Source: Hyphomicrobium sp. (GTDB lineage: Bacteria; Pseudomonadota; Alphaproteobacteria; Rhizobiales; Hyphomicrobiaceae). Taken from it: a stretch of DNA of 64,000 bases. The notes below the pieces were generated by a model that did not search any database, was not told the DNA's origin, and saw nothing but the letters and a program-made list of their open reading frames with translations. The DNA lies in contig JASBSU010000004.1 of assembly GCA_030148725.1 (NCBI GenBank), positions 124,001 through 188,000 on the forward strand, in the 5' to 3' direction. A program made the position numbers and the translations under genes. This document shows, one piece after another, positions 1-64,000 of this stretch. Numbering within the stretch: the first letter of the stretch is position 1; each line of letters begins with the position of its first letter.

Positions 1-2430
1 GGTGGCTGACGGGAACGGCCCCTGATGATTGACGACGAGCGGCGTCGTCCCCTGCTGAATGCGGATCACGGCGGTGAGGGGCACCTGGCGGCCGTTGGCG
101 CCTGGAACGTAGATGTTCTTGAGGTCCGAGGGATCGCGTTGCAGACGCGGATCGACCTCGAGAATGACGCGGTACTGGTTGCGCTGGGCGTAGATCGTCG
201 ACACCTGGCGCTGGGCGAACGCGTTGTTCAGCGCTGAGTCAATATCGGCAATGCGCACGCCGAGGCGGGAAGCTGCATCGCGATCAATCTTGACGTCGAG
301 CTGCAGGCCGCCGGCCTGACGGTCGCTCGATACATCCGTGATGCTTGGGATGGTCTTCATGCGCTCGAGCACCTTCGGCGCCCACTCGTTGAGCTGGTCG
401 ATGTCGGGATCCCAGAGCGTGTACTGGAACTGCGATGGACCCTGACGCGCGCCGACGCGAATGTCACGCGAGGCGAACATGCGCACCTCGAGGCCGTCGA
501 GCTTGGCGAGCTTGGTGCGCAGGCGGTTGATGACGCGCGATGTTCCTTCGCCGCCACGCTCGGCGAGCGGCTTCAAATTGATGAACATCCGGCCGCGGTT
601 GTTGCCGCCGCCGCCAGGCCCGGAGCCGCCGATCGACGACCCGATGTGCTCGATCGCCGGATCGTCGAGCAGCATGTCGAGGGCGGTGTTGTGCAGCTTC
701 AGCATGGCTTCGAACGAGATGTCGGCCGGTGCTTCGGTGGAGCCCATGATGAGGCCGGTGTCGTCTTCCGGGAACATGCCTTTCGGGATCTGGAAATAGA
801 GATGTCCGGTTAGCACGATGACACACAGCAACGAGAACAGCGTGACGACCTGATGACGTAGCGCGACGCGCAGGGTGCGGGCGTAGGCGCCGACCATCAA
901 GCCGAGCACGCTTTCGATGACACGGTCGAAACGCGTCGGCGCCTTGTCGCGTTCATCCTTGAGGAAGTGTCCGCAGATCATAGGTGTGACGGACAGCGAG
1001 ACCACGACGGAAACCGCGATGGCGACGACGAGCGTGATGGAGAACTCGTGCAGCATGCGGCCGGCCACGCCGCCCATGAAGAGCACCGGAATGAAAGCGG
1101 CGATAAGGGACACGCTGATCGATATAACGGTGAAGCCGATCTGGCGCGAACCCACGAGGGCCGCCTGCATCGGCGCCATGCCTTTCTCGATGTTGCGATA
1201 AACGTTCTCGATCATGACGATGGCGTCGTCGACAACGAAGCCGACGGCGATGGCAAACGCCATGAGCGTCAGGTTGTTGATCGAGAAGCCGAGCGCCCAC
1301 ATGACGGCGCACGTTCCGGCAAGCGACAGCGGCACGGTGATTCCGGCGGCGATCGTGGGCGTCGAGCGGCGCAGGAAGACGAACACCACCATCATGACGA
1401 GGGCGATGGCCAGAACGAGCGTGAACTGCATGTCGTGCACGCTGGCGCGGATCGTGGTCGTGCGGTCGGTCAGCACCGTGATGTCGATGCCGGCAGGTAT
1501 CCAGCGTTCGAGGTTGGGCAGCAGCGTCTTCACGCCGTCGACGGTATCGAGCACGTTGGCGTCCGGCTGCTTGCGGACGATCAGCAGGACGCCGGGCTGT
1601 TTGTCGAACAGGGCAACGGAGCGCGTATTGCGCGTCCCGTTTTCGACATTGGCGACGCTCGACAGTCGAACGACGTTTCCTGAAATGGTCTTGAGGACGA
1701 TGGCGCCGTAATCCTTGGCGTCGCGAAGCTGGGTGTTGGTGTCGATGGTGATCGCTTGCTTCTCGCCATCGATGGCGCCGACCGGAGCGATGGCATTGGC
1801 CGCGGTTACGGCGCTGCGCACGTCCTCCATGCTCAGCCCCATGGAGGCGAGCAGCGTCGGGTTGACGCGCACGCGGACGGCCGGCTGCTCGGCGCCGCTG
1901 ACCTCCACCTGCGCGACGCCGGGCACCTGCGAGATGCGCTGGGCGACGATTGTGTCGGCTGCATCGTAGAGCGCGCTTGGCGTCATGCTCTTTGACGTCA
2001 TCGCCAAGATGAGCACGGGGGCGGCCGAGGGATTGTATTTGCGGAACGTCGGAACATCCGGCAGGTCGCCGGGCATATCGGCGGTCGCGGCGTTGAGTGC
2101 GGCCTGAACGTCGCGTGCCGCGCCGTCGACGCCGCGTGAAAGGTCGAACTGTACGGTGATGCCGGTGGTGCCTTGCGAGCTTACGGAGGTCATTTCCGTT
2201 ACGCCGGCAATCTCGCCCAGTCGCCGCTCGAGCGGCGCTGCAATGGTGGCGGCCATTGTCTGCGGGTCGGCGCCGGGGCGGCTCGCCTGCACGCGCACTG
2301 TCGGGAAATCGACGGCCGGGAGGCTCGCGACGGGAAGCTCATAGTAGGCCACTGCGCCGAGCAGGAAGAGCCCGATGGCGAGCAGCGTGGTGCCGATCGG
2401 CCGCAAGATGAAGGGGGCGGAGAAATTCAT
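1..2430 (-). CDS. RND multidrug efflux permease, MdtB-like (3' end truncated by window edge)
   Basis: Manual reverse translation from cat at 2428-2430 gives MNFSAPFILRPIGTTLLAIGLFLLGAVAYYELPVASLPAVDFPTVRVQASRPGADPQTMAATIAAPLERRLGEI..., an RND permease; paralogous to the next ORF. Missing from the ORF track because it runs off the window. Confidence 0.9.
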   Translation of the reverse strand, partial: MNFSAPFILRPIGTTLLAIGLFLLGAVAYYELPVASLPAVDFPTVRVQASRPGADPQTMAATIAAPLERRLGEIAGVTEMTSVSSQGTTGITVQFDLSRGVDGAARDVQAALNAATADMPGDLPDVPTFRKYNPSAAPVLILAMTSKSMTPSALYDAADTIVAQRISQVPGVAQVEVSGAEQPAVRVRVNPTLLASMGLSMEDVRSAVTAANAIAPVGAIDGEKQAITIDTNTQLRDAKDYGAIVLKTISGNVVRLSSVANVENGTRNTRSVALFDKQPGVLLIVRKQPDANVLDTVDGVKTLLPNLERWIPAGIDITVLTDRTTTIRASVHDMQFTLVLAIALVMMVVFVFLRRSTPTIAAGITVPLSLAGTCAVMWALGFSINNLTLMAFAIAVGFVVDDAIVMIENVYRNIEKGMAPMQAALVGSRQIGFTVISISVSLIAAFIPVLFMGGVAGRMLHEFSITLVVAIAVSVVVSLSVTPMICGHFLKDERDKAPTRFDRVIESVLGLMVGAYARTLRVALRHQVVTLFSLLCVIVLTGHLYFQIPKGMFPEDDTGLIMGSTEAPADISFEAMLKLHNTALDMLLDDPAIEHIGSSIGGSGPGGGGNNRGRMFINLKPLAERGGEGTSRVINRLRTKLAKLDGLEVRMFASRDIRVGARQGPSQFQYTLWDPDIDQLNEWAPKVLERMKTIPSITDVSSDRQAGGLQLDVKIDRDAASRLGVRIADIDSALNNAFAQRQVSTIYAQRNQYRVILEVDPRLQRDPSDLKNIYVPGANGRQVPLTAVIRIQQGTTPLVVNHQGPFPSAT

Positions 2431-2445
2431 GGCGACACCTCGGCC

Positions 2446-5400
2446 CTATTCGGCTGGGACGCTGGCGCCGCCGTCGCGCGACTGCACGGCGGGCTGCGGT
2501 CCGGTGAGGCGTATGCGCAGGCGCTCCATCGCGAGATAGATGACGGGCGTGGTGTAGAGCGTGAGGAGCTGACTGAGGATCAGGCCGCCGACGATGGTGA
2601 TGCCGAGCGGGTTGCGCAGCTCCGAGCCGACGCCATTCTCGATTGCCAGAGGCAGCGCGCCGAACAGGGCAGCGAGCGTTGTCATCATGATGGGGCGAAA
2701 ACGCAGCATCGCGGCTTCGACGATGGACTCGCGCGGCGAGAGCCCGCGCTCGCGCTCGGCGTCGAGCGCGAAGTCGATCATCATGATGGCGTTCTTCTTC
2801 ACGATGCCCATGAGCAGCACGATGCCGATCAACGCCACGAGCGACAGATCGAGGCCGGTAAACATCAGTGCGAGCAGTGCGCCGATACCGGCTGAGGGCA
2901 GCGTGGTGAGGATCGTGAACGGGTGGACGAAACTCTCATAGAGTACGCCAAGCACGATGTAGATCGTGACGACAGCGGCAAGGATCAGCCATGGCTGGCT
3001 CTTGAGCGAGGATGCGAACTCGCTGGCGTCGCCGAAGAAGCTGCCCGTCACGGACGCCGGCATGCCGATCTTGTCCTCGGCGGCTGAGATGATCGAGACG
3101 GCATCGCTCAATGCTGCGCCAGGGCGTAGGTTGAAGCTGATCGTTTCCGACGGGAACTGGTCCTGGTGGCTGACGGCGAGCGGGGCGGTCGTGTAGGTGA
3201 TCTTGGCGATTGCCGTCAGGGGAACCTGGGTGCCGTTGGTGGAGGGTATGTAAAGGCGGTTCAGCTGCGAGGGATCGCTGCGATACCGGGGCAGCGCTTC
3301 CAACACGACACGATACTGGTTCGCCTGTGCGTAGATGGTCGAGACCTGGCGCTGCCCGAACGAGTCGTTCAGCGCATCGCTCACGGCTTGAACCGTGACG
3401 CCGAGGCGGCCGGCGAGATCGCGGTCGACGTCGATGCGCGTCCTGAGACCGGTGCTCATGGTTTCGAGGTTTACCTCGCTGAGGGCGGGTGCGTTGCGCA
3501 GCTCGGCAGCGAGCTTCTGGGTCCATTTGTTCACCTCGGCAGCGTTGGTGCTGACGAGGGTGTACTGATACTGGGCGCGGCTCGACCGCGTGGCGATCTG
3601 CACATCCTGTACGGGCTGGAAGTAAACGGTGATGCCCGGGATGGTCGACACGGTCTGGTGCAGACGCTCGACGACGTCGCCAATCAGCGTGCCGCGTTCG
3701 GCCCGCGGTTTCAAAGTGATCTTGAGGTGAGCGACGTTCGGTGTCGGGTTGAGCTGTCCGATGCCGACGACGGAGACGACGCCTCTTACGGCGGGGTCCT
3801 TGCGCACGGCGGCGGTGACTTCGGCTTGCAGGCGGCTCAGCTCGGTGAACGACACCTGCGGCTCGGCTTCCAGCGTTGCGGTGATGAGGCCGGTGTCCTG
3901 GGCGGGCAGGAAGCCCTTCGGGATGACGACGTAGAGCAGGATGGTCACGGCAAGCGAGGCGAGCGTCACCATCAAGGTCGCCGTCTGGTGGCGCAGCACC
4001 CATTGCAGGCTGCGCCCGTAGCCGGCAATGACGCGCTCCATGAGCCAGTTGAAGGCGCGTGACAGCCAGTTGCCGCGAGTTTCCGGCTGATGCTTGAGAA
4101 GTTTGGCAGCCATCATCGGCGTCAAGGTGAGTGAGACGACGGCGGATACGACGACGGCGATGGTGAGTGTCAGCGCGAACTCACGGAACATGCGGCCGAC
4201 AAGACCGGACATGAACAGCAGCGGTATGAAGACGGCGATGAGGGAGAGCGTCAGCGAGATGATGGTGAAGCCGATTTCGCGGGCGCCATCGAGGGCGGCA
4301 CGCAGCGGCTTCTGGCCCTTCTCGATGTGACGGACGATATTCTCGATCATCACGATCGCGTCGTCGACGACGAAACCGGTTCCGATGGTGAGCGCCATCA
4401 GCGACAGGTTGTCTAGCGAGAAGCCGCAGAAGTACATCACGGCGAACGTGGCGATGAGCGATACCGGCAGCGCGACGCCGGCGATGATGGTGGCGCGGAT
4501 GGAGCGCAGGAAGACCAGCACCACCATGACGATCAGTCCGACCGACAGCACCAGCGTGAACTGCACGTCCTGCACGGAGGCGCGGATCGTATCGGTGCGG
4601 TCGTGGACGAGGGTCAGCTTGACGCTGGTCGGCAGTGCGCGCTCGATACGCGGCAGCTCGGCCTTCAGGCGGTCCACCGTCTCGATGACGTTGGCGCCGG
4701 GCTGGCGCTGCACGTCGATGATAACGGCCGGAGATCCCTGATACCAGCCGCCGACACGTGCGTTCTCCAACCCTTCCGAGACCTCGGCGACATCCTTCAA
4801 TCGTACGGGTGCGTTGTTGCGAAAGGCGACGACGATCTCGCGGTAGGCTTCGGCGGATGAGATCTGGTCGTTGGCTGCGATGGTGTAGCTCTGGTTTGTG
4901 CCGTCGAGCGAGCCTTTCGGGCCGGCGACATTGGCGCTGGTGATGGCGCTGTTGAGATCGGAGATGCTGAGCCCATACGCGGCAAGGCGTGACAGGTCGG
5001 CCTGGATGCGCACGGCCGGCCTGATGCCGCCCTCGACGGAAACGTGGCCGACGCCGGTCACGGTGGACAAGCGTTGGGCGATCAGCGTGTCTGCGAGATC
5101 GGACAGCTCGCGCATGGACACAATGTCCGAGGTGACGGCGAGCGTGACGACCGGCGCGTCAGCCGGGTTCACCTTCGAATAGGTCGGCGGATAGGGCAGG
5201 TTGCGCGGCAGTGTCGAGCCGGCGGCGCTGATGGCGGATTGGACGTCCTGGGCGGCGGCGTCGATGTCGCGACCGAGATTGAACTGCAAGGTGATCTGGC
5301 TGAGCCCGTAGGAGCTCGTCGAGGTCATGGTCGACAGCGCCGGGATCTGTCCGAACTCGCGTTCGAGCGAGGCGGTGACCAAGGTCGACATCGTCTGAGG

Positions 5401-5565
5401 GTTGGCGCCGGGAAGCTGCGTCGTCACCTGGACGGTCGGGAAGTCGACCTGCGGGAGAGACGATACGGGCAGCCAGAAATATCCGAGTACGCCACCGAGT
5501 ACGGTGGCGAATGCGAGAAGTGAGGTTGCGATCGGCCGCGTGATGAAAGGGGCTGAAACGCTCAT
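2446..5565 (-). CDS. RND multidrug efflux permease, MdtC-like
   Basis: 1039 aa; MSVSAPFITRPIATSLLAFATVLGGVLGYFWLPVSSLPQVDFPTVQVTTQLPGANPQTM..., HAE1/MdtBC-type RND. Confidence 0.93.
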   Translation of the reverse strand: MSVSAPFITRPIATSLLAFATVLGGVLGYFWLPVSSLPQVDFPTVQVTTQLPGANPQTMSTLVTASLEREFGQIPALSTMTSTSSYGLSQITLQFNLGRDIDAAAQDVQSAISAAGSTLPRNLPYPPTYSKVNPADAPVVTLAVTSDIVSMRELSDLADTLIAQRLSTVTGVGHVSVEGGIRPAVRIQADLSRLAAYGLSISDLNSAITSANVAGPKGSLDGTNQSYTIAANDQISSAEAYREIVVAFRNNAPVRLKDVAEVSEGLENARVGGWYQGSPAVIIDVQRQPGANVIETVDRLKAELPRIERALPTSVKLTLVHDRTDTIRASVQDVQFTLVLSVGLIVMVVLVFLRSIRATIIAGVALPVSLIATFAVMYFCGFSLDNLSLMALTIGTGFVVDDAIVMIENIVRHIEKGQKPLRAALDGAREIGFTIISLTLSLIAVFIPLLFMSGLVGRMFREFALTLTIAVVVSAVVSLTLTPMMAAKLLKHQPETRGNWLSRAFNWLMERVIAGYGRSLQWVLRHQTATLMVTLASLAVTILLYVVIPKGFLPAQDTGLITATLEAEPQVSFTELSRLQAEVTAAVRKDPAVRGVVSVVGIGQLNPTPNVAHLKITLKPRAERGTLIGDVVERLHQTVSTIPGITVYFQPVQDVQIATRSSRAQYQYTLVSTNAAEVNKWTQKLAAELRNAPALSEVNLETMSTGLRTRIDVDRDLAGRLGVTVQAVSDALNDSFGQRQVSTIYAQANQYRVVLEALPRYRSDPSQLNRLYIPSTNGTQVPLTAIAKITYTTAPLAVSHQDQFPSETISFNLRPGAALSDAVSIISAAEDKIGMPASVTGSFFGDASEFASSLKSQPWLILAAVVTIYIVLGVLYESFVHPFTILTTLPSAGIGALLALMFTGLDLSLVALIGIVLLMGIVKKNAIMMIDFALDAERERGLSPRESIVEAAMLRFRPIMMTTLAALFGALPLAIENGVGSELRNPLGITIVGGLILSQLLTLYTTPVIYLAMERLRIRLTGPQPAVQSRDGGASVPAE

Positions 5566-7046
5566 TTCGCGGTGCCGGTCGGATTGCCGGCTTCCCTCCG
5601 AGGTCCGCGCTTGCCGTCCCCGTGGCGTTCGCGTTTGCCGTCGCGGAATTCGCGGCGCAGGTCACCCTGCATGGCGGCGGGGGTTCCGGCGTTGATCGAT
5701 GCCGTGGTTCCGGCGTCCGATGCATCTGCCTGAGGCTTCACCGAGGCGGATGGCGAAGGCGCCGCGCTCTCGGGTGCGCTGACTGTCACCTCGGCGCCGT
5801 CCTTGAGGCGCGCAAAACCAGTGGTGACGACCTGTTCGTTCGCCTTGAGACCGGATTTGATCACCGCGATCTTCTCGTCCTGCTGGCCGAGTGAAACGGC
5901 GCGGACGACGGCCTTGTTGTCGGCGCCGATGGTATAGACGAACGTGCCTTCGGGGCCGCGCTGGACCGCGGACGTCGGTACGACGACCACCTGCTCCAAA
6001 GTGTTGAGGAGCAGACGCACGTTGACGAACTGACCCGGCCAGAGCTGCAGGTCCTTGTTGGCGAAGTCCGCCTTGAGGCGAATGGTGCCGGTGGTCTGGT
6101 CGACCTGATTGTCGATCACCTGCAGCTCGCCGGTGTCGAGCACGTTCTTGGAATCCGTCTCCAGCGCTTCGACCTTCAGAGCGCGCTGAGCGACAGCTTT
6201 GTTGATTTCCGGAAGGTCCTGCTGCGGCAGCGTGAACAGTACGGAGATCGGTCGAACCTCGGTGATCACGACGATCCCGCCGTCGGTGGCGCGGACGATG
6301 TTGCCGACGTCAATGAGGCGCATGCCGGTGCGACCGGAGATGGGCGCAACGACGGTCGCGTAGCCGAGGATGGCGCGGGCGTTTTCAATGGCGGCGTCGT
6401 CGGATTTGATCTGCGCCTCCAGCTGGGCGACGAGCGCGCGCTGGGTGTCGACCGTCTTGGCGGCAATGACGTTGGAGGACAGTTGATCGTAGCGCTCGAG
6501 ATCGCGGCGCGCGTTGGCGAGCTGGCTCTCGTCGAGGGCCTTCTTGGCGACGGCCTGGTCGAGCTGAGCCTGGAAGGTGACGGGGTCGATCTGGGCGAGG
6601 ACGTCGCCGGCTTTGACGTCCTGTCCCTCCTTGAAGTTGATCGTGAGGATCTTGCCGTCGACCTGCGGACGCACCGTGACCGTATTGCGGGCCTTGGCGG
6701 TCCCGACGCCTTCCAGCCAGACCGGCACGTCGGCGAGTTTTGCCTCGGTGGCGATAACCGGCACGGGGCCCTCGGCGCGCGCCCAGCGGCGGCCGCGTTG
6801 GCTCTGATCGGACCCTGTCATGAAATGGATGGCCGCTGCGGTCAGGCCCCCAATGACAAGGATCGCGAGCACAGATTTGAAAAACTTCAACACCTTGGCG
6901 ATCCTGTCCCACTTCCCGACCCAGACCAGAGGCCGCAAAGCGGCAACACTGCGGCGTCTGACAGCAAAAACGGGCGACAGGGCTAAAAACCGTCGCTCCC
7001 CCTTAACCAGTCCTCGCTGCCGATTATGACAGGCGTTGCCGCTCAT
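5562..7046 (-). CDS. RND efflux periplasmic adaptor (membrane fusion protein), MdtA-like
   Basis: VTVRPQVDGKILTINFKEGQDVKAGDVLAQIDP...; overlaps the permease start by 4 nt. True start is probably internal (around KVLKFFKSVLAILVIGG). Confidence 0.9.
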   Translation of the reverse strand: MSGNACHNRQRGLVKGERRFLALSPVFAVRRRSVAALRPLVWVGKWDRIAKVLKFFKSVLAILVIGGLTAAAIHFMTGSDQSQRGRRWARAEGPVPVIATEAKLADVPVWLEGVGTAKARNTVTVRPQVDGKILTINFKEGQDVKAGDVLAQIDPVTFQAQLDQAVAKKALDESQLANARRDLERYDQLSSNVIAAKTVDTQRALVAQLEAQIKSDDAAIENARAILGYATVVAPISGRTGMRLIDVGNIVRATDGGIVVITEVRPISVLFTLPQQDLPEINKAVAQRALKVEALETDSKNVLDTGELQVIDNQVDQTTGTIRLKADFANKDLQLWPGQFVNVRLLLNTLEQVVVVPTSAVQRGPEGTFVYTIGADNKAVVRAVSLGQQDEKIAVIKSGLKANEQVVTTGFARLKDGAEVTVSAPESAAPSPSASVKPQADASDAGTTASINAGTPAAMQGDLRREFRDGKRERHGDGKRGPRREAGNPTGTAK

Positions 7047-7180
7047 GGCTCAGGCGGGTTTCGAGCGGGCAGGTCCGGGGTCGGGGCACTGCAGCTACAT
7101 CTCGGCAGCGCAGCGATAGCCCATTGGCGAAGCATGGCTTTTGCGCTCCTATGCCGTGGGGCGGGGAGCATCGGGGAAGC

Positions 7181-7510
7181 ATGGCGAGGATGACGGGCTC
7201 GGATGTCATTTGGCAGTCCGCGGAAAAGCGGCGGCGCACGCCGATGCTGGCGCTGGTAGTGCTTGCCGTTGCGGCGGCGATCGTTGTGGCCCTTGCTGGC
7301 CGGGCCTTCTGGTCGGTGGGAGGTTTTCGCGAGAAGGGGGCGCCGCTCGATACTGAAACCGCGCCTGCGGTGGCTCCCGGCAAGCCTGCGGAGAAGTCGC
7401 TGCCGCGGCGCTCTGAGAGCGCTATCGGTTCGTCGGTGGCGCCGCGCGCCAACCCTGCACCGCGTGACAGCGCACCGCCACGTCATGCGCCACTGCCGCG
7501 GAGCGACTGA
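7181..7510 (+). CDS. hypothetical protein with one N-terminal TM segment
   Basis: MARMTGSDVIWQSAEKRRRTPMLALVVLAVAAAIVVALAGRAFWSVGG...; no recognised domain. Confidence 0.5.
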   Translation: MARMTGSDVIWQSAEKRRRTPMLALVVLAVAAAIVVALAGRAFWSVGGFREKGAPLDTETAPAVAPGKPAEKSLPRRSESAIGSSVAPRANPAPRDSAPPRHAPLPRSD

Positions 7511-7533
7511 ACGGCTGCCGGATTGTTGGTGGT

Positions 7534-8811
7534 TTAGAGCAGCGCGAAGCGCAGTATGAACAGTGTCGCGAGCAGTCCGACGGCGAGCGATAGGTCGGAC
7601 CGGCGGCCAGCCAACAGCTTGATACCCGCATAGGCGATGAGGCCGAAGGCAATGCCGTCGGCAATCGAGAACGTCAGCGGCATGGCGATGATGGTGACGG
7701 CGGCGGGCACGTACTCGGTCGGATCCTCGAAGTCGATGTCGCGGATACCGGTCATCATCAGGCAGCCTACGAAGATCAACGCGGGCGCGGTCGCGAAGGC
7801 AGGTATCGAGCCTGCAAGCGGCGCCAAGACGAGCGTCGCGAGGAACAGGACGGCGACCGTCACGGCGACAAGGCCGGTGCGCCCGCCAGCGTTCACGCCG
7901 GCCGCGCTCTCGATGTAGCTGGTCGTCGTTGATGTTCCGAGCGCGGCACCGACCATCGTCGAGGTGGAATCGACGGCGAGCGCGCGTTCAAGACCCGGCA
8001 ACGAGCCGTCGGGCTTCGTCATGCCGGCAGCGCGTGCGACGCCGATCAATGTGCCGGTGTTGTCGAACAGCACGACGAACAGAAAGGTGAGCACAACGGG
8101 GACCATCGCGACGTTGAGCAGTGCTCCAAAGTCGAGCTGCAGGAACACCGGCGCGATCGAAGGCGGGGCCGAGGCGATCGCGGTGATGGGCGCCAAACCG
8201 AGCGCGAGCGCGGCGAGGTAGGCGAACACGATGCCGATGAGTATGGCGCCGGGGATACGCCGCGCTTCGAGTGCGGCCATGATGATGAAGGCAGCTGCGG
8301 CGATCGCGACGCCCCAGGATTTGACGTCGCCGAGCTTCACCATTGTGACAGGGTCGGCGGCGATGAGACCCGCGCCCTGCAGGCCGATGACGGCGAGAAA
8401 AAAGCCGATGCCGACGGAGATCGCAAGCTTCTGCGACGTGGAGATGCTGTCGATGATCCACCGGCGAAGCGGCGTGACGGAGATGATGAGGAACAGAGCG
8501 CCCGAGACGAAAACGGCGGCGAGCGCGGCCTCCCACGGGATGCCCATGCCCTTCACGACGGAATACGTGAAGTAGGCGTTGAGGCCCATGCCGGGCGCCA
8601 GGGCGATGGGGAAGTTGGCGTAGAGGCCCATCAGCGCGGAGCCGAACGCGGCGGCAAGGCAGGTGGCGACGAAAACCGCGCCTTTGTCCATGCCGGCCTC
8701 GGAGAGGATCGCCGGATTGACGAAGGCGATGTAGACCATCGTCATGTAGGTTGTCAGTCCGGCCAGCAGCTCTGTGCGGACGGTCGTGCCATGCTCGCTC
8801 AGCTTGAACAT
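7534..8811 (-). CDS. NCS2 family purine permease (AzgA-like)
   Basis: 425 aa; AELLAGLTTYMTMVYIAFVNPAILSEAGM... and LGTSTTTSYIESAAGVNAGGRTGL are typical of the AzgA-type NCS2 group. Confidence 0.9.
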   Translation of the reverse strand: MFKLSEHGTTVRTELLAGLTTYMTMVYIAFVNPAILSEAGMDKGAVFVATCLAAAFGSALMGLYANFPIALAPGMGLNAYFTYSVVKGMGIPWEAALAAVFVSGALFLIISVTPLRRWIIDSISTSQKLAISVGIGFFLAVIGLQGAGLIAADPVTMVKLGDVKSWGVAIAAAAFIIMAALEARRIPGAILIGIVFAYLAALALGLAPITAIASAPPSIAPVFLQLDFGALLNVAMVPVVLTFLFVVLFDNTGTLIGVARAAGMTKPDGSLPGLERALAVDSTSTMVGAALGTSTTTSYIESAAGVNAGGRTGLVAVTVAVLFLATLVLAPLAGSIPAFATAPALIFVGCLMMTGIRDIDFEDPTEYVPAAVTIIAMPLTFSIADGIAFGLIAYAGIKLLAGRRSDLSLAVGLLATLFILRFALL

Positions 8812-8844
8812 CGCCCCGACTCCCCCCCTGTGGCTGCAGCGTTC

Positions 8845-9174
8845 CTACTGCTGCGGTGCCGTGGTGCCGCTGTAGAAATCTCGCGGCATGCCGATCGGGC
8901 CAGGCGTCTGCTGCGCCGCGGCGCCACCCTGCTTCTGCTGCATGGCGCGCTTTTTCGCAGCGATTGCCGCCGCCTGTGCCTGTTTCGCGGCGGCCCGCTC
9001 GGAGGAATCGGGCTTGCGCTTCACGCAGTAGAAGATCGCCTGCTTGATAGACGTCTTCTGGCGCAGCTTCTGCGCGGCCTGCTCGCATATGGCGACGGTC
9101 GGAAACTTCTCAGTCGTCATTCGCTTCGCGCCGGAAGCTACGGTGATGACGGTGTAAAGCGTTGCGGCGTCCAT
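8845..9174 (-). CDS. hypothetical protein
   Basis: MDAATLYTVITVASGAKRMTTEKFPTVAICEQAAQKLRQKTSIKQAIFYCVKRKPDSSE...; coding-like composition. Confidence 0.5.
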   Translation of the reverse strand: MDAATLYTVITVASGAKRMTTEKFPTVAICEQAAQKLRQKTSIKQAIFYCVKRKPDSSERAAAKQAQAAAIAAKKRAMQQKQGGAAAQQTPGPIGMPRDFYSGTTAPQQ

Positions 9175-9333
9175 CTGATTTTCCTTCGCATGCCGCCAGA
9201 TGGCGGCGCTGGCACGCGTTCGTCGCGCCAAGGAGCGCCCCGCTTCGGGCGCTGGACCGGGAAGCCGCTGTCCTACTTTCCTTCGCTCCGCCTATCAAGT
9301 CGATAGGCAACTCAAACGCCGAGATGAGGGACG

Positions 9334-10617
9334 TCAGGCGGCGTCGACGGACCCGCGGTAGCGTCTCGTCGCACGGGCACGCATGGCAGTGCCGTCGCCG
9401 TCGCTCAGCCAGCGTGGCGTGGCGTAAGTGCCGGGCTCAGCGTCATCGAACTGCGAGCGCTGATCGGATTCGATCGGCTGCACGCGGTTCCGACCGGCCT
9501 GCTTGGCCGTATAGAGTGCGCCGTCGGCGCGGTGAAACAGCGCACCGATGTCGCAGGCCATGTCGTCGTGCGAGGCGACACCGACGCTGACGGTCCCGGC
9601 GACTGGGTAGCCCTCGATGTCCGCTGCGACTTCAGCAAAGGCGATGCGGACCTTCTCGGCCTGCTCGGTCGCCTCTGCAAGCGTGCTGCCGGGGAGTATC
9701 GCGGCGAACTCTTCGCCGCCGAGACGACCGACAATGCAGTCGGCGTCGAGGGTGTCCGAAAGTGTTTGCGAAAAGAGCTGCAATACGCGGTCGCCGAGTC
9801 GGTGGCCGTAAGTGTCGTTGATCTTCTTGAAATGATCGAGGTCGAAGACGAGCACGGACACGGGACCGCCGCGCATGTATGGGCCTTCCTCAGCCAGCGC
9901 CCGGGCGGATTCGAACAGCGCACGGCGGTTCGGCAGGCCTGTCAGCGCGTCGGTGAGTGCGAACATCCGGTGCTGGATCTCCTGGCGCTCCTTGACGATC
10001 GCCAGCACGACGAATGCCAGCGCGATGCGGCCGAGCAGCGCCACAAGTATGACGGTCGGCATCCAGGTGCTGCTGTAGACCTCGCCTACGGCCTGGATGG
10101 GCATCGTCAACGTCAGTGGCAGCCAGGCGAGATAGCCGAGCCCCGTGACGATGAGCAGGATGGCTGCCGGCCAGCGGGAGACGAGTGGCTCACCCTGCTG
10201 GCGCGCGAACTCGCCCGCCGCCAGAAGGAAGATCACGCCCAGGGCTGTGCTCGCCGCCATGAGGCGCTCATCGAAGGTTTGTATGAGCCCGGTTGCGGCC
10301 GCGATCACGAACGCACATGGCCAGATCGCAATCCAGAGCGGATTCAGGGTGCGGCCTTCGAACTGGCGCGCGGCCATCCACATGATGGCGGCAGAGAGCA
10401 GGATAAGCGCTTGCCCGAAGACGAGCAGGCGAGGGTCCTCAACCAGGGACGCGGCGTTCGCAAAGGCGAGACCGGACGACATCACAAGCTGAGCGACGCC
10501 CCACCACCCGATCAGGGGGTTGGAGCGCTCGCGCCACCACATGAAGCAGAGGAGCAGGCCGAGTATCGTCGTCGCTGACAGCGAGACGAGTGAAATGGTC
10601 GGCATATCGAGGAACAT
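9334..10617 (-). CDS. GGDEF diguanylate cyclase with N-terminal multi-TM sensor
   Basis: DALTGLPNRRALFE..., active site RLGGEEFAAILPG, several hydrophobic segments N-terminal. Confidence 0.9.
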   Translation of the reverse strand: MFLDMPTISLVSLSATTILGLLLCFMWWRERSNPLIGWWGVAQLVMSSGLAFANAASLVEDPRLLVFGQALILLSAAIMWMAARQFEGRTLNPLWIAIWPCAFVIAAATGLIQTFDERLMAASTALGVIFLLAAGEFARQQGEPLVSRWPAAILLIVTGLGYLAWLPLTLTMPIQAVGEVYSSTWMPTVILVALLGRIALAFVVLAIVKERQEIQHRMFALTDALTGLPNRRALFESARALAEEGPYMRGGPVSVLVFDLDHFKKINDTYGHRLGDRVLQLFSQTLSDTLDADCIVGRLGGEEFAAILPGSTLAEATEQAEKVRIAFAEVAADIEGYPVAGTVSVGVASHDDMACDIGALFHRADGALYTAKQAGRNRVQPIESDQRSQFDDAEPGTYATPRWLSDGDGTAMRARATRRYRGSVDAA

Positions 10618-10736
10618 TGGCGCCCCAGGAACGATCCTCTAAAGGATCCAAGACTGCTGGGACGCATAGTCACGAAGGGGCGTTGACGGGCGGTCGAGAA
10701 ACTCCGCCAAATTTTATGAATTGCTGGCCTGGGCGA

Positions 10737-11009
10737 TCAACGTCGCTTCAAGAGTCCCAGCACAAACAGCAGGATGACGGCTCCGAGGGTGGCAGCTAGA
10801 AAATTCCCGCTGGTCGACACCGGCACCATCCCGAGGTGCGGCAGGATGAGGCCGCCAATGCAGGCGCCGAGGATGCCGATCACCATGTTGCCGACAAAGC
10901 CGAAGCCGTAGCCCTCGACGATCTTGCCGGCGAGCCATCCGGCCAGGGCGCCGATGATGATCCAGCCAAGAAACGACATCGGTGCTAGCGCCATGGTGCT
11001 CCCCATCAC
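10737..11009 (-). CDS. GlsB/YeaQ/YmgE family (transglycosylase-associated) membrane protein
   Basis: FLGWIIIGALAGWLAGKIVEGYGFGFVGNMVIGILGACIGG. Confidence 0.88.
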   Translation of the reverse strand: MMGSTMALAPMSFLGWIIIGALAGWLAGKIVEGYGFGFVGNMVIGILGACIGGLILPHLGMVPVSTSGNFLAATLGAVILLFVLGLLKRR

Positions 11010-11051
11010 GAATCGCTGATGTCAATTACCTACAACGTTCCTTTCGTAGCG

Positions 11052-12140
11052 TCATCGGCGGATCAGGAGGCTATCGGTCACGGCGTCCAGGTTGGCGCAT
11101 CCGGTGAGCGCCATGGCGATGGCGAACTCGTCGCGCAGCAGCCGCAGCACGTGGGCCGCGCCGAGCGGTCCGGCGACGGCAAGGCCGTAGACGACGGGCC
11201 GGCCCACAAGCACTGCGGTGGCGCCGCTGGCGAGTGCCTTCAGGACGTCCGTGCCGCGGCGGATGCCTCCGTCCATGAGCACCGGCACGCGTCCTGCGAT
11301 GCGATCGGCGACGGCAGGCAGGGCCTCGATGGTCGCTGGCAGCGTGTCGAGCGTGCGTCCGCCATGATTGGAAACGATGACGCCGGCCGCCCCGTGGCGC
11401 ACCGACAGCTCGGCGTCGTCCGGCGAGAGAATGCCTTTGAGTAGGATCGGAAGGCGCGTATTTCCGGCCAGCCAGTCGATGTCGGCCCAGGTCGGCGCAA
11501 GCGACATGAAATGGTCGAGTGAGCGCGCCGGGTCGAATGACATGTGCGGCGAGGCGTAGTGCTCGATGTTTGCCGCCCGCACCCCCTCGGGCAGCGCGAA
11601 GCCGGCTCGGCGCTCGCGGTCGCGGACGCCGTTGACGGGGGCATCGACGGTGACGACCAGCGCTTCGTATCCCGCAGCCTCCGCGCGGCGCACGAGGTCG
11701 AGCGTCTCGGCGCGATCGGGCAGCAGGTAGAGTTGCAGCCAGCGGCGGCCGTCGCCAACCGCGGCAACACTTTCCAGCGTGTCGGTCGAGAGGGAGCTGA
11801 GGACGAAACCCGCGTCTTGGGCGGCGGCAGCGGCCGCTGTGCCGCGCTCGCCATCGGGATGCGCTAGGCGCTGGTAGGCGACGGGGGCGACAAGGATCGG
11901 ATGCGCGAACGAGCGGCCGAGAAGCTGCAGTGTCGTGTCTATACCGGTCGTGCCGCTCAGAATGCGCGGCAGAATTTGCAGACGTTCGAAGGCTTCGCGG
12001 TTCCAGCGCAGCGTGATCTCGTCGCCGGCGCCGCCGGAGATGTAGGCCCAGGCGCTGGGCGTCGGCCGCTCGGCGGCAAGCCGCTCGTAGTCGGCAATGT
12101 TGACGACGCCGGCGGGGATCTGGCTCTGGTGCTGTGTCAC
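11052..12140 (-). CDS. FMN-dependent alpha-hydroxy-acid oxidizing protein (lactate oxidase/dehydrogenase family)
   Basis: 362 aa; LVVTVDAPVNGVRDRERRAGF, GVIVSNHGGRTLDTLPATIEALP, VLMDGGIRRGTDVLKALASGA. Confidence 0.9.
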   Translation of the reverse strand: MTQHQSQIPAGVVNIADYERLAAERPTPSAWAYISGGAGDEITLRWNREAFERLQILPRILSGTTGIDTTLQLLGRSFAHPILVAPVAYQRLAHPDGERGTAAAAAAQDAGFVLSSLSTDTLESVAAVGDGRRWLQLYLLPDRAETLDLVRRAEAAGYEALVVTVDAPVNGVRDRERRAGFALPEGVRAANIEHYASPHMSFDPARSLDHFMSLAPTWADIDWLAGNTRLPILLKGILSPDDAELSVRHGAAGVIVSNHGGRTLDTLPATIEALPAVADRIAGRVPVLMDGGIRRGTDVLKALASGATAVLVGRPVVYGLAVAGPLGAAHVLRLLRDEFAIAMALTGCANLDAVTDSLLIRR

Positions 12141-12415
12141 GACTGGTTGGATTTTAGAGTTTCGCGCGGACTTGGCTCACACCAGTAGCCTGTCAAATAG
12201 ACCAGCGGCAAACTTCACGTCGCTATCGTTGATTGCCGCCGCGCGAGGTCCCGCGAGCGCGCAGCTGCCGCTTTGCTCCGACTGTCATAAATGGCGGTTA
12301 AGCACATAGGTATTGTACTGGGGGGGCGGCTGCACTAAGTGGGTCCCCTCAGAGCTGCCGGACCGCAATGCTAAGGCAGGCATAGGTTTCCATCCTTGCC
12401 ATCGGGAGACTTGAA

Positions 12416-13630
12416 TTGGAAGGTGTCCTCATCATCGGCGCCGGCGCCGCTGGATCTGTCACCGCTCAGAAAGCCGCGATGAACCGTGACGTGTTCAAGC
12501 GCGTCCATCTGGCCTCGCGCCGTCTCGCAAGCTGTGAGGCCGTTGCCAAGCGCTGCGTGACGCCCATCGAGATCAGCCAGGTCGATGCCGACAACGTCGC
12601 GGAGACGGTGGCGTTGATCAAGAAGGTCAAGCCGGACCTCGTGATCAACATGGCGCTTCCGTATCAGGATCTGCCGATCATGGATGCGTGCCTGGAGACG
12701 GGCGTGCACTACATGGACACGGCAAACTATGAGCCGCGCGATGTCGCGAAGTTCGAGTACTCGTGGCAGTGGAAGTACCAGGACCGCTACAAGGACAAGG
12801 GCATCATGGCGGTGCTCGGCTGCGGGTTCGATCCTGGCGTCTCGAACATCTTCTGCGCGTATGCGCAGGAGCACCTGTTCGACACCATCGAGACGATCGA
12901 CATCATCGACTGCAATGATGGCAGCCACGGCAAGTCGTTCGCGACGAACTTCAATCCGGAGATCAATCTCCGCGAGGTGACGCAGCGCGGCAAATATTGG
13001 AAGGACGGCAAGTGGATCGACATCGATCCGCTGTCGATCTCGACCATGATCGACTATCCGGAAGTCGGCCCGCGCAAGAGCTACCTCATCTATCACGAGG
13101 AGGAGGAGAGCCTCGTTCAGAACATCAAGGGTCTGAAGCAGATCCGTTTCTGGATGACCTTCTCGGACAACTACATCAAGCACCTTGACGTGCTGCAGAG
13201 CGTTGGCATGACGCGTATCGATCCCGTCATGTACAAGGGCACGCCGGTGATCCCGATGGAGTTCCTGAAGGAGCTGCTGCCGCCGCCGTCGTCGCTGGGC
13301 GAGAACTACACCGGGCGTACGTCGATCGGCTGCATCATCGATGGCACCAAGGACGGCAAGCGCAAGACGGTGCTGATCTATAACGTCTGCGACCATGCCC
13401 AGTGCTACGCGGAGACGGGCGCCCAGGCGGTGTCGTATACGACGGGCGTGCCGCCGGTCGTCGGCGCGATCCAGATGTTCCAGGGCGCGTGGGGTGGCAA
13501 GGGCGTCTACAACGTCGAGCAGCTGCCCTCGAAGCCGTTTCTCGACGAGCTCGGTAAGCAGGGTCTGCCGTGGCACGTCAAGGACATCACGCCTGCCGAT
13601 CAGGCAGAGCTGTTCGCGGTCAAGACCTGA
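12416..13630 (+). CDS. saccharopine dehydrogenase family protein, probable carboxynorspermidine synthase
   Basis: 404 aa, TTG start; MEGVLIIGAGAAGSVTAQKAAMN... Rossmann motif; a carboxynorspermidine decarboxylase lies downstream. Confidence 0.88.
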   Translation: MEGVLIIGAGAAGSVTAQKAAMNRDVFKRVHLASRRLASCEAVAKRCVTPIEISQVDADNVAETVALIKKVKPDLVINMALPYQDLPIMDACLETGVHYMDTANYEPRDVAKFEYSWQWKYQDRYKDKGIMAVLGCGFDPGVSNIFCAYAQEHLFDTIETIDIIDCNDGSHGKSFATNFNPEINLREVTQRGKYWKDGKWIDIDPLSISTMIDYPEVGPRKSYLIYHEEEESLVQNIKGLKQIRFWMTFSDNYIKHLDVLQSVGMTRIDPVMYKGTPVIPMEFLKELLPPPSSLGENYTGRTSIGCIIDGTKDGKRKTVLIYNVCDHAQCYAETGAQAVSYTTGVPPVVGAIQMFQGAWGGKGVYNVEQLPSKPFLDELGKQGLPWHVKDITPADQAELFAVKT

Positions 13631-13658
13631 GCCGACCCGCGCTTAACCCGGTTGAAGC

Positions 13659-13686
13659 GAAAGGGTGGCCTATGCCACCCTTTTTC
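13659..13686 (+). terminator. putative rho-independent terminator
   Basis: gaaagggtggc-ctat-gccacccttttt just after the stop of the 12416-13630 CDS. Confidence 0.65.
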
Positions 13687-13750
13687 GTGTCAAACTTCGG
13701 CCAGTACCATCAAGGAGATGGTGACTGAGAAACGGAGTTCGGGGGAGTGA

Positions 13751-15076
13751 ATGCCAGAGGCTGCGAGATCGGAGGTCACGGAGCCTTCGACCACACGCCA
13801 TGTCGTGGTGACGGTCCACGGCACCAACAGCCAGCATGCCGATGACGTCGGCGAGCGGTGGTGGCAGAGGGGTTCGCCCTTCGCGGCCGAGCTGGAAGCA
13901 GCCTTTGATCGGCGTGGCGTGAAGGATGTGGAGTTCCTGCCGCTGCACTGGTCCGGCCGGAATTCCGATTTCGATCGCCTGCTCGGCTCTACGGAACTCG
14001 CGCGCGTGCTGCGCGGCCTGGAGAAATCAGGGACCTCCTACTCGATCATCGCGCACAGCCACGGGGGGAATGTCACTGCGGAGGGTTTGGCGCGGATCGG
14101 ATCCTCGCCGCTGCGCGGGGGGATCGTCACGTTCGGCACGCCATTCTTTCGTCGCCGCCTCAAGACCGTGCCGTGGCTGATCGCGTTATTCCAGGCGGCG
14201 ATGGGCATCATCATCGCGCCGATCATGGTCTGGTACCTCGTGACCATCCTCGGCGGCGGCACGACGAAGTGGATCGAAACCATCCTGTTCTTCGGTGGGC
14301 TGCTGGCGCTGTCGCTGTGGAGCGCGCGGCGTGGTCTCGGCACGCTTCTGTGGCGGCGATGGGCGAAGCATCGTATCGCGCGCGGCATCAAGCCTGGGCA
14401 GTGGCTCGTCATTCACAGTCCGCGCGATGAAGCCATGCGCCTGTTGGAGACGGCGGCGGCGATCTCCCCGCAATATGTCACGGTCGGCGCCGCGATGCGC
14501 TCGCTGACCGCGTTTGCGCGGCTGATCGGTGTGGTCGGCACAATCGCGTTCTTCGTTGCGACCGCCGGATACTTCTTCACGCCCATCGTCGAGAAGCTGA
14601 AGGCGGGAGAGTTCGGGCTCGGCGCAGCGGCAGATCTCACGTTCATCCTGCTGGTGCCGATCGTCTATGGCGTCATCTTCGGCGCGGTCTGGCTGCTGGC
14701 GCGGCTCGGCGGGGCGTGGCTGTGGGCGAAAACCCTCACGGCGGCCATCCACGGCGGCGTGGTGGGTGCGGCTTATGGCGGCGACGCGGCTTACGTACTC
14801 AAAGGCGTTGGGCATTTCCCGGCGTACATCAGCGAACTGAGTGAGGTCCGGATCGAGGCGACAAACCTCGGTGGCATCGACGACGAGGCGGTTTTCGTTG
14901 CCGCGCACAAGCTCTATTCGTCGTTCGTAGCGTCTGACGCCCCGGATGGGGGCCTCGCCGACCCGGACGCCATGTGGAAGCACTTGAGCGACGCGCTCTA
15001 CCACAACGCCTACATGCGCGATTCCCGCGTGGTGGATACTGTTTGCGACCATCTCATCGCGATGCGTGGGCGATAG
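13751..15076 (+). CDS. membrane-embedded alpha/beta-hydrolase (esterase/lipase-like)
   Basis: HVVVTVHGTNSQHADD, nucleophile-elbow-like IIAHSHGGNV, then at least four hydrophobic segments. Confidence 0.65.
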   Translation: MPEAARSEVTEPSTTRHVVVTVHGTNSQHADDVGERWWQRGSPFAAELEAAFDRRGVKDVEFLPLHWSGRNSDFDRLLGSTELARVLRGLEKSGTSYSIIAHSHGGNVTAEGLARIGSSPLRGGIVTFGTPFFRRRLKTVPWLIALFQAAMGIIIAPIMVWYLVTILGGGTTKWIETILFFGGLLALSLWSARRGLGTLLWRRWAKHRIARGIKPGQWLVIHSPRDEAMRLLETAAAISPQYVTVGAAMRSLTAFARLIGVVGTIAFFVATAGYFFTPIVEKLKAGEFGLGAAADLTFILLVPIVYGVIFGAVWLLARLGGAWLWAKTLTAAIHGGVVGAAYGGDAAYVLKGVGHFPAYISELSEVRIEATNLGGIDDEAVFVAAHKLYSSFVASDAPDGGLADPDAMWKHLSDALYHNAYMRDSRVVDTVCDHLIAMRGR

Positions 15077-15164
15077 TTGGCCATTCGGGACAGGCGGCAC
15101 TTTCACCAACCTGTCACCAATGCCATATACCGGGCGCTTTACTTTTCCGGCCACCGCTCAGGAC

Positions 15165-16313
15165 ATGCCTTCAATGCTCGACAAGCTGCCAGCCGACATG
15201 CGCACGCCCGCGTATGTGCTCGACGTTGCCGCCCTGAAGCGCAACCTTTCAACGGTCGAGCGCATCCGGCGCGAGGCGGGGTGCAAGGTTCTGCTCGCCA
15301 CCAAGGCGTGGGCGATGCCGGCAGCCTTCCCGCTGATGCGTGATGCCGTCGATGGCACCACAGCGAGCGGCGAATACGAGGCGCGGCTCGGGCATGAGGA
15401 GTTTGGCAAGGAGGTGCACGTCTACGCGCCGGCCTACTCGCCCGGCGAGGTGGAGCGCGTCACCGCTTACGCCGACCACATCTATTTCAATTCGCCCGAG
15501 CAGATCGCGCGCTATGGCGGCGTCGCCAAGGCTGCCGGCGCCAAGCTCGGCGTGCGTATCAATCCCGGCTATTCGAATGCGACGCTCGGCGGCCCACTGT
15601 ATGATCCTTGCGCGCCGTGCTCTCGCTTCGGTACGACGCGCGAGCAGATCGACGAACTGCCCTGGGGCGACATCGACGTATTCCATGCACACGCGCTGTG
15701 CGAGAGCTTGGCGGACGGGTCGGTCGGGCTGATCGAGCACGTGGCGCGCACGTTCGCGCCGTATATCCGCAAGGTGAAGGCGGTGAATTTCGGCGGCGGC
15801 CACTTCATCAACAAGCCCGGGTATGACGTCGACAAGCTGATTGCGGCCATCAAGGCATTCCGTTCGGACTTCGGCGTCGAGGTGATCCTCGAGCCGGGTG
15901 GCGGCATCGTCGTCGATACGGGCTATCTGGTTTCGAGCGTGATCGGGCTGCATTGGAACGAGCGCAACCTTGCGATCCTCGATACGTCGGCGAGTTGCCA
16001 TATGCCGGATGTGCTCGAGGTCCCGTACACGCCAGCCATCGTCGGCGCGGATGCAGCGGGAGTCAAAGCGCACACGTATGTTCTCGGCGGCAAGACCTGC
16101 ATGACCGGCGACGTTATCGGCGAGTACTCATTCGCCGAGCCGTTGCAGGTCGGGAGCCGGGTCGTGTTCACCGACATGATGCAATACAGCTTCGTGAAGA
16201 ACACGACGTTCAACGGCACGCCGCGGCCCGACATCGGGATTCTCGATGAGGATGGGAGCTACCGCGTCGTGGCGACGTTCGGCTACGACGACTTCCGCCA
16301 CACGCTCGGCTGA
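15165..16313 (+). CDS. nspC: carboxynorspermidine decarboxylase
   Basis: MLDKLPADMRTPAYVLDVAALKRNLSTVERIRREAGCKVLLATKAWAMPAAFP...; fold-III PLP decarboxylase with LGVRINPGYS, CESLADG, NFGGGHF. ORF track starts at 15066; the start at 15165 or 15174 looks more likely. Confidence 0.9.
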   Translation: MPSMLDKLPADMRTPAYVLDVAALKRNLSTVERIRREAGCKVLLATKAWAMPAAFPLMRDAVDGTTASGEYEARLGHEEFGKEVHVYAPAYSPGEVERVTAYADHIYFNSPEQIARYGGVAKAAGAKLGVRINPGYSNATLGGPLYDPCAPCSRFGTTREQIDELPWGDIDVFHAHALCESLADGSVGLIEHVARTFAPYIRKVKAVNFGGGHFINKPGYDVDKLIAAIKAFRSDFGVEVILEPGGGIVVDTGYLVSSVIGLHWNERNLAILDTSASCHMPDVLEVPYTPAIVGADAAGVKAHTYVLGGKTCMTGDVIGEYSFAEPLQVGSRVVFTDMMQYSFVKNTTFNGTPRPDIGILDEDGSYRVVATFGYDDFRHTLG

Positions 16314-16319
16314 GCGGTG

Positions 16320-16775
16320 CTAGCGCGGCGTCGATTCGTCGGCGAGCAGCCGATAGAAGGCTGCCGTGCGCGCCGCGTCGTGAAATTGCTCGACGCTCTC
16401 GATCCTGCCGTCCCGAAACGTGGTGACCTGGCGATAGCTTCCCGTCAACACATGGCCGGTGAGCTTGTGGCGGACGTAGAAATCGACCTTCGCGTAGCCG
16501 ATGCCATCGGTCAGTCGGAAGTGCTCGAGGACCGAGGTGCTCTCCATCGTTGCTGCAATTGCCTCAACGAAGGATCGAAACAGCGGCTTGCCCCGCACTA
16601 CGAGCGGCCCTTGCTCTGCGCCCCCGATGTTGGACCAGAAGGTCAGGTCTTCGATGTATTGGGCGAGCAGGGTCTCAATGTCGCCGTTGCTCCAGGAACG
16701 ATAGGCTGTGTCGACAAGCTGACGGGCAGCGTGCTCATTCATCTGTGGTCGCTGTCCCAAAGCGTTCTTTGCCAT
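16320..16775 (-). CDS. SnoaL-like / NTF2-fold protein
   Basis: MAKNALGQRPQMNEHAARQLVDTAYRSWSNGDIETLLAQYIEDLTFWSNIGG...; internal start chosen over the 225-aa ORF. Confidence 0.7.
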   Translation of the reverse strand: MAKNALGQRPQMNEHAARQLVDTAYRSWSNGDIETLLAQYIEDLTFWSNIGGAEQGPLVVRGKPLFRSFVEAIAATMESTSVLEHFRLTDGIGYAKVDFYVRHKLTGHVLTGSYRQVTTFRDGRIESVEQFHDAARTAAFYRLLADESTPR

Positions 16776-16983
16776 GCGTCCCGTTCTGAACAGAATATAA
16801 TAGGGTTCGCGGTCTCGGCTCAACCTGTGACCAAATAGCCGTTTTTGTGGATATATTCGCCGCCAGTTTCCCCGAAATTGGGGCTTGCGGGGCTCAGGGT
16901 TCGAACCCGGTGGGCAGGTGCCATCGCATGCTTGACCCGTTCGGGCGAGGCGTTGCATGAGGCGCTGAGCCAAGGAGCGCAGC

Positions 16984-19290
16984 ATGGACAAGATCAATCA
17001 ACGCATCGCCACGGAGCTTGGGGTCGCAGAGCGGCAGGTCGCCTCTGCGGTCGAGCTGCTCGGGGAAGGTGCGACCGTTCCGTTCATCGCGCGCTATCGT
17101 AAGGAGAAGACCGGCGGGCTCGACGATACGCAGCTGCGCAAGCTTGAGGAGCGGCTGTCCTATCTGCGCGAGCTTGAGGATCGGCGGAGCAGCGTCCGCA
17201 AGACCATCGAGGGGCTCGGCAAGCTGACGCCGGAGCTGGCGCGCGCCATCGACGGCGCGGCTACCAAAATCGAGCTGGAGGACATCTACGCCCCGTTCAA
17301 GCCGAAGCGGCGGACCAAGGCGCAGATTGCGCGCGAGGCTGGGCTCGAGCAGCTCAGCGAGGCATTGCTGAAAAACCCGCAGCTCGATCCGGCGACGGAA
17401 GCTGCCAAGTACATCGATGCAGAGAAAGGCGTCGCGGACGCAAAGGCGGCTCTCGATGGCGCGCGTCACATTCTCATCGAGCAGATCGCGGAAACGCCGG
17501 CGCTGGTCGGGAATCTTCGCGAATGGTTGTGGGCGGAGGGCGAGCTGAAGTCGGCGGTGCGCAAGGGCAAGAGCGAAGAGGGCGCGAAGTTCGCCGACTA
17601 TTTCGAGTTCGGCCAACGCATCAAGGATATGCCATCGCATCGTGCGCTCGCGATGTTGCGCGGCCTCAATGAAGGCGTGCTGGAGCTCGATCTCGATGTC
17701 GCGCACGAGAAGGGCAAGCCGCATCCCGCCGAGGGACGAATTCGAACCGCGGTCGGAATCCTCGATCGCGGGCGCCCTGCCGATGCGTGGCTCGGCGAAA
17801 CGGTTCACAAAGCCTGGGCGGACAAGCTTTCCGGGTCGCTGCAGACCGGCCTCCTGGCGCGACTGAAGGAACGCGCCGACGCGGAAGCGACTTCCGTGTT
17901 CTCACGTAATCTCAAAGATCTGCTGCTCGCCGCTCCGGCCGGCCCGCGGACGACCATGGGCCTCGATCCCGGCATCCGCACCGGTGTCAAAGTGGCCGTC
18001 GTCGACGCCACGGGCAAACTGCTGGCCACGACGACCATCTATCCGCACGAGCCGCGGCGTGACTGGAACGGATCGCTGGCAACGCTCGCTGCGCTGTGCA
18101 AGCAGCACAAGGTCGATATCGTCAGTGTGGGCAACGGCACGGGTGGGCGCGAGACCGACAAACTGGTCGCCGAGCTGATGTCGAAAATGCCGGACCTGAA
18201 TCTGACGAAGGCGATGGTGTCGGAGGCCGGCGCGTCGGTCTATTCGGCTTCCGAACTTGCGGCGAAAGAGTTCCCCGATCTCGATGTCAGTCTGCGCGGT
18301 GCGGTCTCGATTGCGCGGCGCCTGCAGGATCCGCTGGCCGAACTCGTCAAGATCGAGCCGAAGGCTATCGGTGTCGGCCAGTACCAGCACGACGTCGACC
18401 AGAGCGGACTTGCACGGTCGCTCGACGCGGTGGTGGAGGATTGCGTCAACTCGGTGGGCGTGGACGTCAACATGGCGTCGGCGCCGCTGCTGTCGCGCGT
18501 GTCGGGTCTCAACCAGACGCTGGCGTCAAATATCGTGGCGTTTCGCGACGAGAACGGTGCCTTCAAGTCGCGCGCGGCGCTGAAGAAGGTGCCGCGGCTC
18601 GGTGCAAAGGCATTCGAACAGGCCGCGGGGTTCCTGCGCATCATGAACGGCAGCAATCCGCTCGATGCCTCGGCGGTGCATCCGGAAGCGTACGTCGTCG
18701 TCGAGAAGATCGCGGATGCGACCAAGCGCCCGCTCAAGTCGATCATAGGCGACAAGGCGTTTCTGAAGTCGCTGAAGCCGGCGCAATTCGCCGATGAGGC
18801 ATTCGGTGTTCCGACCGTCACGGACATTCTGGCGGAGCTCGAGAAGCCGGGCCGCGATCCGCGACCGGAATTCAAGACGGCGACGTTCCAGGAGGGCGTC
18901 GACAGCATCACCGACCTCAAACCCGGCATGCAGCTGGAAGGCGTTGTCACCAACGTTGCCGCGTTTGGCGCGTTCGTCGACGTCGGCGTGCATCAGGACG
19001 GGCTCGTGCACATCTCCGAGCTGGCCGACCGGTTCGTGAAAGATCCGCACGAGATCGTCAAAGCGGGTGACGTGGTGAAGGTGCGCGTCAAGGAGGTCGA
19101 TGTGCCGCGTAAGCGTATCGCGCTGACGATGAAGTCGGGCGCGATCGACACGGTGGGTTCTGGGGGTCGGCCGGCAACGGCATCACCGGCGCCGCGAGGC
19201 GGTGCACAGGTGCCTCGCCCGGGTTCGCAGGCGCCGGCTGAGAGCGCACTCGCCGCCGCGCTGCGACGTGCTCAGGAAAAGGGGAATTGA
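16984..19290 (+). CDS. tex: Tex family transcription accessory protein / S1 RNA-binding protein
   Basis: 768 aa; GEGATVPFIARYRKEKTGGLDD, TTMGLDPGIRTGVKVAVVD, C-terminal S1 GMQLEGVVTNVAAFGAFVDVGVHQDGLVHISEL. Confidence 0.95.
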   Translation: MDKINQRIATELGVAERQVASAVELLGEGATVPFIARYRKEKTGGLDDTQLRKLEERLSYLRELEDRRSSVRKTIEGLGKLTPELARAIDGAATKIELEDIYAPFKPKRRTKAQIAREAGLEQLSEALLKNPQLDPATEAAKYIDAEKGVADAKAALDGARHILIEQIAETPALVGNLREWLWAEGELKSAVRKGKSEEGAKFADYFEFGQRIKDMPSHRALAMLRGLNEGVLELDLDVAHEKGKPHPAEGRIRTAVGILDRGRPADAWLGETVHKAWADKLSGSLQTGLLARLKERADAEATSVFSRNLKDLLLAAPAGPRTTMGLDPGIRTGVKVAVVDATGKLLATTTIYPHEPRRDWNGSLATLAALCKQHKVDIVSVGNGTGGRETDKLVAELMSKMPDLNLTKAMVSEAGASVYSASELAAKEFPDLDVSLRGAVSIARRLQDPLAELVKIEPKAIGVGQYQHDVDQSGLARSLDAVVEDCVNSVGVDVNMASAPLLSRVSGLNQTLASNIVAFRDENGAFKSRAALKKVPRLGAKAFEQAAGFLRIMNGSNPLDASAVHPEAYVVVEKIADATKRPLKSIIGDKAFLKSLKPAQFADEAFGVPTVTDILAELEKPGRDPRPEFKTATFQEGVDSITDLKPGMQLEGVVTNVAAFGAFVDVGVHQDGLVHISELADRFVKDPHEIVKAGDVVKVRVKEVDVPRKRIALTMKSGAIDTVGSGGRPATASPAPRGGAQVPRPGSQAPAESALAAALRRAQEKGN

Positions 19291-19661
19291 GGTCTGAGCC
19301 GGCGGCGGTCGATCCGCCCGGCGCCAACTGGGTGGCTCAAGGCGCCCTTGCGTCCGTGGGCCGTGCCCTCAGGCTGGCATCGCGACTTTCGGTGTTGCTC
19401 ACAGGCAGTGCGCGGCCTCCAGCTTGATAAGCATGCCTGTTGCTGCGTCTCGACATCTGGACCCGCCGATGGCATTGCGGAAGCGGCTACACGGATCGCC
19501 CGAAGGCCTCGAAGACATTCTTTGACGCTGTGTGGCGGCCCTGGTACCGCGCTATGCCTTTTTGAACGTTGGGATTGCCCGCCGAAGCGATCTCGAAACA
19601 GTTCGGCGTTAGGGATCACGAGCCAAACCGGCTATCGTTACGTCTCCCCTTCGGCATCCTA

Positions 19662-20951
19662 TTATTTTTTGATGTCTAACCGGCTCTCCGAACGAAAGAC
19701 AAGGGTGAAGAAATATTTAAGATTTTTGGACGGCGCAGCCGCGACCTCCGGAAATGGCTTAGGAAACGGAGCCGCACTGCCGACAATCTTCAACGCAATT
19801 TCGTCGAGTTGCGGGTTTCCAGAACTGGTCTCTATGGCGCGTCGCGCCACGTTGCCTTGATCATCGAGCAGAAGTAGCACTCGCGCTCGGCCAGCGGCAG
19901 GGGCAATAGTCGACTGCATGTTGCGATTGACCAGCTGCGTGATGGCTCGGGCGTAAACATCTCCCGCGTCCCGCGTCTCCGACAGATCTATCCGTTCGGA
20001 CACCACGACCGGGTCAATGCCTTCATTCGCTGAAAATGTAGGAAACGGCTTCGATCTCTCCACGGCGTCAAGCACTACACGATCCGTGCCAGTAGGCCCA
20101 TCAATTTGGCGCACGCTGATGTCTACCAATTCACCGTTTGGTGCAATTGTCAGGTTTAGATAAACTATCCCGCTCTTTACGACCACGTTTGAGAGTATCC
20201 TCGCCACGGCACTACCTGCGTACGTACGGCGGTGCTCAAGACTCCCTCGCGGCCGATTCTTTATTCCAGCGATTGCCGCCCAGTCGAAGGTCCACACTAC
20301 CGACTTCCATAACTCGTAATGGGACGGTGGCAGCTTAAACGGTGCACATTCTCTGACAGCGCGTACTGATGCTTCAGCAGCAAGCAAATAGACGCCATTG
20401 TCTTGTTCGTTCACCAAACTGACATCGCCATTCAGTTCGCCATCGGGATTGAGTCTGAATTTTACGTGCACTGATGGAAGATCACTTCCGCCGGTTTCCG
20501 GAACACGTGCGCACAGTTTCAACTGCCTGCTAATGGCATTCAACACATCGTCGATTCCCTGAACCGTCTGTGTCTCGCGCTTGGCCGCGAGCAGAGCTGC
20601 GACCTGGTCCGGGTCGAACTTTTTTGCCGCCTTAGGTTGATCCCTTGCGTCCTCGCGGACGAGCTTAACGGTCTTGTAGCCCACCCGCGACAAACCCAAG
20701 ACCAGTGATTTTACCGTCGCATCCGGCGTTTTGGAATCGCGAACCTTGACGTAGATCGTTTGATCCAAATCTGAACCTAGCCCGAGTATGAACTTGGGGA
20801 CATCGGCGACTGCCAGTACTTGCGTCGCGACCAACGCCTCCTTGTCTGACACGATGATAATGCTGAGGCCATCACCGGCAGCCTCAGCGCCGACAATACA
20901 AATTGCAAACCACCCGCACCAGGCTGCAGCAAAGTCTCTCATATAATTCAT
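19662..20951 (-). CDS. exported protein with an apparent ExbD-like periplasmic domain and three TonB/TolA-C-like modules
   Basis: 429 aa; signal peptide, then LSIIIVSDKEALVAT...TIYVKVRDSKTPDATVKSLVLGLSRVGYKTVKLV, then three segments of the form [VH]VxFxLxPDGEL...AVRECAPFKLP. Confidence 0.6.
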   Translation of the reverse strand: MNYMRDFAAAWCGWFAICIVGAEAAGDGLSIIIVSDKEALVATQVLAVADVPKFILGLGSDLDQTIYVKVRDSKTPDATVKSLVLGLSRVGYKTVKLVREDARDQPKAAKKFDPDQVAALLAAKRETQTVQGIDDVLNAISRQLKLCARVPETGGSDLPSVHVKFRLNPDGELNGDVSLVNEQDNGVYLLAAEASVRAVRECAPFKLPPSHYELWKSVVWTFDWAAIAGIKNRPRGSLEHRRTYAGSAVARILSNVVVKSGIVYLNLTIAPNGELVDISVRQIDGPTGTDRVVLDAVERSKPFPTFSANEGIDPVVVSERIDLSETRDAGDVYARAITQLVNRNMQSTIAPAAGRARVLLLLDDQGNVARRAIETSSGNPQLDEIALKIVGSAAPFPKPFPEVAAAPSKNLKYFFTLVFRSESRLDIKK

Positions 20952-21086
20952 GCGGCGAAAATCTCACGGCTTCCTGGGCGACAAAGTTGGATCACTAAGG
21001 CGGGCACCTAATTCCTGCTTAGCACTCACCCAGCGAGGCATTGGGCTTCTCAACACGTCTGTGAACATTGTCGAAAAGCGTTTCCA

Positions 21087-21557
21087 CTATCCGCGTGTAA
21101 CTCGCGGTCCCACAAATTGGATAATCTCATCGGCCGAGATGGCGTCGGGCGGCGCTGTCTGGCCCGGCGCCAGTGTCAAGACGCGGATATATGTGTCCTC
21201 ACCCGGCTTGATGATCGGCGTGACCGTGGCCGGCGAGTAAGTCGTTGAGGCGGTGTTTCCGTAGAATGTCGTATTAGCGTGTCCTGGGTTTACGAATGCC
21301 CCTTCCCTGGTCGCATCTTGCGCGCTGACGATCCTGAAGTGTGTCCCACCGTTGGCCTTGGTGGTCTCTGCCGCCTTCAGCATCGTGTAGTCTTGGACTT
21401 GGGTTCGTCCGGTGTAGCCGTTGCCGCGAGAGACGATGCGATAGGTGTCAGCCGTCATTTGCTGAGCCGCAACGCCACCCGAGAAGCCCATTTCCTGATA
21501 GGGGGTGGAGCACGCTGCAAGGGCGAGAACAGCTAGGCAATAGATTGTTGGGCGCAT
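21087..21557 (-). CDS. small lipoprotein (CC0125/CC1285-like)
   Basis: MRPTIYCLAVLALAACSTPYQEMGFSGGVAAQQMTADTYRIVSRGNGYTG...; lipobox LAAC; start moved to 21557 from the 184-aa ORF. Confidence 0.75.
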   Translation of the reverse strand: MRPTIYCLAVLALAACSTPYQEMGFSGGVAAQQMTADTYRIVSRGNGYTGRTQVQDYTMLKAAETTKANGGTHFRIVSAQDATREGAFVNPGHANTTFYGNTASTTYSPATVTPIIKPGEDTYIRVLTLAPGQTAPPDAISADEIIQFVGPRVTRG

Positions 21558-21873
21558 GGAAAATTCCCGAATTGAATATTGCCATCGTAGCTCCCTGGCC
21601 GCTGTGCTGAAATAGCGGTGAAGGCACAGTCCAGAAAACACTTAGGATAAAGCTGGCCGAGATTCAGGTTCGTCCACCTTGAAGGATCTCACGAAGCATC
21701 TTTTCAAACTGCACCTTGGATTCCGTCAGGTCGGTGTGCGTCATGCGATGGTGCTCCAGGCTCTGTCGAATCGTCGGCGCTGAATTTAACGCCCGCACCT
21801 TGAGCCCCTTGCGTCAATGGTGCAGAGCATCCCGTCCTGCTTTTCAACGGCGAAGCGCGTTCACCGAACCGCT

Positions 21874-22110
21874 CTAAGCGATGCTCTTCCGCTCGGCTTT
21901 CGTCATAGGCGTTTGCAGCGCCCACTCGACACCGTTACCGAACGCGTGGCTTGCGACTTCAGCGATGGCTTGCTGGATCAGCTTCGGCAACTCCCGCCGC
22001 AAGGCTGCGTTGAAGATATCCATTGCGGTATCTTCACAGGCGCCCTGGGCATTGAAAAACGCGTCTCCGATGTCAGGACGCCGCGCAACAGTCTTAGACT
22101 TTCTCGTCAT
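21874..22110 (-). CDS. small hypothetical protein
   Basis: 78 aa MTRKSKTVARRPDIGDAFFNAQGACEDTAMDIFNAALRRELPKLIQQAIAEVASHAFGNGVEWALQTPMTKAERKSIA. Confidence 0.5.
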   Translation of the reverse strand: MTRKSKTVARRPDIGDAFFNAQGACEDTAMDIFNAALRRELPKLIQQAIAEVASHAFGNGVEWALQTPMTKAERKSIA

Positions 22111-22148
22111 CAGACCCCCCGTTTCCCGTCGCGTTCCGGTTTATGCGC

Positions 22149-22379
22149 TCATTCACCCGGCACTCGCCCTAGCTTTTTCGCGAGGAATTGCGCCCCCAAT
22201 TCCAGTATATCGGTTTCGTCGTAATCCCCTGACCCTTGGGGAAAAACGTATTGCGTCAGCAGGCTCGGCGGAGCCTCAAAGAACCACATCCTTGCAGACG
22301 TCGGGTAGTGCTCAGCCATATGCCGGTCGACGATAATGAATTCTTCGAGCGCCGGGCGGCGCGTAGCGATTTTGTTCAT
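22149..22379 (-). CDS. small hypothetical protein
   Basis: 76 aa MNKIATRRPALEEFIIVDRHMAEHYPTSARMWFFEAPPSLLTQYVFPQGSGDYDETDILELGAQFLAKKLGRVPGE; SD-like gaggccg upstream. Confidence 0.5.
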   Translation of the reverse strand: MNKIATRRPALEEFIIVDRHMAEHYPTSARMWFFEAPPSLLTQYVFPQGSGDYDETDILELGAQFLAKKLGRVPGE

Positions 22380-22846
22380 GGTGATCGGCCTCCGGTGTCA
22401 GTCACCGAGAGTTGTCTGAATCGGAAAGACCAGCCGAGAGACTTCCACGTACGTGAGCGAACGGTCAGAGCCGGCCGAGCCCCGCACGCAACCGGCGCAT
22501 CACCACGTCAACGGGTGAGAAGCCATCACCGAGCGGCAACCGCGACGTCTCCAATCCCATTGATGGCCCCGCTGGGGGAGCTTTCTCCCTGCATTGTGTA
22601 CTCGGCTTCATTGGCACCGGCAGAAAGCACGGCAGCGCGAGCGCGTAGACGTTGGCCGCCCGCACCGTGCCAAGGTAGCGCTCGACGCCGCCATGCCACG
22701 GGCTCATACGTTCGATCAGACGGCGGCAGATGCGGCGCGTGATGGCAGCTTGGCCGCCTCGAGCCGGCGCAGGGAAAACGGTGAGGTGCTTCGCGCTTCA
22801 GAACAACTGACCGGCGTGTGCTAGCAACGTGTACTAGCAGCGCCTT

Positions 22847-22890
22847 TTATGGCGCCGTAAGCCACTGATTATGGCGCCGTAAGCCACTGA
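22847..22890. repeat. perfect 2 x 22-bp tandem direct repeat
   Basis: ttatggcgccgtaagccactga repeated twice head to tail, about 21 bp from the tRNA-Gln 3' end. Confidence 0.95.
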
Positions 22891-22911
22891 TTTTATTGAT
22901 GATTGTTGACT

Positions 22912-22985
22912 TGGCTGGGGGACTAGGATTCGAACCTAGACAGGCAGAGTCAGAGTCTGCAGTCCTACCATTAGACGATCCCCCA
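22912..22985 (-). tRNA. tRNA-Gln (anticodon CTG), CCA encoded
   Basis: Reverse complement TGGGGGATCGTCTAATGGTAGGACTGCAGACTCTGACTCTGCCTGTCTAGGTTCGAATCCTAGTCCCCCAGCCA folds as a cloverleaf: acceptor TGGGGGA/TCCCCCA, anticodon arm GCAGA-CTCTGAC-TCTGC, T arm CTAGG-TTCGAAT-CCTAG. Confidence 0.96.
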
Positions 22986-23169
22986 ATGCCGGGATCAACG
23001 ATGGGCTCGCCCACCGGAGGGGCGCCATATAACAGGTGCCCCGAGCCGCCGCAACCCGTCACACTGCTGGTGCATGCGGCGTAGACGCCGATTTCGTTGC
23101 CAGCGGCCTGCGCGGTCCTGGCCGATGGCGCGTCGGGCCAAGCGAGCATGCACAACCCTGCCGGCCGCT

Positions 23170-23979
23170 TCACGGGGCCGAGGTGGGTGCCGCCGGTGGT
23201 GCCACCCCGAGCAACTCGGGGCGGTACTCGAAATGCATGGTGTCGTAATGATACCAGCGGCCGCCCCAGATGAAGCCGTGGCGCTCGAAGATGCGCACGA
23301 TGTCCATCGGGATTTCATTCTTGAACGTCACCGGCGCGTCTTTGCCCGACATCGCGTCCCGCCAGTAGTGGGCGTGCTTCAGAGCAATGTCGATGGCGAT
23401 GCCGTGTCCGTGCGCCGAGACGCGATCGGTTCCCGCTATGACGCGGCAGTTATAGGTGCCGGCGGAGGGCACGAGAAACACATCGAACGACGATGGCAGC
23501 GCGTCGAGGTCGCGGCTGACGGCGGCGAGCGCGGCAGCTGCGCCGTTGCGACGGTTGAACGGCAGTCGCTGCTTGCCGCGTCTGGGCAGCCAGTCGACGC
23601 GGACGAGGTTTTTCTCCACCTCGCCCTTGCGACAGTTGCCGTAGAGTTTGTCGAAGAAGGGTGCGTTGCGCGCACGTCCGGGGTCGATGTCGACCGCTGG
23701 TGGCGTGGCGTCGGCACCGGCCGGATAGGGGATGGCGAAGGTGTCGGCAATGTCGGGAGTGGCGAGCCACTGCTCGAAGCTCTTGTCGCCCTTTCCGTCA
23801 TCGAGCGGCATTCGTGCTCCGTCGCGCCAGACGAGATCGTTGCCGTCTATGCGGTCGAGCGCCTCCGGATATGCCTTGAGGAGGCGGTTGCGGGCGGCTT
23901 CGTCGAGGGCCTTTGACAGGGCAGGAAGCGCCCCGAGTGCGCAAACAACCAAAGCCGCGGAAATCGCAGGGAGATGCAT
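23170..23979 (-). CDS. exported extensin-like / M15-type peptidoglycan peptidase
   Basis: Signal peptide; NCRVIAGTDRVSAHGHGIAIDIAL... and FIWGGRWYHYDTMHFEYRPELL, typical M15/VanY-like zinc-site context. Confidence 0.75.
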   Translation of the reverse strand: MHLPAISAALVVCALGALPALSKALDEAARNRLLKAYPEALDRIDGNDLVWRDGARMPLDDGKGDKSFEQWLATPDIADTFAIPYPAGADATPPAVDIDPGRARNAPFFDKLYGNCRKGEVEKNLVRVDWLPRRGKQRLPFNRRNGAAAALAAVSRDLDALPSSFDVFLVPSAGTYNCRVIAGTDRVSAHGHGIAIDIALKHAHYWRDAMSGKDAPVTFKNEIPMDIVRIFERHGFIWGGRWYHYDTMHFEYRPELLGVAPPAAPTSAP

Positions 23980-24158
23980 CGATTAAGTCTATTTCAGCTA
24001 CGGTCTCAGGAGGATAGCAGGTTGTGGCGCGTAGCGCTTTACGCATCGCCGATTGCTGCTAGACTGGTTGCAAGTGTCGTCCAGAAAGACGCCTGTTGAT
24101 TGGGCCGACCCGCAAATGATTGCGGAGGCCATATGCCAGGCGCTGGAGAATTTGAACT

Positions 24159-25349
24159 GTGCAGGGCTATCCCGACGAGGGCGGCGCCAGAGATGCGCCC
24201 GCGGCCACGAACGGTAGCGGCGGTTTTCCCGTCGCGGTCACCGCGCATCCATCCGCCGAGGGGCAGGACAGCGCGGGCGCAGCTTTCAACGCAAAGCGTA
24301 CCGACCGCGAGACGCGCTCCGATGCCGTCTATGGCGCGCTCGATCTCGGCACGAACAACTGCCGCCTGTTGCTCGCACGGCCATCGCGTCGTGGTTTTCG
24401 CGTGGTCGACGCGTTCTCGCGGATCATCCGTCTCGGGGAAGGCGTCAGTCAGAGTGGGCGGTTATCCGAGCCGGCGATGGTCAGGACGCTCGAAGCGCTG
24501 AAGGTTTGCGCCGGCAAGCTCGGGCGCGCGAAGGTGCGCCGCGCGCGACTGGTGGCAACGGAAGCCTGCCGGGTCGCGGAAAACGGGCCTGAATTTCTGG
24601 CGCGCGTGCATGACAAGCTGGGCCTCGATATCGAAATCCTGACGCCCGAGGTCGAGGCGCGGCTGGCGGTCTCCGGATCGGCGGCGCTGATCGATCCGAG
24701 CTGCGACTACGTGCTGGTGTTCGATATCGGCGGGGGATCGTCGGAGCTCATCCTTCTCGATCTCACGCGCCGGGCGCGTCAGCGGGATCGGCGCTTTGCC
24801 GGAAGGGTCGACGCGCAGCAGTGCATGGTCGCCTGGACCTCGCTGCCGATCGGTGTCGTCACGCTCGCCGAACGGTTCGGTGGCCGCAATGTCAGCGAAG
24901 TCGGCTTCGAGGACATGGTCGCCGAGACGCAGAGGCTGCTGGCGGACTTCGAGAAGCGGCACGGCGTTGCCGAGCGGCTGAAGGGGCGCCGCATGCATAT
25001 GCTGGGCACTTCGGGCACGGTGACGACCGTGGCCGGCATCCAGCTCGGTCTCAAAAGATATGACCGAAATCGCGTCGATGGCTGCTGGCTCAACGTCAAC
25101 GAAGTTCGCGACGTGACGGCGGACCTGCTGGGGCGCAGCTATGAGCAGCGGATCGCCGAGCCGTGCATCGGGCGCGACCGCGCGGATCTCGTCCTCGCCG
25201 GTTGCGCGATCTTAGAGGCGATCTTGCGCATGTGGCCGTGCGAACGGCTGCGGGTCGCCGATCGTGGATTGCGGGAAGGCATCCTCACGACGCTGATGCT
25301 GGAAGACGGCGTATTTGCGCCGGCCCGACGTCGTCGCCGCCCCGCTTGA
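24159..25349 (+). CDS. Ppx/GppA phosphatase family (exopolyphosphatase)
   Basis: YGALDLGTNNCRLLLARP..., VFDIGGGSSELILLD, MLGTSGTVTTVAGIQLGL; adjacent to rlmE. True start may be internal. Confidence 0.92.
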   Translation: MQGYPDEGGARDAPAATNGSGGFPVAVTAHPSAEGQDSAGAAFNAKRTDRETRSDAVYGALDLGTNNCRLLLARPSRRGFRVVDAFSRIIRLGEGVSQSGRLSEPAMVRTLEALKVCAGKLGRAKVRRARLVATEACRVAENGPEFLARVHDKLGLDIEILTPEVEARLAVSGSAALIDPSCDYVLVFDIGGGSSELILLDLTRRARQRDRRFAGRVDAQQCMVAWTSLPIGVVTLAERFGGRNVSEVGFEDMVAETQRLLADFEKRHGVAERLKGRRMHMLGTSGTVTTVAGIQLGLKRYDRNRVDGCWLNVNEVRDVTADLLGRSYEQRIAEPCIGRDRADLVLAGCAILEAILRMWPCERLRVADRGLREGILTTLMLEDGVFAPARRRRRPA

Positions 25350-25359
25350 GAGCATCGTC

Positions 25360-26073
25360 ATGACCCAGAAGAAAAGTAGCGGATCGCAGAAGGGTCCGGG
25401 CGGCGGGCAGCGCCAGATGCGCGTGCGGCTCAAGACGGCGCGCAAGCATCGGGCCTCGTCGCAGCGCTGGCTGGAGCGGCAGCTCAACGACCCTTACGTC
25501 GCGGCTTCGAAGCGCGAGGGCATGCGCTCGCGCGCCGCCTATAAGCTGAAAGAGATCGACGACAAGCACAAATTCCTGAAAGCCGGCGGCGTGGTGGTCG
25601 ATCTCGGCGCGGCGCCGGGCGGGTGGAGCCAGATCGCCGCCGAGCGCGTGCATGCCGTGGGAGGGAAAGGGCAAGTCATCGCCATCGACTACCTCGACAT
25701 GGAGACGCTGCCGGGAGTCGAGGTGCTGAAGCTCGATTTCACCGCTGACGATGCCGAGGCGATCTTGAAATCGAAGCTGCGCGATGGGTACGCCGATGTC
25801 GTGCTGTCGGATATGGCGGCGCCGACGACGGGCCACACGCGAACCGACCATCTGCGAATCATGGGACTCGCCGAGGGCGCGGCTGCTTTCGCTTGCGACG
25901 TGTTGCGTCCCGGCGGGGCGTTCCTGTCCAAGGTTTTCCAGGGCGGTTCGGAGCGCGATCTGCTCGATACGCTGAAGAAGCGTTTCGCGACGGTGCGGCA
26001 TGTGAAGCCGCCGGCGAGCCGCTCCGATTCCGCGGAGCTGTACGTTCTCGCAACCGGATTCCGGCCGGAGTAG
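25360..26073 (+). CDS. rlmE: 23S rRNA (uridine-2'-O)-methyltransferase RlmE/FtsJ
   Basis: SRAAYKLKEIDDKHKFLKAGGVVVDLGAAPGGWSQIA, VVLSDMAAPTTGHTRTDHLRIM; start placed at internal ATG. Confidence 0.95.
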   Translation: MTQKKSSGSQKGPGGGQRQMRVRLKTARKHRASSQRWLERQLNDPYVAASKREGMRSRAAYKLKEIDDKHKFLKAGGVVVDLGAAPGGWSQIAAERVHAVGGKGQVIAIDYLDMETLPGVEVLKLDFTADDAEAILKSKLRDGYADVVLSDMAAPTTGHTRTDHLRIMGLAEGAAAFACDVLRPGGAFLSKVFQGGSERDLLDTLKKRFATVRHVKPPASRSDSAELYVLATGFRPE

Positions 26074-26077
26074 CCGC

Positions 26078-26941
26078 TCACTTCTGAGGTGCTGCGGGCG
26101 ATGGGGCCGTTTGCGGCTTCGCAATCTCCGCAAGCGACTTCAGGAGCGCGGCGTTGAAGCGCGTAGGGTCCTCGATTTGCGGGGAGTGGCCCAATTCGGG
26201 GAATGCGAGGAGCTTGGCCCCGGGGATGCGGCCAGCCACTTCAGGCGCCAGCGTGGCGTAGTTGCCGAGCGCCCTGGCGGCTTCCGGCGAGGCGCGGTTG
26301 CGGCCGATGGCTGTCGTGTCCTTCAGGCCAATGAGCAGAACGGTCGGCACTTTGAGCTGATCGACCTCGTAAATTACCGGCTGCGATAAGATCATGTCGG
26401 ACGTCAGAGCCTGGCTCCAGGCGACGATGTCGCCGCCGTCGCCGCTGTACATCGATGCGAGCATATCGACCCAGCGGTCGTACTCAGGCTTCCAGTTGCC
26501 GCTGTAGTAGACGGCTCGTTGGTAGCTCTTGATGGTCTCGGCCGTCGTCTTCTTCTCCCCGGCGTAGAGCTGGTCAATGGTGACGAGCGGCACGCCCTTG
26601 GCCTTCCAGTCCTCGAGGCCGATGGGGTTCACCAATACCAGTGCGCCCGTGCTCTCGGGGTACATCAGCGCGTAGCGGATCCCGAGCATGCCGCCCATGG
26701 AATGCCCAATGACGATGGGCTTCTCGACACCAAGCTTGGCGAGCATAGCGTGGGTGTTCGCGGCGAGCTGATGGAGGCCGTACTGGTAGGCGCGCGGCTT
26801 CGCGGAGCGGCAAAAGCCCACCTGATCGGGGACGATGACGCGGTAGCCGGCGCCCGATAGGGCTGCGATGACGCTCTCCCAGGTGGCTCCGCAGAAGTTC
26901 TTGCCGTGCAAAAGAACTACCGTTCGGCCGTTCGCATTCAT
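26078..26941 (-). CDS. alpha/beta-hydrolase, lacking its usual exported N-terminus (see findings)
   Basis: NANGRTVVLLHGKNFCGATWESVIAALSGAGYRVIVPDQVGFCRSAKP..., VIGHSMGGMLGIRYAL. Confidence 0.85.
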   Translation of the reverse strand: MNANGRTVVLLHGKNFCGATWESVIAALSGAGYRVIVPDQVGFCRSAKPRAYQYGLHQLAANTHAMLAKLGVEKPIVIGHSMGGMLGIRYALMYPESTGALVLVNPIGLEDWKAKGVPLVTIDQLYAGEKKTTAETIKSYQRAVYYSGNWKPEYDRWVDMLASMYSGDGGDIVAWSQALTSDMILSQPVIYEVDQLKVPTVLLIGLKDTTAIGRNRASPEAARALGNYATLAPEVAGRIPGAKLLAFPELGHSPQIEDPTRFNAALLKSLAEIAKPQTAPSPAAPQK

Positions 26942-27114
26942 GGGTGCAATAGGTCCTGGCCCTGGGATTGGAAGTCGTACCGATGCGTTGAATAGGGGTA
27001 TTTGAAGTCGGCGAGATAAGGATCGGCGGCGACAGACGGAGAGAGGGCGAGCAATGCGAGCACGGTTGCGAGCAGGCCTGTTGCTCTGACGTTTCGGCGT
27101 TTCGATCCGGGCAT
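26938..27114 (-). pseudogene. 58-aa signal-peptide fragment, probable N-terminal part of the adjacent hydrolase in another frame
   Basis: MPGSKRRNVRATGLLATVLALLALSPSVAADPYLADFKYPYSTHRYDFQSQGQDLLHP*; stop overlaps the hydrolase ATG (ATGA). Lies inside the 291-aa ORF of the track. Confidence 0.6.
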
Positions 27115-27369
27115 CAGGTTCCTGTCATAGCGGGTGCCGGGGCCGGCGCTGAGTGCAGCGCCGCAGCCGAAAACATCGTGCAGCAAATCAGGAGACCTCC
27201 GGTCGGCGTGTCTCCAAGGGAACAGCCAAACGCGCCGAAGCTGCTTAACCAACCGTGTGTGTGGCCGATCGGATTGTTCGCTGAATTTCATCGGTGCACA
27301 AGGCGCGCGCTTAAGGACTCTGTCATGCGAACACGCTACACTTGCAGAAGCATGGGAGGGGTTCACGGT

Positions 27370-27816
27370 ATGAAACGTCCGTGTCTCGTTCGGTTCGTCA
27401 TGACAGCGCTCGCGCTGTCCGCCTTTTCCCTTGCGCCCGCGTATTCCGCGATGGCCGAAGACGACGCAACGGAAGCGTTCTCCATCGCGCCGCTGCAGTC
27501 GGTGTCGCTCGGCGGCGGCGACGGCGATACGTTCTCGGTCGAGCAGATCTCGCCCAGTGATGGTACCGTCACCGTGCTCTTCCAGCCGATGGGCGAGACG
27601 TGCGTGTTCCGATTTCCTGTAGCTGTCGGGCGCAGCGTGCAGCTTCGGGCCGATACGCCTTCGGGTCAGACTCTCATGTGCAAAGCGACGCTGCAGCCGA
27701 TCACGGGCGATGGCACGGCCAAGTTTGGCGCCGAGTGCAATGAGGCGCCGATCTCGCAGGAGCGGAAGTGCCCGCCGGAAGGCGATACGGCTTCCGTCGA
27801 CCAGCCCCAGCACTGA
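27370..27816 (+). CDS. exported hypothetical protein
   Basis: MKRPCLVRFVMTALALSAFSLAPAYSAMAEDDATEAFSIAPLQSVSLGGGDGDTF...; signal peptide. Confidence 0.6.
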   Translation: MKRPCLVRFVMTALALSAFSLAPAYSAMAEDDATEAFSIAPLQSVSLGGGDGDTFSVEQISPSDGTVTVLFQPMGETCVFRFPVAVGRSVQLRADTPSGQTLMCKATLQPITGDGTAKFGAECNEAPISQERKCPPEGDTASVDQPQH

Positions 27817-27864
27817 TCACTGCTTTTTGAGGCACGAATCTTTCAGCCCGAGGTTACTCGCGGC

Positions 27865-28833
27865 TTAGTGCTCGGCCTTTGCCTTGCGGAACGGTGCCTT
27901 GCCGATCGTCACCACAGCGGCGGTGATAGCCCCGGCGACGAGGCCGACCACTGCAGAGCCGGCTGCCGTTGCGATCCACGCGAGTATGTCGTCGAGCGGC
28001 GCCGCGGGCACGGCTGCCCGCACAGCCTCTGAGACCGCATGGATCACGTGCTCGGGGGCAGCGAAGCCGAACTCGGCGAGGCCGTGCACGAGGATGCCGC
28101 CGCCGACCCACAGCATGGCGATCATGCCGACGAGGCTCAGCAGTTCCAGGAATGGTGGCATGCCCCGTACGAGGGCCCGTCCGACCGGTCCGGAGATGAC
28201 GCCACCCCGCTGGACGAGACGGACACCGATATCGTCCGCTTTCACAATCAGAGCGACGGCGCCGTACACAGCGACCGTAATGAAAATCGCAACTGCGGCC
28301 AGCACGAGGGCGCGCGTCACCATGTCAGGCGCTTCGATGGCCGCCAGAGCGATGGCCATGATCTCGGCGGAGAGGATGAAGTCGGTCCGGATGGCGCCGG
28401 AGACGCGCTCGTCCTCCAGAGCCTTGTCGGCCGCGGCAAGCCGGGTGGCGACTTTGACGCCTTTCACCGCTGCCGGCTCGCCCACGAACATGTGGTGGAC
28501 TTTCTCGTAGCCTTCATAGGCGAGGTAGAGGCCGCCAATCATGAGCAGTGGCGTGATGGCCTGGGGCAGGAAGTAGCTGAGCAGCAGGGCCGCCGGCAGC
28601 AGGAAGAGCAGCTTGTTGCGGAGCGAGCCGACGGCGATCCGGCCGACGATGGGCAGTTCGCGCTGGGCGGCGAGCCCGGTCACGTAGCGGGGTGTCACGG
28701 CGGCGTCGTCGACGACGACACCAGCCGCCTTGGCGCTGGCCTTGACGGCCTGTGAGGCGGCGTCATCGAGGGAGGCGGCAGCCAACTTGGTCAATGCGAC
28801 GACGTCGTCCAGTAGAGCCAGCAATCCGCTCAT
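27865..28833 (-). CDS. DUF808 family inner-membrane protein (YedI-like)
   Basis: MSGLLALLDDVVALTKLAAASLDDAASQAVKASAKAAGVVVDDAAVTPRYVTGL... Confidence 0.9.
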   Translation of the reverse strand: MSGLLALLDDVVALTKLAAASLDDAASQAVKASAKAAGVVVDDAAVTPRYVTGLAAQRELPIVGRIAVGSLRNKLLFLLPAALLLSYFLPQAITPLLMIGGLYLAYEGYEKVHHMFVGEPAAVKGVKVATRLAAADKALEDERVSGAIRTDFILSAEIMAIALAAIEAPDMVTRALVLAAVAIFITVAVYGAVALIVKADDIGVRLVQRGGVISGPVGRALVRGMPPFLELLSLVGMIAMLWVGGGILVHGLAEFGFAAPEHVIHAVSEAVRAAVPAAPLDDILAWIATAAGSAVVGLVAGAITAAVVTIGKAPFRKAKAEH

Positions 28834-28931
28834 TTCTTAGAACCCCCAGAAAATTGCTCCCGTTCCGCGCTGCGGGAACTTCAGTAGCGGCGGTTCCGTT
28901 CCCAACGAGCACCCATCCGAGAGGCGGAACC

Positions 28932-29372
28932 ATGACGCAGAAAAGCCTAGAAGAAATCGCGCAGAAGATGCGCAAGATCGACATCGCCATGCTCTCAACT
29001 AAGACGGGGGATGGCGAGATTGCAAGCCGGCCGATGAGCAACAACGGGGACGTCAGCGAGGACGCGACATGCACCTTCTTTGCCTGCGGCGCCTCCCGAA
29101 CGGTCGATGAGATCGCGGCCGACAACCGGGTTTCCCTGGCGTTTTCCATCGAGCCTGGGCTGCTTACGGGCGGCGGACTGTTCATAGCGGTCGAGGGCCG
29201 AGCCAGCGTCGTTCGCGACAAAGCCCAGTTTGCGCAGCATTGGACGCCGGATCTCGACGCCTGGTTCGAGCAGGGGATCGATACACCGGATCTCGTGATG
29301 CTCAGGGTGCGGGCCGCGCGCATCAAATACTGGGAGGGCGAGGAGGAAGGCGAGGTCAGGCTCGCCGCGTAG
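28932..29372 (+). CDS. pyridoxamine 5'-phosphate oxidase-like / general stress protein 26-type FMN-binding protein
   Basis: EEIAQKMRKIDIAMLSTKTGDGEIASRPMSNNGDVSEDATCTFFACGASRTVDEI... Confidence 0.82.
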   Translation: MTQKSLEEIAQKMRKIDIAMLSTKTGDGEIASRPMSNNGDVSEDATCTFFACGASRTVDEIAADNRVSLAFSIEPGLLTGGGLFIAVEGRASVVRDKAQFAQHWTPDLDAWFEQGIDTPDLVMLRVRAARIKYWEGEEEGEVRLAA

Positions 29373-29498
29373 TTTCCATTGACGGCGGCGCCAAATGCGC
29401 CGCCATCACACCCCATAAAAGCGTGTTTGGTGCTCGGGTCTGATGGCGCACTGCCTCGCCGGCCGCTAAGCTGGCGTCCCCGGAGATGGAGACTACCC

Positions 29499-29801
29499 AT
29501 GAAGGAGCATGTGAAAGCGGTACGCCACGACACGCTTCGCGCCATCGAGAACGCCGAAAGGCTGATCGACGCGCTGGGCGAGGGCGACGGTCAGGGTACG
29601 GACAAGCTGCGGAAGGCGACCAAGCGCTTCGCCAAGCACCTCAAGGAGGAGCTGACCGCCTGGGATGAGAAATATAAGAAAGCACGAGCCAAAAGCGCCC
29701 CGAAGGCATCGGCCCCCGCAAAAAGCGGCGCGGACAAGGGCAACGGGAAGTCGTCACGAGCCGTCGACAAGGCTGCGTCCCAAGATGAGAAACCGCTTTA
29801 A
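29499..29801 (+). CDS. small charged hypothetical protein with Lys/Ala-rich tail
   Basis: MKEHVKAVRHDTLRAIENAERLIDALGEGDGQGTDKLRKATKRFAKHLKEELTAWDEKYKKARAKSAPKA... Confidence 0.55.
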   Translation: MKEHVKAVRHDTLRAIENAERLIDALGEGDGQGTDKLRKATKRFAKHLKEELTAWDEKYKKARAKSAPKASAPAKSGADKGNGKSSRAVDKAASQDEKPL

Positions 29802-29869
29802 CGTTTGAGGGAACCGCGAGAGGTCACAAGGAGTTTCCGGCGCAGATCTCAACTCAGAGAGCCAGTGCC

Positions 29870-30088
29870 ATGCGACTCCTCATGATCTCCCTCGCTACGA
29901 TGTCGGCCTCGGCGGCCTGTGTGGGCCTAATGTTCCTCTACGCCCTCGTCGCCCCGACGCGGCCAGCGCCGAGCATCGCTATTTCGATCGTCGAGCCAGC
30001 TGCCGATTGGCGCGGCGGACCGGTGGAGGACTGGAATGTCGCGCCGAGCGGTAACGGCTTGGTGACCTTGGCGTCCGACGCTTACTGA
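29870..30088 (+). CDS. small single-TM hypothetical protein
   Basis: MRLLMISLATMSASAACVGLMFLYALVAPTRPAPSIAISIVEPAADWRGG... Confidence 0.4.
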   Translation: MRLLMISLATMSASAACVGLMFLYALVAPTRPAPSIAISIVEPAADWRGGPVEDWNVAPSGNGLVTLASDAY

Positions 30089-30103
30089 TGGGCGTTGCCG
30101 GCT

Positions 30104-30343
30104 TCAGGCGCCGGTGCCCTCGCGGACGCATTTGTCCGTAAAGGTCTTTGCCGCTGCGCCGTGCAGGTTCTTGGCTGAGGCATCGGAAGCGCATTTGGCC
30201 TTCACGTCTCCGCTGCACTTCTTCATGAAGCTCGTCTGAGCTGCACCGTGAATGTTTTTGGCGCCGGCCTGGGCCGTGCAGCTATCTGCGAGCGCAGGCG
30301 CGGAAAGCGCTGCCGCGGCCGCCAGAATAATCAACATCCGCAT
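30104..30343 (-). CDS. PsiF-repeat-like exported protein
   Basis: MRMLIILAAAAALSAPALADSCTAQAGAKNIHGAAQTSFMKKCSGDVKAKCASDASAKNLHGAAAKTFTDKCVREGTGA; two copies of A-KN[IL]HGAA-[TK][ST]F--KC. Confidence 0.75.
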   Translation of the reverse strand: MRMLIILAAAAALSAPALADSCTAQAGAKNIHGAAQTSFMKKCSGDVKAKCASDASAKNLHGAAAKTFTDKCVREGTGA

Positions 30344-30531
30344 TTGGGGGCTCCTTGAGGGGTTGGTGGCGGAGCTTCGCCCCAGCTCGGTTCCCCGACA
30401 ATCGTTGAAATACATACAAATGGGTAAGGTCTGCCGCGTTTCTGGCCGGTTTCGCGGGAGCTCAGCCGCCAGATGACGCCCAACCCGTCGCATGCTGGTT
30501 CGCTTCCATCCCCCCGACTCCGGTGGTATAG

Positions 30532-32103
<1,572 letters not shown>

Positions 32104-32121
32104 AACGCGAGGAGATCGGCA

Positions 32122-32547
32122 ATGACCGTTTCGAGCCTGTTGTTGCCGGTTTTCGTTCAGGTCGCCCTGACGTTCTTCATCATGTTCTGGATGGGGTCGC
32201 TGCGACAGAGGGCGCTCAGCTCCGGCGCCGTGAAGCCTAGCGACATCGCACTGCGTCAGCCTAACTGGCCGACGCGCGCACAGCAGGTGGCGAACAATTT
32301 CCAGAACCAGTTCGAGCTGCCGATGCTGTTCTACGCGGTGGTGGCTTTCATCCTCATCACGTCGACGAACAGCATCGTGTTCGTGATCCTGGCCTGGGTG
32401 TTCGTCGTGTCGCGTATCGTGCACGCCTACATCCACACCGGTTCGAACGACGTCAGGCCGCGCGCCATGGCGCTCGGTGTCGGCGCCGTTGCGTTGATTG
32501 CCATGTGGGTGATATTCGCCATCCGCATCCTGGCATCCGGGGCTTAA
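32122..32547 (+). CDS. MAPEG family membrane protein
   Basis: 141 aa, four hydrophobic segments; ANNFQNQFELPMLFYAVVAF. Confidence 0.85.
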   Translation: MTVSSLLLPVFVQVALTFFIMFWMGSLRQRALSSGAVKPSDIALRQPNWPTRAQQVANNFQNQFELPMLFYAVVAFILITSTNSIVFVILAWVFVVSRIVHAYIHTGSNDVRPRAMALGVGAVALIAMWVIFAIRILASGA

Positions 32548-32552
32548 GGGCA

Positions 32553-33851
32553 ATGCGCGCAGGAGCGCGGATCGCGGCGGCTGCCGAAGTGCTCGACGAC
32601 ATACTGAACCGTCACCGACCGGCGGCAACGGCGCTTGCTGATTGGGGCAAGGCACATCGTTTCGCGGGCTCCGGCGACCGGGCGGCCATCGGTACGATCG
32701 TGTTCGATGCGCTGCGGCGGCGGTCCTCGATTGCGGCGCGCATGGGGTCGGACACTCCGCGCGCCCTGGCATTGGGCGCTGCGTCGCGGGCTCTCGGGCT
32801 GACGGCGGAGGACGTTGCGCGATCGGCGGATGGCTCCGAGCACGCGCTGACACCGCTCAGCGATGCGGAGACGGCGGCTCTGGGTGCTACGCTCGCGGCA
32901 GATGTGCCGGCGCACGTTGCCGGTGATATTCCAGAATGGCTGCTGCCGTCGTTCGAACGCGCCTTCGGAGAGCGCGCCGCAGGGGAGGGCGTGGCGCTTG
33001 CCGCGCGTGCACCCGTCGATCTGCGCGTCAACGCGCTCAAGGCAACGCCGGAAAAGGTCATCAAGGCGCTGTCGCACTTCGGTGCCGTGGCTACACCGCA
33101 TTCGCCGGCAGGTGTCAGGGTGCCCCCGCCGGAAGGGGCCGCGAAGGCGCCTCACCTCGAAGCAGAGACCGCGCACGGCAAGGGCTGGTACGAAGTCCAG
33201 GATGAAGGCTCGCAGCTCGCGGCACTTCTGGCAGGCGCGGGACCGCGGATGCAGGTGCTGGATCTATGCGCCGGCGCCGGCGGCAAGACGCTGGCGATTG
33301 CCGCCGGGATGCAGAATACCGGGCAGATCTATGCGTACGATATCGACAAGAAGCAGCTGCGCCCGATCTTTGAGCGGCTGAAGCGGGCCGGCGTGCGCAA
33401 CGTGCAGGTTCTGGATGCGGGCGATGAGGCGGCACTCATGGCATTGGGGCCGCGCTTCGATCTGGTGCTGGTCGACGCACCTTGCACGGGTTCAGGCACT
33501 TGGCGACGCAAGCCGGACGCCAAGTGGCGGCTGAAGCCGGCAAATATTCCGGAGCGCCAGAGCGAGCAGCGGCGGGTTCTGGACCTCGGAGCAAACCTTA
33601 CGAAACCCGGCGGAATGCTGGTTTACGTCACCTGCTCCGTGCTGCCGGAAGAGAATCGCGACCAGGTCGACGCCTTCCTCGCCGATCACAGCGACTTCGC
33701 CATCGCGCCGTTCGCGGATTCCTGGCAGAAGCACGTTGGTGGCGACCCTGTCCGTTCGGCGGATGGTCGTTCCGACACCCTGCAGTTGACACCTGCGCAG
33801 CATGGAACGGACGGGTTCTTCATCGCATTAATGCGCCGACACAAACCGTGA
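32553..33851 (+). CDS. RsmB-family RNA (cytosine-5) methyltransferase
   Basis: VLDLCAGAGGKTLAIAAGMQNTGQIYAYDIDKKQL, LVLVDAPCTGSGTWRRKPDAKWRL, YVTCSVLPEENRDQV. Confidence 0.92.
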   Translation: MRAGARIAAAAEVLDDILNRHRPAATALADWGKAHRFAGSGDRAAIGTIVFDALRRRSSIAARMGSDTPRALALGAASRALGLTAEDVARSADGSEHALTPLSDAETAALGATLAADVPAHVAGDIPEWLLPSFERAFGERAAGEGVALAARAPVDLRVNALKATPEKVIKALSHFGAVATPHSPAGVRVPPPEGAAKAPHLEAETAHGKGWYEVQDEGSQLAALLAGAGPRMQVLDLCAGAGGKTLAIAAGMQNTGQIYAYDIDKKQLRPIFERLKRAGVRNVQVLDAGDEAALMALGPRFDLVLVDAPCTGSGTWRRKPDAKWRLKPANIPERQSEQRRVLDLGANLTKPGGMLVYVTCSVLPEENRDQVDAFLADHSDFAIAPFADSWQKHVGGDPVRSADGRSDTLQLTPAQHGTDGFFIALMRRHKP

Positions 33852-34033
33852 TCATGGGGCCGTTGCTACGGTCACGGAAAATTCTGAGCTACCTCTTGCA
33901 AAGTCGCAATTGGCCAATAAGTTCGCGGTCGTTGAGTGAGGCCAATGGGGCCTGTAATTGTTCGGCCGATCGCCGGCTGACAGGGGCAAGTGGCCCTAGC
34001 CAGAGCGCGGCCCTTTGAGGACATACGTCCATC

Positions 34034-35974
34034 ATGGCAACTATTGCCAAGGCGAAGCGCCCCAGGCGCCCCTCGCCGCGCTCATGCCTCGGTCCGGTTG
34101 CGGACCTCGAAGCGCATCTCCCAGCAGAGTGGTGGCGTAAGCTATTCAACGCGCTCTACGTGAAGACCGACGGTGACGTCGTCGAAAACGCTGAGAACAC
34201 GCGCCGCGATGTCGATTTCATCCTCGCCGCCGCACCCGTGCAGGCTCAAAGCCAGATTCTCGATCTGTGCTGCGGGCAGGGCCGGCACTGCCTGGAGCTG
34301 GCGCGACGCGGGTATCGCAATGTCACGGGCGTCGATCGCTCGCGCTATCTCGTGCGGCTCGCCAAGAAGCGCGCGCAGAACGAGCGTCTGCAGGTCGTGT
34401 TCAAGGAAGGCGATGCGCGAAACCCTCGCCTGCCGGAGTCGAGCTTCGACTGCGTCGCAATCATGGGCAACTCGTTCGGCTACTTCTCCAACAAGCAGGA
34501 CGACGAGAAAGTCCTGACGACGGTGGGCAAGCTCTTGCGCCCGTCGGGCCAGCTGGTGCTCGACATCACCGACGGCGCGTACATGGCCGACCACTTCGAC
34601 CGCCGCTCTTGGGAGTGGATCGACGAGCACCACTTCGTGTGCCGCGAGCGATCGTTGTCGGGCGATCGGGAGCGCCTGATCTCGCGCGAGGTCATCGTGC
34701 ACGATGAGCTGGGTGTGATCGCCGATCAGTTCTATGCCGAGCGCCTCTATACCCGCGAGGGAATCGCCAAGCTGCTCGAGAAGTGCGGCTTCCGTAACGT
34801 GCGCCATCACGGCAACGCGGAGGCCTTGTCGGATCGCGACCAGGATCTCGGAATGATGGCGCGGCGGCTGCTGCTGTCGGCGGACGCGCCCGCGCTGCCG
34901 GCGCGCAAGCCGCGCGGCAAGGTACATTTGATCGACGTCACGGTGGTGATGGGCGATCCGCGTCTGCCGGATGCTGTGAAGCGCGGCGGCACGTTCAATC
35001 CGGAGGATCACGATACGATCCGGCGCTTGAAGGATGCGCTGTCGGAGCTGAAGAACTACCGGTTCCGCTATCTCGACAATCACGCGACGCTCGATCGCGA
35101 TCTGTCGGAGCTGCGCACCGATCTCGTCTTCAATCTGTGCGACGAGGGATACAACAACGATCCGTTCAAGGAGCTGCACGTTCCGGCGATGCTGGAAGCG
35201 CTCGACCTGCCTTACACGGGAGCCGGGCCGCCCGCGCTCGCCGCCTGCTACGACAAAGGGCTCGTGCGCGCTGTGGCGATGACGCTCGACGTCCCCGTGC
35301 CGCTGGAGACGCATGTGCGTCCGGGCGATCAGGGCGCGACGCTGCCTTCGGTGTTCCCGGCGCTGCTGAAGCCGAACTTCGGCGACAGTTCGCAGGGCAT
35401 CACCAAGGAGGCAGTCGTCAGCAATGAGAAGGCGCTGCTCGATTATCTCGAGCGGCTGCGTATTGCCTTCCCGCGACGTCCGGTGCTTGTGCAGGAGTAT
35501 CTGACGGGCTCGGAATATTCGGTGACGCTGGTCGGCAATCCCGATCAGGGGCTGCGCGCGCTGCCCATTCTGGAAGTCGATTTCACGAAGCTCGATCCGA
35601 CGCTGCCGAAGATCCTCGGCTATGAGTCCAAGTGGGAGCCGGACAGCCCCTACTGGACGCAGGTCTCCTATCATGAGGCGGAGCTGTCGGAGCTTCAGCA
35701 GCAGCAGCTCGTCGAGCACTCGGCGCGGCTGTTCGAGCGGCTCGGATGCAGGGACTATGCGCGCTTCGATTTCCGCGCGGACGCCAAGGGCGAGATCAAG
35801 CTGCTCGAGGTGAACCCCAATCCGGGATGGTGTTGGGACGGCAAGGTCAACCTGATGGCTGGTTTCGCTGGCATGCGCTATTCGGACCTGCTCGGGCAGA
35901 TCCTCGGCGCGGCTGTCGAGCGGCTCAACATCGTAGGTAAGAGTTCAGCGCCGCAGGTAGAAGCGGCTCAATAA
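34034..35974 (+). CDS. class I SAM methyltransferase fused to ATP-grasp (D-Ala-D-Ala ligase-like) ligase
   Basis: N-term ILDLCCGQGRHCLELARRGYRNVTGVDRSRYLVRLAKKRA; C-term ALLKPNFGDSSQGI, VLVQEYLTGSEYSVTLVG, YARFDFRADAKGEIKLLEVNPNPGWCWDGK. Confidence 0.9.
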   Translation: MATIAKAKRPRRPSPRSCLGPVADLEAHLPAEWWRKLFNALYVKTDGDVVENAENTRRDVDFILAAAPVQAQSQILDLCCGQGRHCLELARRGYRNVTGVDRSRYLVRLAKKRAQNERLQVVFKEGDARNPRLPESSFDCVAIMGNSFGYFSNKQDDEKVLTTVGKLLRPSGQLVLDITDGAYMADHFDRRSWEWIDEHHFVCRERSLSGDRERLISREVIVHDELGVIADQFYAERLYTREGIAKLLEKCGFRNVRHHGNAEALSDRDQDLGMMARRLLLSADAPALPARKPRGKVHLIDVTVVMGDPRLPDAVKRGGTFNPEDHDTIRRLKDALSELKNYRFRYLDNHATLDRDLSELRTDLVFNLCDEGYNNDPFKELHVPAMLEALDLPYTGAGPPALAACYDKGLVRAVAMTLDVPVPLETHVRPGDQGATLPSVFPALLKPNFGDSSQGITKEAVVSNEKALLDYLERLRIAFPRRPVLVQEYLTGSEYSVTLVGNPDQGLRALPILEVDFTKLDPTLPKILGYESKWEPDSPYWTQVSYHEAELSELQQQQLVEHSARLFERLGCRDYARFDFRADAKGEIKLLEVNPNPGWCWDGKVNLMAGFAGMRYSDLLGQILGAAVERLNIVGKSSAPQVEAAQ

Positions 35975-35993
35975 GCGCTCTGAAGGGGGTTCA

Positions 35994-36446
35994 GTGACGA
36001 GATACGCAAGTCTTCTCGTGTTCGTGGCGCTCGTCGCTATCGCCGCTTATTCAGGTACGACGCACCTACCGGGGCCGTTCTACGCGGCCCTGCAGAAGCC
36101 GGCTTGGACACCGCCCAACGAGGTGTTCTCGCCGGTCTGGATGGTGCTCTACGTGATGATCGCGCTCGCCGGCTGGATCGCGTGGCGCGCGCAGGGTTTC
36201 GGGCCGCTGTTGTGGCTGTGGCTCTTGCAGCTCGGACTGAACGGCGCCTGGGCTTACCTGATGTTCGGTGAGAAGCAGGTCTTCTCGGCGCTCGTCGACA
36301 TCGGCGTGCTGTGGCTCGTGATCCTCGCCTTCATCGTCCTCGCGTGGCCGGTCCGCCGCTCCGCCGCGCTATTGTTCGTGCCGTATTTCCTGTGGGTTAC
36401 GTTCGCGGCAGCGCTCAACTTCGAGATCTGGCGCCTCAACTCCTGA
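35994..36446 (+). CDS. TspO/MBR family tryptophan-rich sensory protein
   Basis: GTG start; PGPFYAALQKPAWTPPNEVFSPVWMVLYVMIALAGWIAWR, QLGLNGAWAYLMFGEKQ, NFEIWRLN. Confidence 0.95.
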   Translation: MTRYASLLVFVALVAIAAYSGTTHLPGPFYAALQKPAWTPPNEVFSPVWMVLYVMIALAGWIAWRAQGFGPLLWLWLLQLGLNGAWAYLMFGEKQVFSALVDIGVLWLVILAFIVLAWPVRRSAALLFVPYFLWVTFAAALNFEIWRLNS

Positions 36447-36549
36447 CGGCGGTGCTTAGCCCCCCACCCGTTGCCTGCTAGGATGGAGGTCGGCGGCAAT
36501 TCGCCGGCGATCTTTATCAGCTACTTCGTCAGCTATCTTGGGGGGCACC

Positions 36550-37353
36550 ATGATACTGCAAGCGGGAGGTTCGGCTGCGGCTGGAACCTGCGGTGATTGC
36601 GGGGCGCCGGTTGGTGGCAACTTCTGCTCCAGTTGCGGTGCCGACCTCAGAGCCAGCTCGCTGGGGTTTCTCGGGCAGGCGGTGGCGCCGGTTCGACGTA
36701 GCTTCCCCATCGTCTATGCGAAGATATTGACGTCGCCCATTCGGCAGACGGTGGCGCTCGCGCAGGACCCGAGCTACCGGAACTATCTGTCGTTCGCGCT
36801 GTCGGGCGTGGCGCTCTACTGCCTGATGTTCGTGCCGGTCGTGATGCGCATGGTGGTGCCGACCGGTGGTGCGCAGGTGAGCGAGAGCATGCTCACGCTC
36901 ATGAAAGCGCTGTCGCAAATCGGCATCTACTTCGGCGTCGTGCTCACGTTTCTGCTCGGCTATGGCCTCTTCCGGATGTTCGCCAAGGAGCGCAAGTCGC
37001 TTGCGGCGTACTTCAAGCTCTACGCCATCGCCATGGGCTTCGTGGCGCCCATCTATGGGGCTTACGAATTCGTCGTGCGGTTCGTTCTGGGTGGCGTCAG
37101 CATGACGACGCTCGGCACGATGACCGAGGCTGATCTCCTCAAGCCGACGACGATCATGTCGGTCGTCCTGGCTTTGCTGCTGTGGGTCTATTTCGTCGCG
37201 ATCCACCGGCGGTTCTGGGTCATGCCGATCTGGAAGGCGACTCTCCTCTATTTCGTCGCCTCGATCGTCTCCGGCCAACTCGGATACTGGATCATGTGGT
37301 GGGTCGGATTCTACTCGGCGCGCATTCTCACGGCAGCGGGCATCGTGACGTAG
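36550..37353 (+). CDS. zinc-ribbon multi-TM membrane protein
   Basis: CGDCGAPVGGNFCSSCGADL followed by about five hydrophobic segments. Confidence 0.7.
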   Translation: MILQAGGSAAAGTCGDCGAPVGGNFCSSCGADLRASSLGFLGQAVAPVRRSFPIVYAKILTSPIRQTVALAQDPSYRNYLSFALSGVALYCLMFVPVVMRMVVPTGGAQVSESMLTLMKALSQIGIYFGVVLTFLLGYGLFRMFAKERKSLAAYFKLYAIAMGFVAPIYGAYEFVVRFVLGGVSMTTLGTMTEADLLKPTTIMSVVLALLLWVYFVAIHRRFWVMPIWKATLLYFVASIVSGQLGYWIMWWVGFYSARILTAAGIVT

Positions 37354-37389
37354 GGCAGGTATGCCGCCGCCCGGAGGGCAGCGGCTGTC

Positions 37390-38301
37390 TCAGGCGGCCT
37401 GCTTCGCTTGTTCGTCGCGCGCGGCGACCGCGGCCAGGTCGTCTTCCACCTCCCACAGTCCTTCGTGACCGCGCGCGCTCGTGTGCTCCGCCAGGATGGC
37501 ATCGAACTCAGCGCGCGGGATGGCGCGAAAGCCCATGGCATCGATGGTGCTCGTGAAGTCCTTGCCGTCGTTGAGGACGAAGCCCCACTTGGCGAGGTGA
37601 TGGTTCAAGGAGGCGAAGCCCATCTTGGATGTGTTCGACTCTCGGCTGAACTGGGATTCGGTATAGAAGACGCGCCCGATGGCGACGCCATAGCCGCCAC
37701 CGACGAGACGGCCGTCGGCGCTCCACACCTCGAACGAGTGAGCGGCGCCCATGTCGTGCAGGGCTGCGTAGAGGTGCATGATCTTCGGCGTGATCCAGGT
37801 GAGGAGCGGGCGGCCCTTGCGCGGCTCGGCACAGGCGGCGATTACCTCATCAAATGCCTGATCGAATGTGACGCGATAGTCCGTCTTGCGCATTTCGCGA
37901 CGCAGGCGCTTTCCGATGTGCTGCTCGTTCAGGAACAGCACCATGCGCTCGTTGCGCGTCCACCATTTGAGCGGGCCGATGTGGCACCAGGGGAAGAAGC
38001 CGCGGCGCGTCGCATCGAGCACGCTTTCCGGTGTGAGGTCGCGGCAAACGCCGGCGAACGTGTCAAGGCGCGGGCTGATGGACGCCTCGCTCGGTGAGCG
38101 CGTACCGCCGCGGGCGATGTCAGCGGTCATGCTCACCAGCAACGCAGGGACATCGGCGATGCGCTTGGGGTGCAGAGCGTAAGCGGTGCCCATCACCCAG
38201 CGGAGCAGTTTGGCTTTGGGCGTCTCCCGGAAGAGCTGCTTGCGTCCGCGCTTTTCCTCTTCGGCGACGATATCCAAAAACACTCCAGCGACGTTGGCCA
38301 C
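37390..38301 (-). CDS. divergent leucyl/phenylalanyl-tRNA-protein transferase (Aat) homologue
   Basis: RRGFFPWCHIGPLKWWTRNERMVLFLNEQHIGKRLRREMRKTDYRVTFDQAFDEVIAAC...SFEVWSADGRLVGGGYGVAIGRVFYTESQFSRESNTSKMGFASLNHHLAKWGFVLNDGKDF; colinear with the canonical Aat at 46729-47409, with ~100 extra N-terminal residues. Confidence 0.8.
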   Translation of the reverse strand: MANVAGVFLDIVAEEEKRGRKQLFRETPKAKLLRWVMGTAYALHPKRIADVPALLVSMTADIARGGTRSPSEASISPRLDTFAGVCRDLTPESVLDATRRGFFPWCHIGPLKWWTRNERMVLFLNEQHIGKRLRREMRKTDYRVTFDQAFDEVIAACAEPRKGRPLLTWITPKIMHLYAALHDMGAAHSFEVWSADGRLVGGGYGVAIGRVFYTESQFSRESNTSKMGFASLNHHLAKWGFVLNDGKDFTSTIDAMGFRAIPRAEFDAILAEHTSARGHEGLWEVEDDLAAVAARDEQAKQAA

Positions 38302-38427
38302 GATCTTCCTCCGGCGATGCGACTCGGGCGGGGCGCCCGCATGTTGCCGGTGTCCTCACAAGACGCGTGCCAGGACAAACGAGGTAAAGATCTGGTGGAT
38401 TAACGATCCGAAGCTGAACGCTATTCG

Positions 38428-39690
38428 TTAAACCGCGCATTCTGCGGCGCGTTTGAGGAGGAAAGCCTGTTCCCGGGCGTTCCGGGTCATGGCGGCGGCG
38501 CGTTCGAATTCGGCACGCGCCTCGGCGTTGCGTCCCAACTTGGCGAGCAGGTCGCCGCGCACGCTGGGTAGGAGGTGATAGTCCCTGAGCAGTGGCTCCG
38601 ACGTCAGCGCGTCGACGATGCGCAGTCCAGCGTCGGGGCCCATGTGCATCGACAGCGCCACCGCGCGGTTCAGCTCGACGATGGGCGAAGGCATGATGTC
38701 GCCGAGTCGGCCGTAGAGGCCGACGATGCGCGCCCAATCGGTTTCGTCCGCAGTGCGCGCGCGGGTATGGCAGGCGGCGATGGCAGCCTGCAGGGCATAG
38801 GGGCCGAGCGCGGGCGTTAGAGCAGCGGCGCGTTCGAGTGCTGCGAGGCCGCGACGGATAAGGAGCTGATTCCATCGCGCGCGGTTCTGATCCAGCAGAA
38901 GGATCGGCTCTCCATCGGGGCCGCGTCGCGCGCCGAAACGAGAAGCTTGCAACTCCATGAGGCTGACGAGGCCATGCACCTCCGGTTCGCCCGGCACGAG
39001 ACCGGCGAGGATACGCCCGAGGCGTTGCGCTTCCTCGCACAGCTGTGGACGCATCCAGTCATCGCCGGATGTTGCCGCATATCCCTCGTTGAAGACGAGA
39101 TAGATGACCGCGAGTACCGATGCGAGGCGCTCATTGCGAGCGTCGGTGTGCGGAATCTCGAATGGGATGCGCTGCTCGGCGAGAGTGCGTTTGGCACGCA
39201 CGATGCGCTGGGCGATCGTCGGTTCCGTGACGAGAAAGGCGCGGGCGATTTCCTCGGTTTTGAGGCCGCCGATGAGACGAAGGGTCAGTGCGACCTGCGC
39301 ATCCCTTCCGAGCGCAGGGTGGCACGAAATGAACATGAGGCGCAGGAGATCGTCGCCGATGTCGTCGTCGAGGGCAGAGTCGAGATCGGGCAGCGCGCTT
39401 TCGCCTGCCGCATCCTGATCGGCTTGCAACTCGGCGTGTTTGCGGTCGATGAGTTTGGCGCGCCGGAAGCGGTCGAGAGCGCGGTTCTTCGCGGCGGCCA
39501 TCAGCCAGGCGCCAGGCTTCTCGGGAATGCCGATGCGCGGCCACTGTTCCAGCGCCGCAACGAGCGCATCCTGAGCCAGTTCCTCGGCGAGGCCGACGTC
39601 GCGCACCATGCGGGTCAAGCCAGCGATGAGCCTTGCCTGCTCGATACGGAAGACTGCCTCGATGGCGCGATGTGGATCGGTAGCCGTCAC
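38428..39690 (-). CDS. ECF sigma factor with C-terminal extension (ECF42/DUF6596-like)
   Basis: 420 aa; VRDVGLAEELAQDALVAALEQWPRIGIPEKPGAWLMAAAKNRALDRFRR, ...LTLRLIGGLKTEEIARAFLVTEPTIAQRIVRAKRTL, long helical C-terminus. Confidence 0.9.
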   Translation of the reverse strand: MTATDPHRAIEAVFRIEQARLIAGLTRMVRDVGLAEELAQDALVAALEQWPRIGIPEKPGAWLMAAAKNRALDRFRRAKLIDRKHAELQADQDAAGESALPDLDSALDDDIGDDLLRLMFISCHPALGRDAQVALTLRLIGGLKTEEIARAFLVTEPTIAQRIVRAKRTLAEQRIPFEIPHTDARNERLASVLAVIYLVFNEGYAATSGDDWMRPQLCEEAQRLGRILAGLVPGEPEVHGLVSLMELQASRFGARRGPDGEPILLLDQNRARWNQLLIRRGLAALERAAALTPALGPYALQAAIAACHTRARTADETDWARIVGLYGRLGDIMPSPIVELNRAVALSMHMGPDAGLRIVDALTSEPLLRDYHLLPSVRGDLLAKLGRNAEARAEFERAAAMTRNAREQAFLLKRAAECAV

Positions 39691-39723
39691 GGCTACCGAT
39701 CAGAGCATCGTTGCCTCAATGGA

Positions 39724-40152
39724 TCAAGGTGATGGCGCAGTCGCGGATGGCGCGTGGGCGGTCGCGAGCGCCTCCGGGTCGGGGCAACCTTCACCCTCGA
39801 ACATTTGCCGAACCTCGGTTTCGCCTTCCCACTCCGGCCAATGCTCGAGGTGGAGCTCCATGAAGCGGATGGCCAGCTCCATCGCGTCGTCGCGGTTCGG
39901 CACCTCGAAGATGGCGAAGCCGCCGATGACCTCCTTGGCCTCCGCAAACGGCCCGTCGACCACATTCAGTTTGCGGTTCGACTGGCGCACGCGAAAGCCG
40001 CTGACGGATGAAGGCAGGAGCCCGCCCATCCCGACCATGACACCGGATTTGGTCAACTCGTCGCCCAGTTTGCCGACCGCCTCCATCAAGGACTGCGGTG
40101 GCATCCCGAGGTCGCGGCTCTCCTTGGACTTCACAATCGACATGAAGCGCAT
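39724..40152 (-). CDS. YCII-related (DGPF) family protein
   Basis: MRFMSIVKSKESRDLGMPPQSLMEAVGKLGDELTKSGVMVGMGGLLPSS...VVDGPFAEAKEVIGGFAIFEV. Confidence 0.9.
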   Translation of the reverse strand: MRFMSIVKSKESRDLGMPPQSLMEAVGKLGDELTKSGVMVGMGGLLPSSVSGFRVRQSNRKLNVVDGPFAEAKEVIGGFAIFEVPNRDDAMELAIRFMELHLEHWPEWEGETEVRQMFEGEGCPDPEALATAHAPSATAPSP

Positions 40153-40248
40153 GTTCGTTCTCCCATCTTTGTCCTGGAGCCGGCTCGTCCGGCTCCATGC
40201 TGACGTCGAATGGCGCGGTGCCAAATCGACAGGCGCACGCGTTTTTGT

Positions 40249-40680
40249 TCAGCCCTTGAGTTCGCGCTCGAGCCGGCGATGGTGCTCGATGGCGTCGCCC
40301 TCGCCGAAATCCTCCAGCTCGAACAGCTGGCGGATCTCGATCTCGCTCTCCTCGTTGTGCGGGTTCGGGCAGCGCTTGATCCACTCGACCGCTTCGGCGA
40401 GCGACTTGCATTGCAGGATCCAGTAGCCAGCGACCAGCTCCTTGGTTTCGGCGAAGGGGCCGTCGATGACGGTGCGCTTGTTGGTGCTGTCGCCCAGCTT
40501 GCCGGCGGCGAAGCGCACGCGTGCACCCTTGGAACTCGCCTGCAGGCCATTGCCGTCCAGCATGACACCGGCCTTTAGCATCTCCTCATTGAACTTCGCC
40601 ATGGCAGCCAGGCCCTCTTCGGAGGGCATTACGCCGGCCTCGGAATCCTTCGTGGCTTTGACCAGAACCATGAATCGCAT
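40249..40680 (-). CDS. YCII-related (DGPF) family protein
   Basis: MRFMVLVKATKDSEAGVMPSEEGLAAMAKFNEEMLKAGVMLDGNGLQASS...VIDGPFAETKELVAGYWILQC. Confidence 0.92.
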   Translation of the reverse strand: MRFMVLVKATKDSEAGVMPSEEGLAAMAKFNEEMLKAGVMLDGNGLQASSKGARVRFAAGKLGDSTNKRTVIDGPFAETKELVAGYWILQCKSLAEAVEWIKRCPNPHNEESEIEIRQLFELEDFGEGDAIEHHRRLERELKG

Positions 40681-40856
40681 CGTCTTCTCCTTGCTCGACA
40701 GCTATTTTCGGCCGGGATTGCCCAGGCTCCGACAGAACGACGAACGGCACGACCTGAAATCGACATGGGTGCGCAACTTTTTTGGGGCGAGCCCGAATCG
40801 GCCCAGATTTGGGGCCCGAACGCGTCCATGGCGCGCCTTGACGCCCTAGGGGGCGG

Positions 40857-42485
40857 GTGGTCTATGAGCCGCTTCATCTCATGGCCTCCCTAGGGCCGTT
40901 TTTGGCCGCGTCCGGCGCCACAACCCACGGGGCATTTGTGACCGACACCGTTCTCATCATCGATTTCGGCAGCCAGGTAACGCAGCTCATCGCGCGGCGC
41001 GTGCGCGAAGCGGGTGTCTACTCGGAAATCGTGCCGTTCAATCAAGCCGAAGCGGCTTTGTCCCGGCTGAAGCCTAAGGCGCTCATCCTTTCCGGCGGTC
41101 CCGCTTCCGTGACGACCGACGGCTCGCCACGCGCGCCGCAGCAGGTATTCGATAGCGGCCTGCCGATCCTCTCCATCTGTTATGGGCAGCAGACCACGGC
41201 GGTGCAGCTCGGCGGCGTCGTCGAGGGTGGACATCCGGCGGAGTTCGGGCGCGCGGAAGTTCTCATCAAAGAGCCTTCGGCGCTGTTCGAAGGCATCTGG
41301 GAGGTCGGCAAGCGCTATCCGGTCTGGATGAGCCACGGCGATCGCGTCACGCGCATGCCGGATGGCATCACCGTAAAGGCAACAAGCGAGAACGCGCCGT
41401 TCGCGGTGGCGACGGACGAAGCGCGGCGCATCTATACGACGATGTTCCATCCGGAGGTGGTGCACACGCCGGACGGGGCGAAGCTCCTGTCGAACTTCGT
41501 GCACAAGATCGCTGGGATCAAGAACGACTGGACGATGGCGCACTTCCGCACGTCGGAGGTCGAGAAGATCCGCAAGCAGGTCGGCGGTGCGCGCGTGATC
41601 TCGGGGTTGTCGGGCGGGGTCGACAGCGCGGTTGCGTCGGTGCTGATCCACGAGGCGATCGGCGATCAGCTCACGTGCATTTTCGTCGATCACGGGCTGA
41701 TGCGGCAGAACGAGGCCGAAGAGGTCGTGAACCTGTTCCGCGGGCACTACAACATCCCGTTGGTGCATGTCGATGCGAAGGAACGCTTCCTGTCGGCGCT
41801 CGCCGGCAAGTCCGACCCGGAGCAGAAGCGCAAGATCATCGGCGGGCTGTTCATCGACGTGTTCGAGGAGGAGGCGCGCAAGCTCGGCGGCGCGGACTTT
41901 CTGGCGCAGGGGACTCTCTATCCGGATGTGATCGAGAGCGTGTCGTTCACGGGCGGTCCTTCAGTGACGATCAAATCGCACCACAATGTCGGCGGTCTGC
42001 CGGAGCGCATGAACCTGAAGCTCGTCGAGCCGCTGCGCGAATTGTTCAAGGACGAGGTGCGGGCCCTGGGGCGCGAGCTGGGGCTGCCGGAGACATTTGT
42101 CGGGCGGCATCCGTTCCCCGGCCCGGGCCTTGCCATTCGCATTCCCGGCGACATCACCGAGGAGAAGCTCAACATCCTCCGGCAGGCCGATGCGATCTAC
42201 CTCGATGAGATCCGCAAGGCCGGGCTTTACGACAAGATCTGGCAGGCATTCGCCGTGCTGCTGCCGGTGCGCACGGTCGGTGTGATGGGCGATGCGCGGA
42301 CCTACGATTACGTCTGCGCGCTCAGGGCCGTGACCTCGACAGACGGCATGACGGCCGACTACTACGATTTCTCGCATGCGTTTTTAGGACCGACAGCAAC
42401 GCGCATCATCAACGAGGTGCGCGGCATCAATCGCGTCGTCTACGACATCACCTCCAAGCCCCCCGGCACGATCGAGTGGGAGTGA
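40857..42485 (+). CDS. guaA: GMP synthase (glutamine-hydrolysing)
   Basis: [45 protein letters not shown]-terminal [12 protein letters not shown]...KPPGTIEWE; actual start possibly GTG at 40938. Confidence 0.98.
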
Positions 42486-42579
42486 TAACTAGCCGCGCGC
42501 CTGGACGGATTGTAAGCCGTTGATTTTGACGACGTATGCGGCTTAAGCTGAGAGGTGTTCAGTTCCTGGGGGGGGGAAG

Positions 42580-43263
42580 ATGAGTGTTGTTTCCAAGCTG
42601 CGCCTGCTGAAGTTCAAGTCCCACGCTCATGAGAAGGTCTTCGACTGGAAGTGGGGTGAGAAAAGCTTCAACCGCATCGCTATGGTCAACCTGCTCGTCG
42701 CGAATACCCGAGGATGGAACACCAGCTATCTTGAAATCGGCTGCGCCGGTAATCTGCTGTTCCATTCCGTTGCCGCAAAACGCAAGGTGGGTGTCGATCC
42801 GGCGGAGGGTGGCACGCACCGGATGACATCCGATGCGTTTTTTGCAGCCAACACTGAAAAGTACGACGTGATCTTTGTCGATGGCCTGCATGAGTACCAG
42901 CAGGTCCGCAGGGATGCTCTCAATGCCTTGGCGTGCGTGGAAGAGGGCGGCTGGATCGCCTTCCACGACCTGTTGCCAAGCACATGGAAAGAGCATCACG
43001 TCCCGCGTCTTCAGGAAACCTGGACCGGCGACTGCTGGAAGGTGGCTGTCGAATTGAGCCAAGCGAAGGGTGTCGACTTCAGAATCGTGGAAGTCGATCA
43101 CGGTGTCGGTCTGATGCGAAAGACATCCAGCAACTATAGCGTTCCGGATTTGTCGGAGCGCTTGCTCGATGCCGAGTTCGATGTGTTCGTCGACGAAGTT
43201 GGATCGTTGCCGTTGATCAGCTTTGACGAAGCCGTCGCGCTCATTTTGTCCGGGCGCGCATAG
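42580..43263 (+). CDS. class I SAM-dependent methyltransferase (Methyltransf_24-like)
   Basis: NTSYLEIGCAGNLLFHSVAAKRKVGVDPAEGGTHRMTSDAFFAANTEKYDVIFVDGLHEYQQVRRDALNAL. Confidence 0.8.
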   Translation: MSVVSKLRLLKFKSHAHEKVFDWKWGEKSFNRIAMVNLLVANTRGWNTSYLEIGCAGNLLFHSVAAKRKVGVDPAEGGTHRMTSDAFFAANTEKYDVIFVDGLHEYQQVRRDALNALACVEEGGWIAFHDLLPSTWKEHHVPRLQETWTGDCWKVAVELSQAKGVDFRIVEVDHGVGLMRKTSSNYSVPDLSERLLDAEFDVFVDEVGSLPLISFDEAVALILSGRA

Positions 43264-43303
43264 AAGTTCACGGCCAAGGCCCAGTCGAAAGGGGTTGTGG
43301 GAT

Positions 43304-43666
43304 ATGAAGCCGGTGACGATCTACGGCATCCCGAACTGCGACACGATGAAGAAGGCGCGTGCGTGGCTCGATGATCAGGGCATTGCCTACGACTTCCACG
43401 ACTACAAGAAAGCCGGCATCGACCGGACGACGCTCGAGGCGTGGAGCAAGAAGGTCGGTTGGGAGACGCTGCTCAATCGTGCCGGCACAACGTTCCGCAA
43501 GCTGCCGGACGCGGAAAAGCAGGGGCTGGACGAACGCAAAGCGATCGCTCTCATGATCGCGCAGCCGTCACTGATCAAGCGTCCGGTGCTGGAGCTTGCG
43601 CGAGGCAAGCTGCTCGTCGGGTTCAAGCCCGAGGTTTATGAGGCCGCGCTGGCCGCCGGGAAGTGA
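43304..43666 (+). CDS. ArsC/Spx-family reductase (YffB-like)
   Basis: MKPVTIYGIPNCDTMKKARAWLDDQGIAYDFHDYKKAGI...LIKRPVLE. Confidence 0.93.
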   Translation: MKPVTIYGIPNCDTMKKARAWLDDQGIAYDFHDYKKAGIDRTTLEAWSKKVGWETLLNRAGTTFRKLPDAEKQGLDERKAIALMIAQPSLIKRPVLELARGKLLVGFKPEVYEAALAAGK

Positions 43667-43710
43667 AACGAGAGCCGCTCAGTTTCAAGGGAGCAGAGCA
43701 GCCCCAGCCG

Positions 43711-44742
43711 TCAGGCCAGCAGGTCACGAAACATCGGCGCAACCCTGCTGCCGTAAAGCTCGATGCAACGCATCAGCTTGCCGTGCGACAGCGCGCCCGC
43801 GCTGTATTTCAGGTCGAAGCGCGAGGCGCCGATCACCTTGACCGTCGCCGCGATCTTGCGGGCAACCGTTTCGGGTGAGCCGACGTAGAGCGAGCCGTTT
43901 GCGATCTCGTGCTCGTACTCGGACCGCTGCATGGGCACCCAGCCGCGCTCGGCGCCGATCTGGTCGCGCATGCGCTTATAGTCCGCCCAGAACTCCTCGC
44001 GTGCCTGCTCGTCTGTGTCGGCGACGTAGCCGGGTGAGTGCACGCCGATGGGCAACGCGGGCTTACCAAGCTCGCCGAGCGCGTTGAGATACAGTTCCGC
44101 ATAGGGTTTGAAACGCGTCGGGTCGCCGCCGATGATGGCGAGCATCATCGGCAAGCCGTAGTGCGCGGCACGCAAGACCGATTCCGGGCTGCCGCCGACG
44201 CCGATCCAGGTCGCAAGCGTTCCACGCTCGATTGGCGGGAACACGTTCTGGTTGGTCAGCGCCGCGCGCGTCTCGCCGCGCCATGTGACGGCGTCGTCGC
44301 GCAACAGCTTGACGAACAGGTCGAGCTTCTCGGTGAACAGCTTCTCGTAGTCGGTGAGCTTGTAGCCGAACAGTGGAAAGGACTCGGTGAAGGAGCCGCG
44401 GCCGAGGATCACCTCCGCGCGGCCTTTGGAGGCCGCGTCGAGGGTCGAGAAGCGTTGAAACACGCGCACGGGATCATCGGAGCTGAGGACGGTGACGGCA
44501 GAGCCGAGGCGAATGCGGCTGGTGCGTCCTGCGATGGCAGGGAGCACGACATCGGGTGCCGATATGGCGAAGTCGGCGCGGTGATGCTCGCCGACGCCGA
44601 AGAATTCGAGGCCGACCTCGTCTGCCAGCACCGCTTCGTCGATCACGTCGCGGATGACTTGAGCGTGCGACAAGAGCTTTCCGTCGGCGCCTTTGGTGAC
44701 GTCGCCGAACGTATCCAGTCCAAGCTCCAACGCATTTGCCAT
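43711..44742 (-). CDS. LLM-class flavin-dependent oxidoreductase
   Basis: LADEVGLEFFGVGEHHRADFAISAPDVVLPAIAGRTSRIRLGSAVTVLSSDDPVRVFQRFSTLD. Confidence 0.93.
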   Translation of the reverse strand: MANALELGLDTFGDVTKGADGKLLSHAQVIRDVIDEAVLADEVGLEFFGVGEHHRADFAISAPDVVLPAIAGRTSRIRLGSAVTVLSSDDPVRVFQRFSTLDAASKGRAEVILGRGSFTESFPLFGYKLTDYEKLFTEKLDLFVKLLRDDAVTWRGETRAALTNQNVFPPIERGTLATWIGVGGSPESVLRAAHYGLPMMLAIIGGDPTRFKPYAELYLNALGELGKPALPIGVHSPGYVADTDEQAREEFWADYKRMRDQIGAERGWVPMQRSEYEHEIANGSLYVGSPETVARKIAATVKVIGASRFDLKYSAGALSHGKLMRCIELYGSRVAPMFRDLLA

Positions 44743-44932
44743 GTGCTCACCGGGGTTTTCTCAGAAGGCCCCAAGGTGGGGTGCAGGAGCTGGGGCGTCC
44801 AGGGGTGCGACATCGGCCGCCGGACGTCGGCGCGTCCGTTGGTCAACACATCGCCAATGGCATCGCTGCGAATGCCATCGCGCCGGAATGCTAGAGGCTG
44901 AGACGCAGTAAGCGTGCGAGGCGGCTGCCGCT

Positions 44933-45619
44933 CTACTTCGGGGGCGTCAGCAGCTCGGGCAGCTCCGAAAGGCTGCGGATTTCGAAGTCCGGCGCGCCGG
45001 GGAGACGCTCGGCACGATGTCCGTAGCGATTGCACCACGTCACGCGAAGTCCGAAGTTGGAGGCGCCATATGCGTCCCACGCATTTGCCGACTGGAATGA
45101 GACCTCGTGCGGCTGCAGGCCGAGGGTTTCGAGACCGTAAGCATAGACGCGCGGATGCGGCTTGAAGACTTTCACCGCATCGACCGACAGAACGGCATCG
45201 AACAGGTTGGTGAGACCTGCAGCATTCACCGCGGAATCGAGCATCCGCTGAGAACCGTTGGAGAGTACCGCGGTCTTGAAGCCGGCCTTGCGCAGTTCGG
45301 CGAGGACGCTCGGCACTTCAGGGAACGGTGCGGGCGTCAGATAGAGCTCCATGAGCTTGTCGTGCAGCTCGGGCGAGGAAATGTTGAGGCTGTCGAGCGC
45401 GTAGTCGAGCGCGTCGCCGGTGACTTCCCAGAAGTCGGCGAACGTGCCCTGAAGCGAGCGCAGCCACGTGTACTGGAGCTGTTTCTCGCGCCACAGAAGC
45501 GTCAGCGCGGAGAGCTTCTGGTCAGGCACGTCCTGACAGCGGGCGGCGGCCGAGGCGAAGTCGAAGAGCGTGCCATAGGCGTCGAATACACAGGCTTTGA
45601 TTCCGTCTAGCCGCTTCAC
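44933..45619 (-). CDS. type II haloacid dehalogenase (HAD superfamily)
   Basis: KACVFDAYGTLFDFASAAARCQD, KTAVLSNGSQRMLDSAVNAAGL, FKPHPRVYAYGLETLGLQPHEVSFQSANAWD; GTG start inferred. Confidence 0.93.
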   Translation of the reverse strand: MKRLDGIKACVFDAYGTLFDFASAAARCQDVPDQKLSALTLLWREKQLQYTWLRSLQGTFADFWEVTGDALDYALDSLNISSPELHDKLMELYLTPAPFPEVPSVLAELRKAGFKTAVLSNGSQRMLDSAVNAAGLTNLFDAVLSVDAVKVFKPHPRVYAYGLETLGLQPHEVSFQSANAWDAYGASNFGLRVTWCNRYGHRAERLPGAPDFEIRSLSELPELLTPPK

Positions 45620-45635
45620 GTCAGCGTTCTCCCGA

Positions 45636-46109
45636 TTAGGCAACCAGCGCCGCCGCGCTGGCACCAAGGACCCTCAATGCGTCGTGCGGGTCGAGCTTCA
45701 CCTGCAGGCCGCGTTGGCCAGCATTGATGTAGACGTAGACGTGCGCCAATGACAATTCTTCCAACGCGGTCGGCACCTTGCGCGTCTGCCCAAACGGGCT
45801 GATTCCGCCGACCTTGTAGCCGGTGATGCGCTCGGCGTCTGCCGGGTTCATCATCTGAGCACTTTTTCCGCTAAATGCGGCTGCGAGCTTCTTCATCGAG
45901 ACTTCGCGGTCGGATGGGACGATGGCGCAGACAGGCTTGCCATCGACGAGCGCCATGAGGGTTTTGAGGACACGGTCCGGCGGCTCCCCGAGAGCATCGG
46001 CCGCCTGAAGCCCGGTGCGCTGAGCATTCGGGTCATAGTCGTAGGCGTGCACCGTGAAGCCAACGCCCTGCTTTGCGAGCATCTGCGTGGCGCGTGTGGT
46101 TCTGGCCAC
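45636..46109 (-). CDS. ybaK: Cys-tRNA(Pro) deacylase YbaK
   Basis: TRATQMLAKQGVGFTVHAYDYDPNAQRTGLQAADALGEPPDRVLKTLMALVDGKPVCAIVP...GYKVGGISPFGQTRKVPT. Confidence 0.94.
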   Translation of the reverse strand: MARTTRATQMLAKQGVGFTVHAYDYDPNAQRTGLQAADALGEPPDRVLKTLMALVDGKPVCAIVPSDREVSMKKLAAAFSGKSAQMMNPADAERITGYKVGGISPFGQTRKVPTALEELSLAHVYVYINAGQRGLQVKLDPHDALRVLGASAAALVA

Positions 46110-46235
46110 CCCTCGTCTCCCCCCGGCAGTTCTCAGTGAGCTTTAACGGGGTCGATCAGCCGAGCATAGGGGTGCGCGCGCCGCCTCGGCGAGGGCTCGG
46201 CAGGTGGATGAGCAACCTTGATCTTAGGGGCTCGC

Positions 46236-46273
46236 CAAAAAGAGTGCCCTCCAGCCGGGGGAGGCTGGAGGGC
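46236..46273 (-). terminator. putative rho-independent terminator
   Basis: minus strand ccctccagcc-tcccccg-gctggaggg-cactcttttt, downstream of the small gene at 46367-46591. Confidence 0.6.
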
Positions 46274-46366
46274 TGGAAGCCGGCCGGAAGGACGGGGGGA
46301 GATCCCGGCCGGTGTATGGGCGCAGTGACCCGATACGGGGGGTATTCGGAATTGTGCCGCGAGTTG

Positions 46367-46591
46367 TTACTCCTGGGCATCCTCGACGGCGCTCACCAGG
46401 GCTTCGAGAGCGGCGTTGGCAGCGGCTTCGTCCACGGCGTCGGAAATAAGGTTACTGCCTCCGGTCATTTCGTCGAGGTACGTCGCGGCCTGCTGCGCAG
46501 CTGCCAGGTCTGCGGCGTCGTCGGCCTGAGCGTTGACGGCGCCGAGCGCCAGGGCGAAGGCAGCGGTTGCTGCAAGCAGCACGGATTTCAT
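46367..46591 (-). CDS. small acidic exported protein
   Basis: MKSVLLAATAAFALALGAVNAQADDAADLAAAQQAATYLDEMTGGSNLISDAVDEAAANAALEALVSAVEDAQE; signal peptide and downstream terminator. Confidence 0.65.
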   Translation of the reverse strand: MKSVLLAATAAFALALGAVNAQADDAADLAAAQQAATYLDEMTGGSNLISDAVDEAAANAALEALVSAVEDAQE

Positions 46592-46728
46592 CGAATAATC
46601 TCCTGTCCCACATGGGTGCCGTTGCACCCTCATTTGGCCGCACGCGTCAGCGCCGGTCTTGCAGAGATTGATAGGACAGCCGCGCAAGGTCGGCTGTTCC
46701 CCTGGGAACAGGGCAGTGAGCGATCGGA

Positions 46729-47409
46729 TCAGCGTTTGACGTGCGCTCTTTCCAGAACTTCGAGGACGGTGTCCGGGCTCGCGTTATCGGCGAGGGCGTG
46801 GAAGTCGGCTTCGACGTCGAGCGCCTTTTCCAGCAGGCGATGGAATTCCTCGCGGCCGAGTTCGACGGTCCCGAATTGGCGGAGGTGGTCGGTCACGAAC
46901 TGGGTATCGAGCAGCTTGAAGCCGCCGTGGGCGAGGCGTGCCGCGAGATAGACGAGCGCGATCTTGGAAGCATCGCGCTCGTAGGAGAACATGCTCTCGC
47001 CGAAGAAAGCGCCGTTGAGGGCGACGCCGTAGAGGCCGCCGACGAGCTTGTCACCGTTCCAGACCTCGACGGTGTGGCAGTGGCCAAGGTTGAACAGATC
47101 GCGATAGAGGGAGCGGATACGGTCGTTGATCCATGTCGACCGGCGGCCGGGACGCGAAGCGGCGCAGCCTTCGATAACGCCGACGATGTCGGTATCAATG
47201 CGTACGTCGAGGTGCGTCGTTCGGAGGGTGCGGGCAAGGCGCCGGGGAACGTGGACGCCATCGAGTGGAAGGATGCCGCGGTGCTGAGGTTCGATCCAAT
47301 AGAGCGCGGGATCGTCAGCGCTTTCGGCCATAGGAAAGATGCCGCAGGTATAGGCCTTGAGCAGCACCTGCGGCGTTATCTCTATGACGATGTCGTCGCG
47401 CGAAGCCAT
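46729..47409 (-). CDS. aat: leucyl/phenylalanyl-tRNA--protein transferase
   Basis: [48 protein letters not shown]..., [19 protein letters not shown]; start set at 47409. Confidence 0.96.
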
Positions 47410-47502
47410 GTCCGTCGTTGAGCTCAGGTCCGCATTTTCCCGCAGCGAGCCTAGCGTTAAAACCTTAGCGGCTATCGTCAATCGCCTGCGTCGGCGACCA
47501 AA

Positions 47503-48843
<1,341 letters not shown>

Positions 48844-48926
48844 CTTTTTCCGGGCATCTGGCAGTAGGCTTTAGGCTGTGGGGCTCGTCCCTACGGCCTG
48901 CTCCTTACCGCCCGCTGCCATCTCCC

Positions 48927-49397
48927 TTATTCAATGATGACAAGCGGCTCGCCGAACTCGACCGGCTGACCATTCTCGATCAGGATCGCCGTCACCTTGC
49001 CGGAGCGCGGTGAGGGGATCTGGTTCATGGTCTTCATGGCTTCGATGATGAAGAGCGTGTCGCCTTGCGAAACCTGCGAGCCAACCTCGACAAAGGTCGG
49101 GGCGCCCGGCTCAGGCGAGCGATAGGCTGTTCCGACCATCGGGGACTTCACGACGCCGGGATGCTTGGCGGGATCGGATGACTTCGCGGCGGCCGGAGCG
49201 GCGGCAGGGCCGGCGACACCGACCGCAGGGGCGGCCGCAATGGTCGACTGCACATTGAGAGTGCGCGCGACGCGGACCTTGAGCCCGCTCTTTTCGATCT
49301 CGATCTCGCTCAGGCCGGTCTCGTTCAGGAGTTCGGCGAGCTGTCGGATCAAACGCTGCTCGTCACCCGAGGTCTCGCCCTGATCCTTGGCCGTCAT
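48927..49397 (-). CDS. accB: acetyl-CoA carboxylase biotin carboxyl carrier protein
   Basis: [51 protein letters not shown], biotinylation motif EAMKTMN. Confidence 0.97.
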
Positions 49398-49443
49398 GCT
49401 GCGCTTTTCCTTCTTATGCGGCTTGTCTTTCCGCCCACCAGTC

Positions 49444-49896
49444 TTACTCACGACGCGATGCCGCGAGCAGATCTGCCAGAGCTTCTAGCGCCAGCTCGTA
49501 GCCCTTGGCGCCGAGGCCGCAGATCACGCCCTTGGCACCGAGTGAGATGTACGAGTGCTGCCGGTATGGCTCGCGGCGGAAAATGTTCGAAAGGTGTACC
49601 TCGATCACCGGCAGCTCGGCCGCCTGGAGGGCGTCCAGCAGGGCAATCGACGTGTGTGAATAGGCTCCGGCATTCAATATGATAGCGGCTGCCTTGTCGC
49701 GCGCCTCCTGGACCCAGGTCACAAGCTCGCCTTCGACGTTCGACTGCCGGAAATCAATGGTGAGGGACAGCGCTTTCGCGCGCGCCTCGGCCTTCCGGCG
49801 CACGTCGTCGAGCGTATCCGACCCGTATATGGCGGGCTCACGCAGTCCCAGCATGTTCAGGTTGGGTCCGTTGAGGACGTAGATCGGTTTGGCCAT
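49444..49896 (-). CDS. aroQ: type II 3-dehydroquinate dehydratase
   Basis: [32 protein letters not shown]...[19 protein letters not shown]. Confidence 0.97.
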
Positions 49897-50072
49897 GAGG
49901 TCCTTGCTGCGACCGGGAAGGAAGCCGGTTCTCTACCGGCCCGGGGGCGGCGGCTTTCCCATCTATCAGCTTTCCCGCGAGCGCGGAAGGGCGGCCGCGG
50001 TCTCTCCCGGTGAAAGCGCTAAGGCGTTCACCGAACTGGGTAAAAGAGACCGCCGCGCTGTCGAACGGACGG

Positions 50073-50999
50073 TTAGCAGTAGGAGCAACCGGATTTGCGC
50101 AGCTCGGTCACGTGTTTTTCGAGCTGCTCGTAGAGGTCCTCGGGCGCGCCGGGGATGGCGCGGTCGCCAACAAGGAAGTGCGGCGTGCCGTTGACGCCCA
50201 TCTTCTTGGCCAGCGCTTCCGACTTCTTGATCTCGGCGTCCACCTCGGGAGAGGCCATGTCCTTCTTGAGCTTGTCGAGGTCGAGGCCGAGCTTGCCGGC
50301 AAGGGCGAGCGCGGACGCCTCGTTCATAACGCCCTTGGCTTCGAGCATGGCGCGATGGACTTCCCAATACTTGCCCTGCTTGCCGGACGCGATCGCGACG
50401 CGAGAGGCTTCCTCCGAACCCTTCGACAGGATCGGCAGCTCCTTGAAGACGACGCGGACATTCTTGTCGGTGTCGACCAGCTTGACGATGTCGTGCAGGC
50501 CGCGCTTGCAGTAGCCGCAGTTGTAATCGAAGAACTCGACGACGGTGATGTCGCCGTTGGGGTTGCCGGCGACGTCAGCGGTCGGGTCGCGATAGATTTC
50601 CTTGGCGTTCTCGGCGATCGCCTTCTTGAGCTTCTCCGCCTGCTCTTTCTCCATCTTCGTTTCGAGCGCCGTCTGCGCCTCGAGGAAGATTTCGGGATTG
50701 TTGACCAGGTAGTTCTTGATGATCAGCTCGATGTCTTTCTTCTGCGCGGCCGAGAACTCGGACGTCGCGGGTGCGCTCGGCGCGGCAGGGGCTGCCGGCG
50801 CAGCCGTCACTGCCGGATTGGCGGGCGCGTCGTCAGACTGCGCGAGCACGATCGGTGCATCTGCCGGGGCATTCGGAGCGACTTGAGAAGTGCCGAGCAT
50901 CACGAGACCGGCGAGCAGTGCGACGGCGGGAACGGCAAGCCAGACGGCACGGCTCTCGGTCAGCACGCGCAGCAGCGGGGGACGGGGATTTACGGACAT
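50073..50999 (-). CDS. DsbA/Com1-like thiol-disulfide oxidoreductase
   Basis: N-terminal TM; VVEFFDYNCGYCKRGLHDIVKLV (CGYC); GVNGTPHFLVGDRAIPGAP. Confidence 0.92.
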   Translation of the reverse strand: MSVNPRPPLLRVLTESRAVWLAVPAVALLAGLVMLGTSQVAPNAPADAPIVLAQSDDAPANPAVTAAPAAPAAPSAPATSEFSAAQKKDIELIIKNYLVNNPEIFLEAQTALETKMEKEQAEKLKKAIAENAKEIYRDPTADVAGNPNGDITVVEFFDYNCGYCKRGLHDIVKLVDTDKNVRVVFKELPILSKGSEEASRVAIASGKQGKYWEVHRAMLEAKGVMNEASALALAGKLGLDLDKLKKDMASPEVDAEIKKSEALAKKMGVNGTPHFLVGDRAIPGAPEDLYEQLEKHVTELRKSGCSYC

Positions 51000-51051
51000 T
51001 CTTGGGGCCTCTTGGAAACTGTCGCAGCGTTCAGCGCTCGGTGCGGGCAGC

Positions 51052-51117
51052 GATCAGGTATGGGTTTTGATCAGGTCTGGTTGTGATCAGGATCTGTATG
51101 ATCAGGTCTGGGGTTTG
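51052..51117. repeat. four degenerate gatcaggtctg-type tandem repeats
   Basis: gatcagg occurrences at 51052, 51069, 51085 and 51100, spaced 17/16/15 bp. Confidence 0.8.
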
Positions 51118-52538
51118 TAGTTGATGATGTCGTCGTTCTTCAGCCACTCAGGGGTCCCAGACCGTAGTCGCGTCTGTGCGCGCTTAGCGAACAGTTGCGC
51201 CTGTTTGAGGTCGCCCTCCAGAAAATAGGCCTGGGCGATCATCGCGTCGGCCTCGGGCTGCTTGCCCTGCTTATAGTAGCTGTTTGCCAAAAGGCGATAG
51301 GCACGCGAATTTTCATCGTCAATCATGGACTTACGGAGGAGCGCCACGGATTCGTTAATGGCTTCCGGGCTCGGGTCGTCCTGCAGCGCGCCGGCAAGCT
51401 GGACGCGAATGAGGGAGGCGTTGGGGTCCAGCTTGAGTGCCTGGCGTAGGGCCGGAATAGCTTCGCGGTTTTTTCCAGCGCGGGTCAGCAGGTCGCCCCT
51501 CACCTCCCAGAAATAGGGGTTGTTCGGGCGCGCGGCGATGAGGCCGTCGACCTGCGCCAATGCCGACTCGAGGGCACCTGGGCCGCCCTTGAAGAAGCTT
51601 GCCAAGGCTCTCGCGTACCGGGCCGGCAGGCTCTGATCGGTCTCGGGGTAGCGGTTGAAGACCGTTTGCGGCCTCTCGAGGTAGCCCGACAGCTTGGCGC
51701 GCATCAGATCGTGCCGTAGCTGCAACTCGGCGGGATCCTTGTTTTTGTAATACGGGCTCGTCTCGACCAGCTTGCGCAAGCGCGCGAGACGATCGGTGGA
51801 GAGCGGATGGCTCCGCGCGAACGCTTCCTTCTGGGCGTCGGAGATGTACTCCTGGGCGGCGAAGCGCTCGAAGGTGGTGAGCATGCCGAGGCCGGACTGT
51901 TGCGTGGCGTTGAGCAGCGTGAGGCCGGCCTGGTCGGCGGCGGATTCCTGCTGGCGACGCTCGGCGAGCAGTGAGCGCATGATCACTTCATTGCCGCCGA
52001 AAAGGACGCCCTGGCCGGCCCCGCCGAGGCCTTCACCGCCGGTGACGCCACCGGCGACGATGAGGCCGATGCCAAGGATCTGCGCCAGCAGTGAGCGTGT
52101 CTGGTCCTTGGCGATGCGGGCGCGCAGGGCCGCCATGTGGCCGCCGGTGATGTGGCCTGTTTCGTGGGCGATGACGCCGATCACCTCGTTCGGTGTGTTG
52201 GCCTGCATCAGCGTGCCCGTGTGAACGAACACGTTGCGGCCGTCGAGAACGAAGGCGTTGAAGGCATCGTTCTGCACGATGCGCATCTTGATGCGACCGG
52301 AGCCGAAGCCGGCGGCCTTGAACAACGGGCGCGCGTAATCGTTGAGGACGTTCTCGATCTCGGTGTCGCGGATCAGCGGCAGGTTCTGCGCCGATGCAGA
52401 GGGAGCAAGGCTCGTCGATGTCGCGGCAATCAACCCGCAGAGCAGCACCATCTTCGGCCAAGTCGCCTTGGTTTTCCTGGGCGATACTGGCGGCATCGAC
52501 ATCGGCTGTGGCACCTTGCTCGACAAAGGTTTTTGCAT
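51102..52538 (-). CDS. M48 family metalloprotease with C-terminal TPRs (BepA/YfgC-like)
   Basis: VIGVIAHETGHITGGHMAALRARIAK (HExxH variant HETGH), TPR-like ALRQALKLDPNASLIRVQLAGALQ. Confidence 0.93.
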   Translation of the reverse strand: MQKPLSSKVPQPMSMPPVSPRKTKATWPKMVLLCGLIAATSTSLAPSASAQNLPLIRDTEIENVLNDYARPLFKAAGFGSGRIKMRIVQNDAFNAFVLDGRNVFVHTGTLMQANTPNEVIGVIAHETGHITGGHMAALRARIAKDQTRSLLAQILGIGLIVAGGVTGGEGLGGAGQGVLFGGNEVIMRSLLAERRQQESAADQAGLTLLNATQQSGLGMLTTFERFAAQEYISDAQKEAFARSHPLSTDRLARLRKLVETSPYYKNKDPAELQLRHDLMRAKLSGYLERPQTVFNRYPETDQSLPARYARALASFFKGGPGALESALAQVDGLIAARPNNPYFWEVRGDLLTRAGKNREAIPALRQALKLDPNASLIRVQLAGALQDDPSPEAINESVALLRKSMIDDENSRAYRLLANSYYKQGKQPEADAMIAQAYFLEGDLKQAQLFAKRAQTRLRSGTPEWLKNDDIINYKPQT

Positions 52539-52724
52539 CCCGGCTGGACCCTAGTAAGGGCTCGAACGGGCGTCAACGCAAGCCTTCCGCGGCCGGTCAG
52601 TCTGGCTTATACGCGCTGAGAAAGCGGAGCGATTTCGGCGACGGCGGCGTATGTTAGCAGGCGACGCGGCAGGAATTTGGCGGCAGGCCCAAACTGCACG
52701 TTACGCATACGTAATGGACACTTC

Positions 52725-53942
52725 ATGGCAGACCCGAAACCTAACCGACTCCGGACCGCTGCAGCCCTCCTGACGGGCGGGTCCCATATCGTCGCCTCGG
52801 CGCGCAGCGACATCTCGAGTTTCATCGTCATGGACGTGATGCGGGCGGCGCAGGCGGCGGAAAAGGCAGGCCGGACGATCGTACACATGGAGGTTGGCCA
52901 GCCTGGCACTGCAGCGCCGCGGGCAGCGCGCGAAGCCGCCAAGCGTGCGCTCGACAGCGAGACGCTCGGCTACACTATGGCGCTCGGCAACGATGCCCTG
53001 CGGGAGCGGATCGCCAAACACTATGCCGACTGGTACGGCGTGCGCGTCCCTGCGGAGCGCATCGCGGTGACGTGCGGCTCCTCGGGCGCGTTCGTGCTGG
53101 CGTTCCTGGCGCTGTTCGACGTCGGTGACGCGGTGGCGCTGCCGTCGCCGGGGTATCCATGCTACCGGCACATCCTGACCGCGCTCGGTCAACGGCCGGT
53201 GATGATCGAGACGGGCGCTCAGAACGAATGGATGCCGACGCCTGCGGACATCGCGCGCGTCGCGCACCAGGACGGCGTCAAGGGACTGCTGATCGCGAGC
53301 CCGGCCAATCCGACCGGCACGATGATCTCCAGGGCACGGCTCGCAGAACTTTCGGCCGCATGCCGACAGCATGGCGTGGTCCTGATCTCCGACGAGATCT
53401 ACCACGGGCTCACCTACACGGGTGCCGCCGCGACAGTGCTCGTGGAGACGGACGATGCGGTGGTGATCAACAGCTTCTCGAAGTATTTCTCGATGACCGG
53501 CTGGCGTATCGGCTGGATGGTGGTGCCGGAGGTGCTCGTCCGCCGTGTCGAGCGGCTGGCGCAGAACCTCTACATATCGCCGCCGTCGATCTCGCAGGTG
53601 GCGGCGCTCGGGGCTTTTGAGGCAGGCGACGAGCTTGAAGCCAACCGCGCGGTTTATGCGGCCAACCGGGAGCAGCTGCTGAACGAGTTGCCGAAGGCAG
53701 GGTTCAAGACGTTCGCGCCGCCCGATGGTGCCTTCTACCTTTATTGCGACGTCAGCCATCTCACGGACGACGCCGGGGCGTTGGCATCGCGTATCCTGGC
53801 CGAGGCGGGCGTTGCCGTAACCCCGGGGATCGATTTCGACGAGGAGCGCGGCAACAAATTCCTGCGCTTTTCCTATGCGGGTACAACCGCAGATATCGCG
53901 GAGGCGGGGAGGCGTCTGCGCGTATGGGCGGCGAGCCGGTAA
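52725..53942 (+). CDS. PLP-dependent class I/II aminotransferase
   Basis: HMEVGQPGTAAPRAAREAAKRALDSETLGYTMALGNDALRERIAKHYADWYGV, NSFSKYFSMTGWRIGWMVVPE. Confidence 0.95.
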   Translation: MADPKPNRLRTAAALLTGGSHIVASARSDISSFIVMDVMRAAQAAEKAGRTIVHMEVGQPGTAAPRAAREAAKRALDSETLGYTMALGNDALRERIAKHYADWYGVRVPAERIAVTCGSSGAFVLAFLALFDVGDAVALPSPGYPCYRHILTALGQRPVMIETGAQNEWMPTPADIARVAHQDGVKGLLIASPANPTGTMISRARLAELSAACRQHGVVLISDEIYHGLTYTGAAATVLVETDDAVVINSFSKYFSMTGWRIGWMVVPEVLVRRVERLAQNLYISPPSISQVAALGAFEAGDELEANRAVYAANREQLLNELPKAGFKTFAPPDGAFYLYCDVSHLTDDAGALASRILAEAGVAVTPGIDFDEERGNKFLRFSYAGTTADIAEAGRRLRVWAASR

Positions 53943-54053
53943 CGCTTCCCTAACCGCCCGAAAAATCCTCCGACGGATTGGAACGGGGGCTCCCGTTACT
54001 CGATCAACAGCGGCGCAGAGTGAACGCGGCTGGCAATCGATCAGGAGATTCCC

Positions 54054-54695
54054 ATGAATAACATTTCACGTGCGCTCGCCGTCGCCCTGATGGCCGCGAC
54101 CCTTCCGGCCACCATCGTGCTGGCGCAGCAGGCGCCCACCGCCGACAAGACCGGCGACAAGCCGGCCGTCGAGAAGAGCGAAGGCCGTCGCGGCCCGTCG
54201 CCCGAAACGCTGGCTCGCCTCGAAGACGGACGCATCGCGTTCGCCAAGGCGGCCCTGAAGCTTACGCCGGACCAGGAGAAGCTGTGGGCGCCTGTAGAGG
54301 AGAAGATCCGCGCTAACTTCGAAGAGCGCCAGAAGAACCGTGCTGATCGCCAGGCGAAGCGCGAGGAGCGCAAGGCGAAGGGCGAGGAAGGCAAGCGTGA
54401 GAAGCTGGCACTGCCGGAGCGCATCGAAAAGCGCAGCGAGCGGATGACGAAAATGGCAGAGCACCTCAACGAGCGTGCTGCCAAGACGAAGGCCTTCGCA
54501 GAGACGCTCAAGCCGCTCTATGCGACCTTCAGCGAGGAGCAGCAGGCGGTTGCCGGCAAGGTGCTCGGGCAGTTCTTCGGTCATGAAGGACATGGCCCGC
54601 GCGGTCCGCGCTGGGCGATGCATCGCGGCTACGGCAAGGGTCCGGGGCATGGTCCGCACGGCGGTCATGACCGCGGCGGTCCCGACGTCGAGTAA
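54054..54695 (+). CDS. exported LTXXQ-motif (Spy/CpxP-like) protein
   Basis: signal peptide; KAALKLTPDQEKLWAPVEEKIRANFEERQKNRADRQ...; His/Gly-rich C-terminus. Confidence 0.82.
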   Translation: MNNISRALAVALMAATLPATIVLAQQAPTADKTGDKPAVEKSEGRRGPSPETLARLEDGRIAFAKAALKLTPDQEKLWAPVEEKIRANFEERQKNRADRQAKREERKAKGEEGKREKLALPERIEKRSERMTKMAEHLNERAAKTKAFAETLKPLYATFSEEQQAVAGKVLGQFFGHEGHGPRGPRWAMHRGYGKGPGHGPHGGHDRGGPDVE

Positions 54696-54720
54696 TCGAG
54701 GGTTCACCACCGAATAAAAG

Positions 54721-54755
54721 AAGGGCCGGAGCATTGCTCCGGCCCTTTTGTTTTT
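54721..54755 (+). terminator. rho-independent terminator between convergent genes
   Basis: aagggccggagc-att-gctccggccctttt-gttttt. Confidence 0.8.
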
Positions 54756-54770
54756 GGAGGTGCGGCTCGT

Positions 54771-57716
54771 TCAGCCGCCGAGCTTGCGCTGCCACCAGCC
54801 CTTGCGTACGGGCGCAGAGGATGACGGCTCTTCTTCGGTTACGGTGACATCTTCGGTCGTTTGCCCGACGACGATGCGCTCGAGGCGCGGTTCGCTCGAT
54901 GTGGCCGTTCGGCGGCGGAGTGCCGGTGCCTGTGCGGGCTCGGGCGTCTCGACAGCCGGGGCGCGCGCGGAGGCTTCTGCATGCGCTTCGGGTTCGGTGT
55001 GCGCGGGCTGCTTGGCGGCTGGCGCCTCCGGCGCGCGCTGTTCGTGGCTGCGGCGAACTTCCTTGGCGGGAAGATCGTCGTTTGCGTCAGCGGGCAGTTC
55101 GGGGAAATCGGCTACGGCCTCGGCATGGCCAGAGCGCTCGTCGCCGGCCTCGCCGTGCACCTCGTAGGATGGCGGCTCGTCGATATAGGGCTGCTCGCCC
55201 GAACCGTTTCCGGCATTCAATTCGCCACTGCGCTCACCACGGTCGCGACCGCGACGTCCACCGCGGCGTCCACGCCGACGGCTGCGGCCGCCGGTGCGCT
55301 CGCGTGCCGGCTCGCCATCCTGTGAGCGGGCGCCCTGCTCCCCTGCACGCTGCTCGCGATCGGGGTCGGCGTCGTGTTCATGGTCATGATCGTGGTCATG
55401 ATCGTGATCGTGATCGTGATCGTGGAACTCGCCGTTCGATGCCGCGCCTTCGCCGGACTCGTGCTCGTGGCTTTCGGCGTCGTCGTCGTACGAGATTTCC
55501 TCGACGTTGCCACGCTGCTCGCCGGAGAAGCGCTGGCCGTTCTCGTCGCGCTCACCGCGGCGTCCACCACGGCGACGGCGGCGGCGACGACGCGAACCGT
55601 TGCCCTGTTCGCTGCTGCCGTTGCGCTCTTCGCGATCCTCAGCGATCTCCTCGCGCGGTTCGCTCTGCTCGAACACGCCGCCTTCGTCGTCTCCCTCGAA
55701 GCCGGATTCCATGTTCACGACGTTACGCTCGATGCGCCGCTGCGGCTGGGCCGGAGCTGCGCCCTTCTCGATGGTGAAGTTGGCGCCTGCGAGCTTCTCG
55801 GATCCGGTGACGACGATCGGCAGCCCGAGGCGCGCCTCCATGTCGTTGATGAAGGGGCGCTTGTTGTTGAGGATATAGAGCGCCACGGTCGGGGTCGTGG
55901 TAGCGATAAGAGGCGCTCGGGTGCCAGCCATGATCGCATCCTCGAGGCCGCGCAGCACAGCCAGTGCGACGCTTTCCGTCGAACGGATGATGCCGGTGCC
56001 CTGGCAGTGCGGGCACTGCGAGGTGGAGCCTTCAAGAACGCCGGTGCGCAGACGCTGGCGCGACATTTCCATGAGGCCGAAATGCGAGATGCGGCCAACC
56101 TGGATGCGTGCGCGGTCGAAGCGAAGCGCTTCTTTCAACCGGCGCTCGACGGCGCGGTTGTTGCGCTTCTCCTCCATGTCGATGAAGTCGATGACGATGA
56201 GCCCGGCGAGGTCGCGCAACTTGAGCTGGCGGGCGATCTCGTCTGCGGCTTCGAGGTTCGTATGATAGGCGGTCTCTTCGATCGAGAACTCGCGCGTTGC
56301 CTTGCCGGAGTTGACGTCGATGGCGACGAGCGCCTCGGTCTGGTTTATGACGAGGTAGCCACCCGAACGAAGCGTGACGTAGGGGCTGAACATGGCGTTC
56401 AGCTGCCGCTCGATCTGGTAGCGCGTGAAGAGGGGCTCGGGCTCCTGATACTGAATGACGTTCTTGGCATGGCTCGGCATGAGCATGCGCATGAAGTCTT
56501 TGGCTTCACGGTGCGCCTCGCCGCCGGCGACGACGACTTCCTCGACATCCTTATTGTAGAGGTCGCGGATCGAGCGCTTGATGAGGTTGCCTTCCTCGTA
56601 GACGAGGTTCGGGGCCTGGCTCTGCAGCGTCAGGTCGCGCACGCTCTCCCAGAGGCGCAGCAGGTATTCGAAGTCCCGCTTGATTTCCTGCTTGGTGCGC
56701 GAAGCACCAGCGGTGCGGATGATGAGCCCCATGCCCTCCGGCACCTCCAGCTCGGCGGCAATCGCCTTGAGGCGCTTGCGGTCCTGCGGGTTGGTGATCT
56801 TGCGGGAGATGCCACCGCCGCGAGCGGTGTTCGGCATCAGCACAGTGTAGCGGCCGGCGAGCGACAGATAAGTGGTGAGAGCGGCGCCCTTGTTGCCGCG
56901 CTCTTCCTTGACGACCTGGACCAGGATGACCTGGCGACGCTTGATGACTTCCTGGATCTTGTAGCTGCGCGGACGCCGGCGTGGGCGTGAGGGCAGCTCC
57001 TCAAGGGCGTCCTCGCCCGTCGATACTTCGACCGGCGGGGGCGCGGAGGCATCGACCTCGCGAACCTCGCCCTGGGAACCATCGGCGGTGTTGGTGCTGG
57101 TGCCCGAAGCTTCGGCGGACGGTGCGGTCTCGACGGTGTTCTCGTTGGCAGCGACCTCGGACGATTCTTCGCGCGGCTCCGAGTGGAGGCGATCGTCGGC
57201 CGGTGCCGACTCGGCGAGCGTCTTGTGCGCCGGGGCGTCGTGGTCGTCTTCGTGTTCATCGTCGTGGTCGTGGTCATCGTCGTGATCGTCGCCCGCCGAC
57301 TGAGGGCCATGCGGTTCGATCTCGTCGATGCCGTCTTCGTCCTCGGCTGCCGGGGCCTTCGCAGCCTGGCGGCGCGCGAGCGCCTCGGCATGGGCGTCGA
57401 CAGCAGCTTCCTCGGCAGCTTCGGCAGCGGCTTCCTCGTCGAGGAGTGCCTGCCGGTCTGCGACCGGGATCTGATAGTAGTCAGGATGGATTTCGTTGAA
57501 GGCGAGGAAGCCGTGACGGTTGCCGCCGTACTCGACGAAAGCTGCCTGCAGGGACGGCTCAACGCGCGTCACCTTGGCGAGGTAAATATTGCCCCGGAGC
57601 AGCTTCCGGGCGGCAGATTCGAAGTCGAATTCCTCTACGCGGCCGTTGCGGAGCACCACGACCCGAGTCTCCTCGGGGTGGGTGGCATCGATAAGCATCT
57701 TGTTGTTGTTGGACAT
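54771..57716 (-). CDS. rne: ribonuclease E/G
   Basis: 981 aa; MSNNNKMLIDATHPEETRVVVLRNGRVEEFDFESAARKLLRGNIYLAKVTRVEPSLQAAFVEYGGNRHGFLAF...; LIVIDFIDMEEKRNNRAVERRLKEAL; zinc-link-like CPHCQGTG. Confidence 0.97.
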   Translation of the reverse strand: MSNNNKMLIDATHPEETRVVVLRNGRVEEFDFESAARKLLRGNIYLAKVTRVEPSLQAAFVEYGGNRHGFLAFNEIHPDYYQIPVADRQALLDEEAAAEAAEEAAVDAHAEALARRQAAKAPAAEDEDGIDEIEPHGPQSAGDDHDDDHDHDDEHEDDHDAPAHKTLAESAPADDRLHSEPREESSEVAANENTVETAPSAEASGTSTNTADGSQGEVREVDASAPPPVEVSTGEDALEELPSRPRRRPRSYKIQEVIKRRQVILVQVVKEERGNKGAALTTYLSLAGRYTVLMPNTARGGGISRKITNPQDRKRLKAIAAELEVPEGMGLIIRTAGASRTKQEIKRDFEYLLRLWESVRDLTLQSQAPNLVYEEGNLIKRSIRDLYNKDVEEVVVAGGEAHREAKDFMRMLMPSHAKNVIQYQEPEPLFTRYQIERQLNAMFSPYVTLRSGGYLVINQTEALVAIDVNSGKATREFSIEETAYHTNLEAADEIARQLKLRDLAGLIVIDFIDMEEKRNNRAVERRLKEALRFDRARIQVGRISHFGLMEMSRQRLRTGVLEGSTSQCPHCQGTGIIRSTESVALAVLRGLEDAIMAGTRAPLIATTTPTVALYILNNKRPFINDMEARLGLPIVVTGSEKLAGANFTIEKGAAPAQPQRRIERNVVNMESGFEGDDEGGVFEQSEPREEIAEDREERNGSSEQGNGSRRRRRRRRGGRRGERDENGQRFSGEQRGNVEEISYDDDAESHEHESGEGAASNGEFHDHDHDHDHDHDHDHEHDADPDREQRAGEQGARSQDGEPARERTGGRSRRRGRRGGRRGRDRGERSGELNAGNGSGEQPYIDEPPSYEVHGEAGDERSGHAEAVADFPELPADANDDLPAKEVRRSHEQRAPEAPAAKQPAHTEPEAHAEASARAPAVETPEPAQAPALRRRTATSSEPRLERIVVGQTTEDVTVTEEEPSSSAPVRKGWWQRKLGG
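55375..55428. repeat. His-Asp codon repeat inside rne (C-terminal region)
   Basis: tandem (gatcgt/catgat) hexamers encoding FHDHDHDHDHDHDHDHEHD on the minus strand. Confidence 0.85.
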
Positions 57717-58498
57717 TTATTCCGTTCCTTGGCGCGGCGGCTGGGCAGCCTGTCGCTCCGCTCCTCGGTCCGGTGTCGAGCCGGGACGGGCACGGGCAGG
57801 GGCAGCTCTCTGGCGCGCAACTTTGGTTGGGTGGGTTGAATGGAAGTGGGCGAAGATGGTGAGCGGCACAGCCTTTCGCCGCCGGTGGAAACCGGGCGTG
57901 CGCAGCGGCGCGGACGATGGCGCGCTGAAGCTTGCGAATAGCTGATGCCGAAGTCTGGCATTCCAAGGTCTTTCAATGGTTTGAAGGCAGATGCGAGGGG
58001 TCGCGCTACCTTCGGTGTTGCCCCATCTCGGCGGGGCGCCGGGCGGTACTTCGCCTGCTCCCAACGCCTGCCTTTCACTGGCGATGCCGGAGCGTGAACT
58101 GCTGATTGCCAAAGTTTCGAGCCGCTAGCATCGCGCCGGGCGCAGGCTTGACCCTCAGGCTGATGGCTCCGATGCGATAGCGAACGGAGCAAAATGCTTG
58201 CGGGCGCAGGGCGAACTGCTCGATCGTCGGTCTGCAGCAGGGCCTTCCCTCACGGGTGGGCGAACCGGCGCGAACGAACGAACGGTTGCCCGTCCAACTC
58301 GTCCTTGCGGCGCACAAATGCCCAGCAAGAGAGCCGCTGCATCAACGAATAGAAAGTACGGGTTCGCCGGTGTGCTTGCAAGCGTGTTATAAGGCAACGC
58401 TCGCGAACCAACCGGCCAACATCCTGCAATTTGAGGGAAAATCGGAAAAGGTTTGGTTAAAATACGATCGGGAACGCGGGAGAGGGTTCGCGGCGGGG

Positions 58499-59785
58499 AT
58501 GTGGCAGCATCTGCAACAAAAAAGCGTGCCTGGGTTCAAGGCCGCATTGGCAAGACTGCTCGTTGCGGTATTGACGCTGGCGGGCCTCGCGGTGGTTTCC
58601 GGTGCAGCCTACGCCGAACAGACCAGTGTTCACCGTAAGACAGCCTCGGTCGAGGCACGCCGCGCTGACGTAAAGACCGCGGCTGATGCCACGACGTTCG
58701 TCCTCGGCTTGTCGGGCGGTGTCCGGGCGGAAATATTCACACTGTCAGACCCTTACCGGGTTGTGGTCGATCTGCCGGATGTCGCATTCCAGCTTGAGGA
58801 TGGCAGTGGCAGCAAGGCGCAGGGGCTGATTGCCGGCTTCCGCTATGGGCTCCTGGCAGAGGGGAAGGCGCGTGTCGTCATCGATACGAAGGGACCGGTA
58901 TCGATCAAGCGTGCCGACATGCAGCCGAGCGGCGGCAAGAGCGTCGATCTCGCCATCGTTCTTGTGCCGACCTCGGCACAGGCGTTCGGTGGGGGCACGG
59001 GGGTTGGACAGAAGAATGCTGCTCCGCTCAAGCCTGCAACCGCCGATACAACGCCGGCGCCCCCAAAACGCAATCGCGTCAAGCCTTTGGTGCTGATCGA
59101 TCCTGGGCATGGCGGGATCGATCCGGGCGCGGCGAGTGCCAGCAGTCTCAAGGAAAAGGCGGTCGTGCTGGCGGTCGGTCTGGCGTTGAAGGAACGGCTT
59201 GCCGCGGGTGGCCGGTATGACGTCCGGATGACGCGCGCAACCGACGTGTTCATTTCGCTCGACCAACGCCTCGCGATGTCGCGTGAGCTGGATGCGGACC
59301 TCTTTATCTCGCTGCACGCCGACTCCATCGCGAAGCGCACCGCCCGCAACGTGCGTGGGGCGACCGTCTACACGCTTTCCGAGAAGGCGTCAGACGAGGA
59401 GGCGCGGCATATGGCCGAGAAGGAGAACAACTCCGACGCCATCGCAGGCCTGCAAACGGCGAAGTTCGAAGAGGTCGGTGAAGTCCGCAATATCCTGATC
59501 GACCTCCTGAAACGAGAGACCTCGAATTTTTCCGCGGACTTTTCCAATACGCTGGTCAAGCAACTCGGGACGAGTATATCGCTGTCGCAGCGCCCGCAGC
59601 GGTCGGCCGCATTCAAAGTGCTGCGGCAGGCTGATACGCCCTCGGTGCTCGTGGAACTCGGCTACATGAGCCACCCTGAAGACGAGAAACTGCTCAATTC
59701 CGTGGCCTGGCAGCGGCGTGTCGCCGCGTCCATCGGTGTGGCCATCGATTCGTACTTCTCGAAGCGTACGGCGAAGGCCCGCTGA
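58499..59785 (+). CDS. N-acetylmuramoyl-L-alanine amidase with AMIN domain
   Basis: VLIDPGHGGIDPGAAS, RLAMSRELDADLFISLHADSI, VLVELGYMSHPEDEKLL; N-terminal signal/TM; start chosen at 58499. Confidence 0.94.
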   Translation: MWQHLQQKSVPGFKAALARLLVAVLTLAGLAVVSGAAYAEQTSVHRKTASVEARRADVKTAADATTFVLGLSGGVRAEIFTLSDPYRVVVDLPDVAFQLEDGSGSKAQGLIAGFRYGLLAEGKARVVIDTKGPVSIKRADMQPSGGKSVDLAIVLVPTSAQAFGGGTGVGQKNAAPLKPATADTTPAPPKRNRVKPLVLIDPGHGGIDPGAASASSLKEKAVVLAVGLALKERLAAGGRYDVRMTRATDVFISLDQRLAMSRELDADLFISLHADSIAKRTARNVRGATVYTLSEKASDEEARHMAEKENNSDAIAGLQTAKFEEVGEVRNILIDLLKRETSNFSADFSNTLVKQLGTSISLSQRPQRSAAFKVLRQADTPSVLVELGYMSHPEDEKLLNSVAWQRRVAASIGVAIDSYFSKRTAKAR

Positions 59786-59950
59786 GAAATCGGGATAAGA
59801 CGTTCGCGTGTTTATCTAAACGGCGGCAATCGACGACTTGATGCCACAATCCATGCTAATGTCCTGCTTCGCGACGTCGCCTCCTCAGGGACCGAAGGCT
59901 CGCGCGACATACCAGTGCAGCCGAATATTTACGCACAACGGACCTAGAGG

Positions 59951-62569
59951 TTGATGCGCGAGCCCCCGCTATACCCTCCGGACCCTATCTATCCGCGCGA
60001 TTCCTATTCGTACCCGCGTGATCCGGTGCCACCGCCAGAACCGCCTCGCCGCAAGAAGCGCCGCAAGAGCCTGCTTCTGAGCCTGCTTGGCTGGGGCTTC
60101 GCGGCCGGTGTCGTGGTGTTCGTGGCGCTGTCGGGTGGCGCAGCTTACGTTTTGTGGAAAGCGTCTCAGGACCTTCCGGACTACGAAAGCCTCGCGAAAT
60201 ATGAGCCGCCGGTCATGACGCGCATTCATGCGCACAACGGTGCCCTCATTGCCGAATATGCGCGCGAGAGGCGAATATTCGTTCCGATAAACACCATTCC
60301 GAAGCGGGTGATCGCGGCATTCCTGTCGGCCGAAGACCGGCGCTTCTATGAGCATGGCGGCATCGACTTCCAGGGTGTGGTGCGCGCCGTATACAAGATG
60401 GTCGAGGCAAAGGTGCGCGGTAACGACCGTCGCGCCGAGGGTGCCTCGACAATCACGCAGCAGGTCGCGAAGAACTTCCTCCTGTCGAGCGAGCGCTCGA
60501 TGGATCGCAAGATCAAGGAAGCAATCCTCGCCGTCCGCATCGAGCGTGCCTACTCGAAGGACAAGATCCTCGAGCTTTATCTCAACGAGATCTACTTTGG
60601 CATCGGCGCCTACGGCATCGCCGCGGCATCGCTCAGCTACTTCAACAAGGAGTTGCAGGATCTCACCGTCGAGGAAGCGGCCTATCTGGCGGCGCTTCCG
60701 AAGGGCCCCAACAACTATCATCCGTTCCGCCGCGAGAAGCAGGCGGTGATCCGGCGCAACTGGATCATCGGCCAGATGGAAGAGAACGGATACATCACGC
60801 ATCCGGAAGCGCAGGAGGCGCAGGCCAAACCGCTGACGGTGAACCTGCGTGGGACCGGCGCGCACATCTTCGCGGCCGACTATTTCGCCGAGGAGGTGCG
60901 CCGCACGCTGATGACGCAGTTCGGCGAGGACAAGCTTTACAACGGCGGCCTGTCGGTGCGCACGACGCTCGATCCGCGGCTGCAGCAGATCGCGCGCAAG
61001 TCGCTGATCAACGGCCTCGTTCAGCTCGACCGCTCCAAAGGGTGGCGCGGCCCTGTGACCAAGATCGACATCTCCGGCGACTGGGGCAAAGCGCTCGATG
61101 CCGTGCAGACGCCGAACGATCTTTATCCGTGGCGCCTCGGTCTGGTGCTCAAGGTCGAGACCGGCAAGGCACTCATCGGCCTTCGGCCCGAGAAGCAGCA
61201 GGATGGCTCGCTGGTCGGCAAGCGCGAAGCCATCGAGCTGACGTTCGAAGAAATGAAGTGGGCCAAGACGAAAAAGGGAGCGCCGAAGGGTGTCGCCGAC
61301 GTCGTCTCGCCGGGAGATGTGATTTTCGTTGCTCCGAAGGATCCCGAGAACGTCGCGGGAGCCTGGATGCTGATGCAGATCCCTGAGGTCGGCGGCGGCA
61401 TCGTGGCGCTCGATCCGAACACCGGGCGCGTGCTTGCAGTGGTGGGCGGCTTCTCGTTTGCGATGAGCCAGTTCGATCGCGCAATCCAGGCCCGCAGGCA
61501 GCCGGGTTCGTCGTTCAAGCCGTTCGTTTATGCTGCGGCGCTCGACAACGGCTACAAGCCGACGTCGATCATTCTCGACGCACCGATCGAGATCGAGCAG
61601 GGACCAGGGCAGGATATCTGGAAGCCCGAGAACTACGAGAAGGAGCATTCGGCGGGACCGTCGACGCTCCGCTTCGGCATCGAGCAGTCGCGCAACCAGA
61701 TGACAGTGCGGCTGGCGCAGGATCTCGGCATGCCGATCATCACCGATTACGCGAAGCGCTTTGGCATCTATGACGACCTGCTGCCGGTGCTCTCGATGTC
61801 GCTCGGTGCCGGCGAGACGACGCTGCTGCGGATCGCCACGGGATACTGCACGATCGCCAATGGGGGCCATCAGGTGCGTCCGACGCTGATCGATCGTATT
61901 CAGGATCGCTGGGGGCGCACGGTGTGGCGGCATGACCAGCGCGTGTGCGAAACCTGCGCGGCGGATGGCTGGCACAACCAGGAAGAACCCGAAGTTCCTG
62001 ATGACCGCGTCCAGATCATGGATCCGCACACGGCGTATCAGATGACCTCGATCCTCGAGGGCGTCATTCAGCGCGGCACGGCGACTTCGCTCAAAGCGCT
62101 CGAGCGTCCGCTGGCCGGCAAGACCGGTACGACCAACCAGGAGAAAGACGCCTGGTTCGTCGGTTATTCGCCCGATCTCGTCGTCGGTGTCTTCATGGGC
62201 TACGACTCGCCGGTGGCGATGGGCAAAGGCAACACGGGCGGCAAGCTCGCGGCGCCCGTGTTCGGCAGTTTCATGAAGGAAGCGCTGGCCGATCAGCCCG
62301 CTTCGCCGTTCCGTATTCCCCCCGGCATCAAGCTGGCGCGCGTGAACTTGCGGACGGGGCTGCGCACGGGTGAAGAAGACCCGCAGAGCATCGTCGAAGC
62401 GTTCAAGCCCAACGAGGAACCCGACGACGCCTACTCCGTCATCGGCTTCACCGAGCCGGGTGCGGGTACGGGCACGGTTCCCGGACGCGGCGATAGCTAC
62501 TCCGAGGATCCCTATTATCGCCCTGAGCCACGCCAGGGTTATAGCTCGGGACGCGGCGGCCTTTGGTGA
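59951..62569 (+). CDS. penicillin-binding protein 1A (transglycosylase/transpeptidase)
   Basis: 872 aa; SAEDRRFYEHGGIDFQGVVRAVYKM, GASTITQQVAKNFLLSSERS, PGSSFKPFVYAAAL, GKTGTTNQEKDAWFVGYSPD. Confidence 0.96.
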   Translation: MMREPPLYPPDPIYPRDSYSYPRDPVPPPEPPRRKKRRKSLLLSLLGWGFAAGVVVFVALSGGAAYVLWKASQDLPDYESLAKYEPPVMTRIHAHNGALIAEYARERRIFVPINTIPKRVIAAFLSAEDRRFYEHGGIDFQGVVRAVYKMVEAKVRGNDRRAEGASTITQQVAKNFLLSSERSMDRKIKEAILAVRIERAYSKDKILELYLNEIYFGIGAYGIAAASLSYFNKELQDLTVEEAAYLAALPKGPNNYHPFRREKQAVIRRNWIIGQMEENGYITHPEAQEAQAKPLTVNLRGTGAHIFAADYFAEEVRRTLMTQFGEDKLYNGGLSVRTTLDPRLQQIARKSLINGLVQLDRSKGWRGPVTKIDISGDWGKALDAVQTPNDLYPWRLGLVLKVETGKALIGLRPEKQQDGSLVGKREAIELTFEEMKWAKTKKGAPKGVADVVSPGDVIFVAPKDPENVAGAWMLMQIPEVGGGIVALDPNTGRVLAVVGGFSFAMSQFDRAIQARRQPGSSFKPFVYAAALDNGYKPTSIILDAPIEIEQGPGQDIWKPENYEKEHSAGPSTLRFGIEQSRNQMTVRLAQDLGMPIITDYAKRFGIYDDLLPVLSMSLGAGETTLLRIATGYCTIANGGHQVRPTLIDRIQDRWGRTVWRHDQRVCETCAADGWHNQEEPEVPDDRVQIMDPHTAYQMTSILEGVIQRGTATSLKALERPLAGKTGTTNQEKDAWFVGYSPDLVVGVFMGYDSPVAMGKGNTGGKLAAPVFGSFMKEALADQPASPFRIPPGIKLARVNLRTGLRTGEEDPQSIVEAFKPNEEPDDAYSVIGFTEPGAGTGTVPGRGDSYSEDPYYRPEPRQGYSSGRGGLW

Positions 62570-62690
62570 GCAGAAAGCTCAGGAATTACCGCAGGCAATA
62601 GCGTGCGGCGCGCCTTCGCGTTTACATCCGGGCGTGCCGCCATTATATCAGCCAGCCTTATCCGGAAATTCTACTGCCTCGGAGGCAACT

Positions 62691-63822
62691 ATGCGTGCCG
62701 AATCGCAAAAGCTCGTCGATTCCATCAAGGAGGCTCTCGGTCTCCTGCGGAGGCATCTTTGACTGGGATACTGCCCAGCAACGTCTGGCTGAGCTGAACA
62801 AGCGCGCGGAGGATCCGAGCCTCTGGAATGATACGCGTGCCGCGCAGAAGGTGATGCGTCAACGCCAGCAGCTCGAGCGCGCCATCGGCATCTACCAGGA
62901 TCTCGAGCGCGGCCTCGATGACGGCGTGACGCTCATCGAGCTCGGCGAGGAGGCAGACGACGATGCCTCCGTCGCGGAAGGCGAAGCGCTTTTAAAGAAG
63001 CTCGACGACGAAGCGCAGCGGCGCAGCGTCGAAGCGCTGCTGTCCGGCGAGGCTGACGGCAACGACGCTTATCTGGAAGTGCATGCCGGCGCGGGCGGTA
63101 CGGAGAGCCAGGATTGGGCTTCCATGCTGGCGCGCATGTACATGCGCTGGGCGGAGCAGCGCGGTTACAAGGTTTCGACGCTGGAAGAGAGCGCGGGGGA
63201 AGAGGCGGGCATCAAGTCCGTCACGATGGAGATCAAGGGCGAAGGCGCATACGGGTGGCTCAAGACGGAGTCCGGCGTGCATCGTCTGGTGCGCATCTCT
63301 CCTTATGACTCCAACGCGCGCCGTCACACGAGCTTCGCGTCGGTCTGGGTGTATCCGGTGATCGACGACGACATCGACATCCAGATCAACGAGAGCGAGT
63401 GCCGCATCGACACCTATCGCTCGTCGGGAGCCGGCGGACAGCACGTCAACACGACGGACTCCGCGGTGCGTATCACGCACATCCCGACGGGTATTGCGGT
63501 CGCGAGCCAGCAGGAGCGCTCGCAGATCAAGAACCGCGCCATTGCTTGGGCGATGCTGAAGTCGCGGTTGTACGAACTGGAGCTGAAAAAGCGCGAAGAG
63601 AAGGCCAACGCCGAGGCGGCGAGCAAGACTGAGATCGGCTGGGGACACCAGATCCGTTCGTACGTGCTGCAGCCGTATCAGCTGGTCAAGGATCTGCGCA
63701 CCGGTACGCAGAGCACCAACCCGGCGGCAGTGCTCGACGGCGACATCGACCCGTTCATCGAGAGTGCGCTGGCGCAGCGCATCAAGGGTGGCGGACCCGT
63801 CGAGGTCGCCGACATCGATTAA
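62691..63822 (+). CDS. prfB: peptide chain release factor 2, expressed by programmed +1 frameshift at 62757-62763
   Basis: Frame 1: [26 protein letters not shown] (62691-62762); +1 frame from 62761: [24 protein letters not shown]...; GGQ motif [25 protein letters not shown]. Confidence 0.96.
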
Positions 63823-64000
63823 AGCTGGGTGGGATTGGTCAGAGGCAGAGGGTTCAGTGCTGCGGCGTTACCACGAATACACTGAACCCTGATGCCGAGG
63901 CGTTTCGGTGCCGGAGCGCCGAGCCACAGTTACGATAGCACCGGAGCGCAAACAAACCGTCTCCACAGCCGGCGTCAATCGCTTAAGCGAGGTGAATAAG

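Follow-up and report, generated by a model that had tools for sequence, protein, structure and literature searches.

In a 64,000-nucleotide stretch of Hyphomicrobium DNA (the window), a single gene encodes P0001, a 429-residue protein assembled from parts of both the Tol and the Ton systems. Several lines of evidence, strong for most of the chain, identify P0001 as a mosaic: a probable signal peptide leads into a probable ExbD/TolR-type domain, followed by a TolA C-terminal domain (CTD) with the end of TolA domain II, and then by two tandem TonB CTDs. The novelty of P0001 is this new combination of known domains. The features of the gene and its surroundings are collected in Table 1.

Table 1. 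Features of the P0001 gene and its surroundings (window coordinates).
Feature	Position	Strand	Basis and remarks
Whole gene, P0001	19662..20951	-	Orphan multi-module protein, probably exported, 429 aa; the sole full-length match in all genome searches is P0001 itself
Probable signal peptide, residues 1-25 (MNYMRDFAAAWCGWFAICIVGAEA/AG)	20877..20951	-	Read from sequence and hydropathy
Probable ExbD/TolR-type periplasmic domain, residues 27-100	20652..20873	-	Alignment-free AlphaFold and Foldseek; full-length model; alignment to own TolR
Remnant of TolA domain II end, residues 107-124 (KAAKKFDPDQVAALLAAK)	20580..20633	-	Corresponds to KNKFDADKIAALLDK, which directly precedes the CTD in own TolA
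Module 1, TolA domain III, residues 133-232, Cys147 and Cys202	20256..20555	-	Identity to own TolA, tree, Foldseek, kept columns
Module 2, TonB C-terminal domain, residues 236-323	19983..20246	-	In-frame TonB_2 match; nearest own C22 TonB, z 12.8; H-E-E-H-E model
Module 3, TonB C-terminal domain, residues 329-421	19689..19967	-	TonB_C over cut-off; z about 14 to own TonBs; H-E-E-H-E model
Lipoprotein, CC0125/CC1285 family	21087..21557	-	NCBIfam NF047637, E 3.6e-18; upstream, same strand, 135-bp gap to the P0001 gene
Genome-specific low-GC block	19291..22880	.	Lies between tex and tRNA-Gln; GC about 0.52-0.63, against about 0.65

The coordinates of the open reading frame given in the initial annotation proved exact, and all of the peptides quoted there are present in the translation; to these we add the strand, which is minus (20951..19662). 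The frame opens with ATG and contains no internal stop. At the N-terminus of P0001, a hydrophobic core and an AEA-AG site indicate that residues 1-25 are a probable signal peptide; because the n-region is only weakly charged, the same residues may alternatively form a short anchor. In a full-length AlphaFold model, all four modules are predicted to fold, with short linkers of at most about 30 residues between them (the alignment behind this model consists of TolA rows, without TolR rows). A Foldseek search with the full model returned TolA domain III, TonB-CTD/HasB and ExbD in one match list.

The clearest of the modules is module 1, which is 50% identical to the TolA encoded in the same genome (G000:C36, L062:6578-7645; E 1.6e-30) and matches every TolA of the genus similarly well. 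Among named genomes, the closest TolA sequences are those of H. sulfonivorans, sp. D-2, sp. NDB2Meth4 and SB8. The match to TolA also takes in, upstream of the CTD, the KFDxDxxAALL motif with which TolA domain II ends. A maximum-likelihood tree nests module 1 within the TolA clade of its Hyphomicrobium group (support 97/94) on a long branch (1.52), and the module carries the C-A-R and FDW features common to the TolA proteins of that group. Conservation is concentrated in the TolA core: 15 of 21 near-invariant columns are retained, versus 12 of 45 variable ones, and both TolA-domain cysteines are present. The module is confidently modelled (pLDDT mostly 86-97), and Foldseek pairs it with TolA domain III structures 1lr0 and 2x9a at a probability of 1.00. 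Judged from these comparisons, it is strongly supported that module 1 is a homologue of TolA domain III, derived from the tolA of its own lineage. That core TolA residues and both cysteines have been kept at 50% identity points to selection that maintains a folded domain in the periplasm.

Modules 2 and 3 are TonB-type. Pfam assigns TonB_2 to P0001 in three stretches (E 7.9e-17) and TonB_C in two (E 3.5e-12), while the NCBIfam models tonB_Cterm and tolA_full match at 1.2e-16 and 5.7e-16, respectively. Each of the two modules is modelled by AlphaFold as a helix-strand-strand-helix-strand unit. Both are nearest to TonB proteins of the same genome (z about 13-14 with the C22 TonB) and barely similar to TolA; with a mutual z of about 4, they are not close copies of one another. 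A phmmer search of PDB sequences gave chance matches to beta-trefoil designs and a weak match to HasB only. The assignment of the three C-terminal modules as TonB_C/TolA-C domains is beyond chance: the three such modules originally proposed are recovered by Pfam, NCBIfam, AlphaFold and Foldseek alike, TonB_C/TolA-C folds being found in both model and structure search, and can now be refined to one TolA CTD and two TonB CTDs.

The N-terminal domain is harder to place. An alignment-free AlphaFold model (pLDDT 67, pTM 0.53) gives the order beta-beta-alpha-beta-alpha-beta, and the same elements reappear in the full-length model. When the N-terminal model was compared with 350,542 PDB chains, the top Foldseek match was ExbD (8vgc; probability 0.92), and ExbD/TolR entries took ranks 1, 3, 5, 9, 23 and 33. 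The best E-value in this list is a weak 0.095 and unrelated folds are mixed in, which is why we call the ExbD/TolR fold of residues 27-100 probable, as a prediction from modelling. The domain aligns end to end and with few gaps to the TolR of the same genome, at marginal similarity (shuffle p 0.004, z 3.9), and corresponds to a TolR core truncated of its flanking strands. By sequence profile the assignment is weak: Pfam returned no match for the domain, and a TolR HMM scored 5.7 bits, which is within the range of shuffles and not significant. The ExbD-like N-terminal domain of the initial annotation is thus backed by structure prediction and by the alignment to TolR, and not by Pfam or the TolR HMM.

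Tol-Pal and Ton are regarded as two distinct machines whose transducers are anchored in the membrane and carry one CTD, as TonB normally does. Several parts of these machines were searched for in P0001 and not found: (i) the SHLS motor-binding motif (residues 1-26 contain no histidine, whereas TolA of the same genome reads SFVGHALLL there), (ii) the transpore helix of ExbD/TolR with its conserved proton-binding Asp, (iii) an extended proline-rich or helical, periplasm-spanning domain II (the TolA-like part begins at the very end of domain II), and (iv) a D-box strand. P0001 shares with TolA the sequence identity, cysteine pair and fold of module 1 and its upstream motif, but lacks the SHLS transmembrane helix, the D-box strand and the long domain II, and carries three further domains. 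With the TolR/ExbD periplasmic domain it has in common the predicted fold and strand/helix order; unlike tolR and exbD, its gene does not lie beside tolQ or exbB. With TonB proteins such as the C22 TonB it shares the TonB_C/TonB_2 domains, but in tandem, and without anchor or proline-rich linker.

These differences weigh on the possibility that P0001 is an active adaptor, in which the ExbD/TolR-like domain would hetero-dimerise with the TolR or ExbD of a motor, so that the driven CTDs serve several outer-membrane partners. ExbD/TolR periplasmic domains do dimerise (PMC10907165, PMC8928145), but with neither transpore helix and proton-binding Asp, nor SHLS helix, nor extended domain II—and with short linkers—we regard such a role as highly improbable.

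The architecture of P0001 was surveyed in 8 genomes of the genus, 103 of the family, 398 of the order and 385 sampled across the class, and in phage, plasmid and IMG/VR sequences. None of 60 relatives, the 103 family genomes or the 385 class genomes yielded a full-length homologue; an initial scan of genome contigs with the whole of P0001 as query gave no match, and nor did the plasmid, phage and IMG/VR searches. Separate searches with the N-terminal and module 2-3 segments in the 398 order genomes recovered nothing of the architecture, and a TonB_2 scan of the 60 relatives revealed no second ORF with two well-separated TonB_2 domains. Candidate matches were rejected as follows. A putative second full-length homologue, G001:C14 (residues 92-206 and 66-103), is antisense to an RND efflux gene. 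Weak N-terminal matches were obtained in order genomes (G141, G143 and others); those inspected (L128, GrpE-like, and L131) are chance matches or unrelated frames. Matches to modules 2 and 3 in relatives, checked singly, are ordinary TonBs or secreted single TonB_C proteins. No natural TolR-TolA or ExbD-TonB fusion was found in the open-access literature. Fusions of other kinds, TolB-Pal and PorE, are reported in a 2025 survey of the evolution of Tol/Ton systems, and passages of that survey describe no TolR-TolA-TonB mosaic of the P0001 type (PMC12204202). PorE, a CpoB-TolB-Pal fusion of Bacteroidetes, resembles P0001 in that several Tol-Pal parts are naturally fused in one periplasmic chain, but is described there as a lipoprotein of outer-membrane-side parts, without TolR, TolA or TonB modules (PMC12204202).

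The contig is genuine Hyphomicrobium chromosome, and the P0001 gene lies in a 3.6-kb block for which the seven other genomes of the genus gave no match. The sides of the block are shared: tex was found in four congeners (80-83% DNA identity), and tRNA-Gln with an M15 peptidase gene in all seven (70-75% and more). None of the neighbours that the tex locus (16984-19290) has in the window lies within about 5 kb of tex in the four congeners (L068-L071); the junction at tex has therefore been rearranged here. Integration of an element at tRNA-Gln was considered and rejected: the tRNA 3' end does not recur near tex, and no att-like repeat was found. A 22-nt unit (TTATGGCGCCGTAAGCCACTGA) stands in perfect tandem duplication at 22847-22890, just downstream of the tRNA-Gln 3' end. 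The block also holds small unannotated minus-strand ORFs, for example near 22400-22160 and 22110-21870, and the CC0125/CC1285-family lipoprotein gene, a possible transcriptional partner of the P0001 gene.

A gene at such a breakpoint could be a functionless by-product of rearrangement, neutral or decaying. Its occurrence in one genome, its low GC3 (0.57, against about 0.8), the synteny break between tex and tRNA-Gln, the long branch of module 1 and the lack of a good ribosome-binding site immediately 5' of the ATG are all in keeping with this. Against it, 1,287 bases are open in the P0001 frame, where each of the other five frames has 11-23 stops; about 50% divergence has spared near-invariant positions of the TolA core as well as both cysteines; and the four modules are all predicted to fold. 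On balance, we think it unlikely that the gene is neutral. A young gene that matters little could likewise show the low GC3 and the restriction to one species, and P0001, known from one genome, has no orthologue for a cross-species selection test.

How might such a protein have arisen, and what might it do? The TolR-like to TolA-like order of P0001 is that of tolR-tolA in the tol operon, and the simplest origin is therefore a shortened duplicate of this part of the operon. We infer that a tolR-tolA piece was duplicated, that the TolR helix and most of tolA were lost, and that TonB CTDs were added. Each module would keep a beta-sheet edge for its partner: the TolA CTD for TolB, the TonB CTDs for TonB boxes, and the ExbD/TolR-type domain for D-boxes. 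Such contacts are known from the parent systems. The TolA CTD and the TonB CTD bind TolB and TonB boxes, respectively, by beta-strand augmentation (PMC8928145); the ExbD homodimer recruits the D-box of TonB as a beta-strand, and a D-box-like strand is present in TolA (PMC10907165). No module of P0001 appears to be coupled to a proton-driven motor, and partner sites would therefore be occupied passively. The reading that we favour, tentatively, is that P0001 acts in the periplasm as a passive, multivalent competitor for Tol/Ton contacts, or as a modulator of them, and would dampen or re-set Tol-Pal and Ton traffic or else shield the contacts from the colicins and phages that exploit them. A precedent is the reported inhibition of TonB-dependent siderophore transport in E. 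coli by a soluble periplasmic TonB domain (Howard et al. 2001, cited in PMC9769762). A more specific version, in which one chain engages the partners of both systems simultaneously and so links outer-membrane stabilisation to TonB-dependent uptake, or damps the two together, with no input of energy, is more doubtful. The soluble or periplasmic decoy, adaptor or modulator suggested by the initial annotation is compatible with the absence of anchor parts and with what is known of the biology; decoy, tether and adaptor are computationally indistinguishable.

Next after the competitor we place a peptidoglycan-anchored tether or scaffold. The truncated ExbD/TolR-type domain may bind peptidoglycan instead of D-boxes, in which case the string of CTDs would hold TolB/Pal or TonB-dependent transporters near the cell wall, adding a static link between outer membrane and wall rather than competition. 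Peptidoglycan binding has been proposed for the conformation that doubly truncated TolR takes (PMC8928145), ExbD associates transiently with glycan chains (PMC10771500), and the N-terminal domain of P0001 matches a truncated TolR core. ExbD-peptidoglycan binding is, however, weak as well as transient, and the divergence of P0001 is too high for peptidoglycan-binding residues to be traced; we consider a tether somewhat unlikely.

P0001 could also have evolved chiefly as a decoy, soaking up phage coat proteins or bacteriocins that enter via TolA-CTD, TonB-CTD or ExbD/TolR. The TolA CTD is a co-receptor of filamentous phage g3p and colicins (PDB matches 2x9a, 3qdr and 4g7x), and the low-GC block around the gene is variable; yet no defence genes were identified among its neighbours, a combination of TolR, TolA and TonB would be unneeded, and no cases are known, so that this origin appears very unlikely. 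Competitor and tether are each more likely than a young functionless chimera, a decoy against phages and colicins, or an active adaptor.

If the competitor reading is true, cells can evolve passive multivalent modulators of Tol/Ton contacts from gripping domains alone. With TolR-, TolA- and TonB-type modules united in a single soluble chain, P0001 would then serve further as a natural reagent for testing the effects of competition on outer-membrane stability, nutrient uptake, and phage and colicin entry.

Simpler secreted proteins with one such domain exist among relatives, and count in favour of the competitor reading. The genus has secreted proteins with a single TonB_C domain (L063:3731-3276, L152, L160 and L167); these are exported without an obvious anchor, as P0001 probably is, but contain no TolA or TolR parts. 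The first of these, in the same genome as P0001 (L063:3276-3731, minus strand), is an apparently exported protein of 151 aa encoded directly downstream of exbB-exbD-tonB. In Filomicrobium sp. ih4, a secreted TolA-CTD-only paralogue lies between tolA and tolB (L173:2880-3488, plus strand; the same as L104). It shares with P0001 an apparent signal peptide, the domain II end and a TolA CTD, but is an independent case: a single CTD inside the tol operon, without ExbD/TolR or TonB modules. This separate occurrence suggests that such parts arise repeatedly in Hyphomicrobiaceae. The Filomicrobium gene is apparently translationally coupled to tolA, and was not seen in the other tol loci examined. Finally, L150 and L151 have an STN-like N-terminus joined to a TonB_C-like C-terminus.
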